Shown here in pieces: positions 1 through 64,000 of a DNA stretch of 64,000 bases. The number at the start of each line of letters is the position of its first letter. Position 1 is the stretch's first letter. The notes below the pieces were generated by a model. It worked only from the letters and a program-made list of their open reading frames with translations, did no database searches and was not told the origin of the DNA. The position numbers and the translations under genes are program-made. Source of the DNA: Arthrobacter sp. Soc17.1.1.1 (GTDB taxonomy: Bacteria; Actinomycetota; Actinomycetes; Actinomycetales; Micrococcaceae); the NCBI RefSeq assembly GCF_036867195.1, contig NZ_JBAJII010000001.1, positions 868,001 through 932,000 on the forward strand, in the 5' to 3' direction.

Positions 1-793
1 CACCGGCGTGATCGACATGCGGTACGAGAACCCGCTGTACATGGCCGAGGAAGCCGCGGTCACCGACCTCATCAGCAACAGGCGGCTGCAGCTCGGGATC
101 AGCCGCGGCTCGCCCGAGACCGCCCTCGACGGCTTCCGCAGCTTCGGCTACGTGCCCGGGGACGGCTCCACCGACGCCGATCTCGCACGTGACAAGACGG
201 CCCTGTTCCGTGCGGCGATCGCCGGGCACGGCATCGCCGACGCCAACCCGCGCATGACGGGCAGCACGGGGAAGCTGCCCATCGACCCGCTCTCACCCGG
301 ACTCTCCGAGCGCATTTGGTGGGGCTCGGGCACCAGGGCGACGGCGCGGTGGGCGGGGGAGCAGGGCATGAACCTGATGAGCTCCACGCTGCTGACCGAG
401 GACACGGGCGTGCCGTTCGACGAACTGCAGGCGGAGCAGATCGACGTCTTCCGGAAGGCCTGGGCGCAGGCGGGCCACGAGGGGACGGGGCGGGTCTCCG
501 TGAGCCGCAGCATCCTGCCCATCGTCAGCGAGGCGGACGAGTACTACTTCGGCGTCCGTGCCCAGCGGGAGTCGACGGACCAGGTGGGCATCCTCGACGG
601 CGCACGGTCCCGCTTCGGGCGCAGCTACATCGGGCCGCCCGATGTCATCGCCGAACAGCTCGCGGCCGACGCGGCGGTGCAGGCCGCCGACACGCTGCTG
701 GTGACGATCCCCAACCAGCTCGGCGTCGAGTTCAACGCAGCGCTCCTCGGCAACATCGTCAGGCTGGTGGGCCCCGCAGCCGGTCTGCGCTGA
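1..793 (+). CDS. LLM-class flavin-dependent oxidoreductase, 5' end outside window
   Basis: C-terminal 263 residues of a luciferase-like (bacterial luciferase fold) monooxygenase; the frame is open to the first base, so the start lies upstream. The visible part opens with RYENPLYMAEEAA and RRLQLGISRGSPE, matching the strand-helix elements in which LLM proteins hold F420 or FMN, and ends with YIGPPDVIAEQLAAD, the family's usual helix before the last strand of the barrel. Substrate and cofactor cannot be told from sequence; in actinobacteria both FMN and F420 users occur. It ends in front of a strong hairpin and converges on a GAF-ANTAR gene. Confidence 0.85.
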   Translation, partial: TGVIDMRYENPLYMAEEAAVTDLISNRRLQLGISRGSPETALDGFRSFGYVPGDGSTDADLARDKTALFRAAIAGHGIADANPRMTGSTGKLPIDPLSPGLSERIWWGSGTRATARWAGEQGMNLMSSTLLTEDTGVPFDELQAEQIDVFRKAWAQAGHEGTGRVSVSRSILPIVSEADEYYFGVRAQRESTDQVGILDGARSRFGRSYIGPPDVIAEQLAADAAVQAADTLLVTIPNQLGVEFNAALLGNIVRLVGPAAGLR

Positions 794-796
794 CGC

Positions 797-826
797 CACC
801 CGGCCCGCCGCGAGGCGGGCCGGGTG
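797..826. terminator. Bidirectional hairpin terminator
   Basis: A perfect 13-bp stem (797-809 with 114-126 of the same block, i.e. 814-826) closes a GCGA tetraloop. It lies between two converging genes, the flavin oxidoreductase and the first GAF-ANTAR gene. There is no clear T tract, as is common in high-GC actinobacteria. Confidence 0.75.
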
Positions 827-835
827 TCCGGGTGC

Positions 836-1555
836 CTAGGACGCGGAGGAGTCCACGCCGCCGGTCAGTTCCAGAGCGACGTCCGCCACGGTGCGCCTGC
901 CCTCCTGCGCACGGGCGACGAGTTCCCGCAGGGCGGCGCGTTCGTCGATGCCGCGCTGCGCCATCAGGATGCCCTTGGCCATGCCGATCCGGTCCCGCGT
1001 CTGCAGGGCGCCGGCCAGTTCGGCCCGGATGCGCAGGGGCGTCTCCGTGGTCTGTACATGGCCGAGCAGGGCGGCGGCGGAGGCTGCGAAGCGCGTCAGC
1101 GCGTGCTCGGTCGCCTCGTCGAAGGCATGCGCCTCCGTGGAGTAGACCTTCATGGCGCCGATGGCGGCCTGTCCCTGGACCAGCGGCACGCTCTGGCAGG
1201 AGCGCACCGACATCCCGGCGGCCGCCGCAGCCCATCGGGGCCAGCGCTGGCCGGGGGTGGTGGTGTCGTCGACCCGTGCGGGGCTGCTCGTGGCCCACGC
1301 GTCGAGGCAGGGCCCCTCGGAGAGTTCGTACTGCAGTTCGTCGGCCCGCAGGACCGATGCGTCGGTCGCGCCGCTGCTGGTCCGTCGACCGTGGTGGATG
1401 AGGGAGACGCCCGCGCCGGTGGCGCCGGGGATGAGGTCCCGTGCCGCTTCGGCGAGGAGGTCCACGGCGTGCTGGACGGTCTCCTCGGTGAGGAGCAACC
1501 CGCGGATACGGCCGAAAGCCGCGGCGAGTTCGTTGAGAGTGGGTTCGGAGTTCAT
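836..1555 (-). CDS. GAF and ANTAR domain regulator (first of three)
   Basis: A 239-residue two-domain signalling protein. Residues about 10-155 form a GAF sensor domain (ELSEGPCLDAW, VRSCQSVPLVQGQAAIGAMKV); residues about 170-230 form an ANTAR RNA-binding domain (RDRIGMAKGILMAQRG, then ALRELVARAQEGRRTVADVA). ANTAR proteins bind paired hairpins in leader RNAs and prevent termination; the GAF ligand is unknown. Start ATG 1555 has a GAAGG-like ribosome site 7-8 bases upstream. It is divergent from the next GAF-ANTAR gene across 202 bases. Confidence 0.9.
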   Translation of the reverse strand: MNSEPTLNELAAAFGRIRGLLLTEETVQHAVDLLAEAARDLIPGATGAGVSLIHHGRRTSSGATDASVLRADELQYELSEGPCLDAWATSSPARVDDTTTPGQRWPRWAAAAAGMSVRSCQSVPLVQGQAAIGAMKVYSTEAHAFDEATEHALTRFAASAAALLGHVQTTETPLRIRAELAGALQTRDRIGMAKGILMAQRGIDERAALRELVARAQEGRRTVADVALELTGGVDSSAS

Positions 1556-1671
1556 GGAGTGCCTTCAGAAATCCTGTGCCGGTCGGAACCGACGGTAGAT
1601 CCAGCCCACTACTGGACCGGTTCCAAGATAGCCCCCGGGCCCGCGCCGGGCAAATCTCCTCATCGGGCCTC

Positions 1672-1720
1672 CAGGGTGCGCACCATGGCCGGACCGGAGC
1701 ATGGTTTGTACCATGGGTGC
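1672..1720 (+). promoter_or_regulatory. Hairpin-rich leader between divergent GAF-ANTAR genes
   Basis: This stretch carries the palindrome GGTGCGCACC (about 1674-1683), a 6-bp stem CATGGT/ACCATG (1700-1705 with 1710-1715) and a wider imperfect pairing of the outer GCACCATGG and CCATGGGTGC. Location upstream of an ANTAR gene suggests a regulatory leader, but the loops do not clearly match the known ANTAR hexaloop pattern. Confidence 0.3.
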
Positions 1721-1757
1721 AGTTGTCACGTCGGCGTCTTGCCCGAAGGGATCTGCG

Positions 1758-2495
1758 ATGAACGAAAGGCCCGCTCTGCACTCCCCGGAGCACACGCAGC
1801 ACCTCCTGCAGGATCTGGTGATGACCTGTACCGGGCTGGACGACTTCCTCCAACGGCTCGTCGAGGTCGCCTCCGGGGCGCTCGCCGAGGACCCCGGGCA
1901 GGTCATGGTCGGCGTCACCGTCCTCCGGCAGCGCGCGAAGGCCGCGATCACGGGCACCTGCCCGGCGGCACACACCCTCACCGCCATCCAGTACCGGTTC
2001 GGCGACGGCCCCGCCGTGCAGGCGGCCGCCGGGGAGACGGTGGAGGTGGCGGACTTCCTGCGGAGCGCCGACTTCCCGCTCTACGGCACCGCCGCCCTGC
2101 AGCGGGGCATCCGCTCCGCGCTCGGGGTGCCGGTCCCGCTGGACGGCCCGACGACGGCCGTCCTCACCTACTACGCGCGTGAACCCCGTGCCTTCCCCGA
2201 GGAGACGGTCCACCGCGCGGAGCAGTTCACGGCCTCGGCGGCCACACCGCTGGGACTCACGGTCCGGCTCGCAGGCCTCACCGACAAGACCGAACAGCTG
2301 GCCGCTGCCATGGAGTCCCGCACGACCATCGACCTGGCGGCGGGCGTGATCATGGCACGCAGGGGATGTACGCAGGACGAGGCGATCGGGCTCCTGCGCG
2401 CGGCCTCGAGTTCGCGGAACATGCGGCTCCGGGATCTTGCGTCGAATGTCCTCGCGAGCACCGTCGAGGCCCCGGTCAGCACGCACTTCGACTGA
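1758..2495 (+). CDS. GAF and ANTAR domain regulator (second of three)
   Basis: A 245-residue protein with the same layout as its neighbours: GAF-like domain at about 30-170 (FGDGPAVQAAAGETVEV, RGIRSALGVPVPLDG) and ANTAR at about 180-240 (MESRTTIDLAAGVIMARRG, then LLRAASSSRNMRLRDLA). Start ATG 1758 is preferred over upstream in-frame codons because AAGGG (1746-1750) sits 7 bases before it and the GAF domain starts soon after. Converges with the third member over an 18-base gap. Expected role: signal-dependent antitermination in the cytoplasm. Confidence 0.9.
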   Translation: MNERPALHSPEHTQHLLQDLVMTCTGLDDFLQRLVEVASGALAEDPGQVMVGVTVLRQRAKAAITGTCPAAHTLTAIQYRFGDGPAVQAAAGETVEVADFLRSADFPLYGTAALQRGIRSALGVPVPLDGPTTAVLTYYAREPRAFPEETVHRAEQFTASAATPLGLTVRLAGLTDKTEQLAAAMESRTTIDLAAGVIMARRGCTQDEAIGLLRAASSSRNMRLRDLASNVLASTVEAPVSTHFD

Positions 2496-2513
2496 ACCGG
2501 GCCCCCGCTCGGG

Positions 2514-3224
2514 TCAGGGCCGCCGGGCGGCCGAGGCCACGACGCCCTCGGCGATGACCCGCAGCTTCGCGTTGCGGCTGCTGGAGGCCCGCTGCAGGAT
2601 CGCGAGGGCGTCGGCCTGCGAGCAGGTGTTCTGGAACATGATGATGCCGACGGCGGTGTTGATGACCCGGCGTGAGGCCAGGGCCGTCTCGAGGTCCTTC
2701 TGCCGGTCGTCCAGGTATGCCGCCCGTACCGCGAACCGCAGGGAGGCGGACGCGGACCCGGCGAGTGCCTCGGCGGCCTCGACAGCCGCGCTGCCGAAGG
2801 CATGGGGCTGCGCCGCATAGACGTTCAACGCCGCCTGCCCCTCGTCCCCGAGGTCGATGGTGACCCCGAGGATCGACCGGACGTGCCCGGTGTCGAGCCG
2901 GCCGAGGTAGGTGGGCCAGCGCGGGTCACGTGCCGTATCGGAGCAGTACACCGTCATCCCCGTCGCGGCCGCTTCGAGGCACGGCCCCTCCTGGAAACGG
3001 TTCTGGAACTCGTCGGCTCTCCGTGCGATCCCGTCGCTCGCCGCCAGCGTGCCGGCTTTCCGCCGTCGCACCAGCGTGATCGCGCAGGAGACGTCGCCCG
3101 TCATCGACAGCCGGCGCGCGGCGATACCGGCGAACTCGTCGAGGAAGGCCTGGATATCGGCCGTTTCGGTCAGCAGCGCGAACAGTTCGTCGCCGACACT
3201 GCCCAGTTCCTGCTGCTCTTTCAT
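2514..3224 (-). CDS. GAF and ANTAR domain regulator (third of three)
   Basis: A 236-residue GAF-ANTAR protein. GAF at about 15-150 contains FQEGPCLEAAATGMTVY and VRSILGVTIDLGDEGQAALNVY; ANTAR at about 165-230 contains LASRRVINTAVGIIMFQNTC and LQRASSSRNAKLRVIAEG. A ribosome site AAGGA is 7 bases before ATG 3224. The FQEGPC/LSEGPC signature is shared with the first member, and the ASSSRN segment with the second, so the trio looks like diverged duplicates. Confidence 0.9.
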   Translation of the reverse strand: MKEQQELGSVGDELFALLTETADIQAFLDEFAGIAARRLSMTGDVSCAITLVRRRKAGTLAASDGIARRADEFQNRFQEGPCLEAAATGMTVYCSDTARDPRWPTYLGRLDTGHVRSILGVTIDLGDEGQAALNVYAAQPHAFGSAAVEAAEALAGSASASLRFAVRAAYLDDRQKDLETALASRRVINTAVGIIMFQNTCSQADALAILQRASSSRNAKLRVIAEGVVASAARRP

Positions 3225-3288
3225 CTCGTGTCCTTCGACCCGGCCGACATAGCGCTCCGCAGTCTACGCCGCGCGTGCCCGGGCCGGT

Positions 3289-4179
3289 TCAGTCTCCGAG
3301 GGTTGCGCGGTCCGCTGCGGCGTGGTCCACCTCCTCCTGCGCCCCGGCGACGGCGTCGTCCGCCTTCCGGGCCGCCCGGTCCAGATCGGCCGCCTCCGAC
3401 GCGATGTCGGTGTGCTCCCTGCGCAGCGCCTCCAGCCGCTCCTCGAGATCCTCGATCGACGCGGCCACCCCGTCGCGCCGCACCGCCAGGCGCTGCGCCC
3501 GTCGCCGCAGATCGGCAGCGGCATCCTCGGCTTCCGCGAGTGCGTCGCGTGCCGCTGCGAGACGTGCCTCGGCCTCCCTGCGCTCGCGGGCTCCCGGTTG
3601 CTTCGGGCTCCGTCCGTGCCCCGGGGCCGCATCGTCCTCGGCATCCCCGCCGTCGCCGCCCTGCCCCGGCGCGGTGAACGGACCGCCCACGGCGCCGTTG
3701 AGGTCCACCGGATCCCAGCCCGACGCCTCCAGCGTGCGGACGAGCCGTCCGGTCAGCACCGCCGCTGCTGCCGCCGGGTCCGCGAGGGCGGCACGCAGCG
3801 TCTGTTCGACGCCGGGCAGGGCGGCGGCCCCGATGTCGACGCCGGCCTCCGCGGCCGCCTCGAGCGACTGGCGGGCGACGGCGGCGAGCAGCCGCTGGCG
3901 CTGCTGGCCGAGCGCCTGGAGCTGCGCCCGGTCGAGGCCGGCCTGCGCCTCCTTCAGCGAGGCTCCGAGGTCCAGGACCTGCTCCACCTCGTCCCTGCGG
4001 CGGGTGACGAGCAGGTTGACGAGCCAGGCGGCCGAGGCGGGCTTGGGGAGTCTGCGCAGGGCAGCGGCGAGCTCCTTGTCGCCCGCCTGCGAGGCCTGCT
4101 TCGCGGCGGCGTTGCGCGCCTCCGTGAACCGGTCGAGCGGCAGCGCGTAGAGGGCCGAGGCCTGGTCCACGAGGTCCAT
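3289..4179 (-). CDS. Conserved coiled-coil protein of unknown function
   Basis: A 296-residue protein that I do not recognise as a named family. Residues 1-150 look like an all-alpha region (QASALYALPLDRFTEARN; LRRLPKPASAAWLVNLLVTR). Residues about 180-215 are an acidic/glycine linker. Residues about 215-290 are a charged heptad-type coiled coil (EARLAAARDALAEAEDAAAD, IEDLEERLEALRREHTDI). No signal peptide or membrane segment. Start ATG 4179 has GGAAGGA about 8 bases upstream; a much longer open frame runs upstream but overlaps the DUF429 gene. It ends 64 bases from the third ANTAR gene. Confidence 0.8.
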   Translation of the reverse strand: MDLVDQASALYALPLDRFTEARNAAAKQASQAGDKELAAALRRLPKPASAAWLVNLLVTRRRDEVEQVLDLGASLKEAQAGLDRAQLQALGQQRQRLLAAVARQSLEAAAEAGVDIGAAALPGVEQTLRAALADPAAAAAVLTGRLVRTLEASGWDPVDLNGAVGGPFTAPGQGGDGGDAEDDAAPGHGRSPKQPGARERREAEARLAAARDALAEAEDAAADLRRRAQRLAVRRDGVAASIEDLEERLEALRREHTDIASEAADLDRAARKADDAVAGAQEEVDHAAADRATLGD

Positions 4180-4211
4180 GGTGCTGCGTCCTTCCGTCCG
4201 GCCTGCGGGCG

Positions 4212-4958
4212 TCACCCGGGAGCGAGGTCCTCCAACCGTCCCACGGGCAGCGCGATCCAGCCCTCCCGGCGCGCCTGGTCGCGGTAGTCCGTCGGGACGG
4301 GGTGCGTGAGGCCCAGGGCGTGGGCACGCGCCGCGAGGGCCGCGACGACGGCGTCGAACGCGTCGTCGGAGTCCGTCATGAGCTGCCGGCCCGGCGGCGT
4401 GAGGTCCAGCCAGGGCACGCGCGCCAGGAGCTGCGCCAGGAGCCCACCCCGCACGCCGGCGTCGTTCTTGTACCCGCGCGTGTCGAAGCCCCAGACGCGC
4501 AGCGCGGCGCCGGGATAGACCTCGACGGCGGTTCCGCCCCCGGAGCGGTCCACCGGCGTCCCCAGCGCGTCGCCGATCGCCTCGAGCAGGACGGCGCAGT
4601 GCATCGCGGTGAGGCCGAGCCGGTCGGTCGCGACGCTCAGCGGCCACCGACCCGTGAGCTCCCGGGTGGCGCGGTCCGTGGCCCGGTAGGACAGGCGGCG
4701 CCGCCATGCCATGCCCTGGTCGGCCCCGGTGTCCATGCGCCCGCCGGAGGCATGCCGGGCGAGGAAGGAGACGAAGTCGTCGGGCCACCCGAACGCGCAG
4801 TCGATGCCCAGGCGGGCGACGGCAGGAGCGACGGCCGCGATGTCGGCGTCGGGCACTGCCGTCCGCACCTCGGCCGTCACACGAGACCGTGACCAGTCGA
4901 GCACCGCGAGGGCCGTGCCCTTCGATTCTGCTGCGAGATCCACCCCGGCTGTGAGCAC
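4212..4958 (-). CDS. DUF429 family protein (RNase H-like fold)
   Basis: A 248-residue DUF429 protein. The family shows an actin/RNase H-like fold but has no settled reaction. Diagnostic parts are the N-terminal GVDLAAESKGTALAVLDW, the central GIDCAFGWPDDFVSFLA, the YRATDR block and the C-terminal SDDAFDAVVAALAARA, whose acidic residues fit a nuclease-like active site. It starts with GTG 4958, placed 5 bases after a perfect TATAAT on the minus strand, so the mRNA probably has no leader. Downstream is the coiled-coil gene, 32 bases away. Confidence 0.85.
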   Translation of the reverse strand: MLTAGVDLAAESKGTALAVLDWSRSRVTAEVRTAVPDADIAAVAPAVARLGIDCAFGWPDDFVSFLARHASGGRMDTGADQGMAWRRRLSYRATDRATRELTGRWPLSVATDRLGLTAMHCAVLLEAIGDALGTPVDRSGGGTAVEVYPGAALRVWGFDTRGYKNDAGVRGGLLAQLLARVPWLDLTPPGRQLMTDSDDAFDAVVAALAARAHALGLTHPVPTDYRDQARREGWIALPVGRLEDLAPG

Positions 4959-4963
4959 GCCCG

Positions 4964-4969
4964 ATTATA
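4964..4969 (-). promoter_or_regulatory. -10 TATAAT of a leaderless start (DUF429 gene)
   Basis: TATAAT on the minus strand ends 5 bases before GTG 4958; there is no ribosome site in between, so transcription should begin at or next to the start codon. Confidence 0.6.
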
Positions 4970-5088
4970 GGCACCGGTCCCGGCACGCACCAGCAGCAGT
5001 CCGCGCACCGGGAGACCCCTGCCCCCGGTAGAGATGGAGGGTGTCCCGCGGCGTCCCGACGCCCACCCGCGAGTTCCAGGAGTCCTCC

Positions 5089-5892
5089 GTGTACACCTCG
5101 GTTGCAGACCAGACCACCGATCAGCTCGGTGGGCCGCTCAGCGTCCTCGTCCGGCAGAAACGGGACCATGTCCGGCTCTCCACGCTGATGGAGCGGCTGG
5201 AGGGGACGACCGGCGAGGACCAGGCTGCCGTGCTGATCGGCATCTACCGGCTGGTCTTCCCCCATGCCTTCGCCGAGGAGTCGGTGCTGTGGCCCGTGAT
5301 GCGGCGGGTCCTGCCGGACGGCGAGGAGCTCACCCTCGAGGTGGAGCGCGAGCACCAGGAGGTCAACGAACTCGTCACGAAGCTCGAAGGGCTCGAGGAC
5401 GGTTCTCCCGAGCGGGCGGACGTGCTCGGCCGCCTCACGGAGGTCCTCGACGACGACGTCCGCGACGAGGAGGATGCCCTGTTCCCGCGACTCCAGGCCC
5501 GGGTCAGCCGGCGGGAACTGCAGGTGCTCGGCATGCTCTGGGAACTCGTGCGGCGGATCGCCCCCACCCGCGCCCACCCCGTGGTCGCCCGCCGCCCGCC
5601 GGGCAACGTCGTCGCCGCCCTGCCGCTGTCGGTCCTCGACCGCTGCCGGGACGCCGTTGACCGCGCGCTCCTCGACGCTCCGGAGTCCGCGGCGCCGGCA
5701 CTCCACCGGGCCGGTTCGGCGCTGGCCGCGGCCTCGCACGCCGTCGAGCTGCTGCCCATCATGCGGTCCGGCGAGGACTCCTCCACGCGTGCCATCGCGG
5801 GACGGCCACCGTTCCCGTGGGGGACCGCGGTGCTCGGTGCCGCCGCCGGGCTCGTCGTCGTCGCGCTGCGCCGGTCGGTACGCCGGCGGTAG
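5089..5892 (+). CDS. Hemerythrin-like HHE domain protein with C-terminal membrane anchor
   Basis: A 267-residue protein. Residues about 18-150 are an HHE four-helix domain: RDHVRL (His27), FPHAFAEES, EREHQEVNEL and DVRDEEDALFP. The last helix carries Asp where the family usually has the fifth iron-binding His, so the di-iron site may be altered. A C-terminal hydrophobic helix (GTAVLGAAAGLVVVAL) followed by an Arg-rich tail suggests membrane anchoring. GTG 5089 is chosen because AGGAG (5078-5082) lies 6 bases upstream; an in-frame GTG at 5041 lacks a spaced ribosome site. Possible role in oxygen, NO or redox sensing is inference. Confidence 0.8.
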   Translation: MYTSVADQTTDQLGGPLSVLVRQKRDHVRLSTLMERLEGTTGEDQAAVLIGIYRLVFPHAFAEESVLWPVMRRVLPDGEELTLEVEREHQEVNELVTKLEGLEDGSPERADVLGRLTEVLDDDVRDEEDALFPRLQARVSRRELQVLGMLWELVRRIAPTRAHPVVARRPPGNVVAALPLSVLDRCRDAVDRALLDAPESAAPALHRAGSALAAASHAVELLPIMRSGEDSSTRAIAGRPPFPWGTAVLGAAAGLVVVALRRSVRRR

Positions 5893-5929
5893 GACTCCGG
5901 CGCGGGCTGGTCGCGGGCCGCCGGTCGGT

Positions 5930-5955
5930 GTGTACTGGGTAGAGGTGTACTGGGT
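5930..5955 (+). repeat. Two direct copies of an 11-base motif
   Basis: GTGTACTGGGT occurs at 5930-5940 and again at 5945-5955, a 15-base period, just upstream of the small zinc-ribbon gene. Could be two regulator half-sites; function unknown. Confidence 0.4.
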
Positions 5956-5996
5956 GGGGCGGCGTTGCCCGCCCCTGCGAGGAGAGGACGTATGCG

Positions 5997-6152
5997 ATGG
6001 AAGCCCGATGCCCCAGCTGCGGGTCCGCCCTGACCGAGCTCGACGAGGACCAGTGGCCGGCCGAAGGCCCCGTCCCCGCCGGGACGATCGCCGTGTTCCA
6101 GTGCGAGCAGGACCACCGCGTCACGGTCGGGCAGACGCAGGTCTCGGCCTAG
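5997..6152 (+). CDS. Small zinc-ribbon-like protein (51 aa)
   Basis: A short gene: ATG 5997 follows GGAGAGGA (5981-5988) by 8 bases, a very good ribosome site. The product begins MEARCPSCGSALTELDEDQW and has CPSC near the N-terminus, a later FQCEQDH and no membrane segment. Cys5, Cys8, Cys38 and His42 could bind one zinc ion. Family unknown to me; the shape resembles half zinc ribbons of small actinobacterial proteins. Its TAG overlaps the stop of the converging 74-residue gene. Confidence 0.7.
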   Translation: MEARCPSCGSALTELDEDQWPAEGPVPAGTIAVFQCEQDHRVTVGQTQVSA

Positions 6153-6373
6153 GCTCCCGCGTCGTCGATGATGCGCGAGAGCTCGTCCCGGAGCACCCGC
6201 GCCTCGTCGACCGTGATCTCGAGGTGCTGGTCCTGTTCCACCCAGCCGATCCTGATCATCGGCCGGTCCTGCGCGTCCTCGGTGTGGGACAGTCCGACGG
6301 CGAGGGCACGGCCCCCGGTCCGCGTCACGTCCCCGACGATCAGCTCCCCGCCGTCATCCTCTGCAATGGCCAT
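6149..6373 (-). CDS. Small hypothetical protein (74 aa)
   Basis: A 74-residue acidic cytoplasmic protein of unknown family. It looks like a compact alpha/beta domain: strand-rich ELIVGDVTRTGGRALAVGLS, then IRIGWVEQDQHLEITVDEAR and a C-terminal helix VLRDELSRIIDDAGA. Start ATG 6373 is preceded by GAGGAG-type sequence. Its stop shares bases with the stop of the 51-residue gene on the other strand (CTAG at 6149-6152). Confidence 0.7.
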   Translation of the reverse strand: MAIAEDDGGELIVGDVTRTGGRALAVGLSHTEDAQDRPMIRIGWVEQDQHLEITVDEARVLRDELSRIIDDAGA

Positions 6374-6406
6374 GGCTCCTCCTCAGGTCGGACTGTTCCT
6401 CCCATG

Positions 6407-6856
6407 CTAGGCGCCGGCGTCCGCCGGGCGCAGGGCGAGATTCGGGTGCAGCAGCTCGAAGCCCTCGTTCGTGAGGGCATCCCGGTCGAAGGCGTCCGGC
6501 AGCAGGACCACGGTGGCCCTGCTGTCGCGGATGGTGGGGCCCGCCGTCCCGGGTTCGAGGGGCGTGCATTCGAGGCCCACCCCGATGCCCTCCTCGACGA
6601 GGAGGCACACGGTGCCCTCGGTGCCCGTCCCGTCCAGGGGCGTCGCCGCGAAGTACTCCACGCCGTCGCGCTCTGCCAGGAAGCGCGTGCTGTCGAGGTC
6701 GATGCCGTCGAGGTCCGTCCGGATGGTCAGGATGTCCTGCTCCGTCTGCTCCTTCTCGAGCAGCCCCATCACCGGCCCTGTACAGCCCGTGAGGACGAGC
6801 ACCGCCGCACCGCTCCACGCGGCCGGCAGCAGAAGACGGGACAGCAGGCGGCGCAT
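6407..6856 (-). CDS. Predicted lipoprotein of unknown function
   Basis: A 149-residue exported protein. The N-terminus is Arg-rich, then hydrophobic, then the lipobox LTGC with Cys25 as the lipidation site. The mature part is acidic and shows no domain I recognise (TIRTDLDGIDLDSTRF, GTVCLLVEEGIGVGLECTP). The two further Cys in that segment may form a disulfide. Ribosome site CAGGAG is 5 bases before ATG 6856. It is divergent from the SDR gene. Confidence 0.8.
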   Translation of the reverse strand: MRRLLSRLLLPAAWSGAAVLVLTGCTGPVMGLLEKEQTEQDILTIRTDLDGIDLDSTRFLAERDGVEYFAATPLDGTGTEGTVCLLVEEGIGVGLECTPLEPGTAGPTIRDSRATVVLLPDAFDRDALTNEGFELLHPNLALRPADAGA

Positions 6857-6913
6857 GAAACTCCTGGGGACGGAACGGGAGGTGGCGGTCCCAGCCTAGC
6901 CAAGCACCGCGCC

Positions 6914-6919
6914 TAGGGT
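6914..6919 (+). promoter_or_regulatory. -10 TAGGGT of a probable leaderless start (SDR gene)
   Basis: TAGGGT ends 7 bases before ATG 6927. The purine run GGTGGAGG in between could instead serve as a closely spaced ribosome site, so leaderless use is likely but not certain. Confidence 0.45.
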
Positions 6920-6926
6920 GGAGGCC

Positions 6927-7736
6927 ATGGACTCCACCTCGCTGGCAGGGCGCACGTTCGTGGTCACCGGTGTCAGCCGGCGCAAGGGCATCGGCTACGC
7001 CGTCGCCTCGCGCCTCGCCGGTATGGGCGCGAGCCTCTTCCTGCACCACTACGCACCGCACGACGCCGAGCAGCCCTGGGGTGCCGACAGCATCGACGAC
7101 GTCGTCACCTCCCTGCGCGGCCGGCTGCGGGACGGCGCGGACCTCGCCCACGCGAGTATCGACCTCGCGCGACACGACGGCGGCGAGCTGCTCATCAAAG
7201 CGGCCCGCTCGGCGCTCGGCCACCTCGACGGGCTGGTCTGCAACCACGCCAGGAGCGGGGGCGACGGACGGCTCGACGAGATCTCCTGGGAGGACCTCGA
7301 CGCGCACTGGCAGGTCAACACGCGCTCCACCATCCTCGCGACGCAGCACTTCGCCGACCAGCACGACGGCCGGGAGGGCGGGCGCGTCATCTGGATGACG
7401 TCCGGGCAGGTGGCCGGCCCCATGACGGGGGAGATCGCCTACGCGGCGTCCAAGGCGGCGCTCGCGGGACTCACGGCCTCCGTCGCCGACCACCTCGCGG
7501 ACCGGCGCATCCTGCTGAACACCGTCAACCCGGGCCCGGTCAACACCGGCTATCTCGACGACGACACGGCGGACCGGCCGCTCGAGACCCTGCAGGACGT
7601 CCTCGCGCACTTCCCGTCGGGGCGCTTCGGAGAACCCGACGACCCCGCGCGGCTCATCGCCTGGCTGCTGAGCGACGAGGGGCGCTGGATGGTGGGCCAG
7701 GTGCTGAGCACGGAGGGCGGGTTCCGGCGCTGGTGA
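6927..7736 (+). CDS. Short-chain dehydrogenase/reductase (FabG-like)
   Basis: A 269-residue classical SDR. NAD(P) site TGVSRRKGIG (Thr14-Gly23), the NHARSG segment after strand 4, and the catalytic Ser159 / Tyr172 / Lys176 triad (WMTSG ... YAASK) are all present; C-terminal VNPGPVNTG and LSDEGRWMVGQVLSTEGGF are typical of 3-oxoacyl-ACP-reductase-like members. ATG 6927 is preferred to the in-frame GTG at 6918 because the SDR fold begins directly after it. Substrate unknown. No co-directional partner nearby. Confidence 0.9.
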   Translation: MDSTSLAGRTFVVTGVSRRKGIGYAVASRLAGMGASLFLHHYAPHDAEQPWGADSIDDVVTSLRGRLRDGADLAHASIDLARHDGGELLIKAARSALGHLDGLVCNHARSGGDGRLDEISWEDLDAHWQVNTRSTILATQHFADQHDGREGGRVIWMTSGQVAGPMTGEIAYAASKAALAGLTASVADHLADRRILLNTVNPGPVNTGYLDDDTADRPLETLQDVLAHFPSGRFGEPDDPARLIAWLLSDEGRWMVGQVLSTEGGFRRW

Positions 7737-7752
7737 GGTTCCCCCTCGACGG

Positions 7753-8646
7753 CTAGCGGATGCCGCTCCGCGCGAGGCCCTGCACGAAGTACTTCTGGAA
7801 CGCGAGGAACATGATGACGATCGGTGTGATGGAGAGCAGCGCGAGCGCCATGATGGCCCCGTAGTCGGCGCCGTACTGACCCTGCAGGTACAGCAGCCCG
7901 ATGGGCAGCGTGAACAGCTGGGCGTCCTTCAGCGCGATCAGCGGCCACGCGAAGTCGTTCCACTGGTACATCACCGTGAGCAGCACCAGCACGGCGATGA
8001 GCGGCTTGCAGAGGGGCAGGATGATCTGCAGGAAGATGCGCACCGTCCCCGCGCCGTCCATCCTGGCCGCTTCCAGGAGTTCGTCCGGGATGGCGATGAT
8101 GAACTGTCGGGCGAGGAAGATCCCGAAGGCGGACGCCGCCGACGGGAAGATGACGGCCCAGAACGTGCCGTAGATCCCGAGCTCGGTCACGAGGCGGAAC
8201 TGCGCCACCATCAGCACCTGGACGGGCACCATCATGGTGCTGAGGACCAGCAGGAAGACGAAGCCCTTGCCCCTGAAGTCGAGCTTCGCGAAGGCGTAGC
8301 CCGCGAGCAGGTTCACCGAGACGGTGAGCACCGTGATGATCGCGGTGACCACCACCGAATTGCCGAACCAGGTGGCCGCGGGGAAGGTGCCGAAGATGGT
8401 CCGGAAATTGTCGAGGGTCCATGCGGACGGCCAGAGCTGCAGCTCACGGCTCACGACGTCGGCGCTCGGGGAGAAGGCGATCGTGATCATCCAGTACAGC
8501 GGGAACATCATCACGAGACCCACGACGGCGGCGGTCACCAGCCGGGCGATCGCTGAGGCCCGCTGTGCGGGTGACACGCGCCGGACGCGGGGTGGAGGGC
8601 CTGCCGGGCCGGCGGGCCGCTCGCGGGTGGGAAGGGGATGTGCCAT
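7753..8646 (-). CDS. Carbohydrate ABC transporter permease (MalG type)
   Basis: A 297-residue inner-membrane permease with six predicted helices and the cytoplasmic EAA loop EAARMDGAGTVRIFLQIILP near residue 190, which couples to an ATPase. The Pro/Arg-rich N-terminal tail (to about residue 30) is cytoplasmic. It is the last gene of a three-gene importer operon that has no ATP-binding gene; such systems in actinobacteria usually share an MsiK-like ATPase encoded elsewhere. The sugar is unknown. Confidence 0.93.
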   Translation of the reverse strand: MAHPLPTRERPAGPAGPPPRVRRVSPAQRASAIARLVTAAVVGLVMMFPLYWMITIAFSPSADVVSRELQLWPSAWTLDNFRTIFGTFPAATWFGNSVVVTAIITVLTVSVNLLAGYAFAKLDFRGKGFVFLLVLSTMMVPVQVLMVAQFRLVTELGIYGTFWAVIFPSAASAFGIFLARQFIIAIPDELLEAARMDGAGTVRIFLQIILPLCKPLIAVLVLLTVMYQWNDFAWPLIALKDAQLFTLPIGLLYLQGQYGADYGAIMALALLSITPIVIMFLAFQKYFVQGLARSGIR

Positions 8647-8671
8647 GGGGATCCTGTCCTGTCCTGGAGGG

Positions 8672-9640
8672 CTAGCCGACGGTGTCGCGCGAGCGGTTGC
8701 CCCGCCACTGGATGGCCGTGAAGACGAGCGTGACCAGGAAGATCACGATCCCGATGGCTGCGGCGTAGCTCTGGTCACGGGTCACGAACCCGTTCTCGTA
8801 GGCGTAGGTGACGAGCACCGACGTCGACCGCCCGGGCCCGCCGCCCGTCATCACGAAGATGGTGTCGAAGACCTGGAACGAGTAGATGACGTCCATGATC
8901 AGCAGGAAGAACGTGGACGGTCCCACGAGCGGCACCGTGAGATAGCGGAACTGCTGCCACGAGCTCGCCCCCTCCAGCCGCGCGGCCTCGTAGAGTTCCG
9001 GCGAGATGCCCTGGAGCCCGGCGAGGTAGATGACCATGTTGAACCCCACCCGGATCCACAGGGTCACCAGGATGATCGAGGCGAAGGCCGCCGTGCCCTG
9101 CGACTGCCACGGGACGGTGGCGAGCCCGCCCTCCCGGAGCAGCTTGTTGATGATGCCCGTGGCCTCGTCGAACAGCAGGACGCCCATGAGGGCCGTCGCG
9201 ATGCCCGAGATGACCATGGGCAGGTAGATCAGCGTGCGGAACAGCTTCCGGCCGGGCAGCACCGAATTCATGAGGACGGCGAGCCCGAGCCCGAGGGCCA
9301 GGCTCAGGGGCACGGTGATCAGCGTGAACGCGGCCGTGTTGAGCGCCGACTGCCAGAACGTGGGATCCGTGACGAGTCGCCGGTAGTTCTCGAGGCCCAC
9401 CCAGCCGCTGGCCCCGAAGCCGCTGGACTCCTGGAAGCTGATGAGGAACGCCCAGCCCAGCGGGAGGAAGAGGAAGATACCGAGCAGGATCAGGTTGGGG
9501 CCGAGGAATCCGGCGGCAGCGCCCGTGGAGCGTTGCCGCCGCGAGGCCCTGCCGGGCTGCGCCGTGTAGGTGGCCGCCGGGGAGGGCGGTGGTGCGGTGC
9601 TGCCGGTCGACTCCTCGCGGGCCGAGGTGTCGGCGGACAT
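8672..9640 (-). CDS. Carbohydrate ABC transporter permease (MalF/UgpA type)
   Basis: A 322-residue membrane permease. After a Thr/Pro-rich tail of about 40 residues there are six helices and the EAA motif EAARLEGASSWQQFRYLTVP near residue 220. Its ATG overlaps the TGA of the binding-protein gene (ATGA at 9639-9642), a sign of translational coupling, and the second permease follows after 25 bases. Works as a heterodimer with that permease. Confidence 0.93.
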   Translation of the reverse strand: MSADTSAREESTGSTAPPPSPAATYTAQPGRASRRQRSTGAAAGFLGPNLILLGIFLFLPLGWAFLISFQESSGFGASGWVGLENYRRLVTDPTFWQSALNTAAFTLITVPLSLALGLGLAVLMNSVLPGRKLFRTLIYLPMVISGIATALMGVLLFDEATGIINKLLREGGLATVPWQSQGTAAFASIILVTLWIRVGFNMVIYLAGLQGISPELYEAARLEGASSWQQFRYLTVPLVGPSTFFLLIMDVIYSFQVFDTIFVMTGGGPGRSTSVLVTYAYENGFVTRDQSYAAAIGIVIFLVTLVFTAIQWRGNRSRDTVG

Positions 9641-10953
9641 CAGCCGGCTGCCTCGTCGACGGCCGCAGCGATGGTGGCGAGCGTCTGCTCGACGGGCTGG
9701 CCCTGGGTGAAGGCGGCCTCCAGCTGGTCCCGGAGCTTCGGGTTGATGGTCGCCATGGCCGGTGACGTGAGCTGCTGGACGTCACCCGGCTCCAGCGTGG
9801 TGGCCTGCTCCACGAAGATGCCGGCGATGTCGGGCCGCGTCTGGTAGTCCAGTTCCGTGCCGACGAGGCTGTTGAGGGTGGGCAGCTCCATGGCGCGGGC
9901 GCAGAAATCGGACATCTGGTCCGGCTGCGTCATGAACTTCAGGAACTCGGCCGCGAGCTCGGGGTTGCGCGCGTTCCTGGTGGCGACGAGGGCGTTGCCA
10001 CCGAGGTCGCAGGCGCCGCGCTCGTCGCGCGGGAGGTAGGTGGCGCCCCACTCGAAGCCCTGGATGTTCTCCTCGAGACCGGGCAGCACGAAGTTGCCCA
10101 CGAAGGCCATGGCCGTCGTGCCCGCGGAGAACGCGTCGTCGGCGTACGTGGAGGACTTCACGGAACTGCTGGGCGGCACGAGGCCGTCGGTGAAGAAGCC
10201 CTGCGTGAACTCGAGCGCCTTCCGGCCGGCGTCGGACTCGATGGCCGATCCGGTGAGGTCGTCGTTGAACAGGCGCCCGCCCGCCTGGAACAGCCAGCTC
10301 AGCCACCGCGTGGAGCCGCCGAGCTGCCAGTTGTACACGAAGGGGTAGAGGTCGTCGGGGAGGGAGCCGCGCAGCTTCTCCGCCACCTGCCGGAACTCGT
10401 CCCACGTCCAGGCGGACTCGAGGCTGTCAGGGACGGCCCCGATGCCTGCCTGCTCGAAGAGGTCCGTGCGGTACACGAGGGCCGAGGTGTCCGTCTGGTG
10501 GGGGACGCCGAAGGGCTTGCCGTCGAACTGCACCGCCTCCCACATCGACGGCAGGAACTCCTCGGCGGCCGCGGTGTCGAAGTAGTCGCTGAGGTCCAGG
10601 AGCTGGTCCTGGCTGCTGTAGGCGCCGATGGTGCCGTAGTCCACGCGGAAGAGGTCGGGGGCCGTGCCCGCCTGCAGCTGCGCATCGATGTTCTGGAAGA
10701 TCTGTTCGTAGGGGACGAGGTTGAGCTCCACCTTCGTGCCGGAGTTCGCGGCCTCGAAGGCGGCGATGCCGTTCCGGAACCCCTCCTCCTCGGCCGGGCT
10801 GCCCCATGTGGTGAAGGTGAGGGTGTCGGCGTCGCCGTCGCCGCCCCCTCCACCGTCGTTGCCACCTCCCGAGAATCCGGCGCAGCCGTTGAGTGCCGCC
10901 GCCGCTGCGAGGAAACCTGCGCCGCCGAGGATCTGCCGTCTGGAAATGGTCAT
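9640..10953 (-). CDS. Extracellular sugar-binding lipoprotein (ABC importer)
   Basis: A 437-residue family 1 solute-binding protein. The N-terminus combines a twin-Arg motif (SRRQILGG) with a lipobox ending at Cys24 (ALNGC), so it is likely Tat-exported and lipid-anchored; a Gly/Asp linker follows. Typical SBP_bac_1 segments are LTFTTWGSPAEEEGF, LQAGTAPDLFRVDYG, and the C-terminal EFLKFMTQPDQ. First gene of the importer operon. Ribosome site GGAAGG lies 8-10 bases before ATG 10953. No LacI-type regulator is adjacent. Confidence 0.93.
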   Translation of the reverse strand: MTISRRQILGGAGFLAAAAALNGCAGFSGGGNDGGGGGDGDADTLTFTTWGSPAEEEGFRNGIAAFEAANSGTKVELNLVPYEQIFQNIDAQLQAGTAPDLFRVDYGTIGAYSSQDQLLDLSDYFDTAAAEEFLPSMWEAVQFDGKPFGVPHQTDTSALVYRTDLFEQAGIGAVPDSLESAWTWDEFRQVAEKLRGSLPDDLYPFVYNWQLGGSTRWLSWLFQAGGRLFNDDLTGSAIESDAGRKALEFTQGFFTDGLVPPSSSVKSSTYADDAFSAGTTAMAFVGNFVLPGLEENIQGFEWGATYLPRDERGACDLGGNALVATRNARNPELAAEFLKFMTQPDQMSDFCARAMELPTLNSLVGTELDYQTRPDIAGIFVEQATTLEPGDVQQLTSPAMATINPKLRDQLEAAFTQGQPVEQTLATIAAAVDEAAG

Positions 10954-10982
10954 CGTTGTGCCTTCCGGGTCAGGGTGCTCAC

Positions 10983-10988
10983 AACGTA
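10983..10988 (-). promoter_or_regulatory. Candidate -10 (TACGTT) of the sugar importer operon
   Basis: TACGTT on the minus strand lies about 30 bases upstream of ATG 10953, leaving room for the ribosome site. No convincing -35 box was seen. Confidence 0.3.
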
Positions 10989-11059
10989 CAGCACGCCACC
11001 GACACGGCGAAGGGTCTTGCTACGCGGGGACGATCACGCTAGGGCTGCCGGCGCGGCGA

Positions 11060-12034
<975 letters not shown>

Positions 12035-12040
12035 GGTCCC

Positions 12041-12046
12041 ACTCTA
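12041..12046 (-). promoter_or_regulatory. -10 TAGAGT of a leaderless start (aldo/keto reductase)
   Basis: TAGAGT on the minus strand, then the 6 bases GGGACC, then ATG 12034. No ribosome site fits at the usual distance. Confidence 0.55.
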
Positions 12047-12221
12047 GTCAGGACCGCGCGGGGAGGGGGGAGGAGCGGGCGCCCAGTGAAGCCGTTCGCT
12101 ACCGTGGACGCCCGCGGGCGTGACCCTCACGGATCGGGCAGGGGGCTTCCCCCACGGAGCCCCTACCATGCCAGCAGCAACTGTAGCCGTGGACCGGTGG
12201 AAAACAAACCACTTGACCGGT

Positions 12222-12860
12222 TTATTGCGGCCGGAGGAAGAGCTCCACCAGGTGCGGCACCTGCTCCTGCCGATCGGCGGCCATGACGCCGGGCAGCAAC
12301 ATCCGCCACAGGTCGCCGAGGCGTTCCAGCACGTCCTGCCGGTTCGTCAGGATGCCGGACACCATCTGCACGCCCGTGTAGGAACCCACGACCAGGCGGG
12401 CGAACCCCTCCGCATCGAGGTCCCGGCGCAGGTCGCCGTCGTCCTGCGCCGCGCGCGCGAGCTCCGCGAAGCGCGTCGACCAGTCCAGGTAGGGCTGCCG
12501 GACGTCCTGCCCGAAGGCCGACGCCTCGAAGGTCAGGCGGATGCCGGCGCGCATCAGCGGGTGCTCGATGAGCTGCAGCGTGAACGCGCGGCAGACGAGG
12601 ACGATGGTCTCCAGCGCCGGCCGGCCCAGTGCCTGGACGCGCACTCCCTCGGCCGAGGCCATCGCGTGCTGCTCCTCGATGACGGCGACGGCGAGGTCCT
12701 CCTTCGCGGGGAAGTGGAAGTACAGCGCGCCCTTGGTGACGCCGGCCCCGGTGGCGACGGCGGCCAGGGCTGTGCCGCCGTAGCCCTGCTCCTCGAAGAT
12801 GCGGGCGGCGGCTCCGATAATCGCGGTGCGCGTGGACCGCGCGCGCTCCTGCTGCACCAT
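12222..12860 (-). CDS. TetR family regulator, gamma-butyrolactone-receptor-like
   Basis: A 212-residue TetR/AcrR protein. Its N-terminus VQQERARSTRTAIIGAA and the recognition-helix region GVTKGALYFHFPAKEDLA closely resemble the ArpA/ScbR butyrolactone receptors; the ligand domain follows (RAGIRLTFEASAFG, GVQMVSGI). ATG 12860 is preferred over an in-frame TTG at 12917 because the family's conserved start aligns there. It is divergent from the AI-2E family gene with about 99 bases between starts. Which gene it controls is unknown; no butyrolactone synthase (AfsA-like) gene is in the window. Confidence 0.85.
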   Translation of the reverse strand: MVQQERARSTRTAIIGAAARIFEEQGYGGTALAAVATGAGVTKGALYFHFPAKEDLAVAVIEEQHAMASAEGVRVQALGRPALETIVLVCRAFTLQLIEHPLMRAGIRLTFEASAFGQDVRQPYLDWSTRFAELARAAQDDGDLRRDLDAEGFARLVVGSYTGVQMVSGILTNRQDVLERLGDLWRMLLPGVMAADRQEQVPHLVELFLRPQ

Positions 12861-12959
12861 CAGGTGCCGCCGGATCCGGATGCTCGGGTCATGCTCCAAT
12901 TGTCCGCCCGGTGGCAAGAGGCACAGCGCATGTCGCGCCGGCTGGGGGAGGATGGCTAC

Positions 12960-14270
12960 GTGACACGCTCAGGATCCGGCGACCCGGACGATCAGACACC
13001 CGCCCCGCGCCGGCCCCTGCGGCGGCGGAGGCCGCCGGCCCCGGCCCCGGAGCCGCACGGCTCCTCCGTGGCCCGGCGGTTCCGCCCGCACGCGTTCGCC
13101 GACGGCCTGCGGGTCAGCGCGGCGTGGACGGCCCGGAGCATCATCGTCCTCGCCGGCCTCGTCATCCTCTGGTACCTGACGCGGGCGCTGTGGTCGATCG
13201 TGCTGCCGACGCTGTTCGCGCTGCTCCTCGCCTCGGTCCTGTGGCCCGTCAACCGGTTCCTGCGCCGCGGCCTGCCCAAGGTCCTCGCCGCCCTCGCCAC
13301 GCTGCTCGGGTTCATCGGCGTGGTGGTGGGGATCGGCGCACTGACCGTGCCCGCCATCGCGAGCGGCATCACCGACCTCTCCACCCTGGCCCGGGACAAC
13401 ATCGCGGACCTCGCCGCCTTCGTGGCCCGCCCGCCGCTCAACCTCGACGCGACGAACCTCGACGGCATCGTGGACACCGCCCTGGCCCAGCTGCAGGCGA
13501 ACGTGGGGAACATCGTCAGCGGGATCACGGCCGGCCTCGGCGAGGTGACCTCGGCCACCGTCGTCGTGCTGCTGGCACTCGTGTTCACGTTCTTCTGCCT
13601 CAAGGACGGCGACCGCTTCATGCCGTGGGCGTCCCGCTGGACCAACTCCGCCGCCTACGGCCACGCGTCGATGATCGCGAGCGGCACCTGGCGGACGCTC
13701 TCCTCCTACATCTTCGCGCAGGCCACCGTCGCGCTCGTGGACGCCGTGTTCATCGGCCTGGGCCTCGTGCTGCTGGACATCCCGCTCGCCGTCCCGCTGG
13801 CCGTGCTCGTGTTCTTCTCCGCGTTCGTGCCGGTGGTCGGAGCCATCGTCTCCGGACTCGTGGCCACCCTCGTGGCGTTCCTGGCCTACGGCTGGGTGAC
13901 GGCCCTGATCGTGCTCGGCCTGGTGATCCTCGTGCAGCAGCTCGAGAGCAACTTCATCCAGCCGCTCCTGGTGGGCCGCACGCTCGAGATCCATCCCGCC
14001 GTCGTCCTGGCCTCCGTCACCGCGGGCGGCACCCTCTTCGGCATCATCGGCGCGTTCCTCGCCGTGCCCACCACGGCCGTGGCGATCGTGGTCCTGCGGT
14101 ACCTGCGCGACCTCTCCATCGAGAACCGCCCGGAGACCGGCGTGGCGTCCGGCGACCCCGACGCCGTGCCTGCCCACGCCTCGCCCGCCACGCGCGGGGG
14201 CGGGTCGGCCGAGGACACGCCGGCCGAGCCCGGGCCCGTCGGGCACCGATCGGAGCAGCCCGGTGACTAG
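12960..14270 (+). CDS. AI-2E family transporter (TqsA/PerM-like)
   Basis: A 436-residue membrane protein. After a basic, Pro-rich cytoplasmic tail (about 50 residues) there are about eight helices with the usual long central loop (GITDLSTLARDNIADLAAF). Family hallmarks are LLALVFTFFCLKDGDR, SYIFAQATVALVDAVFIGLG and QQLESNFIQPLLVGRTLEIHP. Members export small molecules or work as ion antiporters; AI-2 itself is not shown here. GTG 12960 is chosen because GGGGGAGGAT (12944-12952 region) lies 8 bases upstream, against a weak ATG at 12930. Overlaps the next gene by 8 bases. Confidence 0.9.
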   Translation: MTRSGSGDPDDQTPAPRRPLRRRRPPAPAPEPHGSSVARRFRPHAFADGLRVSAAWTARSIIVLAGLVILWYLTRALWSIVLPTLFALLLASVLWPVNRFLRRGLPKVLAALATLLGFIGVVVGIGALTVPAIASGITDLSTLARDNIADLAAFVARPPLNLDATNLDGIVDTALAQLQANVGNIVSGITAGLGEVTSATVVVLLALVFTFFCLKDGDRFMPWASRWTNSAAYGHASMIASGTWRTLSSYIFAQATVALVDAVFIGLGLVLLDIPLAVPLAVLVFFSAFVPVVGAIVSGLVATLVAFLAYGWVTALIVLGLVILVQQLESNFIQPLLVGRTLEIHPAVVLASVTAGGTLFGIIGAFLAVPTTAVAIVVLRYLRDLSIENRPETGVASGDPDAVPAHASPATRGGGSAEDTPAEPGPVGHRSEQPGD

Positions 14271-15234
14271 GCGTCCCGTGATCGCCGTGCTGGAGGGCGG
14301 GCGCCCCGTGCGGGGGCTCGAACGCGTCGCCGGGCTCGCCGACGTGCGCGTCACCGGGGCGAACGGCCTCGCCCGGGCGCTCGACGGCGCCGACGTGCTG
14401 TACCTCTGGGACTACTTCTCCGGCGCCCTGCCCGCCGCCTGGCATGCCGCCGGGTCCCTGCGCTGGCTCCACGTGGCGGCGGCCGGCGTGGACAAGCTCC
14501 TGTTCCCCGGGCTGGTGGCCTCCGACGTCGTCGTGACCAACGCGCACGGCGTCTTCGACCAGCCGATGGCCGAGTACGTGCTGGGCGCCATGCTGCACGC
14601 CGCGAAGGGCTTCGGCCCCCTGCGCGACGCCCAGCGCGAGGCGCGGTGGGCGTGGCGCGAGGGGCGCAACATCGCCGGCAGCCGGGCGCTCGTGGTGGGG
14701 ACGGGCAGTATCGGCCGCGCCACCGCCCGGCTGCTGCGGGCCGTCGGCGTGCGCGTCGAGGGTGCGGGACGGACCGCGAGGGAGCACGACGACGATTTCG
14801 GCCGCGTGCACGCGACGACGGACCTCGCGGCCGTGGTCGGGGCGTTCGACTACGTGATCCTCGTGGCACCGCTGACGCCGGCCACCGAGAACCTCGTGAG
14901 CGCGGAGGTCGTCGCCGCCCTGAAGCCCACCGCCGTCCTCATCAACGCAGGGCGCGGCCGGCTCGTGGACGAGGGCGCCCTCGTAACCCGGCTGAGCGCC
15001 GGGACCCTCGCCGGCGCGGTGCTCGACACGTTCGCCGTCGAGCCCCTGCCGCAGGACAGCCCGCTGTGGTCGCTGCCCTCGGTGCTCGTGACCCCGCACA
15101 TGGCGAGCAACGCCGACTCCTGGCTCGATGACCTCGCGGCGCAGTTCGAGCGGAACCTCCTGCTCTGGCTGGACGGGCGGCCGCTGCCCGGCGTCGTCGA
15201 CAAGGCGCTCGGCTACGTGCCCTCGGCGGGCTGA
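14263..15234 (+). CDS. D-isomer 2-hydroxyacid dehydrogenase family protein
   Basis: A 323-residue NAD(P)-dependent dehydrogenase. NAD-binding VVGTGSIGRATARLL lies in the middle, and the catalytic residues are visible as Arg231 (NAGRGRLVDE), Glu260 (DTFAVEPLP) and His279 (TPHMASN). Substrate is probably a glyoxylate- or hydroxypyruvate-type 2-keto acid, but the sequence does not decide it. GTG 14263 overlaps the end of the AI-2E family gene, with GGAG 7 bases upstream, so the two are probably translated together. Confidence 0.92.
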   Translation: MTRRPVIAVLEGGRPVRGLERVAGLADVRVTGANGLARALDGADVLYLWDYFSGALPAAWHAAGSLRWLHVAAAGVDKLLFPGLVASDVVVTNAHGVFDQPMAEYVLGAMLHAAKGFGPLRDAQREARWAWREGRNIAGSRALVVGTGSIGRATARLLRAVGVRVEGAGRTAREHDDDFGRVHATTDLAAVVGAFDYVILVAPLTPATENLVSAEVVAALKPTAVLINAGRGRLVDEGALVTRLSAGTLAGAVLDTFAVEPLPQDSPLWSLPSVLVTPHMASNADSWLDDLAAQFERNLLLWLDGRPLPGVVDKALGYVPSAG

Positions 15235-15329
15235 TCGGCCGGCGGACCCTGGCGTCGGGGATTGGCGCGCGCCGCGCGGCGGGTGAGACGATGGCGGCTG
15301 CCGCCACCCAGACCGACCAGGAGCCACCC

Positions 15330-16583
15330 GTGCGCATCCGCCTCCTCCGACCGGAGATCCGCAACAGCGCCCGCTCGGTCTGGCTGTACTTCGGCCTCAT
15401 CCACCTCGGGTTCCTCGCCCGGCTGCTGCCCTTCATCCTCGGCGGAGGAGTGCTCAGCGACATCCGCTTCTACCGCGAGTGGGCCTACCTCGCGCTCGAC
15501 GACGGCACCTGGCAGGGCATCGACACGGCGTGGGTGTACCCCGTCGGGGCGCTCGCGCCGATGGTCGCCGCCACGGTGTTCGGCCCCTACCTCTACCAGC
15601 TCGCCTGGTTCGTGCTGTTCGCCGGCCTCAACGCCCTCGGCACGGCCGCCCTCCTCCGGCGGGGCACCGCGTTGTCGTCCACGGCCGCCTACTGGTGGCT
15701 GAGCGCGACGGCGCTGCTCGGGCCGGTCGCGGTCGGCAGGATCGACGGCCTGACGGCACCCATGGTCGTCACCGCGCTGCTCCTGGTCGCCGCGCGTCCG
15801 TTCCTCGCATCGCTCCTGCTCAGCGCCGCCACCTGGATGAAGGTGTGGCCCGCCGCCGTCGTGCTCGCGGCGCTCGTCGTGGTCCGGCACGGACGGCTGC
15901 GCATCCTCGGCGCAGGGATCGCGCTGACGGCCGGCATCGCCGCCGTCGTCGCGTTGTTCGGCGACGTCCGCAACCTCACCGGTTTCCTCAGCGCGCAGGG
16001 CGCCCGCGGCATGCAGCTCGAGGCGCCGCTCAGCACGCCCGGCGTGTGGCAGGCGATCACGGGGACCTCGGGCGCCTACTTCTTCGAGGACGAGGTCATC
16101 AACACCATGGAGGTCCGGGGCGCGCTGAGCGGGTTCGTCGGGGACCTCATGACCCCGCTGCTCGCCCTCACCGTCGTCCTCGTCGCCGCGTTCCTGGCCA
16201 TCGCGCTGCACCGCGGTGCCCGGGCGGACTCCCTGCTCGCCACCGGGTCGCTGGCGCTCGTGAGCACCCTCGTGGTCTTCAACAAGGTGGGCTCCCCGCA
16301 GTTCATGCTGTGGATCACGGCCGTGATCGCCGCGGGGCTGGTCCTCGACCGCGCCGCCGAGTGGCGCTACCCGGCGATCGCGATGCTCGGCTGCGCGGCC
16401 CTCACCACGCTCGTGTACCCCGTGTTCTACGACGCCCTGCGCTACGAGCTCAACCCCGCCGTCGCCGTCCTGCTCACGCTCCGGAACCTGCTCGTGGTGA
16501 GCATCCTCGTCTGGTCCCTCGTGCGCCTCGGACGCCTGACCGCCCGCGCCCGCATCCCCGCCGCCGCGACTACGGGTGCCTGA
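15330..16583 (+). CDS. Membrane glycosyltransferase-like protein (GT87/DUF2029 type)
   Basis: A 417-residue protein with about ten membrane helices. Residues 30-60 (GGGVLSDIRFYREWAY) hold an Asp and Tyr-Arg-Glu in the first outer loop as in polyprenyl-phosphate-mannose-dependent GT-C enzymes, and PVAVGRIDGLTAP and ATWMKVWP recall the GT87 family. Expected role: adding sugars to a lipid or wall polymer outside the membrane. GTG 15330 is taken because AGGAG (15319-15323) lies 6 bases before it; an in-frame ATG at 15291 would add 13 residues. The 3' end overlaps the converging SDR gene by 14 bases. Confidence 0.75.
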   Translation: MRIRLLRPEIRNSARSVWLYFGLIHLGFLARLLPFILGGGVLSDIRFYREWAYLALDDGTWQGIDTAWVYPVGALAPMVAATVFGPYLYQLAWFVLFAGLNALGTAALLRRGTALSSTAAYWWLSATALLGPVAVGRIDGLTAPMVVTALLLVAARPFLASLLLSAATWMKVWPAAVVLAALVVVRHGRLRILGAGIALTAGIAAVVALFGDVRNLTGFLSAQGARGMQLEAPLSTPGVWQAITGTSGAYFFEDEVINTMEVRGALSGFVGDLMTPLLALTVVLVAAFLAIALHRGARADSLLATGSLALVSTLVVFNKVGSPQFMLWITAVIAAGLVLDRAAEWRYPAIAMLGCAALTTLVYPVFYDALRYELNPAVAVLLTLRNLLVVSILVWSLVRLGRLTARARIPAAATTGA

Positions 16584-17415
16584 CGCCCTGCCCCGCAAGG
16601 ACGGCCCGGTAGCCCTCCCGGTACGTCGGGTAGGTGAAGGAGAACCCCGTGGAGCGCAGCAGCCCGCTGTCCACGCGGCGCGCACCACCGCGGGTGGGCG
16701 CTGATCCGCCGCGGGGCGGCTCCGGCAGGCCGAGCTCGGCGGCGATGAACCGCAGCACCTCCCCGAGGTCCACGGGCAGCTCGTCGCTGCCGAGGTAGAC
16801 GGGCGCGGGCTCGGCGACCTCCGTGACGAGATGCACGATCGCCCCGGCGGCGTCGTCCCGGTGGATCCGGTTGGTCCACTGCGGTTCCGCCGGCAGCACG
16901 GCCGACCCGCTGGTCACCTGGTCGATCAGGCGCGTCCGGCCGGGCCCGTAGATCCCCGAGAGCCGGAGGACCGTCCCGCGGTCCGACCGGTCCAGGAGCA
17001 CCTGCTCGGCCTCGCGCACGAGCCGCGCCGTCGGCGCCGTGCTCTGCGCGGGTGAGTCCTCCGTGACGAAGCCGCCGTCGAAGTCCCCGTACACCGCCGT
17101 GGAGGAGACGAAGAGGATGCGCCGCGGCGAGACGCCGTCGCGCTCGAGGGCGTCCAGCACGTTGGCCGTCGCGTCCACGTAGGCGCTGCGGTAGGCGGCC
17201 TCGGTGCGCTCGCCGGCCGCCGTGGCGATGACGACGACGTCGGTGTCCTCCGGGACGGGCGGCAGCGGCCCGGTCAGGTCCGCTGCCACGCCCTCGATCG
17301 CCCGGGGGAGCCGGTCGGGGGAGCGGCGCCAGCCGACCACCCGCGTGCCGGCGGCGGCGAGCCGCAGCCCCACCTCGGTCCCGAGATCCCCGCAGCCCGC
17401 TATCAGCACCGTCAT
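16570..17415 (-). CDS. NAD-dependent epimerase/dehydratase family protein (YeeZ-like)
   Basis: A 281-residue extended SDR-type Rossmann protein. It begins with MTVLIAGCGDLGTEVG, an NAD(P)-binding loop, and has FVSSTAVYGDFDGG and LRLSGIYGPGR. The usual catalytic Tyr-xxx-Lys is not present where expected (the segment reads TARLVREAEQ), as in YeeZ-type relatives, so it may bind nucleotide without acting as a normal epimerase. Start ATG 17415 follows GGGAGGG by about 9 bases. Confidence 0.85.
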   Translation of the reverse strand: MTVLIAGCGDLGTEVGLRLAAAGTRVVGWRRSPDRLPRAIEGVAADLTGPLPPVPEDTDVVVIATAAGERTEAAYRSAYVDATANVLDALERDGVSPRRILFVSSTAVYGDFDGGFVTEDSPAQSTAPTARLVREAEQVLLDRSDRGTVLRLSGIYGPGRTRLIDQVTSGSAVLPAEPQWTNRIHRDDAAGAIVHLVTEVAEPAPVYLGSDELPVDLGEVLRFIAAELGLPEPPRGGSAPTRGGARRVDSGLLRSTGFSFTYPTYREGYRAVLAGQGVRHP

Positions 17416-17459
17416 CGATCCAGCCCTCCCGCTCGCCGGCCCGGGCGGCCGCGCACGTC

Positions 17460-17468
17460 GCCAGTCTA
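17460..17468 (-). promoter_or_regulatory. -10 region TAGACTGGC (epimerase-like gene)
   Basis: TAGACT with GG right after it, about 45 bases upstream of ATG 17415 on the minus strand. The same nonamer is found facing the other way at 17506-17514. Confidence 0.5.
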
Positions 17469-17505
17469 GGGTGCCGGCCCCGGCCGGCCTCCCAGCCGCC
17501 GGCCG

Positions 17506-17514
17506 TAGACTGGC
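17506..17514 (+). promoter_or_regulatory. -10 region TAGACTGGC (SRPBCC gene)
   Basis: TAGACT lies about 50 bases upstream of GTG 17562. It is the inverted copy of 17460-17468; purH has the related TATAGACTGG. Confidence 0.5.
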
Positions 17515-17561
17515 CGCAGCGTGCCGGGAGTGCCGGGCGGAGGAGCGAGCGAGGGGGATAC

Positions 17562-18089
17562 GTGGGACGGGTCATCTCGGTCTCGGACAGTGCGGTGATC
17601 GCACGGTCGCCCCGGACGCTCTACGCCATGGTCAGCGACGTCACGAGGATGGGCGAGTGGAGCCCCGAGAACAGGGGCGCGGTACTGGCCGGCGCGGCGG
17701 CGGACGGCGGGGCGGACGTCACCGTCGGCACGGTGTTCGACGGCGCCAACACGCGCGGCCGTGTCAGCTGGACCACGCGCTGCACCGTGACGGTGGCCGA
17801 GCCCGGCCGCGAGTTCGCGTTCCGCGTGCACGCGATCGGCGGCACGAGGCGCCGGGTCCCCGCCCGCATCGCGTCGTGGCAGTACACCTTCGAGGAGCAC
17901 GACGGCGGCACGCTCGTCACCGAGACGTGGACGGACGACCGGCCCTGGCACGATGCCGCCGCGCAGGCGTTCGACTACGTGGCGACCGGCGGGACGACCT
18001 TCGCCGCGTTCCAGCGCGGGAACATCCGGCGCACGCTGCGGAACCTGAAGGCTGCGGCCGAGTCCGGCACGCCCCGGCAGGGCCGCTAG
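17562..18089 (+). CDS. SRPBCC (START-like) family protein
   Basis: A 175-residue helix-grip protein. The family hallmark is at the N-terminus (VIARSPRTLYAMVSDVTRMG, SPENRG), followed by beta strands (WTTRCTVTVAEPGREFAFRV, WQYTFEEHDGGTLVTETWTD) and the long C-terminal helix. Such proteins bind lipids or hydrophobic ligands; no catalytic role can be assigned. GTG 17562 has a GAGGGGG ribosome site. Its TAG overlaps the stop of the glutaminase gene on the other strand (CTAG, 18086-18089). Confidence 0.88.
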   Translation: MGRVISVSDSAVIARSPRTLYAMVSDVTRMGEWSPENRGAVLAGAAADGGADVTVGTVFDGANTRGRVSWTTRCTVTVAEPGREFAFRVHAIGGTRRRVPARIASWQYTFEEHDGGTLVTETWTDDRPWHDAAAQAFDYVATGGTTFAAFQRGNIRRTLRNLKAAAESGTPRQGR

Positions 18090-19900
18090 TCGCGGATCCG
18101 CACCGCGGTCTCCCGCAGGTACAGGTCCACCCGCGAGTAGGCGTCCCGGGTGAGCGCCTTCCAGAGTTCGACGGCGAGCCGCGGCTCCTCCCTCTCCACG
18201 GTCCGGATGGCCTGGGCGGTGAGCACCTTGACGTGGACGTCCTCCAGGGCCTTCACGGTCGTCTCCTGGCGGTCGTCGCTGCCGAGGGCCAGCTCGCCGA
18301 ACGTCATCCCGGCGCTCAGGGTGGTCAGCTTGAGGCGCTCGCCGGTGGGCCCGGGGACCGAGGTGACGATCCTGCCGGAGAGGATGAAGAACACGCCCCC
18401 GAACGTCTGCCCGACGCGCCGCACCACATGGCCCTTCTCGTAGGTGCGGTCCTCCATGTGCCGGGTGAGGGCCTCGACGTCCTCGTCGGAGAGCGGGCCG
18501 AGCGCCGGGCACTGCGCCACCTCCACCGTCGAGGGGAGCAGGAGGTCGCCGCCGTACCGCAGGATCAGTTCGTTCTCGCACCACTCGACGGCGGCGGTCC
18601 GGGTGTCGAAGGTGGGGACGGGCCGGTCCACGTCCCTGAACGTCTCGGCGAGGGTCCCCTCGCCGTCGATCAGCACCAGGTCGCAGTCGACCTTCGCGAG
18701 GTTCTCGCGCACCTCGCCGAGCAGGCGGAGGGAGACGTTCGCCACCTCGTCGACGCGGCGCAGGTCGAGGATCACGAAGTCGACGTCGTCGTCGAGCCCG
18801 CTCAGCTCGCGCACCATGGACTCGGTGCCGGCGAACAGGAGGTCGCCGTTGAGCTCGATCACCATGGCCTGGTGCCCGTGCCCGCGCAGCACGTCCATGG
18901 CCTCGTCGGTGCGGCGGATCCCCGACGGTGCGGCCAGGATGTCGTAGGTGGCGCGGATGGCCGACCGGCCGGCCCTCGCCGCGCGCACGAAGTGCAGCTC
19001 CATGTCGCGGGAGAGGCGCTGGCTCGTCGCCATGCCGCGCACACTGCTGCCGTGCTCGTCGAGCGGCGGCGAGTACACGGCGAGCCCCACCTGGCCGGGC
19101 AGGACGGCGATCGTCCCGCCACCCACGCCGCTCTTGGCGGGCATGCCCACGGTGCTGATCCACGTGCCGGCGTCGTCGTACATGCCGCACGTGGTCATCA
19201 CGGACAGGACCCGCTCCACGGCGAGGAGGTCCATGGCCTCCACGCCGGTCAGGGGGTTGCGGCCCGAGTTGGCCAGCGTGGCCGCCATGACGGACAGGTC
19301 GATGCAGTTGACCATCACCGAGCACTGCCGGAAGTAGTCCTCGATGACGGGTGTCGGATCGTCCTCGATGATGTCGAACGACCGCAGGAGATAGGCCAGG
19401 GCCCGGTTGCGGTGGCCATGCTCCAGTTCGGACCGGAAGATCTCCTCGTCGACGCCGAGCTGGCGTCCGGCGAAGTGCGAGTAGGTGCTGAGGATGCGCT
19501 TGAAGCGCCGGTTGCCGCCGCGGGACTGCACGAGGGACGTGGCCGTCAGGGCGCCGGCGTTGATCATGGCATTCGCGGGGCGGCCCGTGCCCGGCGCGAG
19601 CGAGATCTCGTTGAAGGAGTTGCCCGAGGGCTCCACGTCCACCTTCGCGTCCACGGCATCCATCCCGAGGTCGGAGAGCGCCAACCCGTACGTGAAGGGC
19701 TTCGAGATGGACTGGATGGTGAATTCCTCGCGCGTGTCACCGACCTCGTACATGTAGCCGTCCACGGTGGTCAGGCAGATGCCGAAGTTGTCCGGGTCCA
19801 CGTTCGCCATGGCGGGGATGGTGCTGTACGGCTTGCCGTCCTTCAGATCCGAGATCTCCCGGTGGATGGTCCGGAGGTAGCTCTCGATCGGTGATTCCAT
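18086..19900 (-). CDS. glsA: Glutaminase fused to STAS and cyclic-nucleotide-binding domains
   Basis: A 604-residue three-part protein. Residues 1-310 are a serine-type glutaminase (glutamine to glutamate plus ammonia) with the SxxK pair Ser64/Lys67 in IQSISKPF, INAGAL, the Tyr-containing FRQCSVMVNC and GVGGGTIAVLPGQVGLAVYS. Residues about 335-440 are a STAS domain (MVIELNGDLLFAGTESMVRE, FVILDLRRVDEVANVS). Residues about 470-590 are a cNMP-binding fold (GGVFFILSGRIVTS, GMTFGELALG). The last two suggest control by a nucleotide or by partners. ATG 19900 is preferred; an upstream GTG at 19909 adds three residues. Confidence 0.92.
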   Translation of the reverse strand: MESPIESYLRTIHREISDLKDGKPYSTIPAMANVDPDNFGICLTTVDGYMYEVGDTREEFTIQSISKPFTYGLALSDLGMDAVDAKVDVEPSGNSFNEISLAPGTGRPANAMINAGALTATSLVQSRGGNRRFKRILSTYSHFAGRQLGVDEEIFRSELEHGHRNRALAYLLRSFDIIEDDPTPVIEDYFRQCSVMVNCIDLSVMAATLANSGRNPLTGVEAMDLLAVERVLSVMTTCGMYDDAGTWISTVGMPAKSGVGGGTIAVLPGQVGLAVYSPPLDEHGSSVRGMATSQRLSRDMELHFVRAARAGRSAIRATYDILAAPSGIRRTDEAMDVLRGHGHQAMVIELNGDLLFAGTESMVRELSGLDDDVDFVILDLRRVDEVANVSLRLLGEVRENLAKVDCDLVLIDGEGTLAETFRDVDRPVPTFDTRTAAVEWCENELILRYGGDLLLPSTVEVAQCPALGPLSDEDVEALTRHMEDRTYEKGHVVRRVGQTFGGVFFILSGRIVTSVPGPTGERLKLTTLSAGMTFGELALGSDDRQETTVKALEDVHVKVLTAQAIRTVEREEPRLAVELWKALTRDAYSRVDLYLRETAVRIRD

Positions 19901-19907
19901 GCTCTCC

Positions 19908-19913
19908 ACACTA
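19908..19913 (-). promoter_or_regulatory. -10 TAGTGT, probable leaderless start of glsA
   Basis: TAGTGT on the minus strand ends 7 bases before ATG 19900. The purines GGAGAG in the gap lie too close to the ATG for a normal ribosome site. Confidence 0.4.
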
Positions 19914-19957
19914 CGGTGAGCGGCGTCCCCGTCGGAGCGGCGGTGGTCAGCCGGCGC

Positions 19958-20413
19958 TCAGCTGGTGCGCACGGTGGTCATGGTGTGGCGGATGGAGAGC
20001 ACGAAGAGCTGGGCGATGGCGGTCGTGATGCCGAGCAGCAGCAGCACGGGCGCGGCGAAGATCGTCCTGTCGTACCAGGGGGAGACGTAGCTCTGGCCCA
20101 TGGGGAGCGCCTCCATGTACTGCTGCGCGTAGATCGACGGCGCGGCGAGGAAGAACACCGCGAGCGCGACCAGGACGCCGGCGGTGATCCAGGCCCACCG
20201 GTCGTACGGGTTCCGTGGCGGTGCCCCGACCTGCTGCGCGGGGGCCGCCACCTCGCGGATGGCGGAGGTCTCGACGGCCGGGGCCGGTTCGTCGGGCAGC
20301 GCGGGGGCGAGCGGCGCCGGTGACGCCATGCGCGAGGCCGACTCCGTGGCTCCGCCGCGCTGGTAGATACCCTCGTAGCGCGGGTCGTACGTGGACTGCA
20401 CGCGGTCGCTCAT
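19958..20413 (-). CDS. Small membrane protein, two to three helices
   Basis: A 151-residue protein I cannot name. Residues 1-70 are a Pro/Ala-rich cytoplasmic tail with Tyr-rich start (STYDPRYEGIYQRGG); residues about 72-92 (AWITAGVLVALAVFFLAAPS) and 115-140 (FAAPVLLLLGITTAIAQLFV) are membrane helices. Ribosome site GGGGGAGGGA is 7 bases before ATG 20413. It lies between the APC permease and glutaminase genes on the same strand, so it may be part of that group. Confidence 0.8.
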   Translation of the reverse strand: MSDRVQSTYDPRYEGIYQRGGATESASRMASPAPLAPALPDEPAPAVETSAIREVAAPAQQVGAPPRNPYDRWAWITAGVLVALAVFFLAAPSIYAQQYMEALPMGQSYVSPWYDRTIFAAPVLLLLGITTAIAQLFVLSIRHTMTTVRTS

Positions 20414-20505
20414 CGATCGTCCCTCCCCCTGGTGTGATGGATGACCCAGTAAAGCACGGTGGCCCGGACGAGGGAACGGCGCTGCGGTCCCCGGCGCCGG
20501 CGTGG

Positions 20506-21957
20506 TCAGCGCCGGGTGGCGAGGCTGTGGAGCAGCCGCTCCTCGGCGTCGTGCCCGGGGGCGATGCCGCGGGGGATCCGCAGCAGGAAGATCACGCCGA
20601 GCACCCACCACAGGCCGAAGAGGATCCACGGCGGCGGCGTGAGCGCGGCGGGCATGCCGGGCAGGTAGAGGCTGAGCAGGCCGACGCAGAGCACGACGGC
20701 GATCCAGCCGATCACGGTGCCACCGTTCCCGGCCCCGCCGATGCGCAGTGGCCGCTCCATGGCGGGCTCGCGACGGCGCAGGATCACGAAGACGAGCGCC
20801 ACGAGGATGTAGGCGAGGACGATGCTGGGAGCACCGGAGTCGACGAGCCAGCCGAGCATCTGCGTCCCGAAGAACGGGGCGGCGAAGGACAGCGCGCCGA
20901 TGAACACCAGCGCGTTCACCGGGGTGCGGTAGCGGGGGTGCAGGACCCCGAACCAGCGGGGGAGCATGCCCGATCGCGACATCGAGTACATCAGCCGGGA
21001 CGCGCCGAGCAGCAGCGAGTTCCAGGAGGTGAGGATGCCGGCGATCCCGCCGGCGATGAGGACATTGGCCATGATGCCGGTCCCGAACATCACACCCATG
21101 GCGTCGGCCGTGGCGATGTCTGCCTCGGCGAGGTCCGCCGCCGGCATCGCGGAGGAGGTCGTCACGATGGTCATGACGTACCAGATGGTCGCGAGGACGA
21201 CGGCGACGACGACGAGGCGGCCGATCTGCCGCGCGGGGATGTTCACCTCCTCCGCGGACTGCGGGATGACGTCGAAGCCCACGAACAGGAACGGCACGAC
21301 GACGAGGACGGCGAAGAAGCCTGCCGAGCCGCCCGTGAAGAACGGCTCCATGTTCGTGGTCGATCCGCCGGTGAAGCTGCCGAGGACCAGGATCAGTCCG
21401 ATGACGAGCAGGAACACGACCACGAACGTCTGCGCGGCACCGGCGATCTTCACGCCGCGGATGTTGACGAACGTGATCACGACCGCCGCGACGGCGCCGA
21501 CGAGTGCCCACGTCAGGTGCACCTCGTCGCCTGCCACGGTCCAGAGCGGGATCCGGCTGAGACCGGGGAGGATGTACTCGGCCGTGCGGGGCAGGGCGAC
21601 CGCCTCGAAGGCGACGATCGTGACGTAGCCCCCGGTGATGGCCCAGGACCCGACGAAGGACCATCGGGGACCCATGCCCCGCAGCAGGAAGTTGTGCTCG
21701 CCGCCGGCCTTCGGCATCGCGGCCGTCAGTTCGGCATAGGTGAGTCCGACCACGCCCATGATGACGCCTCCTGTCACCATCGCGAGCACCGCTCCGCCGG
21801 TTCCCGCCGAGGCGATCCACCCGCCGGTGAGCACCACCCAGCCGAAACCGATCATCGCGCCGAACCCCAGGGCGAGGGCGTCCCAGTTCCCGAGGACCTT
21901 CAGGAGCGAGGTGTCCTCCCCGTGCGTCGCGCCCTCAGGGCTATCCGGTGTCGGCAT
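20506..21957 (-). CDS. APC family amino acid permease (YbaT-like)
   Basis: A 483-residue amino acid-polyamine-organocation transporter with about twelve helices. The first helix holds GFGAMIGFGWVVLTGGWI, the broken-helix substrate site of the family; also TYAELTAAMPKAGGEHNF and GFDVIPQSAEEVNIPARQIG. Lying upstream of a glutaminase on the same strand, as in the E. coli ybaS-ybaT pair, it may exchange or import glutamine/glutamate-type amino acids; that is inference. ATG 21957 has GGAG 6 bases upstream. Confidence 0.9.
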   Translation of the reverse strand: MPTPDSPEGATHGEDTSLLKVLGNWDALALGFGAMIGFGWVVLTGGWIASAGTGGAVLAMVTGGVIMGVVGLTYAELTAAMPKAGGEHNFLLRGMGPRWSFVGSWAITGGYVTIVAFEAVALPRTAEYILPGLSRIPLWTVAGDEVHLTWALVGAVAAVVITFVNIRGVKIAGAAQTFVVVFLLVIGLILVLGSFTGGSTTNMEPFFTGGSAGFFAVLVVVPFLFVGFDVIPQSAEEVNIPARQIGRLVVVAVVLATIWYVMTIVTTSSAMPAADLAEADIATADAMGVMFGTGIMANVLIAGGIAGILTSWNSLLLGASRLMYSMSRSGMLPRWFGVLHPRYRTPVNALVFIGALSFAAPFFGTQMLGWLVDSGAPSIVLAYILVALVFVILRRREPAMERPLRIGGAGNGGTVIGWIAVVLCVGLLSLYLPGMPAALTPPPWILFGLWWVLGVIFLLRIPRGIAPGHDAEERLLHSLATRR

Positions 21958-22102
21958 GATTGCTCCGTCCTCTGCAGGTCCACTCGCGGGTGATTCACTG
22001 TAGGCGGTCGAACGGGCCCGTGGGGAGTGTCGGGGCGACGGCGGATGATGGAATGATCTTCTGGCCGCGGACCCGCGGCCCGGACCACGATCGGAGTCGC
22101 GA

Positions 22103-22774
22103 ATGCCAGCGCGTCCTGCCCGCCGCACGACGAACCCACCGCGCCTGTCCCTCCGGCCCCCGCAGGGCGTGACGCGCGTGGACGAGCCGCAGCTGCTCGA
22201 CGGCGACCACCGCGAGGGCGAGCACTACGAGCGGCTGGTCCTCGACGGCGAGGAGCTCGCCGGGATCACCCTGCAGGAGTGCGTGCTCGACGGGGTCTCG
22301 CTCAACGACACCGAGCTGCGGGGAGCCCGGATCATCGAGTGCGCGTTCGAGGACCTCTTCGCCCCGGTCCTCCGCGCCCCGCGGAGCAGCTGGCGGGAGA
22401 CGTCGCTGCGCAGCACGCGCTGGGGGTCCGCGGAGCTCTACGACAGCAGGCTCGACGCCGTCCACCTCGACGGCGGGAAGCTCGACTACGTGAACCTCCG
22501 CAGCGCGCGGCTGACGGACGTGCTCGTGAGCGGATGCATCATCGGGGAGCTGGATCTCACCGGCGTCACGGCGACGCGGCTCGCCCTGGCGGACTGCACC
22601 ATCGGCACGCTCACGCTCGATGGCGCGCAGCTCCGGGACGCCGACCTGCGCACCAGCAGCTTCCGCAGCATCAAGGGGCTCGACGGGCTGCGCGGCGCCA
22701 CGATCGACGAGTACCAGCTGCAGCTGCTGGCGCCCTTCCTCGCCGAGAGCATGGGCCTGCGGGTCGAGGACTGA
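22103..22774 (+). CDS. Pentapeptide-repeat protein
   Basis: A 223-residue protein made of A(D/N)LxX-type five-residue repeats (residues about 55-200: VLDGVSLNDTELRGARIIEC, LDYVNLRSARLTDVLVSG, LDGAQLRDADLRTSSF), predicted to form a square right-handed beta helix. QNR-like members protect DNA gyrase, but most have no known role, and none should be assumed here. ATG 22103 follows CGGAGT by 8 bases. Converges with the CPBP gene, 12 bases apart. Confidence 0.85.
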   Translation: MPARPARRTTNPPRLSLRPPQGVTRVDEPQLLDGDHREGEHYERLVLDGEELAGITLQECVLDGVSLNDTELRGARIIECAFEDLFAPVLRAPRSSWRETSLRSTRWGSAELYDSRLDAVHLDGGKLDYVNLRSARLTDVLVSGCIIGELDLTGVTATRLALADCTIGTLTLDGAQLRDADLRTSSFRSIKGLDGLRGATIDEYQLQLLAPFLAESMGLRVED

Positions 22775-22786
22775 CCCGAGCCGCAG

Positions 22787-24100
22787 CTACTCGGGGTGGC
22801 CCGGGCCGGCAGGGTGCGCGACGCCCGGCGGATAGCCGGGCCCGCCCGGGTGCGCGGGGCCGGAGGGATGGCGGTCGTCGTCGTAGTTCCGGCCAGGGGC
22901 CGCGGCCGGCGGCGATGCCGGACCAGGCGCCGGGGCAGGCTTCTGGACGGGGGGTGTGACGGGGGGCCTGATGGGGGTCGGGGCAGGAGCCGGTCCGGCC
23001 GCGGCACGGTGTGCAGGCGCGCGGAGCGGCGCGAGCGGCTGCCCTGCCTGGGACTGTGCCTGCTGGGACATCTGCTCCGGTGTGCGCGTGCGCGTGCGCG
23101 TCCACGGCGGCACGTCCGGGTCGGCCGGCAGGAGCGTGGCGTGGGCGCCCCATCCCCCGGGGTGCGGAGCGGCAGGCTGCAGCACGGGCTGCGGCGCGAC
23201 GGTGCGCGTGCGCCCGATGCCGCGGCGGTCCGCGAGGCGCACGATGACGACGGCCGTGACCGCCATGGTCAGGGCGGACACGACCAGCCCGCCCACCGAG
23301 CCCTCGGTGGAGTTCACGTCCACGAGGCCGAAGGCACCGAGCGCGAAGATCGTCATGTTGTTGATGGCGTGGACCGCGATCGCGGCCTCCAGCCCGCCCG
23401 TGCGCCAGCTGATCCAGCCGGCGAAGATGGCGAAGATCGCCACGTCCGTCTGGCCGAGCGGGTCGTAGCCGTGACCGAGGACGAACAGGGGCACGGGGAG
23501 CAGGATCGCGTAGGCCGGGTGCCGCAGCCAGCTGCCGATGGCCTGCATCAGGAAGCCCCGGAAGACGTACTCCTCCGCGGCGGCCTGGAACGGGACGGCG
23601 AGGAGGGACAGCGCCAGCATGACGAGGAGGATCGTGGTGTCCTGCTGGACGGGTGCAGCGGCGGCCTCCTCGGGGAAGAAGAACCCGATCACGGTCGAGA
23701 CCGCGAGGCTGGCGAGGAACACGGCCAGCGCCGCACCGGTGCAGACCGCGAGCCATCGCCAGCGGATCCGGCCGGCCACGGAGGACAGCAGGCCGATGGG
23801 TTTCGGCCCCGTGATCAGTGCCGCGAGGGCGAGCGCCGGGATCATCAGGATGAGCGACACCAGGGTGAAGGCGAACATCACCGGGTTGGTGAGGTCCAGC
23901 ACGGTCAGGGCCTCGAGGTAAGGATCCACGCCCGTGGGCGAGAGGAACGCCAGCCCGAGGCCCGCGACCACGACCACCAGGAGGAAGACGATGTAGAACA
24001 CGAAGCCGAGCAGTGCCGTGAGGAGCGGTTTCCACCAGCGGTGACGCGGCCACGAGAGGGCCAGGCGGTGGAACTCGTACTGTCCGTCGACCTGTTGCAT
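22787..24100 (-). CDS. CPBP family intramembrane glutamic endopeptidase
   Basis: A 437-residue membrane protein. About eight helices fill residues 25-300. The CPBP (Abi/CAAX-like) catalytic motifs are AAEEYVFRGF (EExxxR) in one helix, FVLGHGYD with the first His, and AVHAINN with the second. The C-terminal 140 residues are a Pro-rich cytoplasmic tail with a TRTRTRT run and repeated HPGGPG units. Family members cleave or modify prenylated or leaderless peptides; the substrate here is unknown. It starts 4 bases after the stop of the DUF1275 gene. Confidence 0.9.
   Translation of the reverse strand: MQQVDGQYEFHRLALSWPRHRWWKPLLTALLGFVFYIVFLLVVVVAGLGLAFLSPTGVDPYLEALTVLDLTNPVMFAFTLVSLILMIPALALAALITGPKPIGLLSSVAGRIRWRWLAVCTGAALAVFLASLAVSTVIGFFFPEEAAAAPVQQDTTILLVMLALSLLAVPFQAAAEEYVFRGFLMQAIGSWLRHPAYAILLPVPLFVLGHGYDPLGQTDVAIFAIFAGWISWRTGGLEAAIAVHAINNMTIFALGAFGLVDVNSTEGSVGGLVVSALTMAVTAVVIVRLADRRGIGRTRTVAPQPVLQPAAPHPGGWGAHATLLPADPDVPPWTRTRTRTPEQMSQQAQSQAGQPLAPLRAPAHRAAAGPAPAPTPIRPPVTPPVQKPAPAPGPASPPAAAPGRNYDDDRHPSGPAHPGGPGYPPGVAHPAGPGHPE
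23080..23101. repeat. 22-base alternating purine-pyrimidine GTGCGC tract
   Basis: A perfect purine/pyrimidine alternation built from GTGCGC units inside the CPBP gene; it encodes the TRTRTRT run of the tail. Such tracts can adopt Z-DNA and can change length by slippage in 6-base steps without breaking the frame. Confidence 0.6.
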
Positions 24101-24104
24101 GGTT

Positions 24105-24830
24105 CTACCGTAGTGCGGATTCCTTGGCGCTCTCTGCGATGTTCTCCCTGCGGTCCCGCCGGTGGCGCAGGTGGCCGAGGAGTGTGACGACGGCGGAGAG
24201 CAGCGCGGACACGGCCACCCCGAGCCAGAGGCCCACGGAGAGCGTCAGCGCGCCCACCACGGCACCGGCCATGATGAGCACGATCGCGGAGGCGCGACGC
24301 GCCCAGAACGGGCTCTTCCCGCCGGCGAGCCGGGAGTCCGAGGCGAGGCCGGTGATCGTGGAGGTCACCACGACGGTGGTGATCTCCGCGACCTTGAGGC
24401 GCTTGGCGGTGGCGGCCTGGACACCCATCACGGTCGCGAGCACCGATGTCGTGATGCTGCCGAGCACCTCATCGGCGTGGACGTCCACCAGCGCCACGTA
24501 CACCGCGAGCGCCGTCAGGCCGACCGTCACGGCCAGCAGGGTGCCCGAGGTGCGGCCGGACCATCCCTCCGGCGCCTTCCTCAGCACGCGGCCGGCAAGG
24601 GCCGCGCCGACCATGAAGAAGACGAGGGCGAGCGCCGGCCGCAGGATCGGGAGCTCGGCACCGCCGGCGAAGGCCATGCCCAGGAGCACGACGTTGCCGG
24701 TCATGTTGCCCGTGAAGACGCGATCGAGCCCCAGGTAGCCGACGGCGTCGATCACTCCCGTGGAGAACGTGAGCGCGAGCATGAGCCACAGATGCAGGCG
24801 GTCCGTGGCCGGCCGGTTCTTCTTCACCAT
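24105..24830 (-). CDS. DUF1275 (YoaK-like) membrane protein
   Basis: A 241-residue membrane protein of the DUF1275 family with six to seven helices. Family hallmarks are FSTGVIDAVGYLGL, VFTGNMTGNVVLLG and MGVQAATAKRLKVAEITT followed by VVTSTITGL. Its transport function is unknown. ATG 24830 is preferred to an in-frame TTG at 24848 because AAGGA lies 5 bases before it. Divergent from the peptide importer; promoters of both must lie in 24831-24957. Confidence 0.9.
   Translation of the reverse strand: MVKKNRPATDRLHLWLMLALTFSTGVIDAVGYLGLDRVFTGNMTGNVVLLGMAFAGGAELPILRPALALVFFMVGAALAGRVLRKAPEGWSGRTSGTLLAVTVGLTALAVYVALVDVHADEVLGSITTSVLATVMGVQAATAKRLKVAEITTVVVTSTITGLASDSRLAGGKSPFWARRASAIVLIMAGAVVGALTLSVGLWLGVAVSALLSAVVTLLGHLRHRRDRRENIAESAKESALR
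24107..24112 (-). promoter_or_regulatory. -10-like TACGGT before the CPBP gene
   Basis: TACGGT then 6 bases then ATG 24100; no ribosome site is seen. It overlaps the stop of the DUF1275 gene, so the CPBP gene may be read from its own leaderless transcript as well as from the upstream gene. Confidence 0.4.
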
Positions 24831-24850
24831 GTTTTCCTTCGGTAACAACC

Positions 24851-24879
24851 TTGAAACGAATGTATACGAAGCTTATCGT
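24851..24879 (+). promoter_or_regulatory. Promoter of the peptide importer operon
   Basis: A -35 box TTGAAA (24851-24856) and a -10 box TATCGT (24874-24879) are 17 bases apart, about 80 bases upstream of ATG 24958. The region is distinctly AT-richer than the rest of the window. Confidence 0.5.
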
Positions 24880-24903
24880 CGTACCGGTGATTGTATTCAA
24901 TAC
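24861..24903. promoter_or_regulatory. Two palindromic operator candidates
   Basis: TGTATACGAA at 24861-24870 lies between the -35 and -10 boxes, and GTATTCAATAC (24893-24903, 5-bp arms around one base) lies just after the likely transcription start. Both have the GTAT/ATAC half-site, so one repressor could bind both. The GntR gene that ends this operon is the obvious candidate. Confidence 0.4.
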
Positions 24904-24957
24904 GGATACCCATCGCAGTGCAGAAGAAGTTCCGTCCGCCCCCTCGTGAGGAACCCC

Positions 24958-26640
24958 ATGCAGCACTACCCGCAGCACCCCCGGGGCCCGATGCCCCGCC
25001 GTCCCGGGAGGTCGGTGCGCCTGCTCGCCGCGGCCGCCGTCGCCCTGGCAGCCCTGACCGCGTGCCAGCCCGTGCAGCCGCTCCCGGCGGCGCCCGTGCG
25101 CGACGACGTGACGGGCACGCCCGTCGGGGACACCGCCGTCCGGGAGGGCGGCGACCTCGTCATGGCGCTCTCCGCCGAGCCGGACCGCCTGGACCCGACG
25201 ACGTCGTCGTCCCTCTACACGCGCTACGTCATGCAGACCATGTGCCAGAAGCTCTACGACATCGACGCCGAGGGCGAGCTCGTCCCGCAGCTCGCCACGG
25301 CCCTGCCGGAGATCTCCGAGGACGGCCTGACCGTCACCATCCCCGTGCGCACCGACGCGGTGTTCGCGGACGGCGAGCCGTTCGACGCCGACGCCGTCCG
25401 TGCGACCCTCGAGCGCCACCTCACGCTCGAGGGCTCCACGCGCAAGAGCGAGCTCGGGCCGATCAGCGGGATCCGGGCCGTGGGCGCCGACCGCGTGGAG
25501 ATCAGCTACGAGAAGCCGTTCGCACCGCTCACCGCGGCGCTCGCCGACCGCGCCGGCATGATGCTCTCGCCGAAGGCGATCGCGGAGCAGGGCGCGGACT
25601 TCGGCACCAGCCCGGTGTGCGTGGGGCCGTTCAGGTTCGTGGACCGCGTGCCGCAGACGTCCATCACCGTGGAGCGCGACCCGCTCTTCTACGACGCCGA
25701 GAGCGTGCACCTGGACACCATCACCTACCGGATCATCACCGACGCGAACATCCGCGCCGCGAACCTGCGCTCCGGCGACGTGCAGGTGGCCGACACCATC
25801 TCGCCGCAGGACATCGACGCGCTGCTCAAGGAGGACGGCGTCGGCGTGCTGCAGGTCGGTTCCCTCGGCTACCAGGGGCTCACGGTCAACGTGGGCAACA
25901 CCGAGGGCGTGGGGGAGCCCACCGGCAGCATCGACACCCCGCTCGCCCAGGAGAAGGCGGTCCGCATGGCCCTGTCCATGTCGATCGACCGGGAGGCCCT
26001 CGTCAACACCGTGTTCAACAGCTGGTTCGAGCCCGCCTGCTCGCCCATCTCACCCGACAGCCCGTACAGCTCCGCAGCGAGCGAGGCCTGCCCGCCGTAC
26101 GATCCGGAGGGCGCGAAGAAGCTCCTGGCGGACGCCGGCCTCGAGACCCCGTACCCCGTGCGGATGCAGGTCACGAACACGCCGGACACCCTGCGCTACG
26201 GGCAGGCGCTCCAGGCCGCCGTGGCCGACGGCGGCTTCGAGCTCACCGTGGTGCCCGTGGAGTACTCCACGCTCCTCGACGTGCAGTCCCAGGGCGATTT
26301 CGAGGCCCTGCAGCTCGGCTGGTCCGGGCGGATCGACCCGCACGGCAACATGTTCAACTTCCTCTCGACCGGGGGCGGCAACAACTACTCCGGCTACAGC
26401 AACCCCGCCGTGGACGACCTGCTCACGCGCGCCGCGCAGATCAACGACGTCGGCGAACGCGCCGCCCTCTACGGCCAGGCCGTGGAGCTCGTGCAGCAGG
26501 ACAACCCCCTGATCTACCTGTACCGGCAGCGGAACCTCACCGCCTACAGCACGGACGTCGCCGGCGTGGAGACCTTCGCCGACGGCGTGGTGCACCTGAG
26601 CAGCGCCGCCTTCATCGAGCCGACCGCCGAGGAGAACTGA
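24958..26640 (+). CDS. Peptide-type ABC transporter substrate-binding lipoprotein
   Basis: A 560-residue family 5 solute-binding protein. The signal sequence ends in the lipobox LTAC with Cys36. The mature part has the family's ISEDGLTVTIPVRTDAVFADG, EPFDADAVRATLERHL, LRYGQALQAAVADGG and LGWSGRIDPHGNMFNFLSTG. It would deliver peptides or a related ligand to the two permeases that follow. ATG 24958 has GAGG 7 bases upstream; the longer upstream frame covers the promoter. First gene of a six-gene operon. Confidence 0.93.
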   Translation: MQHYPQHPRGPMPRRPGRSVRLLAAAAVALAALTACQPVQPLPAAPVRDDVTGTPVGDTAVREGGDLVMALSAEPDRLDPTTSSSLYTRYVMQTMCQKLYDIDAEGELVPQLATALPEISEDGLTVTIPVRTDAVFADGEPFDADAVRATLERHLTLEGSTRKSELGPISGIRAVGADRVEISYEKPFAPLTAALADRAGMMLSPKAIAEQGADFGTSPVCVGPFRFVDRVPQTSITVERDPLFYDAESVHLDTITYRIITDANIRAANLRSGDVQVADTISPQDIDALLKEDGVGVLQVGSLGYQGLTVNVGNTEGVGEPTGSIDTPLAQEKAVRMALSMSIDREALVNTVFNSWFEPACSPISPDSPYSSAASEACPPYDPEGAKKLLADAGLETPYPVRMQVTNTPDTLRYGQALQAAVADGGFELTVVPVEYSTLLDVQSQGDFEALQLGWSGRIDPHGNMFNFLSTGGGNNYSGYSNPAVDDLLTRAAQINDVGERAALYGQAVELVQQDNPLIYLYRQRNLTAYSTDVAGVETFADGVVHLSSAAFIEPTAEEN

Positions 26641-26641
26641 C

Positions 26642-27595
26642 ATGGGCCGCTATCTCGTCACCCGGCTCTGGCAGTCGGCCGTCACCCTGATCCTCGCCTC
26701 GATCGTGGTCTTCATCGGGGTGCGGCAGCTGCCCGGCGACCCCGCGCTCGCCATGGCGGGGGAGGAGGCGACCCCCGAGCAGCTCGCCGCCGTGCGGGCG
26801 GAGATGGGCCTCGACCAGCCCCTCGTCACCCAGTACCTCGCGTTCGTGCGGAACATGTTCCGCGGCGACTTCGGCGAGTCCACCCGGACGGGCACACCCG
26901 TCACGGAGCTGATCGCCACCACGCTGCCCGTCACGCTGTGGCTCTCGGCGTACGCGATCGTGGTGGCGATCGTCGTCGGGATCGTCTTCGGCGTGATCGC
27001 CGAACGGTTCCGCGGACGCTGGCCCGAGTGGGTCGCGAACGCCTTCGCCCTCATCGGCCTGTCCGTGCCGAACTTCTGGCTCGGCATCCTCGCGATCCTG
27101 TACCTCGCGGTGACCCTCGGCTGGTTCCCCGCCTCCGGGTACGTGGACGTGCTCTCGGACCCGCTCCGGGGCCTCTACTACCTCACGCTGCCGGCCCTGA
27201 TCCTCGGTACCGGGCTCGCGGCCGTCATCATGCGCCAGACCCGCGCGTCGATGATCGAGACCATGACCACGGACTACGTGCGGACGGCGCGCGCCAAGGG
27301 CCTCGGCCGCGGCCGGGTGCTCGTGCGGTACGGGCTGCGGAACTCGCTGATCGTCGTCGTGACCATCGTGGGCCTGCAGCTCGGCGGCCTCATCTCGGGC
27401 GCCGTGGTCACGGAGCGCATCTTCGCGCTGCCGGGCTTCGGGAAGCTCACGCTCGACGCCGTCTTCACGCGCGACTACCCCGTGATCCAGGCAGTGGTGC
27501 TGATCATCACCGTCAGCTACATCCTCATCAACCTCGCCGTGGACGTCCTGTACTCGGTGGTCAACCCCAAGATCCGCGTCGGAGGAGCCAACTGA
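26642..27595 (+). CDS. ABC transporter permease (DppB/OppB type)
   Basis: A 317-residue permease with six helices. Family signs are IVVFIGVRQLPGDPA near the N-terminus, MGLDQPLVTQYLAFV, and the EAA-loop region YVRTARAKGLGRGRVLVRYG before NSLIVVVTIVGLQLGGL. It starts one base after the stop of the binding-protein gene and ends in a TGATG overlap with the next permease, so the two are co-translated. Confidence 0.94.
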   Translation: MGRYLVTRLWQSAVTLILASIVVFIGVRQLPGDPALAMAGEEATPEQLAAVRAEMGLDQPLVTQYLAFVRNMFRGDFGESTRTGTPVTELIATTLPVTLWLSAYAIVVAIVVGIVFGVIAERFRGRWPEWVANAFALIGLSVPNFWLGILAILYLAVTLGWFPASGYVDVLSDPLRGLYYLTLPALILGTGLAAVIMRQTRASMIETMTTDYVRTARAKGLGRGRVLVRYGLRNSLIVVVTIVGLQLGGLISGAVVTERIFALPGFGKLTLDAVFTRDYPVIQAVVLIITVSYILINLAVDVLYSVVNPKIRVGGAN

Positions 27596-28488
27596 TGGCC
27601 GTCGAGACACTCACCCCCGGGACAGGGACGGGTGGCGCGGGCCTCGGCTCCGGCCGCGGCCGCATCCTGTCCTCCCTGCGCTCCAACCCGCTCGGCATCA
27701 CCGGCGGCATCATGCTCGTGCTCGTGGTGCTGGCCGCGCTCCTCGCCCCGGTCCTCGCGCCCTACCCGCCCACCGAGGTGCACTTCGACACCCCGTTCCA
27801 GCGGCCCCTCACCGAGGGCTTCCCGCTCGGCACCGACGACCTCGGGCGGGACATCCTCTCCCGCCTGCTGTTCGGGATCCAGACCTCGCTGCAGGTCGGG
27901 GTGCTCTCCGTGCTCCTCGCCGTGGTCATCGGTACGCCGCTCGGCCTGCTCGCGGGCTACTCCCGCGGGTTCGACGCCGTCATCTCCCGCCTCACGGACG
28001 TCACGCTCGCCTTCCCGTTCCTCATCATCGCCGTCGGCCTCGCCGCGATCAGCGGACCCAGCCTCGGCAACGCGGCGATCGCGCTCGGCATCGCGCAGAT
28101 CCCCACCATGATCCGGGTGGTGCGCGGCGAGACGCTGCGCATCAAGGAGAGCGACTTCGTGCTCGGCGCCCGCACGATGGACGCCTCGCCGACGTGGATC
28201 ATGCTGCGGCACGTCCTGCCGAACGCCACCTCCGCGATCATCGTGCAGGCCACGGTGATCATGCCCGTCGCGGTGATCGGCGAGGCCCTGCTGTCCTTCC
28301 TCGGCCTCGGCATCCAGCCGCCCACCCCGAGCCTCGGCATCATGCTCTCCGATGCCCAGCAGTACCTCTTCCGCGCACCGAGCGCGGCCATCTTCCCCGG
28401 CGTCGCGATCGCCCTGATCTGCCTTGCCTTCAACCTGTTCGGCGACGCCCTGCGCGACGCCTTCGACCCGACGAACACCCGGAAGTGA
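27595..28488 (+). CDS. ABC transporter permease (DppC/OppC type)
   Basis: A 297-residue permease. It has the OppC-type N-terminal helix, the outer loop HFDTPFQRPLTEGFPLGTDD followed by LGRDILSRLLFG, and the EAA region DFVLGARTMDASPTWIMLRH. The C-terminus ends with NLFGDALRDAFDP, typical of the family. Its ATG shares bases with the preceding TGA. Pairs with the DppB-type subunit in the inner membrane. Confidence 0.94.
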   Translation: MAVETLTPGTGTGGAGLGSGRGRILSSLRSNPLGITGGIMLVLVVLAALLAPVLAPYPPTEVHFDTPFQRPLTEGFPLGTDDLGRDILSRLLFGIQTSLQVGVLSVLLAVVIGTPLGLLAGYSRGFDAVISRLTDVTLAFPFLIIAVGLAAISGPSLGNAAIALGIAQIPTMIRVVRGETLRIKESDFVLGARTMDASPTWIMLRHVLPNATSAIIVQATVIMPVAVIGEALLSFLGLGIQPPTPSLGIMLSDAQQYLFRAPSAAIFPGVAIALICLAFNLFGDALRDAFDPTNTRK

Positions 28489-28493
28489 CACGA

Positions 28494-30302
28494 ATGACGT
28501 ACACGGCCCCACCCTCCTTCACCACGCGACCCACCCTCCAGGGCACGTTCGGCATGACCGCGTCCACGCACTGGCTCGCCACAGCCTCCGCGCAGGCCGT
28601 CCTCGAGCGCGGCGGCAACGCCTTCGACGCCGCCGTCGCCGGCGCCTTCGTCCTGCACGTCGTCGAACCCCACCTCAACGGACCCGGCGGCGACATGACC
28701 GGCGTCTTCGCGACCGCGGAGGAGCCCGGCCGCCCGGTGGTCCTCATGGGCCAGGGCCCCGCCCCGGCCGCCGCCACCCGCGAGCACTACCTCGCCGAGG
28801 GCCTCGAGCTCGTGCCCGGCGCGGGTGCCCTCGCCGCGGCCGTCCCCGCCGCCGTCGACGCCTGGCTCCTGCTGCTGCGCGACCACGGCACCTGGGAACT
28901 CGCGGACGTCCTCGCGTTCGCGATCGGGTACGCACGCGACGGCCACCCGGTCGTCGGGCGCGTGGGCGCGACCATCGCCGCCGTGGCGGATCTGTTCACC
29001 GAGCACTGGCCCACGTCCGCGGCCCTCTGGATGCCCGAGGGCCGGCCGCCGCGCGAGGGCGAGGTCATCCGGAACGAGGCCTACGCGAGGGTGCTCGGCT
29101 CCCTCGTCGCCGCGGCCTCGGACGGCGCCACCCGTGCCGAGCGGATCGACGCAGCACGCCTCGAATGGCGCACGGGCCTCGTGGCGCAGGCCTCCGCCGC
29201 GTTCGTGGCGATGCCGCACCGGCACTCCTCCGGCCTCGACCACGCCGGCGTGATCACGGCCGAGGACTTCGCCGGTTTCGAGGCCGGCTACGAGGAGGCG
29301 ACCACCCTCGAGTTCCGCGGGCACACGATCGCCAAGACCGGACCGTGGGGCCAGGGCCCCGCCCTGCTGCAGACCCTCGCCATCCTCGACGGGTTCGACG
29401 ACGAGCGCCTCGACCCGTCCACGGCGCTCGGCGCGCACACCATCCTGGAGGCGCAGAAACTCGCGATCGCCGACCGCGAGGCCTACTACGGCGACGCCGA
29501 CGTCCCCCTGGAGTACCTGCTCTCCGCCGAGTACACCGCCGGGCGGCGGGCCCTCATCGGCGACGAGGCATCCCTCGAGTTCCGTCCCGGCACGGTGCCC
29601 GGCGTCGAGCCGTTCGTCCCACCGCTACGCACCGGCTACACCCCGCCGGCACTCGCCGACGGGAGCGGCTTCGCCGGGGTGGGCGAGCCGACGGTCTCGC
29701 GCGAGGGGGAGACGCGCGGCGACACCTGCCACATCGACGTCGTCGACGCGGCGGGCAACATGGTCTCCGCGACGCCGAGCGGCGGCTGGCTGCAGTCCTC
29801 GCCCACCATCCCCGAACTCGGCTTCTGCCTCGGCTCGCGGCTCCAGATGACGTGGCTCGAGGAGGGCGGCCCGTCCACGCTGCAGGCCGGGAAGCGGCCC
29901 CGCACCACCCTCACGCCCACACTGATCCTGAAGGACGGCCGGCCCGTCGTCGCCCTCGGCTCCCCGGGCGGCGACCAGCAGGACCAGTGGCAGCTGCTCT
30001 ACATCCTCCGCACCATCGTGGGAGGCTACACACCGCAGCAGGCCATCGACGCGCCGTCGCTGCACACCACGTCCATCCCCGGATCCTTCTGGCCGCGCAC
30101 CTGGGAGCCCGGCGGCGCCGTCGTCGAGGACCGCCTCGGCGAGGATGTCATCGCCGACCTCGAACGCCGGGGCCACGTCGTGACGCGGGCGGGGGACTGG
30201 TCGCTCGGGCGCCTGTCCTCCGTGGCCAGGGACAACGAGACCGGCGTGCTGTCCGCCGCCGCCAACCCGCGAGGAGCACAGGGCTATGCTGCAGGACGCT
30301 GA
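28494..30302 (+). CDS. Gamma-glutamyltransferase family N-terminal-nucleophile hydrolase
   Basis: A 602-residue Ntn hydrolase of the gamma-glutamyltransferase superfamily. The autoprocessing site is at Thr411 in RGDTCHIDVVDAAGN, where Thr should become the N-terminus of the small subunit; the GNMVSATPSGGW, GKRPRTTLTPTLILKDG and LGSPGGDQQDQWQLL motifs follow. There is no signal peptide, so it acts in the cytoplasm on imported substrate. It begins 5 bases after the permease gene. The ligand could be gamma-glutamyl peptides, glutathione-like compounds or acylated amines; sequence alone does not decide. Confidence 0.88.
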   Translation: MTYTAPPSFTTRPTLQGTFGMTASTHWLATASAQAVLERGGNAFDAAVAGAFVLHVVEPHLNGPGGDMTGVFATAEEPGRPVVLMGQGPAPAAATREHYLAEGLELVPGAGALAAAVPAAVDAWLLLLRDHGTWELADVLAFAIGYARDGHPVVGRVGATIAAVADLFTEHWPTSAALWMPEGRPPREGEVIRNEAYARVLGSLVAAASDGATRAERIDAARLEWRTGLVAQASAAFVAMPHRHSSGLDHAGVITAEDFAGFEAGYEEATTLEFRGHTIAKTGPWGQGPALLQTLAILDGFDDERLDPSTALGAHTILEAQKLAIADREAYYGDADVPLEYLLSAEYTAGRRALIGDEASLEFRPGTVPGVEPFVPPLRTGYTPPALADGSGFAGVGEPTVSREGETRGDTCHIDVVDAAGNMVSATPSGGWLQSSPTIPELGFCLGSRLQMTWLEEGGPSTLQAGKRPRTTLTPTLILKDGRPVVALGSPGGDQQDQWQLLYILRTIVGGYTPQQAIDAPSLHTTSIPGSFWPRTWEPGGAVVEDRLGEDVIADLERRGHVVTRAGDWSLGRLSSVARDNETGVLSAAANPRGAQGYAAGR

Positions 30303-31941
30303 GAACATCCTCGAAGTCACGGATCTGGAGGTCGCCTTCGGCGACACGCCCGTGCTGCACCGCATCAGCTTCTCGATGCGGCGCGGCGAGCGCGTGGCCA
30401 TCGTGGGCCAGTCCGGCTCCGGCAAGTCGACGGCGATCGGTGCGATCCTGCGCCTGCTCCCCGGCAGCGGGCGCATCTCGCACGGCTCCATCGTGCTGGG
30501 CGCCGGACGCACGCGGGGCGACGTCGAGGACCTCGCCACGGCGACGGAGCCCGTGCTGCGGACCATCCGCGGGCAGCGCGTGGCGCTCGTGCCGCAGGAT
30601 CCGATGTCCAACCTGAACCCGGCCATGAAGATCGGCCCGCAGGTCGCCGACGCGATCCTCGCCAGCCTGCGCGGTGAGACGAAGCCCGACCGCGCCGAGG
30701 TGCGGAAGCGGGCCGTCGCCCTCCTGTCCGAGGCGGGCATCCCCGACGCCGACCGCCGCTACGGGCAGTACCCGCACGAGTTCTCCGGCGGCATGCGGCA
30801 GCGCGTGCTCATCGCCATCGCCCTCGCGGGTGAGCCGGAACTGCTCATCGCGGACGAGCCGACCTCCGCGCTGGACGTCACGGTGCAGCGGCAGATCCTC
30901 AACCACCTGCAGTCGCTCGTGGACGCGCGCGGCACCTCGCTGCTGTTCATCACGCACGACCTCGGGCTCGCCGCCGATCGCACGGACCGCATCATCGTCA
31001 TGTCCGAGGGGCGGATCGTCGAGGTGGGCACGCCCCGGCAGATCCTCCTCGCCCCGCAGGAGGAGTACACGCAGCGGCTCGTCGCAGCAGCGCCCTCCGT
31101 CGCGGCGGCACTCGACGCGGCACCGCTGACGGCGTCGGCTCCCGCGGACGGCAGGGCGCCGTCCATCCTCGTGGTCGAGAACCTCGTCAAGGAGTTCGCC
31201 CTCCGCGGCCAGCGCGGCAGCACGGTGCGCGCGGTCAACGACGTGTCCTTCACGGTGGCGCGCGGCACCACGACGGCGGTCGTCGGTGAATCGGGCTCGG
31301 GCAAGACCACGGTGGCGCGCATCATCCTCGGACTCGAGACGGCGTCGTCGGGGCAGGCACTGATCGACGGGGAGTCCCTCGCGACCACGCGCGGCGCCCA
31401 GCGCCGGGCGCTCCGGCGCAAGGTGCAGCCCGTCTTCCAGGACCCCTACGGTTCCCTCGACCCGACGTACAGCATCGAGCGCCTGATCGACGAGCCGCTG
31501 CGCATCTTCGGCGTCGGCGACCGGCGCAGCCGCCAGGCGCGGGTGGGGGAGCTCCTCGACCAGGTGGCCCTCCCGCGGTCCGTGGCGCAGCGACGGCCGA
31601 ACGAGCTCTCCGGCGGCCAGCGGCAGCGCGTCGCCATCGCCCGCGCGCTCGCCCTCGAACCGGAGCTGCTCATCTGCGACGAGGCGGTGTCCGCGCTCGA
31701 CGTGCTCGTGCAGGACCAGATCCTCGCGCTGCTCGCCGACCTGCAGGATAGGCTCGGTCTCACCTACCTCTTCATCACCCACGACCTCTCGGTGGTCCGG
31801 CAGATCGCCTCCACCGTGGTGGTGATGAGGTCCGGCGACGTCGTCGAGAGCGGTTCGGTGGACGACGTCTTCAACCGCCCGCGGGCCGAGTACACGAAGG
31901 AGCTTCTTGGAGCGATCCCCGGTGCGGCCTTCGCGGCCTGA
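30286..31941 (+). CDS. Fused double ABC ATPase (DppD-DppF type)
   Basis: A 551-residue protein with two complete ATPase domains. First half: Walker A GQSGSGKS (41-48), the signature SGGMRQRVLIA, Walker B LLIADEP. Second half: Walker A GESGSGKT (from 334), signature SGGQRQRVAIA, then LLICDEA, where the usual Pro is Ala. OppDF-type systems normally use two genes, so this is a natural fusion (also seen in GsiA-type systems). It overlaps the hydrolase gene by 17 bases with a GAGGAG ribosome site inside it. Confidence 0.93.
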   Translation: MLQDAENILEVTDLEVAFGDTPVLHRISFSMRRGERVAIVGQSGSGKSTAIGAILRLLPGSGRISHGSIVLGAGRTRGDVEDLATATEPVLRTIRGQRVALVPQDPMSNLNPAMKIGPQVADAILASLRGETKPDRAEVRKRAVALLSEAGIPDADRRYGQYPHEFSGGMRQRVLIAIALAGEPELLIADEPTSALDVTVQRQILNHLQSLVDARGTSLLFITHDLGLAADRTDRIIVMSEGRIVEVGTPRQILLAPQEEYTQRLVAAAPSVAAALDAAPLTASAPADGRAPSILVVENLVKEFALRGQRGSTVRAVNDVSFTVARGTTTAVVGESGSGKTTVARIILGLETASSGQALIDGESLATTRGAQRRALRRKVQPVFQDPYGSLDPTYSIERLIDEPLRIFGVGDRRSRQARVGELLDQVALPRSVAQRRPNELSGGQRQRVAIARALALEPELLICDEAVSALDVLVQDQILALLADLQDRLGLTYLFITHDLSVVRQIASTVVVMRSGDVVESGSVDDVFNRPRAEYTKELLGAIPGAAFAA

Positions 31942-32683
31942 GGCGGACGCGGCCGCCCCGCAGCGCGTCCTCGATGCCCTCCGCCGCGACATCATCCTCG
32001 GCACCCTGCGCCCCGGCACCCGGGTGACGGAGGCCGCGCTCGCCGCCACGTACGGCGTCTCGCGCATCCCCGTCCGGGAGGCGCTGCGCTCCCTGGAGGC
32101 GGAGGGCTTCGTCGAGTCGCGGCCCTACGCCGGCTCCACCGTGGCGAAGATCCCGCTCGACGACGCCGAGGACCTGTTCGCCGTCCGCCGGGTCATCGAG
32201 GCCACCATCGCGCGGCGCGCGGCGCTGCGCGCGACGGCGCACTTCGCCGGCGAGGCACCGAGCACCGAGTGGTGGACGGCGCGCCGCGCCCTGGTCGGCA
32301 TCCTCGACGACGGCGACCGCGCCGTGGCGGCCGACGCCCTCGCGGACCTGCCCGAGCTGAACATCCGCTTCCACCTCGGCGTCGCCGAGCTGAGCGGCAG
32401 CGCGTCCCTGGCGGCACTGCTGCGGCAGATCTCCGGCAGGATCGAGTGGCTCTACGCGGCGGACGTGGACAACCGGGGCAAGCAGTCGTGGGGCGAGCAC
32501 CGCCTGATCATCGCGGCGATCGACGCCGGCAACGCGGACGAGGCCGAACGCCTCATGGCGGGCCACGTGGGCTCCTCGCAGCGCGGGTACATGGAGCGGT
32601 TCTCGGCGGACGCGCCGGGACCGGGGGGTGCGGGCACGACGGCGGCGGACGCTACAGGAACGGACGCAGCGGGGCGAGGATGA
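31907..32683 (+). CDS. GntR family regulator with FCD domain
   Basis: A 258-residue FadR-subfamily repressor. Winged helix at about 20-85 (DIILGTLRPGTRVTEAALAA, GVSRIPVREALRSLEAEG); all-helical FCD ligand domain at about 95-230 with metal/ligand His in RFHLGVAEL, SWGEHRLIIAAI and LMAGHVG. Start is uncertain: TTG 31907 has AAGGAG 4 bases upstream, GTG 31922 has GGAG 9 bases upstream. It is the last gene of the importer operon and overlaps the converging phospholipase-D gene by 32 bases. Probable controller of the operon. Confidence 0.88.
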   Translation: MERSPVRPSRPEADAAAPQRVLDALRRDIILGTLRPGTRVTEAALAATYGVSRIPVREALRSLEAEGFVESRPYAGSTVAKIPLDDAEDLFAVRRVIEATIARRAALRATAHFAGEAPSTEWWTARRALVGILDDGDRAVAADALADLPELNIRFHLGVAELSGSASLAALLRQISGRIEWLYAADVDNRGKQSWGEHRLIIAAIDAGNADEAERLMAGHVGSSQRGYMERFSADAPGPGGAGTTAADATGTDAAGRG

Positions 32684-33908
32684 GTTCGCTGGCGCGGGCC
32701 ACCACATGGCGGCCCTCCCACTCCTCACGCGTCAGCTCGCGGCTGTTGGACGAATCCACCTCGAAGATCCGCTCCATGGTGCCCGCGAGGTCGCGGTCGA
32801 AGATCTCGAGGTTGATCTCGTAGTTGCCCGTGAGGCTGAGGCGGTCGATGTTCGCCGTGCCGACCGTGCTCCACTCGCCGTCGATCGTGGCCGTCTTCGC
32901 GTGGATCATGGAGTTCTGGTACAGCAGGATCCGCACGCCCGCGTTGATCAGCGACGAGTAGAAGCCGCGCGACAGCCAGTCCGAGACCACGTGGTTGGAG
33001 TCCTCGGGGAGGATCACGCGGACGTCCACGCCGCGGCGGCTCGCCCGCAGGAGGGCGTCGAGGATCTGCCGGTCGGGGATGAAGTACGCGGTGGTGATGA
33101 AGATGTGGTGCTTCGCGCGGTTGATCGCCTCGAGGTAGATGCCCCGGATGGGGAACACGAGGTAGGCGGGGAGGTTGTTGACGGCGCGGATGCGCGGTTC
33201 CCAGAAGGACGCGCTCAGGTCCGGCAGCTCCGGCCGGCGCGGCTTGGCGCGGAGGTTCCAGAAGCTGGCGAACGCCTCGCGGAGCTCCCACACGGACGGG
33301 CCGCGGATCTCCAGGTGCGTGTCGCGCCACTTCGTCGCGTACAGGGAGCCGATGTTGTACCCGCCCACGAACCCGACCTCGTCGTCGACCACGAGGACCT
33401 TGCGGTGGTCGAAGCCCGTGCCGCGGATGTTCGTGAACAGGATCGACGGGCGCAGCACGGGGAAGCGGTAGGCGTTGACGAGCGGGTGGAAGGAGTAGAA
33501 GAACGGGTTGACCACGAGGTTCGCGAAGCCGTCGTAGATGACGAAGACCTTCACGCCGCGCTCGGCCGCCCGGTTCACGGCGTCGCGGAACCTCGCGCCG
33601 ACGGCGTCGCCCTTCCAGATGTACGTCTCGAGCAGCACCTGGTGCTCGGCGCCGTCGATCGCCGCGATCATGGCGTCGAAGAGGTCCTCGCCGTAGGTGT
33701 ACACCGTGGTGTCGGTATCCGCGATCGATGTGTGGAAGGTCCCCGGCTGGGGGAAGCCGGGCCGCCGGGTGCGGCGGCGCTTCTGGTAGGTGTCCACGCC
33801 GACGAGGCCGCCGATCACCACGGCCTGCGCCGAGAACAGGGTGATCGCGGCCCGCTTGACCGTCACACCGGCGAACCCCATCATCGTCCTGCGCTCCAAC
33901 CACCTCAT
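32652..33908 (-). CDS. Phospholipase D / cardiolipin synthase family protein
   Basis: A 418-residue PLD-superfamily protein. One N-terminal membrane helix (ITLFSAQAVVIGGLVGV) is followed by two HKD motifs, HRKVLVVDD and HAKTATIDG, each with downstream Gly-Gly/Gly-Thr and Asn (GGYNIG, GTANID), so both half-sites look active. Cardiolipin synthases usually have two N-terminal helices; with one, it could be a related ClsC-like enzyme or a phospholipase. ATG 33908 lies 6 bases after TACGCT. Confidence 0.9.
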   Translation of the reverse strand: MRWLERRTMMGFAGVTVKRAAITLFSAQAVVIGGLVGVDTYQKRRRTRRPGFPQPGTFHTSIADTDTTVYTYGEDLFDAMIAAIDGAEHQVLLETYIWKGDAVGARFRDAVNRAAERGVKVFVIYDGFANLVVNPFFYSFHPLVNAYRFPVLRPSILFTNIRGTGFDHRKVLVVDDEVGFVGGYNIGSLYATKWRDTHLEIRGPSVWELREAFASFWNLRAKPRRPELPDLSASFWEPRIRAVNNLPAYLVFPIRGIYLEAINRAKHHIFITTAYFIPDRQILDALLRASRRGVDVRVILPEDSNHVVSDWLSRGFYSSLINAGVRILLYQNSMIHAKTATIDGEWSTVGTANIDRLSLTGNYEINLEIFDRDLAGTMERIFEVDSSNSRELTREEWEGRHVVARASELILAPLRPFL

Positions 33909-33914
33909 GCGCCC

Positions 33915-33920
33915 AGCGTA
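33915..33920 (-). promoter_or_regulatory. -10 TACGCT, probable leaderless start of the PLD gene
   Basis: TACGCT on the minus strand, 6 bases, then ATG 33908; no ribosome site upstream. Confidence 0.45.
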
Positions 33921-34000
33921 TCGCCCCTTCCCGGACAGGCCGTGACGCGGCCCGGCCGGGGGGCCGCGCCGTTGGTGCTGGCGCTGCTCGTGCCGACCGG

Positions 34001-34744
34001 CTAGTGCCGGCCGATCTCCGTGGCCTGCGCGACCGCGGCGTCGACGCCGGCCCGCCACGGGAAGCCGTGCCCCGGCAGGACGGTGCCTGCGGCGGTGGCG
34101 CGCAGTGCATCGAGTGAGCGCAGGGCCGTCGCGAAGTCCGCGGTCGCCGCCATGGCCACCACCTGCGGGCCCGGGTGGCCCGTGTAGGGGTCGCGCGTGA
34201 CGAGGGCGTCGCCGCTGATCACGGCGTCACGGTCCGGGAAGTGCAGGGCGCAGTGCCCCCTGGTGTGGCCGGGGGTCGGGACCAGCAGGGGCGCACCGGG
34301 CAGGGCGGCCAGTGCCTCGGGGGTCAGCGGCAGGGTGTCCTCCACGCCCTTGACGGCCACGGCCCCCGCGGCGGCCATGTGCACGAGGCCGGGGATGGCG
34401 CGCGGGTGCCGCAGCGGGTAGAGCAACGGCGAGCGTTCCCGCTCGTAGCTGTAGGGGTGTGCGGCGAGGGACGCGTCGTCGGGGTGGCAGTACACGGGGA
34501 TCCCGTACCGGGACCGCAGGTGCTCGGCGGTGCCCACGTGGTCGAAGTGGGCGTGCGTCAGGACGACGGCGCGGATGTCCTCCGCGGACCGGCCGATCCG
34601 GCTGAGCGCCTCGAGGAGCAGGGCCTTGGAGCGGGGGAGTCCGGTGTCCACCAGGAGCAGGCCGTCATCGTCCTCCACGAGGTAGACGTTGGTCCGGGCG
34701 TGCTCGATGAAGTGGATCCCCGGGGCGATGTCCGTCCTGATCAT
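34001..34744 (-). CDS. MBL-fold metallo-hydrolase
   Basis: A 247-residue metallo-beta-lactamase-fold enzyme. The zinc site is complete: THAHFDHVG, the later His in [10 protein letters not shown], Asp in VISGDALV and the last His in VLPGHG. It is cytoplasmic. The family includes glyoxalase-II-like thioesterases, lactonases and others; nothing points to one substrate. Ribosome site AAGGAG lies 5 bases before ATG 34744. Downstream of, and on the same strand as, the SRAP gene (32 bases). Confidence 0.88.
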
Positions 34745-34776
34745 GCGTCTCCTTCGCTCGTCACCTGCACCCGACC

Positions 34777-35511
34777 CTAGGCATCCGGGGCGGACGCGGA
34801 CAAGGGCTCGATCAGGTCCGGTCCGTCGTTGCGCACCGACCCCACGCGGTTGCCGACGAGCCGCGGGACCAGCTCGGGGTCGGGGATTGCGTCCAGGAGT
34901 CCCTGGACGGCGGGCCGCGAGTCGTTGCGGGGGTCGAGCCAGTCCCCGCGCAGGTCCGGCGGGACGATCACGGGCGTGCGGTCGTGGATCTCACCGAGCG
35001 CATCGCTCGCCGGTCGCGTGATGATGGTGCAACTGACCACCCACGAGCCCTGCGGGTTCTCCCCGGACACCGTCGCGGGGTCGCGCCAGAACTCGTACAG
35101 CCCCGCGAAGCCCAGGTGCCCGCCATCGGTGCCGTGCAGGTAGATGGGGGTCTTCGACCCGTCGCCGTTCTTCCGCCATTCGTAGTACCCGTCGGCGGGC
35201 ACGATCGCCCGGCGTTTCAGGGCTGCCGTCCGGAAGGAGGGCTTCTCCAGGACGGTCTCGCTCCGCGCGTTGATCATGCGCGAGCCCACCGAGGACGACT
35301 TGGCCCACGACGGGATGAGGCCCCACCTGGCGAGCTCGAGCCTGCGCGTCAGCTCGCCGGTCTCCGGGTCCAGCCGCTCGACGACGAGCTGCACGGTGTC
35401 CGTCGGCGCCACGTTCCACGAGGGCCGCACCTCGTCCTCGACCGCCTCGTCCACCTCGAAGGCGTCGATGAGGTCGGCCCTGTTGCCCGCGATGACGAAG
35501 CGCCCGCACAT
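34777..35511 (-). CDS. SOS response-associated peptidase (SRAP, YedK/HMCES-like)
   Basis: A 244-residue SRAP protein that shields abasic sites in single-stranded DNA by a covalent thiazolidine link through Cys2. Visible: MCGRF with Cys2, [11 protein letters not shown] with the active-site Asn, [35 protein letters not shown] with the catalytic Glu, and the late His in IHDRTPVI. Cys2 is exposed only after Met removal, which fixes ATG 35511. It belongs to DNA repair. No LexA box was noticed upstream. Confidence 0.93.
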
Positions 35512-35532
35512 GTCAGCCCGTGCCTCCCGCGC

Positions 35533-35943
35533 CTACTTCTTCCTGCGGTCGAGGATCAGGGACAGGGCGATCCCCAGCATCCAGCTGTCCTTCGCGAGCG
35601 CGACGCCGTCCTGCGTGGGGCGGATGCCGTCCTCCATGGTCAGCTCCGGCGTGCGCAGGTACATGGTCACCATGCCGGCCGAGAAGGCGAGCAGGCCGAG
35701 CCCGGCCACCCTGCTCGGGACGAAGGGGGCGAGCAGCGCCGCGCCGAGGCCGATCTCGCAGGCGGCGAGCGCCTTGCCGAACTGCTGGGCCTCGAGCTGG
35801 CTGAGCTGCGGGAAGGCCCGGGAGGCCATGGCCTGCAGGTAGCCGGCCGAACCCTCGTCGAGGCTGGTCTTCCCGAGACCGGAGTTGAGGATGAAGGCCC
35901 CGGTCGTGAGGCGGAGGGGGATGTGGCTGAGGCGCAGACCCAT
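35533..35943 (-). CDS. DoxX-like small membrane protein
   Basis: A 136-residue protein with about four helices ([65 protein letters not shown]). The arrangement resembles DoxX/quinol-oxidase-subunit-like proteins, but the match is loose and the function unknown. Start ATG 35943 has AAAGG about 8 bases upstream. It ends 21 bases from the SRAP start on the same strand. Confidence 0.75.
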
Positions 35944-36141
35944 GATGGTGCCTTTCGATGGCGAAGTACGTGGCCTCAGCAGCCTACGACGCCGGCCCAG
36001 CGCCCCGCCAGCCCTTCGCCTCCCGCACCTGTTTCCTCAATGTTTCGCGCCATGCCGTGGCGCGTTCATGCAGCCCCCAGCCGGCCCTGCTTGGATGGGT
36101 ACGAAGGCAGCGAAGTCCCATCAGCTATCGGAGTAGGTTCC

Positions 36142-37062
36142 ATGGTCCCCCGGACGGCAGAACATCCTCGGCCCCAGCACTTCATCCTGCACATGAGCGA
36201 CACGCACCTGATCGACGGGGACCGGCCCCTGTACGGGGCGGTCGACAGCGAGGAACGGCTCCGCGAGGTGTTCGACGACCTCGAGGCCTCGGGCGCCAGG
36301 CCGCAGGCCATCGTCTTCACGGGAGACCTCGCCGACAAGGGCGAGCCCGGCGCGTACGCGAAGCTCCGCGCGATCGTGGACCCCGCGGCGGCCCGGCTCG
36401 GGGCCCGGGTCGTCTGGGCCATGGGCAACCACGACGACCGCGCCGCGTTCCGGGCGGGACTGCTCGACGAGACGACGCCGGTCGGCCCCGACGCCCCCGT
36501 GGACGCCGTGCACTTCGTCGACGGCCTGAGGATCATCACCCTGGACTCCACCGTCCCCGGCCACCACCACGGCGAGTTCACGTCCGGGCAGCTGCGCTGG
36601 CTCGCGGGCGAGCTCGAGGTGCCGGCACCGCACGGGACCATCCTCGCCCTGCACCACCCGCCCGTGCCCAGCGTGCAGGACCTCGCGGTCCTCGTGGAGC
36701 TGCGCGACCAGCGGAGCCTCGCCGACGTCGTGCGCGGCTCGGACGTGCGGACCATCCTCGCCGGGCACCTCCACTACTCGACGACGGCGATGTTCGCCGG
36801 TGTGCCGGTGTCGGTGGCGAGCGCCACCTGCTACACGCAGGACCTCCTGTTCGACGGCGGCGGCAGCCGCGGGCGCGACGGCGCACAGTCCTACAACCTG
36901 GTGCACGTCTACGAGGACACGATCGTCCACTCGGTGGTGCCCGCGGGCCGCCACGCCTCCGTGGGCGAGGTCGTCCCGAGCGAGGAGGCCCGGCGCCGGC
37001 TCGCGGCCGCCGGCGTGACGATCGCCGACACGCGCCGGGCGCGCCAGCTCACCTCGGCCTGA
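36142..37062 (+). CDS. Calcineurin-like metallophosphoesterase (CpdA-like)
   Basis: A 306-residue class III cyclic-nucleotide-phosphodiesterase-like enzyme. The di-metal motifs are present in order: MSDTHLID (DxH), FTGDLADKG (GDL), MGNHDDR (GNHD), ALHHPP and AGHLHYS (GHxH). Relatives hydrolyse cAMP or other phosphodiesters; the true substrate is unproven. ATG 36142 follows GGAG (36130-36133) by about 8 bases. The 3' end overlaps the converging gene by 14 bases. A cyclic-nucleotide-binding domain occurs in this window in the glutaminase, but no link is shown. Confidence 0.9.
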
Positions 37063-37864
37063 CGCCCTCCTCCAGCGCGCCGGGCAGCCCCACGCTGAAG
37101 AGCGTCCGCGGGTCCTGCAGCAGGGCGGGGGGATCGAAGTCCGCGCGGCGCAGCCACCCGTGCAGGCGTGCCGGGCGCAGCAGGCCGTCCTCGTGCATGA
37201 GGACCGGGCCCACGCGGCCTGTGCGGAAGTGCTCGCCGTCGGGATCCGCGATGGCGAAGGCGTCGCCGTCCTCCACGGACTCCTCGAACACGTGGAGCTG
37301 CCGCTCCCACTTCGGGGCGGCCCGTCCCCCCGGCGGCTCGGGCGGCATGAGCAGCGTGGCGTCGCCCTCCGGCGGATGGGACGCGGCCCGCCACACCCAC
37401 AGCCGCCTCCCCTCCGGCTCGACGGGGAGACGCTCCTGCTCCGGCACGGGCCAGACGTAGGGCAGGTCCTCGGGGATCCCGGGGAACCGGCTCCGGTAGA
37501 TCTCCGGCGCCTTCTGGATCAGGTTCGACTGGTGGCTCACGTGGAACGCGGGCTCGCCCAGCCACGGCGGCATCGGCACGTCCGGGTCGTCGAGCACGTG
37601 CGGGGCGAACTCGAGGATCTGCCGGTGCGTGGAGTCCGCGTGCCCGCGCGACACCCACTCGGACACCATGGCCAGGCCGTAGACGGTCAGGGCCGGCACG
37701 TAACCCATCCACATTCGGATGGCAGGGTGCTGCCGCCACCCGTAGTCGGGGATCACGAGGGCGCGCAGTGCCTGCAGGGTCTCCACACGCTGCTTGCCGA
37801 GCCTCGCCTGGTCCAGCACCCGTGCGCTGGCCGCGAAGTCGGGGTAGGGCAGGAAGGTCTGCAT
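37049..37864 (-). CDS. MSMEG_6728-type protein (pyrimidine-dimer-glycosylase-like)
   Basis: A 271-residue cytoplasmic protein. Its first 150 residues match the MSMEG_6728 group, which is related to T4 endonuclease V-like pyrimidine dimer glycosylases: [50 protein letters not shown] and [17 protein letters not shown]. The last 120 residues ([17 protein letters not shown] and after) I cannot place. A DNA-repair role is inference from the family. ATG 37864 fixes the conserved start. Confidence 0.75.
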
Positions 37865-37906
37865 CGCGCCAGTCTCGCATGCGCCGCGGACAGGCCGGCA
37901 GGCGGC

Positions 37907-39499
37907 CTAGATCTCCCAGGGAGCCTTGACCGGGAAGTACTTCTCGAGGAAGTCCGTCACCAGGTGGGCCCGCTCCTCGGCCCCGACCTCGGGGAAGCTG
38001 CCGTCGTTGAGGCAGAAGAAGTCCTGGTTGCGCTTGTCCAGCATCTTGTTGAGGCTCTTCAGCCCCGAACGCATGGTGGTGTCCACGTACTTCACCCGGG
38101 CCATCTCCTGCGTGACGGCCCGCCCGGTGAGCAGGGCGTAGTAGTGGTACAGCGAGTTGGTCACGGAGATGTTGTCCTTGGCGCGGAAGCGCGACGCCGC
38201 GGTCGCCTTGAACTCCGCCGCGAACTCGTCCTCCATCTCGAGCAGCACGCTCCTGCGCAGGGGGGCGGCGGTGTGTTCGAGGTGGCGCGTGGTGATGCGC
38301 CCGAAGCGCTCGTGCAGCAGGCGCCGGTTGACGCGCGCCGCGTTCTCGAAGCCGCTGCGCTCGGCGTCGTTCTCGCCGAGGCCGATGCGCGTGTCCGCCT
38401 CGATGAACTTCGTGACCCCGCCCGGGGAGAAGAACATGTCCGGCGCCACGGGACGGCCGAAGAACATGTCGTCGTTGGAGTAGAGGAAGTACTCGGACAG
38501 TCCCGGGATGTGCTGCAGCTGCGCCTCGACGGCCTGCGAGTTGTGGGTCGGGAGGACGGACGGGTCCTTGAAGTGCTCCTCCGAGCGCACGAGCGTCACC
38601 GACGGGTGGTCGGCGAGCCATGCGGGCCGGTCCGAGTCCGTGGCGATGAAGATGCGGCGGACCCAGGGCGCGAACATGTAGACCGAGCGGAGCGCGTACT
38701 TCAGCTCGTCGATCTGGCGGAAGCGGGCCTCGTGGTCGTCGCCCTCGCCCACCACCACACCCTGCATACGGGCCGCGCGGGCGGCCTGGAACTCGGGGCT
38801 GCTGCCGTCCACCCAGGAGAAGACGAGGTCGATGTCGAAGTCGATGTCCGTGGCGTGGTCCGCGAACATGTTGTCGATCGTGGGCCAGGTGAGCCCGTGG
38901 CGCTCGACCTCCCCGCGCACCACCTCGGCGGCCGGGAGGGTGCGTCGTGTCAGGGAGTTCTCGACGGGCAGTTCGATGGCCGACCCGAGCGCCCACAGCT
39001 CGATCTGCACGCCGGCGGACGGGCCGTAGGCGAGGCCTCCGAGGGGTTCGATGCGCGGGCGGAACAGGCGGAAGATCCGCGCCTTCCGGCTCTTCGAGAG
39101 CTCGCCGTCACTTACGAGGAGCGTGGTGCGGCTCTTGGTGTCCACGGTGCGGGAGTAGAACGGCTCGTCGCGGCACGCCACGACGAGCGCCGCGACGAGC
39201 CGTGCGCGGTCCGCGAGGTCGACGGCGATGACGGGCCGCTGGTCGTTGCCGCGGACCAGGAGGAACTCGATGCCCGCCCGGTCCAGGGCCGCGCGGATGA
39301 AGAGCAGGTCCTCGACCATGGCCTGGTGGGGCGTGCGGTCCTGGTTGATCAGGGTGAAGCGCCGCTTGACGGTGGTGATGTCCGAGCGGCCCTCGAACCG
39401 GGCTACCGCTGCGCGAGACGCCGATTCGAGGATCTCGGCTTCATTCTCCGGCTCGGGGGCACCGAAATAAATGTCGTGTTGGGCAGCCGTGTCTGTAAT
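37907..39499 (-). CDS. Stealth family protein (hexose-1-phosphate phosphotransferase type), ATT start
   Basis: A 530-residue Stealth protein. The CR1 motif DIDLVFSWVDG is at about 222-232; later conserved parts are ELKYALRSVYMFAPWVRRIF, ATDSDRPAWLADHP and YFLYSNDDMFFGR. Family members transfer hexose-1-phosphate to build phosphoglycans. Residues 1-215 include a possible nucleotidyltransferase-like region. No ATG, GTG or TTG fits the N-terminus; GGAGG stands 5 bases before ATT 39499, which is therefore the probable start. A start further upstream in the open frame cannot be excluded. Confidence 0.85.
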   Translation of the reverse strand: MTDTAAQHDIYFGAPEPENEAEILESASRAAVARFEGRSDITTVKRRFTLINQDRTPHQAMVEDLLFIRAALDRAGIEFLLVRGNDQRPVIAVDLADRARLVAALVVACRDEPFYSRTVDTKSRTTLLVSDGELSKSRKARIFRLFRPRIEPLGGLAYGPSAGVQIELWALGSAIELPVENSLTRRTLPAAEVVRGEVERHGLTWPTIDNMFADHATDIDFDIDLVFSWVDGSSPEFQAARAARMQGVVVGEGDDHEARFRQIDELKYALRSVYMFAPWVRRIFIATDSDRPAWLADHPSVTLVRSEEHFKDPSVLPTHNSQAVEAQLQHIPGLSEYFLYSNDDMFFGRPVAPDMFFSPGGVTKFIEADTRIGLGENDAERSGFENAARVNRRLLHERFGRITTRHLEHTAAPLRRSVLLEMEDEFAAEFKATAASRFRAKDNISVTNSLYHYYALLTGRAVTQEMARVKYVDTTMRSGLKSLNKMLDKRNQDFFCLNDGSFPEVGAEERAHLVTDFLEKYFPVKAPWEI

Positions 39500-39624
39500 C
39501 GGAACCTCCGGGAGTGGGTGTGTGCGCTCCCCATGATAGGGCCTGGCGGGGCGGTGTCGATGCGGGCGGACACAATACCGCCTCGGGGCGACCCGGTCCA
39601 GCCCTTCGCGCGACGGATTCAGGG

Positions 39625-40791
39625 TTACTGCGGAGTGCGGCGTACCCGGGACGCCACCCCGGCGCGCCGCGCCTGCACGGCGACGGCCTTCTCGTAGTAG
39701 GTGACGAGCTGCTCGCACAGCACCGGCCACGTGCGTCCCTGCACCGAGGCGTGGGCGGCACGGCCGAAGGCGCGGCGCTTCGCGTCGTCGCCCGTGAGGT
39801 CGGCGACGGCGGCGCGGAGCCCCGCCAGGTCGCCCGGCTCGTAGATCCATCCCGTGCGGGAGGGATCCACGAGGTCCAGCGGCCCGCCCCGGCCCACCGC
39901 GACGACGGGCACACCGGACGCCATGGCCTCCTGGATGGTCTGGCAGAACGTCTCGGACTCGCCGGGATGCACAAACACGTCGAACGTGGCGACCATCCGC
40001 GCGAGGTCCAGTCCGGTCCGGAAGCCTGCGAAGTGCGCGCGGGGCAGCCGCTCGCGCAGGCTCTCCTTCTGCGGCCCCGATCCGATGATCACGAGCCGCG
40101 TACCCGGCACGGCGTCGAGCACGGCGAGGTCGGCCACCTGCTTCTCGGCCGCGAGCCGGCCCACGTACCCGACGATGCGCTCTCCGGGCGCCGCGACGGT
40201 GTCCCGCCAGGCGGCATCGTACCGGGTGGGGGAGAAGCGCTCCGTGTCCACGCCGCGCCGCCACAGATTGAGCCGCTGCACCCCGTGGGAGCGCAACTGC
40301 TGCAGCGCGAAGGTGGACGGCACGAGGGTGAGGGTCGAGGCGTCGTGGATGTTCTCGACGCGCTGCCAGAGGAGGGACTCGAGCCAGGGGAAGCCGTAGT
40401 GGGCGGCGTACGCCGGGACCTCGGTCTGGTAGACGGAGACCGACGGGACACCGAGCTGCTGGCACGCCTGCACCGCGCGCCAGCCGAGGACGAACGGGGA
40501 GGCGATGTGGACGACGTCGGGCCCGAACTCGGCGAGGATGCGGCGCACGCGCGCCACCGTGCCGGCCGCCAGCCGCACGTTCGCGTACCCCGAGAGGGGC
40601 ATGGAGGGGAGTGAGTGCACCGGGTACCCCTCCACGGTGGCGGGTGCCTCGTCGTCGAGCCAGGACGACGACGGGGCGATCACCAGCACCTCGTCCCCGC
40701 GGCTGCGCAGGTGCGCGAGCACCTTCAGGAGCGAATGCGTGACCCCGTTCATGTGGGGCAGGAACGATTCTGCGACTACGGCGATCCTCAC
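39625..40791 (-). CDS. GT4-type glycosyltransferase (MgtA-like mannosyltransferase)
   Basis: A 388-residue GT-B enzyme of family GT4. N-terminal RIAVVAESFLPHMNGVTHSL is typical of GDP-mannose-using MgtA/PimB relatives; the donor site includes GYVGRLAAEKQV and HPGESETFCQTIQEAMASGVP (EX7E). In Mycobacteriales such enzymes mannosylate glycolipid anchors; here the acceptor is unknown. GTG 40791. It lies 125 bases upstream of the Stealth gene on the same strand, suggesting one surface-glycan unit. Confidence 0.88.
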   Translation of the reverse strand: MRIAVVAESFLPHMNGVTHSLLKVLAHLRSRGDEVLVIAPSSSWLDDEAPATVEGYPVHSLPSMPLSGYANVRLAAGTVARVRRILAEFGPDVVHIASPFVLGWRAVQACQQLGVPSVSVYQTEVPAYAAHYGFPWLESLLWQRVENIHDASTLTLVPSTFALQQLRSHGVQRLNLWRRGVDTERFSPTRYDAAWRDTVAAPGERIVGYVGRLAAEKQVADLAVLDAVPGTRLVIIGSGPQKESLRERLPRAHFAGFRTGLDLARMVATFDVFVHPGESETFCQTIQEAMASGVPVVAVGRGGPLDLVDPSRTGWIYEPGDLAGLRAAVADLTGDDAKRRAFGRAAHASVQGRTWPVLCEQLVTYYEKAVAVQARRAGVASRVRRTPQ

Positions 40792-40879
40792 GCTCCCAGC
40801 CTCGGCCGTCGAGGGGGAGGGCGGGCCACGGCCGCATGGAGGTCGGGTGAACTCCGGGCGAACTCGCTCCGGGTCGCGG

Positions 40880-41758
40880 TTACTCCCGCCCGGCGTGCCC
40901 GCCGGATCCGATGCCGCCTGCTCCGCCGATGGCGCCCGGTCCGATGCCGCCCGCTCCGCCGGTGCCCTGCCCGCTGTGCGCGCCGTGGGCGAGCTGCTGG
41001 GCCAGCGTGTCGATCTGCAGGCTGACGGTCCTCAGCTGTTCCCGCACCCGGGCCTCCGACTCCGCGCCCTGCGCCGCAGCCGCCTGCTCGTCCGCAGCGC
41101 GTACCGTCGCCACGTTTTCCACGAGCCAGGAGGCGAACGCGGCCGTGACGGCGCTGAGCACGCCGATCCCGCCGAGCATCAGTCCGGCCGCCACGATCCG
41201 CCCGGTGCCGGTCACGGGGTAGTAGTCGCCGTACCCCACGGACGTGACGGTCGTCAGCGCCCACCACAGCGCGTCGGGCAGGGTCAGGATGTTCGCGTCC
41301 GGTGCGTCCTGCTCGACATCGAGCACCGCGAGCGCTCCCGCGTACCCGAGCACGGTCATGGCAGAGAGGACGTAGAGGAGGATGTGCCCGCGCAGCGCGT
41401 CGCCCCCGGACCGGTTGAGGACGTGCAGCAGGGGGACGAGGCGGAGCAGGCGCAGGGGACGCAGCATGGGCAGCAGCAGGATCACGAGCTCGTGCAGGTG
41501 CCGCACGAACCAGCGGCCCCGCTCCGGCGCGAGGATCAGGCTCACGAGGTAGTCGGCGAGGAAGAGGGCCCAGACGCCCCAGATGACGCCCTCGAGGAGC
41601 CGGGCCTCCGCCGGATCCGGCTCGGCCGTGACCTGCAGCGAGTACGCCGCGAGGTAGAGCACGGCGGCGAGCATGAGGGGTATCTCGGAGCGGCGGCGCC
41701 ACTGCGCCTGCTTCGCCTGCCTCGACTGCTGCGTCGGCTTCGTCTGCTGCGTCGGCAC
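40880..41758 (-). CDS. Voltage-gated-type potassium channel
   Basis: A 292-residue channel subunit with six helices. An S4-like Arg ladder (LRPLRLLRLVPLLHVLNR) precedes the pore loop, and the selectivity filter SVGYGD is at 173-178, directly before the last helix. A C-terminal coiled coil (residues about 225-265) and a Gly-rich tail (GIGPGAIGGAGG) follow. The tetramer should conduct potassium across the cell membrane. GTG 41758 has GGAGGAG 7 bases upstream. Confidence 0.92.
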   Translation of the reverse strand: MPTQQTKPTQQSRQAKQAQWRRRSEIPLMLAAVLYLAAYSLQVTAEPDPAEARLLEGVIWGVWALFLADYLVSLILAPERGRWFVRHLHELVILLLPMLRPLRLLRLVPLLHVLNRSGGDALRGHILLYVLSAMTVLGYAGALAVLDVEQDAPDANILTLPDALWWALTTVTSVGYGDYYPVTGTGRIVAAGLMLGGIGVLSAVTAAFASWLVENVATVRAADEQAAAAQGAESEARVREQLRTVSLQIDTLAQQLAHGAHSGQGTGGAGGIGPGAIGGAGGIGSGGHAGRE

Positions 41759-41854
41759 GTGCGCGCTCCTCCATAGGCTCCCCCGTGCCAGGCGGCCCCG
41801 GGATTCCTCAGCCTACGGACTGCCCGGCGGCCCCGCAGGCCCGATTCCCGTGCG

Positions 41855-42490
41855 TCAGTACTCGCGGTAGAGCTCGCCGACGGGGACATCGGCCACGAGG
41901 CGGTTGCCGGGACCCGGCAGCGGGCACGCCCACTGCTCGTCGTAGGCGCAGGACGGGTTGTACGCGAAGTTGAGGTCCACCACGAGGCTGCCGGGAGCCC
42001 GGCCCTCCCCGAGGTGGGCGCCCTTGATGGTGTCGAGGACGTACCGCCCGCCCCCGTACGTGCCGCCCGCCCTGCCCGCCGTACCGTCCCGGAGGGGCAG
42101 GAACAGGCCCCCGCCGTAGGAGCCGAGCCTCCACAGTGCCAGGGTCCCGAGCCCGGACAACACCAGGGTGCCGAGGCGCCGGAACGGCACCACGCCGTCG
42201 GTGCCGGTCGCCACGTCCATCTCCTCGCCCGCGCCCTCGTCGTCGAGCAGGGCCTCGAAGCGGTACGCCGGATCGTAGGGGGCGACGGCGAGCCCGGGGA
42301 AGGACGCCTTCGCGTGCTCCCCGAGGGCCGAGGCCGGGTGGGTGCGGAAGAGCTCGTCGCGGCCCCTCCGCCACAGGGCGTGCGCGGCCTCGGGCGAGTC
42401 GGACGCGGCGCGCTCGCGCACGTCGTCGTACAGGCCGAAGACGCGCCGGCGCCAGTCGGCAGTGGCCAGTGCGGTGGTGAGCGCCGTCAT
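41855..42490 (-). CDS. DUF1684 family protein
   Basis: A 211-residue DUF1684 protein. The family's C-terminal signature is complete: TYGGGRYVLDTIKGAHLG, LVVDLNFAYNPSCAYDEQW and CPLPGPGNRL. The fold is thought to be beta-rich; function is unknown. No signal peptide. Start ATG 42490 lies 6 bases after TAGCCT, so it is probably leaderless. Divergent from the TauE/SafE gene with 56 bases between starts. Confidence 0.9.
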   Translation of the reverse strand: MTALTTALATADWRRRVFGLYDDVRERAASDSPEAAHALWRRGRDELFRTHPASALGEHAKASFPGLAVAPYDPAYRFEALLDDEGAGEEMDVATGTDGVVPFRRLGTLVLSGLGTLALWRLGSYGGGLFLPLRDGTAGRAGGTYGGGRYVLDTIKGAHLGEGRAPGSLVVDLNFAYNPSCAYDEQWACPLPGPGNRLVADVPVGELYREY

Positions 42491-42496
42491 GGTGTC

Positions 42497-42502
42497 AGGC
42501 TA
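42497..42502 (-). promoter_or_regulatory. -10 TAGCCT of a leaderless start (DUF1684 gene)
   Basis: TAGCCT, 6 bases (GACACC), ATG 42490 on the minus strand. Confidence 0.55.
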
Positions 42503-42534
42503 CGGGACCGCGGCAGCGTCCGGGTGCCCCCGCG

Positions 42535-42540
42535 TACTGT
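42535..42540 (+). promoter_or_regulatory. -10 TACTGT of a leaderless start (TauE/SafE gene)
   Basis: TACTGT, 6 bases (AGCGGG), GTG 42547. Both divergent starts of this 56-base gap have the same layout. Confidence 0.55.
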
Positions 42541-42546
42541 AGCGGG

Positions 42547-43299
42547 GTGACTCTCGGCATCTTCTGCATCGTGCTGGCCTCCATCCTCGTGGGGGCCGTG
42601 GCACAGCGTATCGCCGGCCTCGGGTTCGCCCTGCTGATCGCACCGTTCCTCGTGATCATCCTCGGACCGCACGCCGGCGTACTCCTCGTCAACATCTGCG
42701 GCGTGGTGTCCTCGGCCATCATCGTGGGCCGGGTATGGAAGGACATCGACTGGAGCATGTTCCGCTGGCTCGTGCTGCCCTCGCTGCTCGGCTCCGTCCC
42801 CGGGTCGTTCCTGGCCGTCGCCGTCCCCTCGGCGCCCCTGTCGGTCACGGTCGGCGCCGTGGTGCTCGTCGCCCTCACCATCTCCCTCGTGCTGCAGCGG
42901 TCCGACGTCGTGGTGCGCGGCAATGCGCCGAAGGCCGTCGCGGGGTTCACCGCCGGCCTCACGAACTCGATGGCCGGTGTGGGTGGCCCGGCCGTGAGCG
43001 CGTACGCCGTGCTCTCGCGCTGGCCGCAGCGCGCGTTCGCCGCGACGCTCCAGCCGTTCTTCGTCTGCATCGGCATCGTGACGCTGGTGCTCAAGCTGGT
43101 GCTGGACCCGTCCCAGGCGCCGGTCCTCGCGGCGTGGATGTGGGTCGCGATCGGGCTGGCCATCATCGCCGGTATCTACGCGGGGGAGAAGCTCGGACGG
43201 TTCGTCCGCGACGACCAGGCGCGGCTGTTCGTCATCGTCATCGCGTTCGTCGGGGCGGCCCTCGCCGTCGTCAAGGGTGTGCTCGACCTCTCCGCGTGA
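42547..43299 (+). CDS. TauE/SafE family sulfite/anion exporter (TSUP)
   Basis: A 250-residue membrane protein with about eight helices and the two-fold TSUP architecture. The family signs are RIAGLGFALLIAPFLVIILG near the N-terminus and the repeated AGLTNSMAGVGGPAVSAYAV block in the second half. TSUP proteins move sulfite, sulfonates or other organic anions; the ligand is not known. GTG 42547 is directly at the probable transcription start. Confidence 0.9.
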   Translation: MTLGIFCIVLASILVGAVAQRIAGLGFALLIAPFLVIILGPHAGVLLVNICGVVSSAIIVGRVWKDIDWSMFRWLVLPSLLGSVPGSFLAVAVPSAPLSVTVGAVVLVALTISLVLQRSDVVVRGNAPKAVAGFTAGLTNSMAGVGGPAVSAYAVLSRWPQRAFAATLQPFFVCIGIVTLVLKLVLDPSQAPVLAAWMWVAIGLAIIAGIYAGEKLGRFVRDDQARLFVIVIAFVGAALAVVKGVLDLSA

Positions 43300-43379
43300 C
43301 CGGCGCCACCCCGCCCGGAGGGGTCCGCGGTCCGCGTCGCGCGGCACCCCGGGCTCCCGCCGATGGCACCATGGAGGGG

Positions 43380-44627
43380 ATGAAACTCCCCACCAGACCC
43401 CGTGCCCTTCCCATGCCCCTGTGGCTGCAGGGGGTGTTCGAACTCGGCCAGGCGGCCCTGATCTCGGCGCTGCTCGTCCTCCTGCCGGTCGCCGCGGTCT
43501 GGCTCACCGGCGGGTTCGCCGACCGGACGCCGGAGTCCGCCGCACGGCTGGCCGGGCAGGGGTGGCTCGTCATGCACGGCGTGCCGCTCTCGCTGGGTCC
43601 GGGGCTCCTCCACGCGGTGCCGCTCGGGCTGATCCTCGTGCCCCTGCTCCTCGCCTGGCGGGCGGGTCGCCGCCTCGCCCGGGCCTCGTACACCGATCAG
43701 CTGTGGCAGGCACTGCTCGGGGCGCTGCTGACCTACGCGCTGATCGGCGCGGCCGTCGCGCACTTCTCGGTCACCGCCGACGCGTCGGCGTCCGTGGTGG
43801 CCGGGGCGCTGATCCCGCCGGTGTCCGCCGGGATCGGCCTCATCACGGGCGCCTACCGGGAGGCGGGGGCGTGGAGCCGGCTCGTCGGCGTCGACTTCGC
43901 CGCCTGGGTGAGCCGCACCAGCCAGCACTCCCGCTGGGCGGGCTCCTACGCGTGGTCCGTCCTCCGCTCGGGCTTCCTGGCGGTCATGGTGGCCCTGAGC
44001 CTCTCGGCCGCGCTGCTCGCCGTGGCCGTCGGGCTGAACTGGGCGGGTATCGCCGCCATCTACGAGCGGATCGACGGCGGGATCGCCGGGGCGTCCGTGG
44101 TGACCCTGCTCCAGCTCGGGTTCCTGCCCAACCTGGCCGTGTGGACCATGACCTGGTCCACAGGGGCCGGCTTCGCGCTCGGTACCGGCAGCTCCCTCAC
44201 ACCGCTCGCCAGCACCGTGGGTCCCCTGCCCGCGCTGCCGATCCTCGGAGCCCTGCCCGCCGGTACGCTCGAGTACGGCTACGCGGCGCTGGCCATCCCC
44301 GTCCTCGCGGGTCTCCTCGCCGGGTGGTGGTTCTTCCGCGAGGGCGAGAACCACTTCGACGAGTGGCTCGTCCTCCACAGCCCCCACCGGTGGCTGACCT
44401 CGACGGCGTCCACCCTGGCGCTCGCGCTGCTCATCGGCATCACGGCCGGGATCGCCGGCGCGGGAGTGGCCCTCGTCTCGCGGGCCTCGCTCGGCGTCGG
44501 CCGCTTCACGGACCTCGGTCCGGACCCGCTCGCGGTGGGCCTGTGGCTGGCCGTCGAGGTGGCGGTCGGAGCAGTACTCGGCCACGCCGTCGGGCCCCTG
44601 CTGGAGCGCGAGCCGCGCCGCCGCTAG
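43380..44627 (+). CDS. DUF6350 membrane protein
   Basis: A 415-residue protein with about ten helices, matching the actinobacterial DUF6350 family that usually lies next to purN/purH: LWLQGVFELGQAALISALLV, PLSLGPGLLHAVPLGLILVP, and WSTGAGFALGTGSSLTPLAS with TLEYGYAALAIPVLAGLLAG. Function unknown. ATG 43380 has GGAGG only 2 bases upstream; ATG 43371, three residues longer, is the alternative. The gene stands alone between the exporter and a small membrane protein. Confidence 0.85.
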   Translation: MKLPTRPRALPMPLWLQGVFELGQAALISALLVLLPVAAVWLTGGFADRTPESAARLAGQGWLVMHGVPLSLGPGLLHAVPLGLILVPLLLAWRAGRRLARASYTDQLWQALLGALLTYALIGAAVAHFSVTADASASVVAGALIPPVSAGIGLITGAYREAGAWSRLVGVDFAAWVSRTSQHSRWAGSYAWSVLRSGFLAVMVALSLSAALLAVAVGLNWAGIAAIYERIDGGIAGASVVTLLQLGFLPNLAVWTMTWSTGAGFALGTGSSLTPLASTVGPLPALPILGALPAGTLEYGYAALAIPVLAGLLAGWWFFREGENHFDEWLVLHSPHRWLTSTASTLALALLIGITAGIAGAGVALVSRASLGVGRFTDLGPDPLAVGLWLAVEVAVGAVLGHAVGPLLEREPRRR

Positions 44628-44663
44628 GGGTGTGTCCCGGGCGGGTTCTGCTGCACGGGCGGG

Positions 44664-45089
44664 TCAGCTGCCGAAGCCCTCGAGCTCGCGCAGGCCGTCC
44701 TCGCACTGCCCCTGCGCCTCGAGCGTGAGGGCGCGCGACATGCAGTCCTCGTAGGTTTGGGTGACGGGCCAGAGGAGCACCGAGGCGCCGATGCCGGCCA
44801 GCAGGAAGAGCGCCGCCGCGAGACCGAGCGACGTCGCCACCAGGACGAGGCGGGGGAGCTTCGCGCCGATCGCCTTCACGAGGGCGACCACGCCGGCGCC
44901 GAGCGCGAACAGCGACAGCACGAGCGCGATCACCTTCCACGGCAGCACCAGGCTGCTCGCCAGGACGGCGCCCAGCAGGGTCAGCAGGAACAGGCGCAGC
45001 CACAGGCGCGCCGAGGCCTCGCCGTCGGTCCTCGTCCGGCCGGCCCCGGTGTGTCCCGGAGCGCCCCGTCCCGTGCCCTGCTGCGTCAT
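44664..45089 (-). CDS. Small membrane protein divergent from purN
   Basis: A 141-residue protein with three to four helices (LRLFLLTLLGAVLASSLVLP, VIALVLSLFALGAGVVALVK, VLVATSLGLAAALFLLAGIG) and a C-terminal outside segment YEDCMSRALTLEAQGQCEDG with two Cys 13 apart that could form a disulfide. Such proteins often accompany purN in Micrococcaceae; function unknown. ATG 45089 has GGGAGG 5 bases upstream and overlaps the stop of a six-codon upstream reading frame. Confidence 0.8.
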   Translation of the reverse strand: MTQQGTGRGAPGHTGAGRTRTDGEASARLWLRLFLLTLLGAVLASSLVLPWKVIALVLSLFALGAGVVALVKAIGAKLPRLVLVATSLGLAAALFLLAGIGASVLLWPVTQTYEDCMSRALTLEAQGQCEDGLRELEGFGS

Positions 45090-45106
45090 CGTTCCTCCCT
45101 CGGCAT
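45086..45106 (-). other. Six-codon leaderless mini-reading frame (MPREER)
   Basis: ATG 45106 lies 6 bases after TAGGGT (45118-45113), encodes MPREER and stops at TGA 45088-45086, which overlaps ATG 45089 of the membrane-protein gene as ATGA. If used, it would couple translation of the two. Confidence 0.35.
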
Positions 45107-45112
45107 GGTTCA

Positions 45113-45118
45113 ACCCTA
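45113..45118 (-). promoter_or_regulatory. -10 TAGGGT of the small membrane-protein gene
   Basis: Part of CCTAGGGTTGAACCATG on the minus strand (45120-45104), an inverted near-copy of the purN promoter region. Confidence 0.5.
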
Positions 45119-45132
45119 GGCGAGCGGCGACC

Positions 45133-45138
45133 TAAGGT
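45133..45138 (+). promoter_or_regulatory. -10 TAAGGT of a leaderless start (purN)
   Basis: Part of CCTAAGGTTGAGCCATG (45131-45147): TAAGGT, 6 bases, ATG 45145. No ribosome site. Confidence 0.55.
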
Positions 45139-45144
45139 TGAGCC

Positions 45145-45759
45145 ATGCGCATAGTAGTCCTCGTCTCCGGCAGCGGTTCCAACCTCCAGGCCGTGATCGA
45201 CGCCGTCGCCGACGGCACCCTGAACATCACGCTCGCGGCCGTGGGCGCGGACCGGCCCGGCACCGGCGGCGTGCAGCGGGCGGCCGAGGCGGGCATCGCG
45301 ACCTTCGAGGTCGACTTCCGCCGGTACCCCGACCGGGCCGCGTGGAACCGGGCACTCACCGACGCCGTCGCTGCCCACGAGCCCGACTACGTGGTGTCCT
45401 CGGGCTTCATGCGGATCGTCGACCAGCACTTCCTGGACCGGTTCCCCGACCGCTACCTGAACACGCACCCGGCCCTGCTGCCCAGCTTCCCGGGGGCCCA
45501 CGGCGTCCGTGACGCCCTCGCCTACGGCGTCAAGGTCACGGGCTGCACGATCATGATCGCTGACGCCGGCGTGGACACCGGGCCCATCCTCGCCCAGGCG
45601 CCGGTCGCCGTCCTGCCCGACGACACGGAGGCCACCTTGCACGAGCGCATCAAGGTCGAGGAGCGCAGGCTCCTGATCGAGACCCTCGCGGGGCTCGCCG
45701 CGTCCGATGCCGCGTCCGCCACGTCCGCGGCCAGGTCCGACGCCGGGGCGGGCGCCTGA
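45145..45759 (+). CDS. purN: Phosphoribosylglycinamide formyltransferase
   Basis: A 204-residue GART enzyme: transfers formyl from 10-formyl-THF to GAR in purine synthesis. Start MRIVVLVSGSGSNLQA holds the phosphate loop; the catalytic Asn/His lie in NTHPALLPSFPG and the Asp in IADAGVDTGPI. A Ser/Ala tail of about 20 residues ends the protein. It is followed after one base by corA, and purH lies 2.5 kb further on the same strand. The start appears leaderless. Confidence 0.95.
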   Translation: MRIVVLVSGSGSNLQAVIDAVADGTLNITLAAVGADRPGTGGVQRAAEAGIATFEVDFRRYPDRAAWNRALTDAVAAHEPDYVVSSGFMRIVDQHFLDRFPDRYLNTHPALLPSFPGAHGVRDALAYGVKVTGCTIMIADAGVDTGPILAQAPVAVLPDDTEATLHERIKVEERRLLIETLAGLAASDAASATSAARSDAGAGA

Positions 45760-45760
45760 C

Positions 45761-46777
45761 ATGCCCCTGGTCGCGAACGCCGTCTACGTCGACGGGAAGA
45801 AGCGCATCAACCCGGAGACCCTGGACCAGACGTTCGAGATCATGCGGGACAGCGGCGGCATGGGCTGGATCGGCCTGTACCGGCCGGACCGCGAGGAGAT
45901 CAGCGCCGTCGAGGCCGAGTTCGGCCTCCACCCACTCGCCGTCGAAGACGCCACCAACGGCCACCAGCGCGCCAAGCTCGAACGCTACGAGGACACCCTC
46001 TTCCTCGTGCTGCGGCCGGCCCGGTACCTCGACGCCGAGGAGAAGGTCGAGTTCGGTGAGCTGCACATCTTCGTCGGGCAGGACTTCGTGGTGACCATCC
46101 GGCATGCGGAGTCGCCCGACCTCGGCATCGTGCGGCGCCGGCTCGAGGCCGACCCCGCGCTGCTGGGCACCGGGCCGCAGGCCGTGCTCTACGCGCTGCT
46201 GGACCAGGTGGTGGACGAGTACGGGCCCGTGGTGCAGGGACTCGAGAACGACATCGACGAGATCGAGAACGAGCTGTTCGGGGGAGCACCCGACGTCTCA
46301 CGCCGGATCTACGAGCTTCACCGCGAGGTCATCGAGTTCCAGCGGGCCGCGCAGCCCCTCGACGCCATGATGGACGGGCTCCTGCGGGGCTCGGAGAAGT
46401 ACGAGATGGACGCCGAACTCACGCGGAACCTGCGCGACGTGCAGGACCACGTGATCCGCGTCGTCGAACGCATCGCCACGTTCCGTACGCTGCTCCAGAA
46501 TGCGCTGACCGTGCACTCGACCCTCGTGGCCCAGCGGCAGAACGAGGAGATGACCCGGATGACGGAGACGTCACTGACGCAGGGCGAGGAGGTCAAGCGG
46601 ATCTCCTCCTGGGCGGCGATCCTCTTCGCACCCACCCTCATCGCCTCGATCTACGGCATGAACTTCGACGTGATGCCCGAGTTGCACTGGCAGCTCGGCT
46701 ACCCGTTCGCCCTCGTGCTCATGGTGGGCATGGGCGTGGGCCTGTACTGGGCGTTCAAGCGCAACCACTGGCTCTAG
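45761..46777 (+). CDS. corA: CorA-type magnesium/cobalt transporter
   Basis: A 338-residue CorA-family channel. The N-terminal cytoplasmic alpha/beta domain (residues 1-240) has [20 protein letters not shown] and [18 protein letters not shown]; two C-terminal helices carry the pore signature YGMNF, and the loop reads VMPELHW. The C-terminus is basic (KRNHWL). It should conduct divalent cations across the cell membrane. One base separates it from purN, so they form an operon. Confidence 0.94.
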
Positions 46778-46803
46778 GCCCGGCCGCCTCGCGCCGCCGG
46801 GCC
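46777..46803. terminator. Candidate convergent terminator corA/MFS
   Basis: An 8-bp perfect stem (46777-46784 with 46796-46803) with an 11-base loop lies between the stops of corA and the MFS gene. No T tract. Confidence 0.4.
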
Positions 46804-46811
46804 CCGCTCCG

Positions 46812-48164
46812 TCAGTGCAGCCGCGCGCTCCTGGTCTCCGGGGCGTTGAACGCCATGAACACCACGGCCAGCAGCACGAGCCCGCCCGTGAGGGCGAATG
46901 TGAGCGGGAGGCCGAGGAGCGGCCAGAGCAGGGTGCCGAAGATCAGCGGCACGAGGCCCGCGCCCACCCGGGAGACGGTCGAGGCCCAGCCGAAGCCGCT
47001 GCCCCGCAGTTCCGTGGGGTACAGCTCCGAGACGTACGTGTAGAGCACGGGGATGGCCACCTGCACCACGAACCCGAAGCCGAGCAGCCAGGCCGTCGCC
47101 ACGGCGGGCAGGTCCAGGGTCAGTGCGAAGGCCACGAGGAGCAGCGCCGATCCCGGGCCCGTGATGGCGAGGAGCCACTTCCGGCCGATCCGCTCCACGA
47201 GCAGGGCTGCGGCGACGACCCCGAGGAAGCCGACACCCGTCATGAACGTGGTGGTGATGAACGCGACGGACTGGGCGTAGCCGGAGGCGATGAGGATCCG
47301 CGGCATCCACGTCAGCGCGCCGTAGTAGACGAGCAGGATCGTGAGGAACAGGCTCCACGCGGTCAGCGTGATGCGCCAGTCGTAGCGCCACAGGCCGGTG
47401 AGCTGCCCCGAGATGCTGCCGAGGGACAGGCGGGGGATGTCCTCCGGATCGGGCAGGCGCCAGGCGCGCTCCGTCGCGCCGGTCCGGGCGACGAGGCCGT
47501 CGATGACCTCCCGTGCCTCCTCCTGCCGACCGCGCTGCACGAGGTAGAGCGGGGACTCGGGAACACCACGCCGCACCCAGAACACGAGGAGCGCGGGGAG
47601 CACCATGACGAGCATCGCGTAGCGCCAGTCGCCGAACTGCGCGACGACCGCCGTCGTCACCACCCCGCACAAAAAGGCGCCCACGGGCCACCACGCGTCC
47701 ATGGCCGTGAGGACCCGGCCGCGCTGGCGCCGCGGGGTGAACTCGCCGACCAGTGCGTAGTCCACCGGGATGCAGCCGCCGAGGCCGAAGCCCGCGAGGA
47801 ACCGGAACACGCAGAACCAGACGATGTCGGGGGAGAACGCCCCGAGCACCGTGAAGACGGAGAAGACGAGCAGCGTCAGGGTGAACGCCTTCTTGCGGCC
47901 GATGATGTCCGCCACCGACCCCCAGGCGAACGCGCCGACGGCCATGCCGATCAGGTTCGACGTCGCGATCCACGCGGCCTGGCCGGAGGAGAGCCCCCAG
48001 TCGCCGATGAGCAGGGGGATCAGGTAGGCGTTGAGGGTGACGTCCCAGGCGTCGAACATGAAGCCGAGGCCGCCGATGAGGAAGATCTTCCCCTGGACCT
48101 TCCAGCGCCAGGGGAGGTCCTGCACCACCTGGTCGCCGGTGGGGAGCTGTGTGTTGATGCTCAT
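46812..48164 (-). CDS. MFS transporter (sugar porter / NiaP-like)
   Basis: A 450-residue major facilitator with twelve helices. The loop 2-3 motif is GRKKAFTL, the next helix has [20 protein letters not shown] followed by [11 protein letters not shown], and the second half has LVERIGRKW. This style fits the SV2/NiaP or aromatic-acid groups more than true sugar transporters; substrate unknown. ATG 48164 has AAGG about 6 bases upstream. Divergent from purH over 165 bases. Confidence 0.88.
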
Positions 48165-48244
48165 GATGCCTTCGTCGAGGGGGCCGGGTACTGCGAGAAC
48201 TGTACCGGGAAGCACCCCCGCGGGATCGCCCGGCTGCCGGGGGA

Positions 48245-48272
48245 GTGCGGGACCGGCGAGGCGGTCCCGCAC
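48245..48272. promoter_or_regulatory. Perfect 11-bp inverted repeat upstream of purH
   Basis: GTGCGGGACCG (48245-48255) and its exact reverse complement (48262-48272) flank a 6-base centre. It ends 10 bases before the purH -10 box, i.e. over the expected -35 region, which suits a repressor operator; it could also fold as a terminator-like hairpin for nothing annotated here. Confidence 0.45.
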
Positions 48273-48281
48273 GCCACCGGC

Positions 48282-48289
48282 TATAGACT
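48282..48289 (+). promoter_or_regulatory. purH -10 region TATAGACT
   Basis: TATAGACTGG contains two overlapping -10 matches (TATAGA, TAGACT) about 45 bases upstream of GTG 48330. Confidence 0.5.
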
Positions 48290-48329
48290 GGTGCGCGACC
48301 CCGGCGACCCCCGACTGACGGAGAACTGC

Positions 48330-49931
48330 GTGAGCCCCCACCTCGACCGTGTCCCCATCCGTCGAGCACTGATCTCGGTGTTCGACAAGACCGGCCTGGA
48401 GGAGCTGGCCCAGGGCCTGCACCGGGCGGGCGTCTCGATCGTCTCCACCGGCTCGACGGCGCAGCGCATCGCCGCCGCAGGCGTCCCCGTGACGGAGGTG
48501 TCCGAGGTAACCGGTTTCCAGGAGACCCTCGACGGGCGCGTGAAGACCCTCCACCCCAAGGTGCACGCTGGGATCCTCGCGGACCGCCGCCGCCAGGAGC
48601 ACGTGGACCAGCTGGCCGAGCTCGACATCGAGGCCTTCGACCTCGTGGTCGTGAACCTCTACCCCTTCGTGGAGACGGTCCGCTCGGGTGCGGACTCCGA
48701 CGCCGTCGTCGAACAGATCGACATCGGCGGCCCGGCCATGGTCCGCTCCGCGGCCAAGAACCACCCGTCGGTCGCCGTCGTCGTCGATCCGGCCCGGTAC
48801 GCCGACGTGGTCGCCGCGGCGGCCGACGGCGGTTTCGACCTGAGGGCACGACGCCGGCTGGCCGCGCTCGCCTTCGCGCACACCGCCGCGTACGACACCG
48901 CCGTCGCGTCCTGGACGGCCGAGCAGTTCGACACCGACGACGACGACTTCTCCTGGCCCGGGTACGCGGGCCTCGCGCTGGAGCGCTCCGAGGTGCTCCG
49001 CTACGGCGAGAACCCGCACCAGCAGGCGGCGCTGTACGTGGAGAAGGGCGCGACGCCGGGGATCGCCCAGGCGGACCAGCTCCACGGCAAGGCCATGAGC
49101 TACAACAACTTCGTCGACGCCGACGCAGCCCTCCGCGCGGCCTTCGACTTCGACGAGCCCGCCGTCGCCATCATCAAGCACGCCAACCCCTGCGGCGTGG
49201 CCGTCGGTTCGGCCGACGCCGAGGACCCGATCGCGGACGCCCACGCCAAGGCGCACGCCTGCGACCCGGTGTCGGCCTTCGGCGGGGTCATCGCCGCGAA
49301 TCGCGAGGTCGCGGCCCGCATGGCGGAGACCGTGAAGGACATCTTCACGGAGGTGGTGATCGCGCCGTCGTTCTCCGCCGAGGCCGTGGAGATCCTCTCG
49401 CAGAAGAAGAACATCCGGCTGCTGACCCTGCCCGAGGGCTACGGCCGCAACCCCGTGGAGTTCCGCCAGGTGTCCGGGGGAGTCCTCATGCAGGTCGCCG
49501 ACACCCTCGACGCCGACGGCGACGACCCCTCGGGCTGGACGCTCGCCGCCGGGGAGCGCGCCGACGACGCCACGCTCGCCGACCTCCGGTTCGCCTGGAC
49601 GGCCTGCCGGGCCGCGAAGTCCAACGCGATCCTGCTGGCCAGGGACGGCGCCTCCGTCGGTGTCGGGATGGGCCAGGTAAACCGCGTGGACTCCTGCCGC
49701 CTCGCCGTCGAGCGCGCCAACACGCTCGCCGACACCGAGCGGGCCCGCGGGTCCGTGGCGGCGTCGGACGCGTTCTTCCCCTTCGCCGACGGGCTCCAGA
49801 TCCTGCTCGACGCCGGTGTCCGCGCCGTCGTCCAGCCCGGCGGGTCGGTGCGGGACCAGGAGGTCGTCGACGCCGCGAACGCTGCCGGCGTCACCCTGTA
49901 CCTGACGGGCGCGCGCCACTTCTTCCACTGA
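48330..49931 (+). CDS. purH: Bifunctional AICAR formyltransferase / IMP cyclohydrolase
   Basis: A 533-residue enzyme for the last two steps of IMP synthesis. Residues 1-200 are the MGS-like cyclohydrolase domain ([49 protein letters not shown]). Residues 200-533 are the formyltransferase ([15 protein letters not shown] without gap errors as [63 protein letters not shown]). GTG 48330 has CGGAG about 7 bases upstream. Confidence 0.96.
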
Positions 49932-52262
<2,331 letters not shown>

Positions 52263-52284
52263 TTCCCCACCCGGTTCCTCACCG

Positions 52285-52322
52285 ATCAGCCGGCGTACCG
52301 CTCACGCGGTACGTCGGCTGAT
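52285..52322 (+). terminator. Terminator of icd
   Basis: A 17-bp stem (52285-52301 with 52306-52322) with a single G-T pair and a TCAC loop, followed by TACTTTAA. One of the strongest hairpins in the window. Confidence 0.85.
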
Positions 52323-52339
52323 TACTTTAAGAACAACCA

Positions 52340-52369
52340 TTTACATGCGTCACACGACGGGTCTATGGT
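52340..52369 (+). promoter_or_regulatory. Promoter of the secreted-protein pair
   Basis: A -35 box TTTACA (52340-52345) and a -10 box TATGGT (52364-52369) are 18 bases apart, in AT-richer DNA after the icd terminator, and about 33 bases upstream of ATG 52403. Confidence 0.5.
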
Positions 52370-52402
52370 GGCTCCACGGTCTCAACCTGGGGTGGTGTAG
52401 CA

Positions 52403-53488
52403 ATGAAGATGCAGAAGCGTCGGTCTCCCGCTACCACCCTGCGCGTGTCGCTCCTGACCGGCCTCGGAGCCCTCGGCTGGCTGGCCCTCGGGGCCACCGG
52501 AGCCTCGGCCGCCGAGTCTCCCCGCGACGCCGGTCTCCTCGAATCGTTCGTCGGCATCGTCGATTCCGTGACCGCACCCGCCGTGTCCTCCCTCTCCACG
52601 CCGCTCTCCCCGGTGGCCCCCGCGGCGCCGGCATCCGCTGCCGCGCGGCCGGTCCTCGCAGATCTCCCCGTCGTCCCCGACCTCGTGGCCCGCGTGCCGC
52701 AGGTCGTCGCGCAGCCGGCGGGCACCGTTTTCGCCCCTGTGACCTCGACGGTCGACTCCCTCGTCGCCCAGGTGCCGATCGTGCACTCCCTGGTCCCCGC
52801 CGGGACGGTCACGGGTGTGACCTCCCCGGTGATCGGGGTCGTCGACGGAGCTGTCGGTCACGTCACCGCGCCGGTGCTCGAAGCAGTCGCGCCGGTCACG
52901 GGGGTCGTGACCCCGGTGGTCGACGCCGTCGTCCCGGCTCCGGGCGTAATTCCTCCCGTCGACGTCGTCCCCCTGCCCGCGGCCGTGCCTGGTGCTGCTC
53001 CCGCAGTCCCCACGGTCGATACCCTCCCTGGCATCCAGGAAGCATCTGCCGAGCCGGTCCGTGCCGACGTCGCCGCCTCCGACGGTGTCACCCCCGCTTC
53101 CGGCGGAGCGGTCCAGGAGGCGCATCGGAGCGGCTCTGCTGCTCCCGACCACAGCGTCGGAGCAGCCGGCCGGAACAGTTCCGTCCTGCCGGTCACCGCG
53201 GCCAGCGTCGCCGGGGACATCGCAGACTCCATTGCCCCCGTTCTCGCCCCCGTCGTCGTAGGTATCGCTCAGGCGACGACCGCCGTGCCGGACCTGCCGA
53301 CCGCGCCCATCGCCGTGTCTGCGGGCGCCCTGGCGTCCATGACCGCCGGCGGAACCTCGGCGCCGCTCGCGGCGCTCAGCGGCGCGGCCCTCCTCCTCGT
53401 CGTCCTGCTCTCCCGCCGTGCCGACCGCTCCGCGGTGGCCGGCCTTCCGACGTCCCCCAGCTTCGATCCCGGCTCCTCTCCGGACTAG
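52403..53488 (+). CDS. Secreted Val/Pro/Ala-rich protein with C-terminal membrane helix
   Basis: A 361-residue exported protein. A basic start and hydrophobic stretch end in the signal-peptidase site ASAAES near residue 36. The mature part is low-complexity, with irregular repeats of the kind PVxxVVxPV (TSPVIGVVDGAVGHVTAPVL, APVTGVVTPVVDAVVP), only one Asn pair and no Cys. A hydrophobic helix (LAALSGAALLLVVLL) followed by Arg-Arg near the C-terminus would hold it in the membrane; there is no sortase motif before it. No family recognised. It lies 84 bases upstream of the multi-chaplin gene and is probably co-transcribed with it. Confidence 0.8.
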   Translation: MKMQKRRSPATTLRVSLLTGLGALGWLALGATGASAAESPRDAGLLESFVGIVDSVTAPAVSSLSTPLSPVAPAAPASAAARPVLADLPVVPDLVARVPQVVAQPAGTVFAPVTSTVDSLVAQVPIVHSLVPAGTVTGVTSPVIGVVDGAVGHVTAPVLEAVAPVTGVVTPVVDAVVPAPGVIPPVDVVPLPAAVPGAAPAVPTVDTLPGIQEASAEPVRADVAASDGVTPASGGAVQEAHRSGSAAPDHSVGAAGRNSSVLPVTAASVAGDIADSIAPVLAPVVVGIAQATTAVPDLPTAPIAVSAGALASMTAGGTSAPLAALSGAALLLVVLLSRRADRSAVAGLPTSPSFDPGSSPD

Positions 53489-53572
53489 TGGTGGCCTCGC
53501 CGTGCTCCGCGCGGCTGACGGCTCACGACGCCTCGGGCGTCCCCACACCACTTCGATCCACAGGAGAACATC

Positions 53573-56209
53573 ATGCGTACATGCGTGCAGCGCGGGCTCT
53601 ACGGGGCCCTTCTAGCCGGGGGCGTCATCGTCCTCGGGGCAGGGTCGGCAGCAGCTGCGGACCTTTCCGCAACAACCGATACCGAGCCGGCTACGAGTCT
53701 CGGAACCGTCATCACCGCACCCCTGCAGTCCGGGACCACGAGCGGTTCGGTCATCCAGGAGACCGTCGTCTCGCTCGATGCTTCCCTCGACCTCGACCTC
53801 GGTATCGTCGGCAGTGACTCCACCGGTGGGCTACTCGACGGCGGGCTGCTCGGCGGGGGAGTCCTCGGCGGGAACGTGATCTCGCCCGAGATCGTGGTGC
53901 CGGTGAATTTGTCGGGCAACTCGGTGTCCGTGATCGGTGATTCGTCGTCGGCAGGCGCATCCGGGTCGACCGGATCGACCGGTGGCTCGGCTCCCGCTCC
54001 GGCTCCTGCTCCGGCCCCTGCTCCGGCTCCGGCCCCTGCCCCTGCTCCGGCTGACGGCGGGCTGCTCGGTGGGGGAGTCCTCGGTGGGAACGTGATCTCG
54101 CCCGAGATCGTGGTGCCGGTAAATTTGTCGGGCAACTCGGTGTCCGTGCTCGGTGATGCGTCGTCGGCAGGCGCATCCGGGTCGACCGGATCGGCCGGTG
54201 GCTCGGCCGCCGCTCCTGCTCCTGCTCCGTCTCCGGCTGACGGCGGGCTGCTCGGTGGCATCGTGGACGGGAACGTGATCTCGCCCGAGATTGTGGTGCC
54301 GGTGAATCTGTCCGGTAACTCGGTGTCGGTGCTGGGTGATTCGTCGACGGCAGGCGGATCCGGGTCGACCGGATCAACCGGTGGCTCGGCTCCCGCTCCC
54401 GCTCCGACCCCTGCTCCCGCTCCGACTCCGGCTCCGGCTGACGGCGGGTTGCTCGGTGGCATCGTGGACGGGAACGTGATCTCGCCCGAGATCGTGGTGC
54501 CGGTGAACCTGTCGGGCAACTCGGTGTCCGTGTTCGGTGATTCGTCGTCGGCAGGCGGATCCGGGTCGACCGGATCGACCGGTGGCTCGGCTCCCGCTCC
54601 CGCTCCGGCTCCTGCTCCGGCTGACGGCGGGTTGCTCGGTGGCATCGTGGACGGGAACGTGATCTCGCCCGAGATCGTGGTGCCGGTGAATCTGTCGGGC
54701 AACTCGGTGTCCGTGATCGGTGATTCGTCGACGGCAGGCGGATCCGGATCGACCGGATCGACCGGTGGCTCGGCTCCTGCTCCCGCTCCTGCTCCCGCTC
54801 CTGCTCCCGCTCCTGCTGACGGCGGGTTGCTCGGTGGGGGAGTCCTCGGTGGGAACGTAATCTCGCCTGTGGTCACGATCCCGGTGACCGTCGGCTGTAA
54901 CGATGTCACCCTGATCGGTGACAGTGCCTCTGATTGCGCGAGCGGTTCCGCCGGGACCACCGGTACGACGCCCGGCACGACGCCTGGCACTACTGATGGC
55001 GGCATCCTCGACGGAAATGTGATCTCGCCTGTGGTCACGGTCCCGGTGAACGTCGGCTGCAACGATGTCACCGTGATCGGCGATAGCGCCTCCGATTGCA
55101 CGAGCGGGGCCACCGGGTCCACCGGCACGATTGGCGCCACCCCTGGCACGCCTGGCACCACCCCTGGCACGACGCCTGGCGGCATCCTCGACGGAAATGT
55201 GATCTCGCCTGTGGTCACGGTCCCGGTGAACGTCGGCTGCAACGACGTGACCCTGATTGGTGACAGTGCCTCTGATTGCACGACCGGTTCCACTGGTTCC
55301 ACCGGCACGACTCCTGGCACCACCCCTGGCACGACGCCTGGCGGCATCCTCGACGGAAATGTGATCTCGCCTGTGGTCACGGTCCCGGTGAACGTCGGCT
55401 GCAACGACGTGACCCTGATCGGCGACAGTGTCTCTGATTGCACGACCGGTTCCACCGGCACCACGCCCGGCACCACGCCCGGCACGACGCCCGGCACTAC
55501 CCCTGGCACCACTCCTGGCGGCATCCTCGACGGGAACGTGATCGCACCTGTGGTCACGGTCCCGGTGAACGTCGGCTGCAACGGTGTGGCCCTGATCGGT
55601 GACAGTGTCTCTGATTGCACGACCGGTTCCACTGGTTCCACCGGCACGACTCCTGGCACCACCCCTGGCACGGCGCCCGGCACGACGCCTGGCGGCATCC
55701 TCGACGAAAATGTGATCTCGCCTGTGGTCACGATCCCGGTGAACGTCGGCTGCAACGGCGTCACCCTGATTGGCAACAGCGCCACCGACTGCGGCGCCGG
55801 CGCCGGTGTTCCGACGACCCCGACCACTCCGACGACCCCGACCATCCCGACCCCGACGACTCCGACCACTCCGACGACTCCGACGACCCCGACGACCCCG
55901 GCCACCCCTGACATCCCCGGATCGGGCGACAACGATGGCGGCACCGATGACGGCGGCTCGGATGACGCCGACGTAGCGGTAACGATTCGCGACACCGCAA
56001 CCGGTACCGCCCCGGGCACGATCTCCGTGGCGAGCAATTCGGTGAACGTGACCACGGCCGCCGGTGCAGCCGGCGCGGCACCGAGCACCCCGAAGGCCCT
56101 CGCCTCCACGGGCTTCGCCGAGCAGCAGATCCTGCTCGTCGGCTCCCTGCTGCTCCTCGCCGGCGCAGGCGGCCTGCTGGCCGCCCGACGCCCGAAGGCA
56201 GACGCATAG
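53573..56209 (+). CDS. Multi-chaplin surface protein with eleven chaplin-like domains and LAxTG sorting signal
   Basis: An 878-residue secreted protein. Signal peptide 1-29 (ending AGSAAAAD). Eleven chaplin-like units have their NVI/NVIxP core at residues 101, 173, 234, 301, 362, 428, 482, 542, 596, 655 and 713. Units 1-5 read VVPVNLSGNSVSV-IGDSS with no Cys and are joined by Ala-Pro linkers; units 6-11 read VPVNVGCNDVTLIGDSASDC with two Cys and are joined by Thr-Pro-Gly linkers. A Thr-Pro stalk, an acidic patch, the sortase signal LASTG (843-847), a hydrophobic helix and an Arg tail (ARRPKADA) end it. Chaplins of Streptomyces are amyloid-forming surfactants; long ones are wall-anchored by class E sortase at LAxTG. 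Eleven domains is far above the usual one or two. Ribosome site CAGGAG lies 7 bases before ATG 53573. Confidence 0.88.
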   Translation: MRTCVQRGLYGALLAGGVIVLGAGSAAAADLSATTDTEPATSLGTVITAPLQSGTTSGSVIQETVVSLDASLDLDLGIVGSDSTGGLLDGGLLGGGVLGGNVISPEIVVPVNLSGNSVSVIGDSSSAGASGSTGSTGGSAPAPAPAPAPAPAPAPAPAPADGGLLGGGVLGGNVISPEIVVPVNLSGNSVSVLGDASSAGASGSTGSAGGSAAAPAPAPSPADGGLLGGIVDGNVISPEIVVPVNLSGNSVSVLGDSSTAGGSGSTGSTGGSAPAPAPTPAPAPTPAPADGGLLGGIVDGNVISPEIVVPVNLSGNSVSVFGDSSSAGGSGSTGSTGGSAPAPAPAPAPADGGLLGGIVDGNVISPEIVVPVNLSGNSVSVIGDSSTAGGSGSTGSTGGSAPAPAPAPAPAPAPADGGLLGGGVLGGNVISPVVTIPVTVGCNDVTLIGDSASDCASGSAGTTGTTPGTTPGTTDGGILDGNVISPVVTVPVNVGCNDVTVIGDSASDCTSGATGSTGTIGATPGTPGTTPGTTPGGILDGNVISPVVTVPVNVGCNDVTLIGDSASDCTTGSTGSTGTTPGTTPGTTPGGILDGNVISPVVTVPVNVGCNDVTLIGDSVSDCTTGSTGTTPGTTPGTTPGTTPGTTPGGILDGNVIAPVVTVPVNVGCNGVALIGDSVSDCTTGSTGSTGTTPGTTPGTAPGTTPGGILDENVISPVVTIPVNVGCNGVTLIGNSATDCGAGAGVPTTPTTPTTPTIPTPTTPTTPTTPTTPTTPATPDIPGSGDNDGGTDDGGSDDADVAVTIRDTATGTAPGTISVASNSVNVTTAAGAAGAAPSTPKALASTGFAEQQILLVGSLLLLAGAGGLLAARRPKADA
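53850..55790 (+). repeat. Eleven tandem 160-215-base repeats in the multi-chaplin gene
   Basis: Each repeat carries an (A/G)AAYGTGATCTCGCCYG core, with starts at 53873, 54089, 54272, 54473, 54656, 54854, 55016, 55196, 55358, 55535 and 55709. Neighbours are nearly identical in DNA, and the linkers contain 6- and 9-base microrepeats (GCTCCG/GCTCCC and ACGCCTGGC/ACCCCTGGC types). Two blocks: five units, then six. Confidence 0.9.
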
Positions 56210-56232
56210 CGGATCCTGAACGCGAACTAGAA

Positions 56233-56272
56233 AGGACGGGCCCCCGCAGCGGAAGCTGCGGGGGCCCGTCCT
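56233..56272. terminator. Terminator after the multi-chaplin gene
   Basis: A perfect 18-bp stem (56233-56250 with 56255-56272) with a GGAA loop, between two converging genes; serves both strands. No T tract. Confidence 0.85.
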
Positions 56273-56296
56273 GCGGCGTGCGTCGGCCGCGGCTCG

Positions 56297-57376
56297 TCAG
56301 GCGGCGTCGTTCTCGTACCGCAGACCGATCTGCGCCCGCACGCCGTCGAGCAGGCGCATGGTCCTCACGGTGTCGCCGACCGGCATCGTCGGGCTCTCGG
56401 TGAGGCCTTCCTGGATGCAGCGCGTCACCTCGCGGAGCTCGTAGGTGTACCCCGCGCCCACCTGCTCGAACTCCTCCACCCGCGCCTCGCCCGGACCGGC
56501 CTGGATGGTCAGTTCCTTCGGGTTGTGGAGGTGCCCGCCGCCGGTCTTCAGCCAGCCCTTCGATCCGCAGACCGTCGCCTGTCCCGGGCACGAGGCGATG
56601 AACGACGACGACAGCTGGGCGTAGGCCCCGCTCGCGTAGCCGAGGGTCACGGCTGCCTGCAGGTCGACGCCGTCGTCGTTCAGGGTGCCGACCGCGGACA
56701 CCGAGTCGGGGAAGCCGAGTGACCCCAGTGCCCACGTGAGCGGGTAGACCGTCAGGTCCATCAGGGCTCCGCCGCCAGCCTTCGGGTCCCACAGGCGGCT
56801 GCTCGGATCATCGGGTGCGGCGAAGCCGAGATCCGCCTGCACCCAGCGGATGTCGCCGAGCTCCCCGGAGTGGATGATCTCCCACGCGCGGTTGACGCTG
56901 GGGAGGAACCGCGTCCAGACGGCCTCCATGAGGAACAGTCCGCGGTCGGCCGCGATCGCAGCAAGCTCCTCGGCCTCGGTGGCGTTGATGGTGAACGGCT
57001 TCTCGCACAGGACGTGCTTCCCGCCCGTCAGGGCCGCCCTGGCGACCTCGTAGTGCTGGCCGTGCGGGGTGGTGATGTAGACGACGTCGACCTCGGGGTC
57101 GTCCACGAGGCGCTGGTAGCCCGCTGTGCCGCCCTCGTTCCCGTAACTCGTGGCGAAGCCGAACCGCTCGGCGAACGCGGCTGCGCTGTCCGCGCTGCGC
57201 GAGCTCACCGCGTGGAGCACCGCGTCCTCGAGCAGGGCGATGTCCTGGGTGACCTTGGCGGCGATGCCGCCCGTGGCGATCACACCCCACTTCAGGGGGC
57301 GGCCGGTGGCGACGACGGGACTGGGAGCCCCCGCTTCCGCGCAGGGGGGAACGATCATGCGGTTCTGTGGAGTCAT
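56297..57376 (-). CDS. Gfo/Idh/MocA family oxidoreductase
   Basis: A 359-residue NAD(P)-dependent sugar dehydrogenase-type protein. Rossmann start LKWGVIATGGIAAKVTQDIA, then VDVVYITTPHGQHYEVA and the catalytic-lysine motif CEKPF (HVLCEKPFTIN); substrate domain with MEAVWTRFLPSV and GGGALMDLTVYPLTWAL, as in dihydrodiol/1,5-anhydrofructose-type members. ATG 57376 has AAGGAT about 8 bases upstream; start codons further upstream lack one. It lies downstream of the sugar importer but beyond its terminator. Confidence 0.9.
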   Translation of the reverse strand: MTPQNRMIVPPCAEAGAPSPVVATGRPLKWGVIATGGIAAKVTQDIALLEDAVLHAVSSRSADSAAAFAERFGFATSYGNEGGTAGYQRLVDDPEVDVVYITTPHGQHYEVARAALTGGKHVLCEKPFTINATEAEELAAIAADRGLFLMEAVWTRFLPSVNRAWEIIHSGELGDIRWVQADLGFAAPDDPSSRLWDPKAGGGALMDLTVYPLTWALGSLGFPDSVSAVGTLNDDGVDLQAAVTLGYASGAYAQLSSSFIASCPGQATVCGSKGWLKTGGGHLHNPKELTIQAGPGEARVEEFEQVGAGYTYELREVTRCIQEGLTESPTMPVGDTVRTMRLLDGVRAQIGLRYENDAA

Positions 57377-57449
57377 GGACCCATCCTTGCCGGACGCGGG
57401 GCCTGCGTCCAGCACACCACCCGGTCCCGCCCGCTCATCCGCAGACGAC

Positions 57450-57482
57450 GAAGCGCCCCGGCCGGGAGGGCCGGGGCGCTTC
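57450..57482 (-). terminator. Terminator of the mmsA-mmsB-chvE operon
   Basis: A perfect 14-bp stem (57450-57463 with 57469-57482) with a 5-base loop, 34 bases after the chvE stop. Confidence 0.75.
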
Positions 57483-57515
57483 GGGTCGAACTGGCCCGGG
57501 AAGTCCGGGCGGTCC

Positions 57516-58613
57516 TTACTTGGTGAGCGCGGACAGCGTGGGGTCGTTGGCGTACGCCTCGGCGGCGTTCTCCTTCGTCACGATCTGCGGCTCGAGGAGG
57601 TAGGCGGGAACGGTCTTCACGCCGTTGTCGTACGAGTCGGGATCGTTGACCTCGGGCTCGTCGCCGGCCTGCAGGTTACCGACCATCTCGATGGAGTGCT
57701 CCACGAGGGCGCGGGTGTCCTTGTTGATGGTGGAGTACTGCTTGCCCTCCATGATGGACTTCACGGACTCGACCTCGGAGTCCTGACCGGTGACGACGGG
57801 CAGCGGCTTGCCTGCACCCTCGACGGACGTCAGGACGGCGCGGGCGAGCGTGTCGTTGGGGGAGAGGACGCCGTCGAGCTCGGTGGAACCGTAGCTGCCG
57901 GAGAGCAGGGAATCCGCACGCTTCTGCGCGTTCTCCGCCTTCCACCCCTGGGTCACGGCCTGCTCGAAGGTAGTCTGCCCGGAGACGACCACGAGGTTGC
58001 CGTTGTCGATCTCGGGCTGCAGGATGCTCATGGCCCCGTCGAAGAACACCTTCGCGTTGGCGTCGTCGGGCGAACCGGCGAACAGCTCGATGTTGTACGG
58101 GCCCTCGGGCTTCTTGGCCTTCATGCCGTCGAGCAGGGCCTGGCCCTGCAGCTCGCCGACCTTGAAGTTGTCGTACGCCACGTAGTAGTCGACGTCCTCG
58201 GTGTTGAGGAGCAGACGGTCGTAGGCGATGACGGTGATGCCGGCTTCCTTCGCCTGCGCGAGCTGCGTGCCGAGCTGGGCGCCGTCGATGGCACCGACGA
58301 TCAGGACCTTCACACCGTTGGTGATCATGGAGCTGATCTGGTTCTGCTGCTCGGAGACGCCACCGTTGGCGAACTGCACGTTCGGCTCGTACCCGGCCTC
58401 GGTGAGGCCGTCGTTGAAGAGCGTCTCGGCGAGAACCCAGTTCTCCGACGTCTTCTGCGGCAGGGCTACGCCGATCGCGGACCCGGTCTCGAAACCGGAG
58501 GCGGCAGCTTCGCCGCCCTCCGTCGCGGTACCCGTGTCTTCGCGGCCGCACCCGGTCAGCGTCAATGCTGATACTGCAGCGATGGCTGCGAGGGATTTTG
58601 CGAACTTACGCAT
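57516..58613 (-). CDS. chvE: Sugar-binding lipoprotein of ABC importer (ChvE type)
   Basis: A 365-residue periplasmic-binding-protein-1-like lipoprotein. Lipobox LTGC with Cys22, a Gly/Glu linker, then the sugar-binding fold: IGVALPQKTSENWVLAETLF, NGVKVLIVGAIDGAQLGTQL, VIAYDRLLLNTEDVDYYVAY, VLSPNDTLARAVLTSVEGAG. The strong match to ChvE/multiple-monosaccharide proteins suggests aldoses such as xylose, galactose or glucose. The gene comes last in its operon, 78 bases after mmsB, with a purine-rich ribosome site (AGAAAGAGA). Confidence 0.92.
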   Translation of the reverse strand: MRKFAKSLAAIAAVSALTLTGCGREDTGTATEGGEAAASGFETGSAIGVALPQKTSENWVLAETLFNDGLTEAGYEPNVQFANGGVSEQQNQISSMITNGVKVLIVGAIDGAQLGTQLAQAKEAGITVIAYDRLLLNTEDVDYYVAYDNFKVGELQGQALLDGMKAKKPEGPYNIELFAGSPDDANAKVFFDGAMSILQPEIDNGNLVVVSGQTTFEQAVTQGWKAENAQKRADSLLSGSYGSTELDGVLSPNDTLARAVLTSVEGAGKPLPVVTGQDSEVESVKSIMEGKQYSTINKDTRALVEHSIEMVGNLQAGDEPEVNDPDSYDNGVKTVPAYLLEPQIVTKENAAEAYANDPTLSALTK

Positions 58614-58691
58614 TCCATTCTCTTTCTGTCGCTCTTGCTCTTGCTCTGATGGACGGATGGAGCTTGCCTGGGGCCGGCGTGAGCCGCGTCC

Positions 58692-59993
58692 CTAGGCGTC
58701 GTGGGAGATTACTTCCTTCGTCCCGATGGCCTGCTCCGTCGGAGCGGCCTCGCGAACGGGGGCGTCGGGCTTCCTGCCGCCGCCACCCCCGCCGAAGTTC
58801 CTGGTGAGCAGGCCGATGATGGACGGCTTGCCCTGGCTCTTGTTGTAGACGTCGAAGGCGACGGCGACGAGCAGGACGAGGCCCTTGATGATCTGGGTCA
58901 GGTCCGCGCCGATGCCGAGCAGCTGGAGTCCGTTGTTGAGCACTGCCATGACGAGGCCGCCGATGATGGACCCGACGACGGTACCGACACCGCCGCTGAC
59001 CGCCGCGCCGCCGATGAAGACGGCGGCGATCGCGTCGAGTTCCCAGCCGACGCCGTCGGATGGACCGGAGGCGGTGGAGCGACCGACGAAGATCATGCCG
59101 GCGAGGGCGGCGAGGACCGACATGTTCATCATGACCATGAAGTTCACGCGCTTGCTCTGGACGCCGGAGAGTTCCGCCGCGTGGCGGTTACCGCCGACGG
59201 CGTACACGTGCCGGCCGAGGATCGTCTTGTTGGAGACGAAGGCGTAGATGATGACGAGGACGCCGAGGATCAGGCCCGGGACCGGGAACGAGGTGCCGGG
59301 GCGGCCGGTCGCGAACAGGTAGGTCGCGTAGAGGATGACCGCGCAGAGCAGGCCCACCTTGACCACGGGCACCCAGGTCGGGGGGATCTCGGCGCCGATC
59401 TTCTCGAGCTTGCGACGGCTGCGGATCTCGCGGTAGATGACGAAGGCCACCAGGGCGAGTCCCAGCAGGACGGTCAGGTTGTTGTACCCGGTGGTGGGGC
59501 CCACCTCGGGGAGGTAGCCCGCGCCGAGGTAGCGGAAGCCTTCGGGCACGGGGACCGTGTTCGAGTCGCCGACCGCCTGGTTGGCGCCGCGGAACAGGAG
59601 CATGCCGGCCAGCGTGACGATGAACGCCGGTATGCCGACGTACGCCACCCAGAACCCCTGCCACAGTCCGATGACGGCGCCGAGGACCAGGCCGAGGAGG
59701 ACACCCATGTACCAGGGGATGCCCCAGTCGCGCATGGCGATCGCGACGACGATGCCGACGAATGCTGCGATGGAGCCGACCGAGAGGTCGATGTGGCCCG
59801 CGATGATCACGAGCACCATCCCGATCGCGAGGATCAGGATGTAGGAGTTGCCGTTGAACAGGTTCATCATGTTGCCGGGCGTGAGGGTCTTCCCACCGGT
59901 CTGCCACTGAAAGAACACGACGAGTGCGACCAGGGCGAAGATCATCCCGAACTGGCGGGTGTTCCCGCCGAGGATTTGTTTGAGTGCTTTCAT
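58692..59993 (-). CDS. mmsB: Multiple-monosaccharide ABC permease
   Basis: A 433-residue permease with about ten to eleven helices. Typical segments: LVIIAGHIDLSVGSIAAFVG, GIPAFIVTLAGMLLFRGANQ, VYAVGGNRHAAELSGV with the EAA-like loop, and FIGGAAVSGGVGTVVGSIIGG. A Gly-rich cytoplasmic tail (residues 400-433) is extra. Works with MmsA and ChvE. 22 bases after the mmsA stop. Confidence 0.93.
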   Translation of the reverse strand: MKALKQILGGNTRQFGMIFALVALVVFFQWQTGGKTLTPGNMMNLFNGNSYILILAIGMVLVIIAGHIDLSVGSIAAFVGIVVAIAMRDWGIPWYMGVLLGLVLGAVIGLWQGFWVAYVGIPAFIVTLAGMLLFRGANQAVGDSNTVPVPEGFRYLGAGYLPEVGPTTGYNNLTVLLGLALVAFVIYREIRSRRKLEKIGAEIPPTWVPVVKVGLLCAVILYATYLFATGRPGTSFPVPGLILGVLVIIYAFVSNKTILGRHVYAVGGNRHAAELSGVQSKRVNFMVMMNMSVLAALAGMIFVGRSTASGPSDGVGWELDAIAAVFIGGAAVSGGVGTVVGSIIGGLVMAVLNNGLQLLGIGADLTQIIKGLVLLVAVAFDVYNKSQGKPSIIGLLTRNFGGGGGGRKPDAPVREAAPTEQAIGTKEVISHDA

Positions 59994-60015
59994 GGTGTCT
60001 TTCCTAGGGCTACGG

Positions 60016-61554
60016 TCAGGCAGTTTTCCTGCTGGCGGTCATGAGTTTCATCAGCGATTCCTGATTCGCCTCGGTGCGGGTCAGTTCTCCGGTGATGGCA
60101 CCTTCGAAGATCGTGTAGATCCGGTCGGAGAGGCCGAGCAGTTCAGGCAGTTCCGAGGAGATGACGATAACGCCCTTCCCCTGATCCGCAAGCCTCTGGA
60201 TGATGCCGTAGATCTCGTACTTGGCGCCCACGTCGATCCCGCGGGTCGGCTCGTCGAGGATGAGCAGCTCGGGATCGGTGAACATCCACTTGGAGAGCAC
60301 CACCTTCTGCTGGTTGCCGCCGGAGAGCGTGGCGACGCCGTCGTTGACGCTCGGCGCCTTGGTCCGCAGCGACTTCCGGTACTCCTCGGCGACCCGGAAC
60401 TCCTCGTCCTTGTCCACCACGAGGCCGCGCGTGATCTTCTTCAGGTCGGCGGACACCGTGGTGGCCTTGATGTCGTCGAGGAGGTTGAGCCCGAGCGACT
60501 TCCGGTCCTCCGTCACGTAGGCGAGGCCGGCGTCGATGGCCTGGGGCACCGAGCGCAGCGTGACCTCCTTGCCGTTGATGAGGATCTGACCGGACTTGAA
60601 GTTGCCGTACGAGCGCCCGAAGACGGAGCGGGCGAGCTCCGTGCGGCCCGCACCCATCAGGCCGGCGAAGCCGACGATCTCGCCGCGGCGGACCTTGAAG
60701 CTGGAGTTCTTGCAGACCAGGCGGTCGGGGACCGTGGGGTGCCCGACCGTCCAGTTTCGGACCTCGAAGAAGGTCTCGCCGATGGACGGCGTGTGGTCGG
60801 GGAAGCGCGACTCGAGGGAGCGTCCCACCATGCCGCGGATGATGCGGTCCTCGTCCACGCCGTCGTTCTTGACGTGCAGCGTCTCGATGGACCGGCCGTC
60901 GCGGATGATGGTGATGGAATCGGCGATCTGCTCGATCTCGTTGAGCTTGTGGGAGATCATGATGCACGAGATGCCCTTGCTGCGCAGGCCCGCCATCAGG
61001 TCGAGGAGGTGCTGCGAGTCGGACTCGTTGAGCGCCGCGGTCGGCTCGTCGAGGATGAGGAGCTTCACGGACTTGTTGAGCGCCTTCGCGATCTCGACCA
61101 GCTGCTGCTTGCCGACGCCGATGTCCTTGATCTTCGTCGTCGGGTCCTCGGTGAGGCCCACGCGGGCCATGAGATCGAGGGTGGTCCGGTTGACGTAGTC
61201 CCAGTCGATGACGCCGAACCGGGTGGGCTCGTTGCCGAGGAAGATGTTCTCGGCGATCGAGAGCTCGGGGATGAGTGCGAGTTCCTGGTGGATGATCACG
61301 ATCCCCGCGGCCTCGCTGGCACGGATGTCCCTGAACTCGACGACCTCGCCCTGGAACACGATGTCGCCGGAGTAGTCGCCGTAGGGGTAGAGGCCCGAGA
61401 GGACCTTCATCAGGGTGGACTTGCCGGCCCCGTTCTCGCCGCAGATGGCGTGGATCTCGCCGGCCTGAACCTGGAGGGATACGTCGGAGAGGGCTTTGAC
61501 TCCCGGGAATTCCTTGGTGATGGAGCGCATCTCAAGGATGGTGTGGTTGTTCAT
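60016..61554 (-). CDS. mmsA: Multiple-monosaccharide ABC ATPase
   Basis: A 512-residue protein with two ATPase domains, as in sugar importers of the RbsA/MglA type. First domain: Walker A GENGAGKS, signature-like [15 protein letters not shown], Walker B LLILDEP. Second domain: the P-loop is degenerate ([10 protein letters not shown]), while [13 protein letters not shown] and LLILDEP are intact, normal for this family. ATG 61554 has GGGAGG 5 bases upstream. First gene of the operon; the ROK gene is upstream on the same strand. Confidence 0.94.
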
Positions 61555-61611
61555 GGAGCCTCCCGCAGTGACGGCGTTGTCTTGGTGCAGGCCCAACCTC
61601 GGCCCGAAAGA

Positions 61612-61649
61612 ATTGAACACGCTGATCGGCATTGTCGTCAAGTGTTGAA
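61612..61649 (-). promoter_or_regulatory. mmsA promoter/operator candidate
   Basis: On the minus strand a -35-like TTGACG (61642-61637) precedes a weak -10-like TTCAAT (61617-61612, 19-base gap). The -35 is overlapped by TCAAGTGTTGA (61639-61649), a 4-3-4 palindrome, and TTGAAC occurs twice. ROK binding is a guess from position. Confidence 0.3.
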
Positions 61650-61680
61650 CGCAAACCTACAGCAAAGCGAGACGGGAACG

Positions 61681-62904
61681 TTACGCAGTGATCGCGAAGG
61701 CCGGGGAGAGGCTCGGCTGGGCGAGGACGACGGCGGCACCGCCGAGGGCCTCTGCGCGGTCGCCGAGGGAGGACATGCACACGCTCGTGGTCTCACCGAT
61801 GATGGGGACCGCGTGGCGGGCCAGCCCGCGCCGGACGGGTTCCAGGAGGATGTCGCCGAGGCTGGTCAGCGGTCCGCCGATGACGATGGTCTCCGGGTTG
61901 ATCATGTTGGCCACGTGGGCCAGGGCGCGTCCGATGGCCGCGCCGGCGTCCTCGATGACGCGCAGGGCCGCGGTGTCGCCGGCCAGGGCCCAGTCGACGA
62001 TGCGCTGCGTGTCGACGGGCTCGGTGCTGCCACGGCCGAGGAGCTCGATCATCGTCGAGGTGGAGGCGACGGTCTCGAGGCAGCCGCGGTTGCCGCACCG
62101 GCAGATCACGCCCTGCTCGTTGATGGTGGTGTGGCCGACCTCGCCGGTGACCCCGACGTTGCCGTAGTAGAGCGACCCGTTGAGGACGAGGCCGGAGCCG
62201 ATGCCGGAGGCCACCTTGATGAACAGCAGGTTGTCCACCGCACTGTGCGGGCCCCACGTGACCTGCGCGAGCGCGCCCAGGTTGGCGTCGTTGTCGATGA
62301 ACACGGGGACGCGGAGGCGTTCGCCGAACGTCTCGTGGATGTTGATGCCCACCCACTCGGGCAGGATGGCGCCCTGCACCACCGTGCCGGTGCGCCGGTC
62401 GATGGGCCCCGGGATGCCGATGCCGGCGCCGAGCAGGGCCCTGCGGTCGATCCCGCCCTCGGTGAGCAGGGTGTCCAGGAGGTCCGAGGCCGCCCGGAGT
62501 CCCTCGACGGCGCTGTGCCGCGGCGGCAGGCTGACGGCGGCCTCCTGCAGCACCCGGTAGTTGGGGCTGGCGAGGACCACGCGGACGTGGCGGCGGCCGA
62601 TGTCGATGCCCGCGGCGACCTGGCCCTTGTCGTTGAGGATCACGGAGAGCGCCCGGCGCCCCGAACTGGTGGTCGGCGCCGTGCTGACGATCCCGCCGGC
62701 CGCCATGACCTTCACGATGTTGGAGACCGTGGCCGTCGACAGTCCGGTCTGCCGGGAGAGCTCCGCCTGCGTCTGCGGCCCGTTGCTCATCAGGGCTGCG
62801 ATGACGCGGCGCTGATTCTGCTCGCGCAGGGCGGATTGGGAGCCCGGCTTCGGAAGCGCGGCGCTCAGGGGTGTCCTCGCCGTCGAGGGGGATTCTGCGG
62901 GCAT
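61681..62904 (-). CDS. ROK family transcriptional regulator
   Basis: A 407-residue ROK protein with an N-terminal winged helix (residues 20-80: LREQNQRRVIAALMSNG, QTQAELSRQTGLSTATVSNI) and a sugar-kinase-like domain. The first phosphate loop reads DIGRRHVRVV, a poor match to the kinase DxGxT, while the ROK zinc motif CRCGNRGCLE and FIDNDANLGALAQ are intact. It is therefore a sensor/repressor rather than a kinase. Located 126 bases upstream of mmsA, it probably controls that operon. ATG 62904; a GTG two codons earlier is possible. Confidence 0.9.
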   Translation of the reverse strand: MPAESPSTARTPLSAALPKPGSQSALREQNQRRVIAALMSNGPQTQAELSRQTGLSTATVSNIVKVMAAGGIVSTAPTTSSGRRALSVILNDKGQVAAGIDIGRRHVRVVLASPNYRVLQEAAVSLPPRHSAVEGLRAASDLLDTLLTEGGIDRRALLGAGIGIPGPIDRRTGTVVQGAILPEWVGINIHETFGERLRVPVFIDNDANLGALAQVTWGPHSAVDNLLFIKVASGIGSGLVLNGSLYYGNVGVTGEVGHTTINEQGVICRCGNRGCLETVASTSTMIELLGRGSTEPVDTQRIVDWALAGDTAALRVIEDAGAAIGRALAHVANMINPETIVIGGPLTSLGDILLEPVRRGLARHAVPIIGETTSVCMSSLGDRAEALGGAAVVLAQPSLSPAFAITA

Positions 62905-62911
62905 GCTCACA

Positions 62912-62940
62912 AGGGTGCCGCAGGCGGAGTTTGTAGTCAA
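62912..62940 (-). promoter_or_regulatory. ROK gene promoter
   Basis: On the minus strand TTGACT (62940-62935) and CACCCT (62917-62912) are 17 bases apart, with CACCCT 7 bases before ATG 62904, so the ROK mRNA is likely leaderless. The -35 box overlaps the stop codon of the preceding gene. Confidence 0.45.
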
Positions 62941-63458
62941 GAAGTTAACGCTTGGCGGTGCTCGTGCGCCAGGGCGTCGTACCGGTCCGCGTTGGCGCGG
63001 ATCCCCTGGACCTCGTCGTCGGTCAGTTCGCGGCGGATCTTGGCCGGGACGCCGGCGACGAGCGAGCGCGGCGGCACCACGGTGCCCTCGAGCACGACGG
63101 CGCCCGCGGCGATCAGCGATCCCGTGCCGATGACCGCCCCGTTCAGGACGGTGGCGCCCATGCCGATGAGGCAGTCGTCCTCGATGGTGCACCCGTGCAC
63201 CACGGCGCCGTGGCCCACGCTGACCCGGTCGCCGATGACCGCGGGGAAGCCGGGATCGGCGTGCACCACGACGTTGTCCTGCAGGTTCGTCCCGTCCCCG
63301 ATGCGGATGGACGCGGTGTCCGCACGGACGGTGACGCCGTAGAAGACGCTCGCGGAGGCGCCGAGGACGACCCCGCCGATCAGGGACGCGGTGGGCGCGA
63401 TGAACGTGGCGGCCCCGGTGTCGGGGGTCTTCCCGCGGAACGCGATGAGGTGGGTCAT
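62937..63458 (-). CDS. Gamma-carbonic-anhydrase-like protein
   Basis: A 173-residue left-handed beta-helix protein of the gamma-CA/YrdA/PaaY group. Hexapeptide repeats: FIAPTASLIGGVVLGASASV, IRIGDGTNLQDNVVVHADPG, VSVGHGAVVHGCTIEDDCLI, IGMGATVLNGAVIGTGSLI. Three metal-ligand His are seen in VVVHADPG, VGHGAVVH. It may be a trimeric zinc/iron enzyme with carbonic anhydrase or thioesterase-like activity. ATG 63458 lies 6 bases after TAGGCT. Confidence 0.9.
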   Translation of the reverse strand: MTHLIAFRGKTPDTGAATFIAPTASLIGGVVLGASASVFYGVTVRADTASIRIGDGTNLQDNVVVHADPGFPAVIGDRVSVGHGAVVHGCTIEDDCLIGMGATVLNGAVIGTGSLIAAGAVVLEGTVVPPRSLVAGVPAKIRRELTDDEVQGIRANADRYDALAHEHRQALTS

Positions 63459-63464
63459 GGCGCC

Positions 63465-63470
63465 AGCCTA
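63465..63470 (-). promoter_or_regulatory. -10 TAGGCT of a leaderless start (gamma-CA gene)
   Basis: TAGGCT, 6 bases (GGCGCC), ATG 63458 on the minus strand; the purU stop is 10 bases further up. Confidence 0.5.
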
Positions 63471-63480
63471 GGGCAGGGCG

Positions 63481-64000
63481 TCAGTTGAAGACGATCGTGC
63501 GGCGCCCGTCGAGCAGGACCCGCCGTTCGGCGTGCCACTGCACCGCCTGCACCAGGGCGCGTCCCTCGAGCTCGCGCCCGATCGAGGCCAGCTGCTCGGC
63601 CGTCCGCGCGTGGTCCACGCGGATGACCTCCTGCTCGATGATCGGGCCCTCATCCAAGGCTGCCGTGACGTAGTGCGCGGTCGCGCCGATCAGCTTCACG
63701 CCGCGCGCGTGGGCCTGATGGTAGGGGCGTGCGCCCTTGAAGGACGGGAGGAACGAGTGGTGGATGTTGATCGCGCGGCCGCGGAGGTCCTCGCAGAGCC
63801 CGTCGCTGAGGATCTGCATGTAGCGGGCGAGGACCACGAGTTCGATGTCGTGCCGGTCGATGAGGGCGCGCAGTGCGTCCTCGGCGTCCTGCTTGGTCCC
63901 GGGTGTCACGGGGATGTGGTGGAACTCGACGCCGTAGAACGCCGCGAGGCCCTCGAGGTCCCGATGGTTGGACACGATCACGGGGATGTCGATGGCGAGC
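63481..64000 (-). CDS. purU: Formyltetrahydrofolate deformylase, 5' part outside window
   Basis: The C-terminal 173 residues; the start lies beyond the window edge. The enzyme frees formate from 10-formyl-THF. The hydrolase domain related to PurN is visible: IPVIVSNHRDLEGLAAFYG, VVLARYMQILSDGLCEDL, the catalytic block INIHHSFLPSFKGARPYHQA and IGATAHYVTAALDEGPIIEQ with the His and Asp. The N-terminal ACT domain that sets PurU apart from PurN is not in view, but these motifs are PurU-type. Confidence 0.93.
   Translation of the reverse strand, partial: LAIDIPVIVSNHRDLEGLAAFYGVEFHHIPVTPGTKQDAEDALRALIDRHDIELVVLARYMQILSDGLCEDLRGRAINIHHSFLPSFKGARPYHQAHARGVKLIGATAHYVTAALDEGPIIEQEVIRVDHARTAEQLASIGRELEGRALVQAVQWHAERRVLLDGRRTIVFN

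Follow-up and report, generated by a model that had tools for sequence, protein, structure and literature searches.

A poly-chaplin gene of Arthrobacter and its conserved upstream partner: a candidate two-gene surface-coat module

In Streptomyces, chaplins coat the hyphae and so allow them to grow up into the air. What, then, might a protein with eleven chaplin-like repeats do for an Arthrobacter? The gene in question (53573..56209, forward strand) lies in a window of 64,000 nucleotides, by which we mean the whole stretch of DNA that was analysed. A first-pass annotation had read its product as one giant wall-anchored poly-chaplin that may stand in for many short chaplins in the hydrophobic or amyloid-like coat of a bacterium with no sign of being filamentous. 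The last point agrees with the description of one Arthrobacter species as a nonsporulating rod-coccus in the available text of PMC4255298.

The ORF call on the window gives a frame of 878 amino acids, and that this frame is real and carries the repeat units is confirmed. It begins with ATG, with an AGGAG that ends 6 nt 5' of the start codon, and the start agrees with the orthologue N terminus, MRTxVQRG. From the N terminus on, a signal peptide is followed by 11 units, then a Pro/Thr stretch, the LASTG motif, a helix and a basic tail. The features are listed here, the units being placed by direct count and unit profile and the Cys pairs by comparison of their spacing.

53562..53566, forward strand: AGGAG, probably the ribosome-binding site for the poly-chaplin (sequence)
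53573..53659, forward strand: signal peptide, about residues 1-29, with a putative cleavage site (sequence; model helix at 2-32)
53855..53965, forward strand: unit 1, no Cys
54071..54181, forward strand: unit 2, no Cys
54254..54364, forward strand: unit 3, no Cys
54455..54565, forward strand: unit 4, no Cys
54638..54748, forward strand: unit 5, no Cys
54836..54946, forward strand: unit 6, Cys pair
54998..55108, forward strand: unit 7, Cys pair
55178..55288, forward strand: unit 8, Cys pair
55340..55450, forward strand: unit 9, Cys pair
55517..55627, forward strand: unit 10, Cys pair
55691..55801, forward strand: unit 11, Cys pair
55802..55920, forward strand: Pro/Thr (PTT) stretch, a DNA repeat family, perhaps wall-spanning
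56099..56113, forward strand: LASTG sorting motif, residues 843-847 (sequence, orthologues)
56114..56206, forward strand: hydrophobic helix and Arg/Lys tail (model helix 848-877; sequence)
56233..56272, unstranded (called on the minus strand): terminator-like 18-bp stem between the poly-chaplin gene and the convergent gene 56297-57415

Both the direct count and the unit profile return the eleven units first reported, the profile giving 11 matches in the whole 4.2-Mb genome assembly and none outside 53573-56209. The units are spaced 54-72 residues apart, and the consensus proposed for them holds apart from these departures: NVISPEIVVPVNLSGNSVSV in units 1-5, VFGDS in unit 4, NVIAP in unit 10, and an initial EN as well as IGNS in unit 11. 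Between the units lie Pro/Ala and Thr/Pro/Gly linkers. With 58 D/E versus 2 K/R, the mature protein is strongly acidic, so the linkers may be soluble. In the structure model, whose mean confidence is only 46.8, short strands sit inside the units and the linkers fall below pLDDT 50, like beads on a string. Neither Pfam nor the model revealed a separate binding domain at the distal end.

The C terminus reads KALASTG, then the helix, then ARR, as the annotation had claimed. LAXTG is the class E signal: in the available text of PMC5148588, SrtE1/E2 of S. coelicolor cleave LAXTG peptides and attach ChpC. The class E sortase that such a signal calls for is encoded in the genome (L001; 230 bits with NF033747, cut-off 160). 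It is one of five sortase genes found, comprising one class E, one class C and three class F-like enzymes, one of which passes its cut-off (169.6 versus 166) and two of which fall below (164.4 and 125). The motif also recurs elsewhere, as LAx[TS]G in 23 of 27 database homologues (LPQTG in one, none recognised in three) and as LAxTG at 21 of the 24 loci where an array ORF could be called. Secretion signal, LAxTG, helix, basic tail and a class E sortase in the genome are the features of a long chaplin, and we infer from them that the protein would be anchored to the wall at LASTG by the class E enzyme.

Whether the units are chaplin domains is a separate matter. PF03777 matches the product with 77.4 bits (Pfam cut-off 21; E 7.5e-22) and nine stretches pass alone, the best match being confined to Pfam positions 18-47 of 57. 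When two units were tried singly, a Cys-less one scored 21.2 bits and a Cys-type one 16.4. A PF03777 search of the whole genome found no match, even to the poly-chaplin gene; because single units reach only about 16-21 bits, that search is insensitive here, and it was therefore replaced by the unit profile and a canonical profile. The latter, a separate HMM made because the Pfam model may already include such proteins, was built from 32 canonical chaplin domains, chosen by sequence pattern at 19 of 20 loci in genomes of another family. It matches all 11 units, with 97.2 bits in total, and every unit aligns at model positions 14/15 to 41, over 27-28 residues. The reversed protein gives no match, and 63 of 200 shuffles give some match, the best with 5.6 bits. 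Profile-profile comparison (hhalign) of the units with canonical chaplins gave a probability of 95.9% across 28 columns. Among solved structures no credible relative turned up, whether units or canonical chaplins served as the query.

A chaplin domain is described as a hydrophobic stretch of about 40 residues with three GN motifs 12-13 residues apart (PMC13251363 and PMC3079736, available text). The units correspond to its first two-thirds. They keep SGN...PVNxCGN...VIG and have lost LLNPAFGN-C, and with it the third GN motif, which leaves them short of the three-GN, 40-residue definition. The relation of the units to chaplins is supported; the tally of eleven chaplin domains overstates what are truncated domains.

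The units are also of two kinds. Mean pairwise identity over 31 residues is 88% among units 1-5, 85% among units 6-11 and 56% between the groups, and the DNA repeats sort into the same two groups. Units 6-11, nearest the wall, each hold one Cys pair, 13 residues apart, with the first Cys shifted by one residue; the canonical pair is 18 residues apart. The conserved chaplin pair is thus found in no unit, five of the 11 having no Cys and six having the 13-residue spacing. That pair is absent from ChpE and from the second ChpB domain as well. Against the canonical HMM, Cys-less units score 18.6-21.5 bits and Cys-type units 7.5-13.8, so the latter are the more derived by this measure, although they bear cysteines. 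Cys-less units precede Cys units in all six complete close orthologues, which carry 6 to 12 units (Cys-less plus Cys: window 5+6, L009 4+8, L010 2+5, L011 2+5, L012 2+4, L110 3+6), and all 34 Cys pairs are spaced by 13. No mature Cys occurs in any of the 27 database homologues, and four divergent congeneric arrays (L106-L109) have 4, 0, 0 and 3; the bipartite order therefore belongs to the close Arthrobacter group.

The idea of one giant protein instead of short ones fared unevenly. The two sequence checks set for it, a significant PF03777 match and a class E sortase gene in the genome, did not speak against it. No short chaplin was found in the genome, where the unit and canonical models match only this ORF (the canonical model, at E<=1, with 6 matches, all to units of 53573-56209). 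As a control, a PF03777 survey of 394 genomes of the class detected chaplins in 96 of them, down to frames of 80 aa, and gave no match in this genome. Two further proteins of the genome that were matched, L007 and L008, have no unit matches and were set aside as low-complexity chance. A long chaplin would have two domains and short chaplins beside it; here there are 11 units and none elsewhere in the genome. The poly-chaplin therefore has the Pfam and anchor features of chaplins and lacks three defining ones.

What the idea missed is that the protein is not a one-off and has a companion gene upstream. Among 38 congeneric genomes the unit model is positive in 15, each with 3 to 16 matches; it is positive in 21 of 197 genomes of the family sample and in 35 of 297 of the order sample, six of these 35 with a single match, so poly-chaplins are not peculiar to this strain. 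PF03777 is already annotated in 25 of the 27 database homologues, and such proteins are labelled 'hypothetical', 'chaplin family', 'DUF320' or 'beta strand repeat-containing'. A chaplin-like protein of A. chlorophenolicus was mentioned in 2013 (PMC4255298, available text); in the titles and abstracts searched, from a largely open-access literature, we found no other record of poly-chaplins of this order.

The companion gene and its features are as follows.

52340..52369, forward strand: promoter-like site TTTACA-18-TATGGT ahead of the two genes (consensus scan, 1 found versus 0.2 expected)
52403..53488, forward strand: partner gene for a 361-aa secreted Val/Pro/Ala-rich protein of an unnamed family (ORF; conserved upstream of poly-chaplins)
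52673..52930, forward strand: partner residues 91-176, predicted helices, with the core VDxxVxxVPVVxxVVPxGTVxxVTxPV (model, alignment)
53465..53485, forward strand: partner tail DPGSSPD

The partner stop lies 84 nt 5' of the poly-chaplin start. The congeneric genomes with a partner match, 15 of 38, are exactly those with unit matches, and by coordinates the two genes are neighbours on one strand. Partner matches also lie upstream of the array at 7/7 named loci, with best segments of 69 to 405 columns. For a wider view we took 26 regions, 25 from unit-matching genomes and one with a canonical-like match, and later added four unit-positive genomes that the partner search had missed and two from another family. 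Rows L096 (contig end), L111 (no array) and L177 (a 600-base contig-end piece) were left out, as were the partner-only genomes G704 and G842. All 28 inspected array loci with an intact upstream flank, from four families, have a secreted Val/Pro/Ala-rich ORF upstream at a gap of 47-141 nt; L088 and L104, in which array or partner gave no clean longest-ORF call, were counted by frame inspection.

Of the 35 unit-positive genomes in the order sample, 30 show a partner match by search, some of them weak; of the remaining five, four have the partner on inspection and one is cut by a contig end. Another 21 genomes have a partner match and no unit match (association of partner and units in the sample: Fisher p 2e-22, uncorrected for kinship). 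Eighteen partner-only genomes (19 regions) were inspected: in eight, the downstream side holds a divergent array relative that bears LAxTG or LPxTG (L160, L164, L167, L168, L169, L172, L174 and L175), and in ten none was detected. Several weak matches in partner-only genomes resemble low-complexity chance. The partner profile has limited specificity, an array ORF (L090) scoring 20.6 bits, equal to some true partners. With the Arthrobacter-trained profile, L087, L099, L102 and L103 fall below zero, L102 reversed giving 7.6, and their partners were assigned by position, layout and tail.

The tail of the partner is nearly fixed. A terminal PD is found at 24 of the 28 loci (PG at two, PA at two) and in 31 of 32 database partner homologues, the last ending in PG. 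As a control, 0/279 other same-strand ORFs (>=90 aa, first 26 regions) end in PD, a count that excludes two PD-ending ORFs, namely the partners of L088 and L104. The tail strings had no occurrence in the literature searched, and among 20 Streptomyces-type chaplin loci (about 3.2 kb each) 0/424 open frames end in PD. At one locus in another order, L153, a weak partner-like ORF (10.1 bits) ending in TPD lies upstream of a chaplin-type wall protein of 210 aa with LAETG and a canonical-chaplin match of 20.9 bits.

The structure model of the partner (mean pLDDT 58.9) has helices at 92-176, with blocks of 82-91 at 101-160 and lower values at both ends. In 21 of 23 sequences the core has its peak of hydrophobic periodicity at 90-110 degrees; for 11 of the 23, no more than 5 of 500 shuffles attain the peak, and for the window's own sequence 47 of 500 do. 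By eye, a hydrophobic helix precedes the tail in the Arthrobacter-group partners and not in most others. None of 27 partner sequences matches a Pfam family; an NCBIfam assignment, with three single-member matches among the 27, was rejected. Where the source names the partner at all, it is a 'hypothetical protein'. A. agilis has a homologue of it (P0028). Searches against solved structures yielded no credible relative, and Foldseek no match of the model in the PDB. The pairing of this protein with poly-chaplins is new here; co-occurrence and position together lend strong support to a link between the genes.

What might such a pair do? A putative role as a coat or adhesive is drawn from chaplin biology (PMC3079736 and PMC5618241, available text). 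In PMC3079736, as far as its available text goes, chaplin positions 15-43 are the most hydrophobic, positions 36-46 are the most aggregation-prone by TANGO, and fibrils form in vitro without need for cysteines. By our own alignment in that numbering, the units keep about positions 16-42, and the part they lack includes the end of the predicted aggregation region. A count of aggregation hot spots is not favourable: the mature protein has 22, fewer than its 200 shuffles (mean 31), and the poly-chaplin has 2.7 per 100 residues versus 3.1 in canonical domains.

We consider it probable, if only modestly so, that 52403-53488 and 53573-56209 form a two-gene surface-coat module. The proposal builds on what the sequences hold: the units and their homology, the signal for anchoring, a sortase gene, the pairing of the two genes, the order of Cys-less and Cys units, and the tail. 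Gene 2 would supply a secreted string of eleven shortened chaplin beta-units on disordered linkers, fixed to peptidoglycan at LASTG by the class E sortase. The six wall-near units would be stiffened by one disulphide each, and the five outer Cys-less units could pack side by side with those of adjacent molecules to give an adhesive layer that is hydrophobic and perhaps amyloid-like. Gene 1 would supply the secreted companion, helical in part and with its nearly fixed Pro-Asp tail, which would assist or join the assembly, a role we liken to that of rodlins for chaplins.

An alternative is that the poly-chaplin is a homotypic adhesin or aggregation factor, its beta-units binding the units of other cells, or a surface, without forming a continuous hydrophobic coat. 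Unit number varies as in length-tuned adhesins, both across positive genomes and among close orthologues, the chain is acidic with linkers disordered in the model, and some chaplins help attachment, a role that may predate aerial growth (PMC4255298, available text). Against this, no separate distal binding domain was recognised and the units are homologous to coat-forming domains, and we regard an adhesin as possible and, on balance, unlikely. It is more improbable still that the upstream gene is a mere conserved neighbour with a separate job and that the poly-chaplin works alone: the partner has no Pfam match, credible solved relative or fold match that would tie it functionally to the poly-chaplin, the genus neighbourhood is conserved from isocitrate dehydrogenase on, and partner-only genomes exist, yet presence and absence are identical across 38 genomes and adjacency and tail recur in four families. 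Least probable of all is convergence, in which short Val/Pro/Asn-rich strands of an unrelated repeat stalk only resemble chaplins; the alignment spans just 27-28 residues, the six Cys-type units score low with the canonical model, and the third GN and canonical Cys spacing are absent, but all 11 units fall at the same model positions with a total far above that of any shuffle, the profile-profile probability is high, anchor signal and sortase class are shared with chaplins, and the chaplin-type wall protein of another order has its own weak partner-like gene upstream.

The proposed coat module resembles several known systems and differs from each. ChpA-C of S. coelicolor, PF03777 proteins and class E sortase substrates, share its signal peptide, GN-turn beta units, LAxTG and class E sortase in the genome. 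They have two full domains, whereas the eleven units here are truncated and lack the third GN; their Cys spacing is 18, not 13 in wall-near units only; and here no short chaplins were found, the host is non-filamentous and a partner gene is present. Poly-PF03777 proteins in databases (Mycetocola, Labedella, Schumannella) are arrays of the same kind with the same class of anchor motif, and in the order genomes inspected such arrays also have the partner upstream; the 27 database proteins have no mature Cys, and the bipartite order was seen in the close Arthrobacter group alone. The Streptomyces rodlins RdlA/RdlB are likewise a second secreted protein type that accompanies chaplins and shapes the layer, but RdlB is an amyloid former, whereas the partner core is predicted helical and its tail nearly fixed, a likeness drawn by description (PMC5314377, available text). 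CwpA/CwpB of Actinoplanes missouriensis are also hydrophobic SrtE-dependent wall proteins outside Streptomyces; according to their authors, in the available text of PMC13251363, they have no chaplin domains, whereas the poly-chaplin has chaplin-related units.

More tentatively, the two genes could represent an undescribed surface-assembly system of non-filamentous actinobacteria, in which an anchored poly-chaplin works with an obligate secreted helical partner, and the Pro-Asp tail (in some families Pro-Gly or Pro-Ala) acts as a C-terminal recognition signal of a new kind, whose reader could be the poly-chaplin itself or a factor for processing or sorting. As locus L153 hints, this partner may also serve wall-anchored chaplins of one or more other orders. 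The partner could even be an ancient part of chaplin coats that went unnoticed because it was lost or replaced in Streptomyces. Its nearly fixed terminal tail offers a concrete, testable signal, and a two-gene system in single cells would make chaplin-type assembly testable without eight redundant genes. More generally, truncated and multiplied units on rod-coccus bacteria, with one and the same neighbour gene at all inspected array loci whose flank is intact, suggest an older, general surface role of the chaplin domain.

The gene directly upstream of the poly-chaplin, the partner (52403-53488), encodes a member of an unnamed family of secreted proteins whose C-terminal tail, ...SPD/TPD, is near-invariant. 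In four families of bacteria, members of this partner family sit upstream of poly-chaplins. The flank of the two-gene unit in the window holds one further feature, spotted by eye:

52255-52335, hairpin lying between the isocitrate dehydrogenase gene and the two-gene unit

At two loci from another family (L182 and L183), partner-like proteins end in DVSPG, and at L183 an array relative lies downstream as a weak match (17.4 bits). In a single case from a different order of the same class (L153), a weak partner-like ORF precedes a chaplin-type gene (positions are counted along the reverse strand of that locus):

1390-2502, reverse, partner-like ORF, weak match, C-terminal TPD
2669-3301, reverse, chaplin-type protein of 210 aa with LAETG

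At three loci (L087, L092 and L098), the longest frame of the array ORF lacked a sorting signal, which may reflect either a frame break in the repeat or an assembly error. One contig whose record bears the title Vibrio cholerae strain 35D contig00035 (L015) has at its end isocitrate dehydrogenase, partner and poly-chaplin start; because these are of Arthrobacter type, mislabelling or contamination is the probable explanation.

Elsewhere in the organism's own genome, three class F-like sortase genes (L003, L004 and L005) each adjoin a gene for a secreted protein with a C-terminal hydrophobic stretch.
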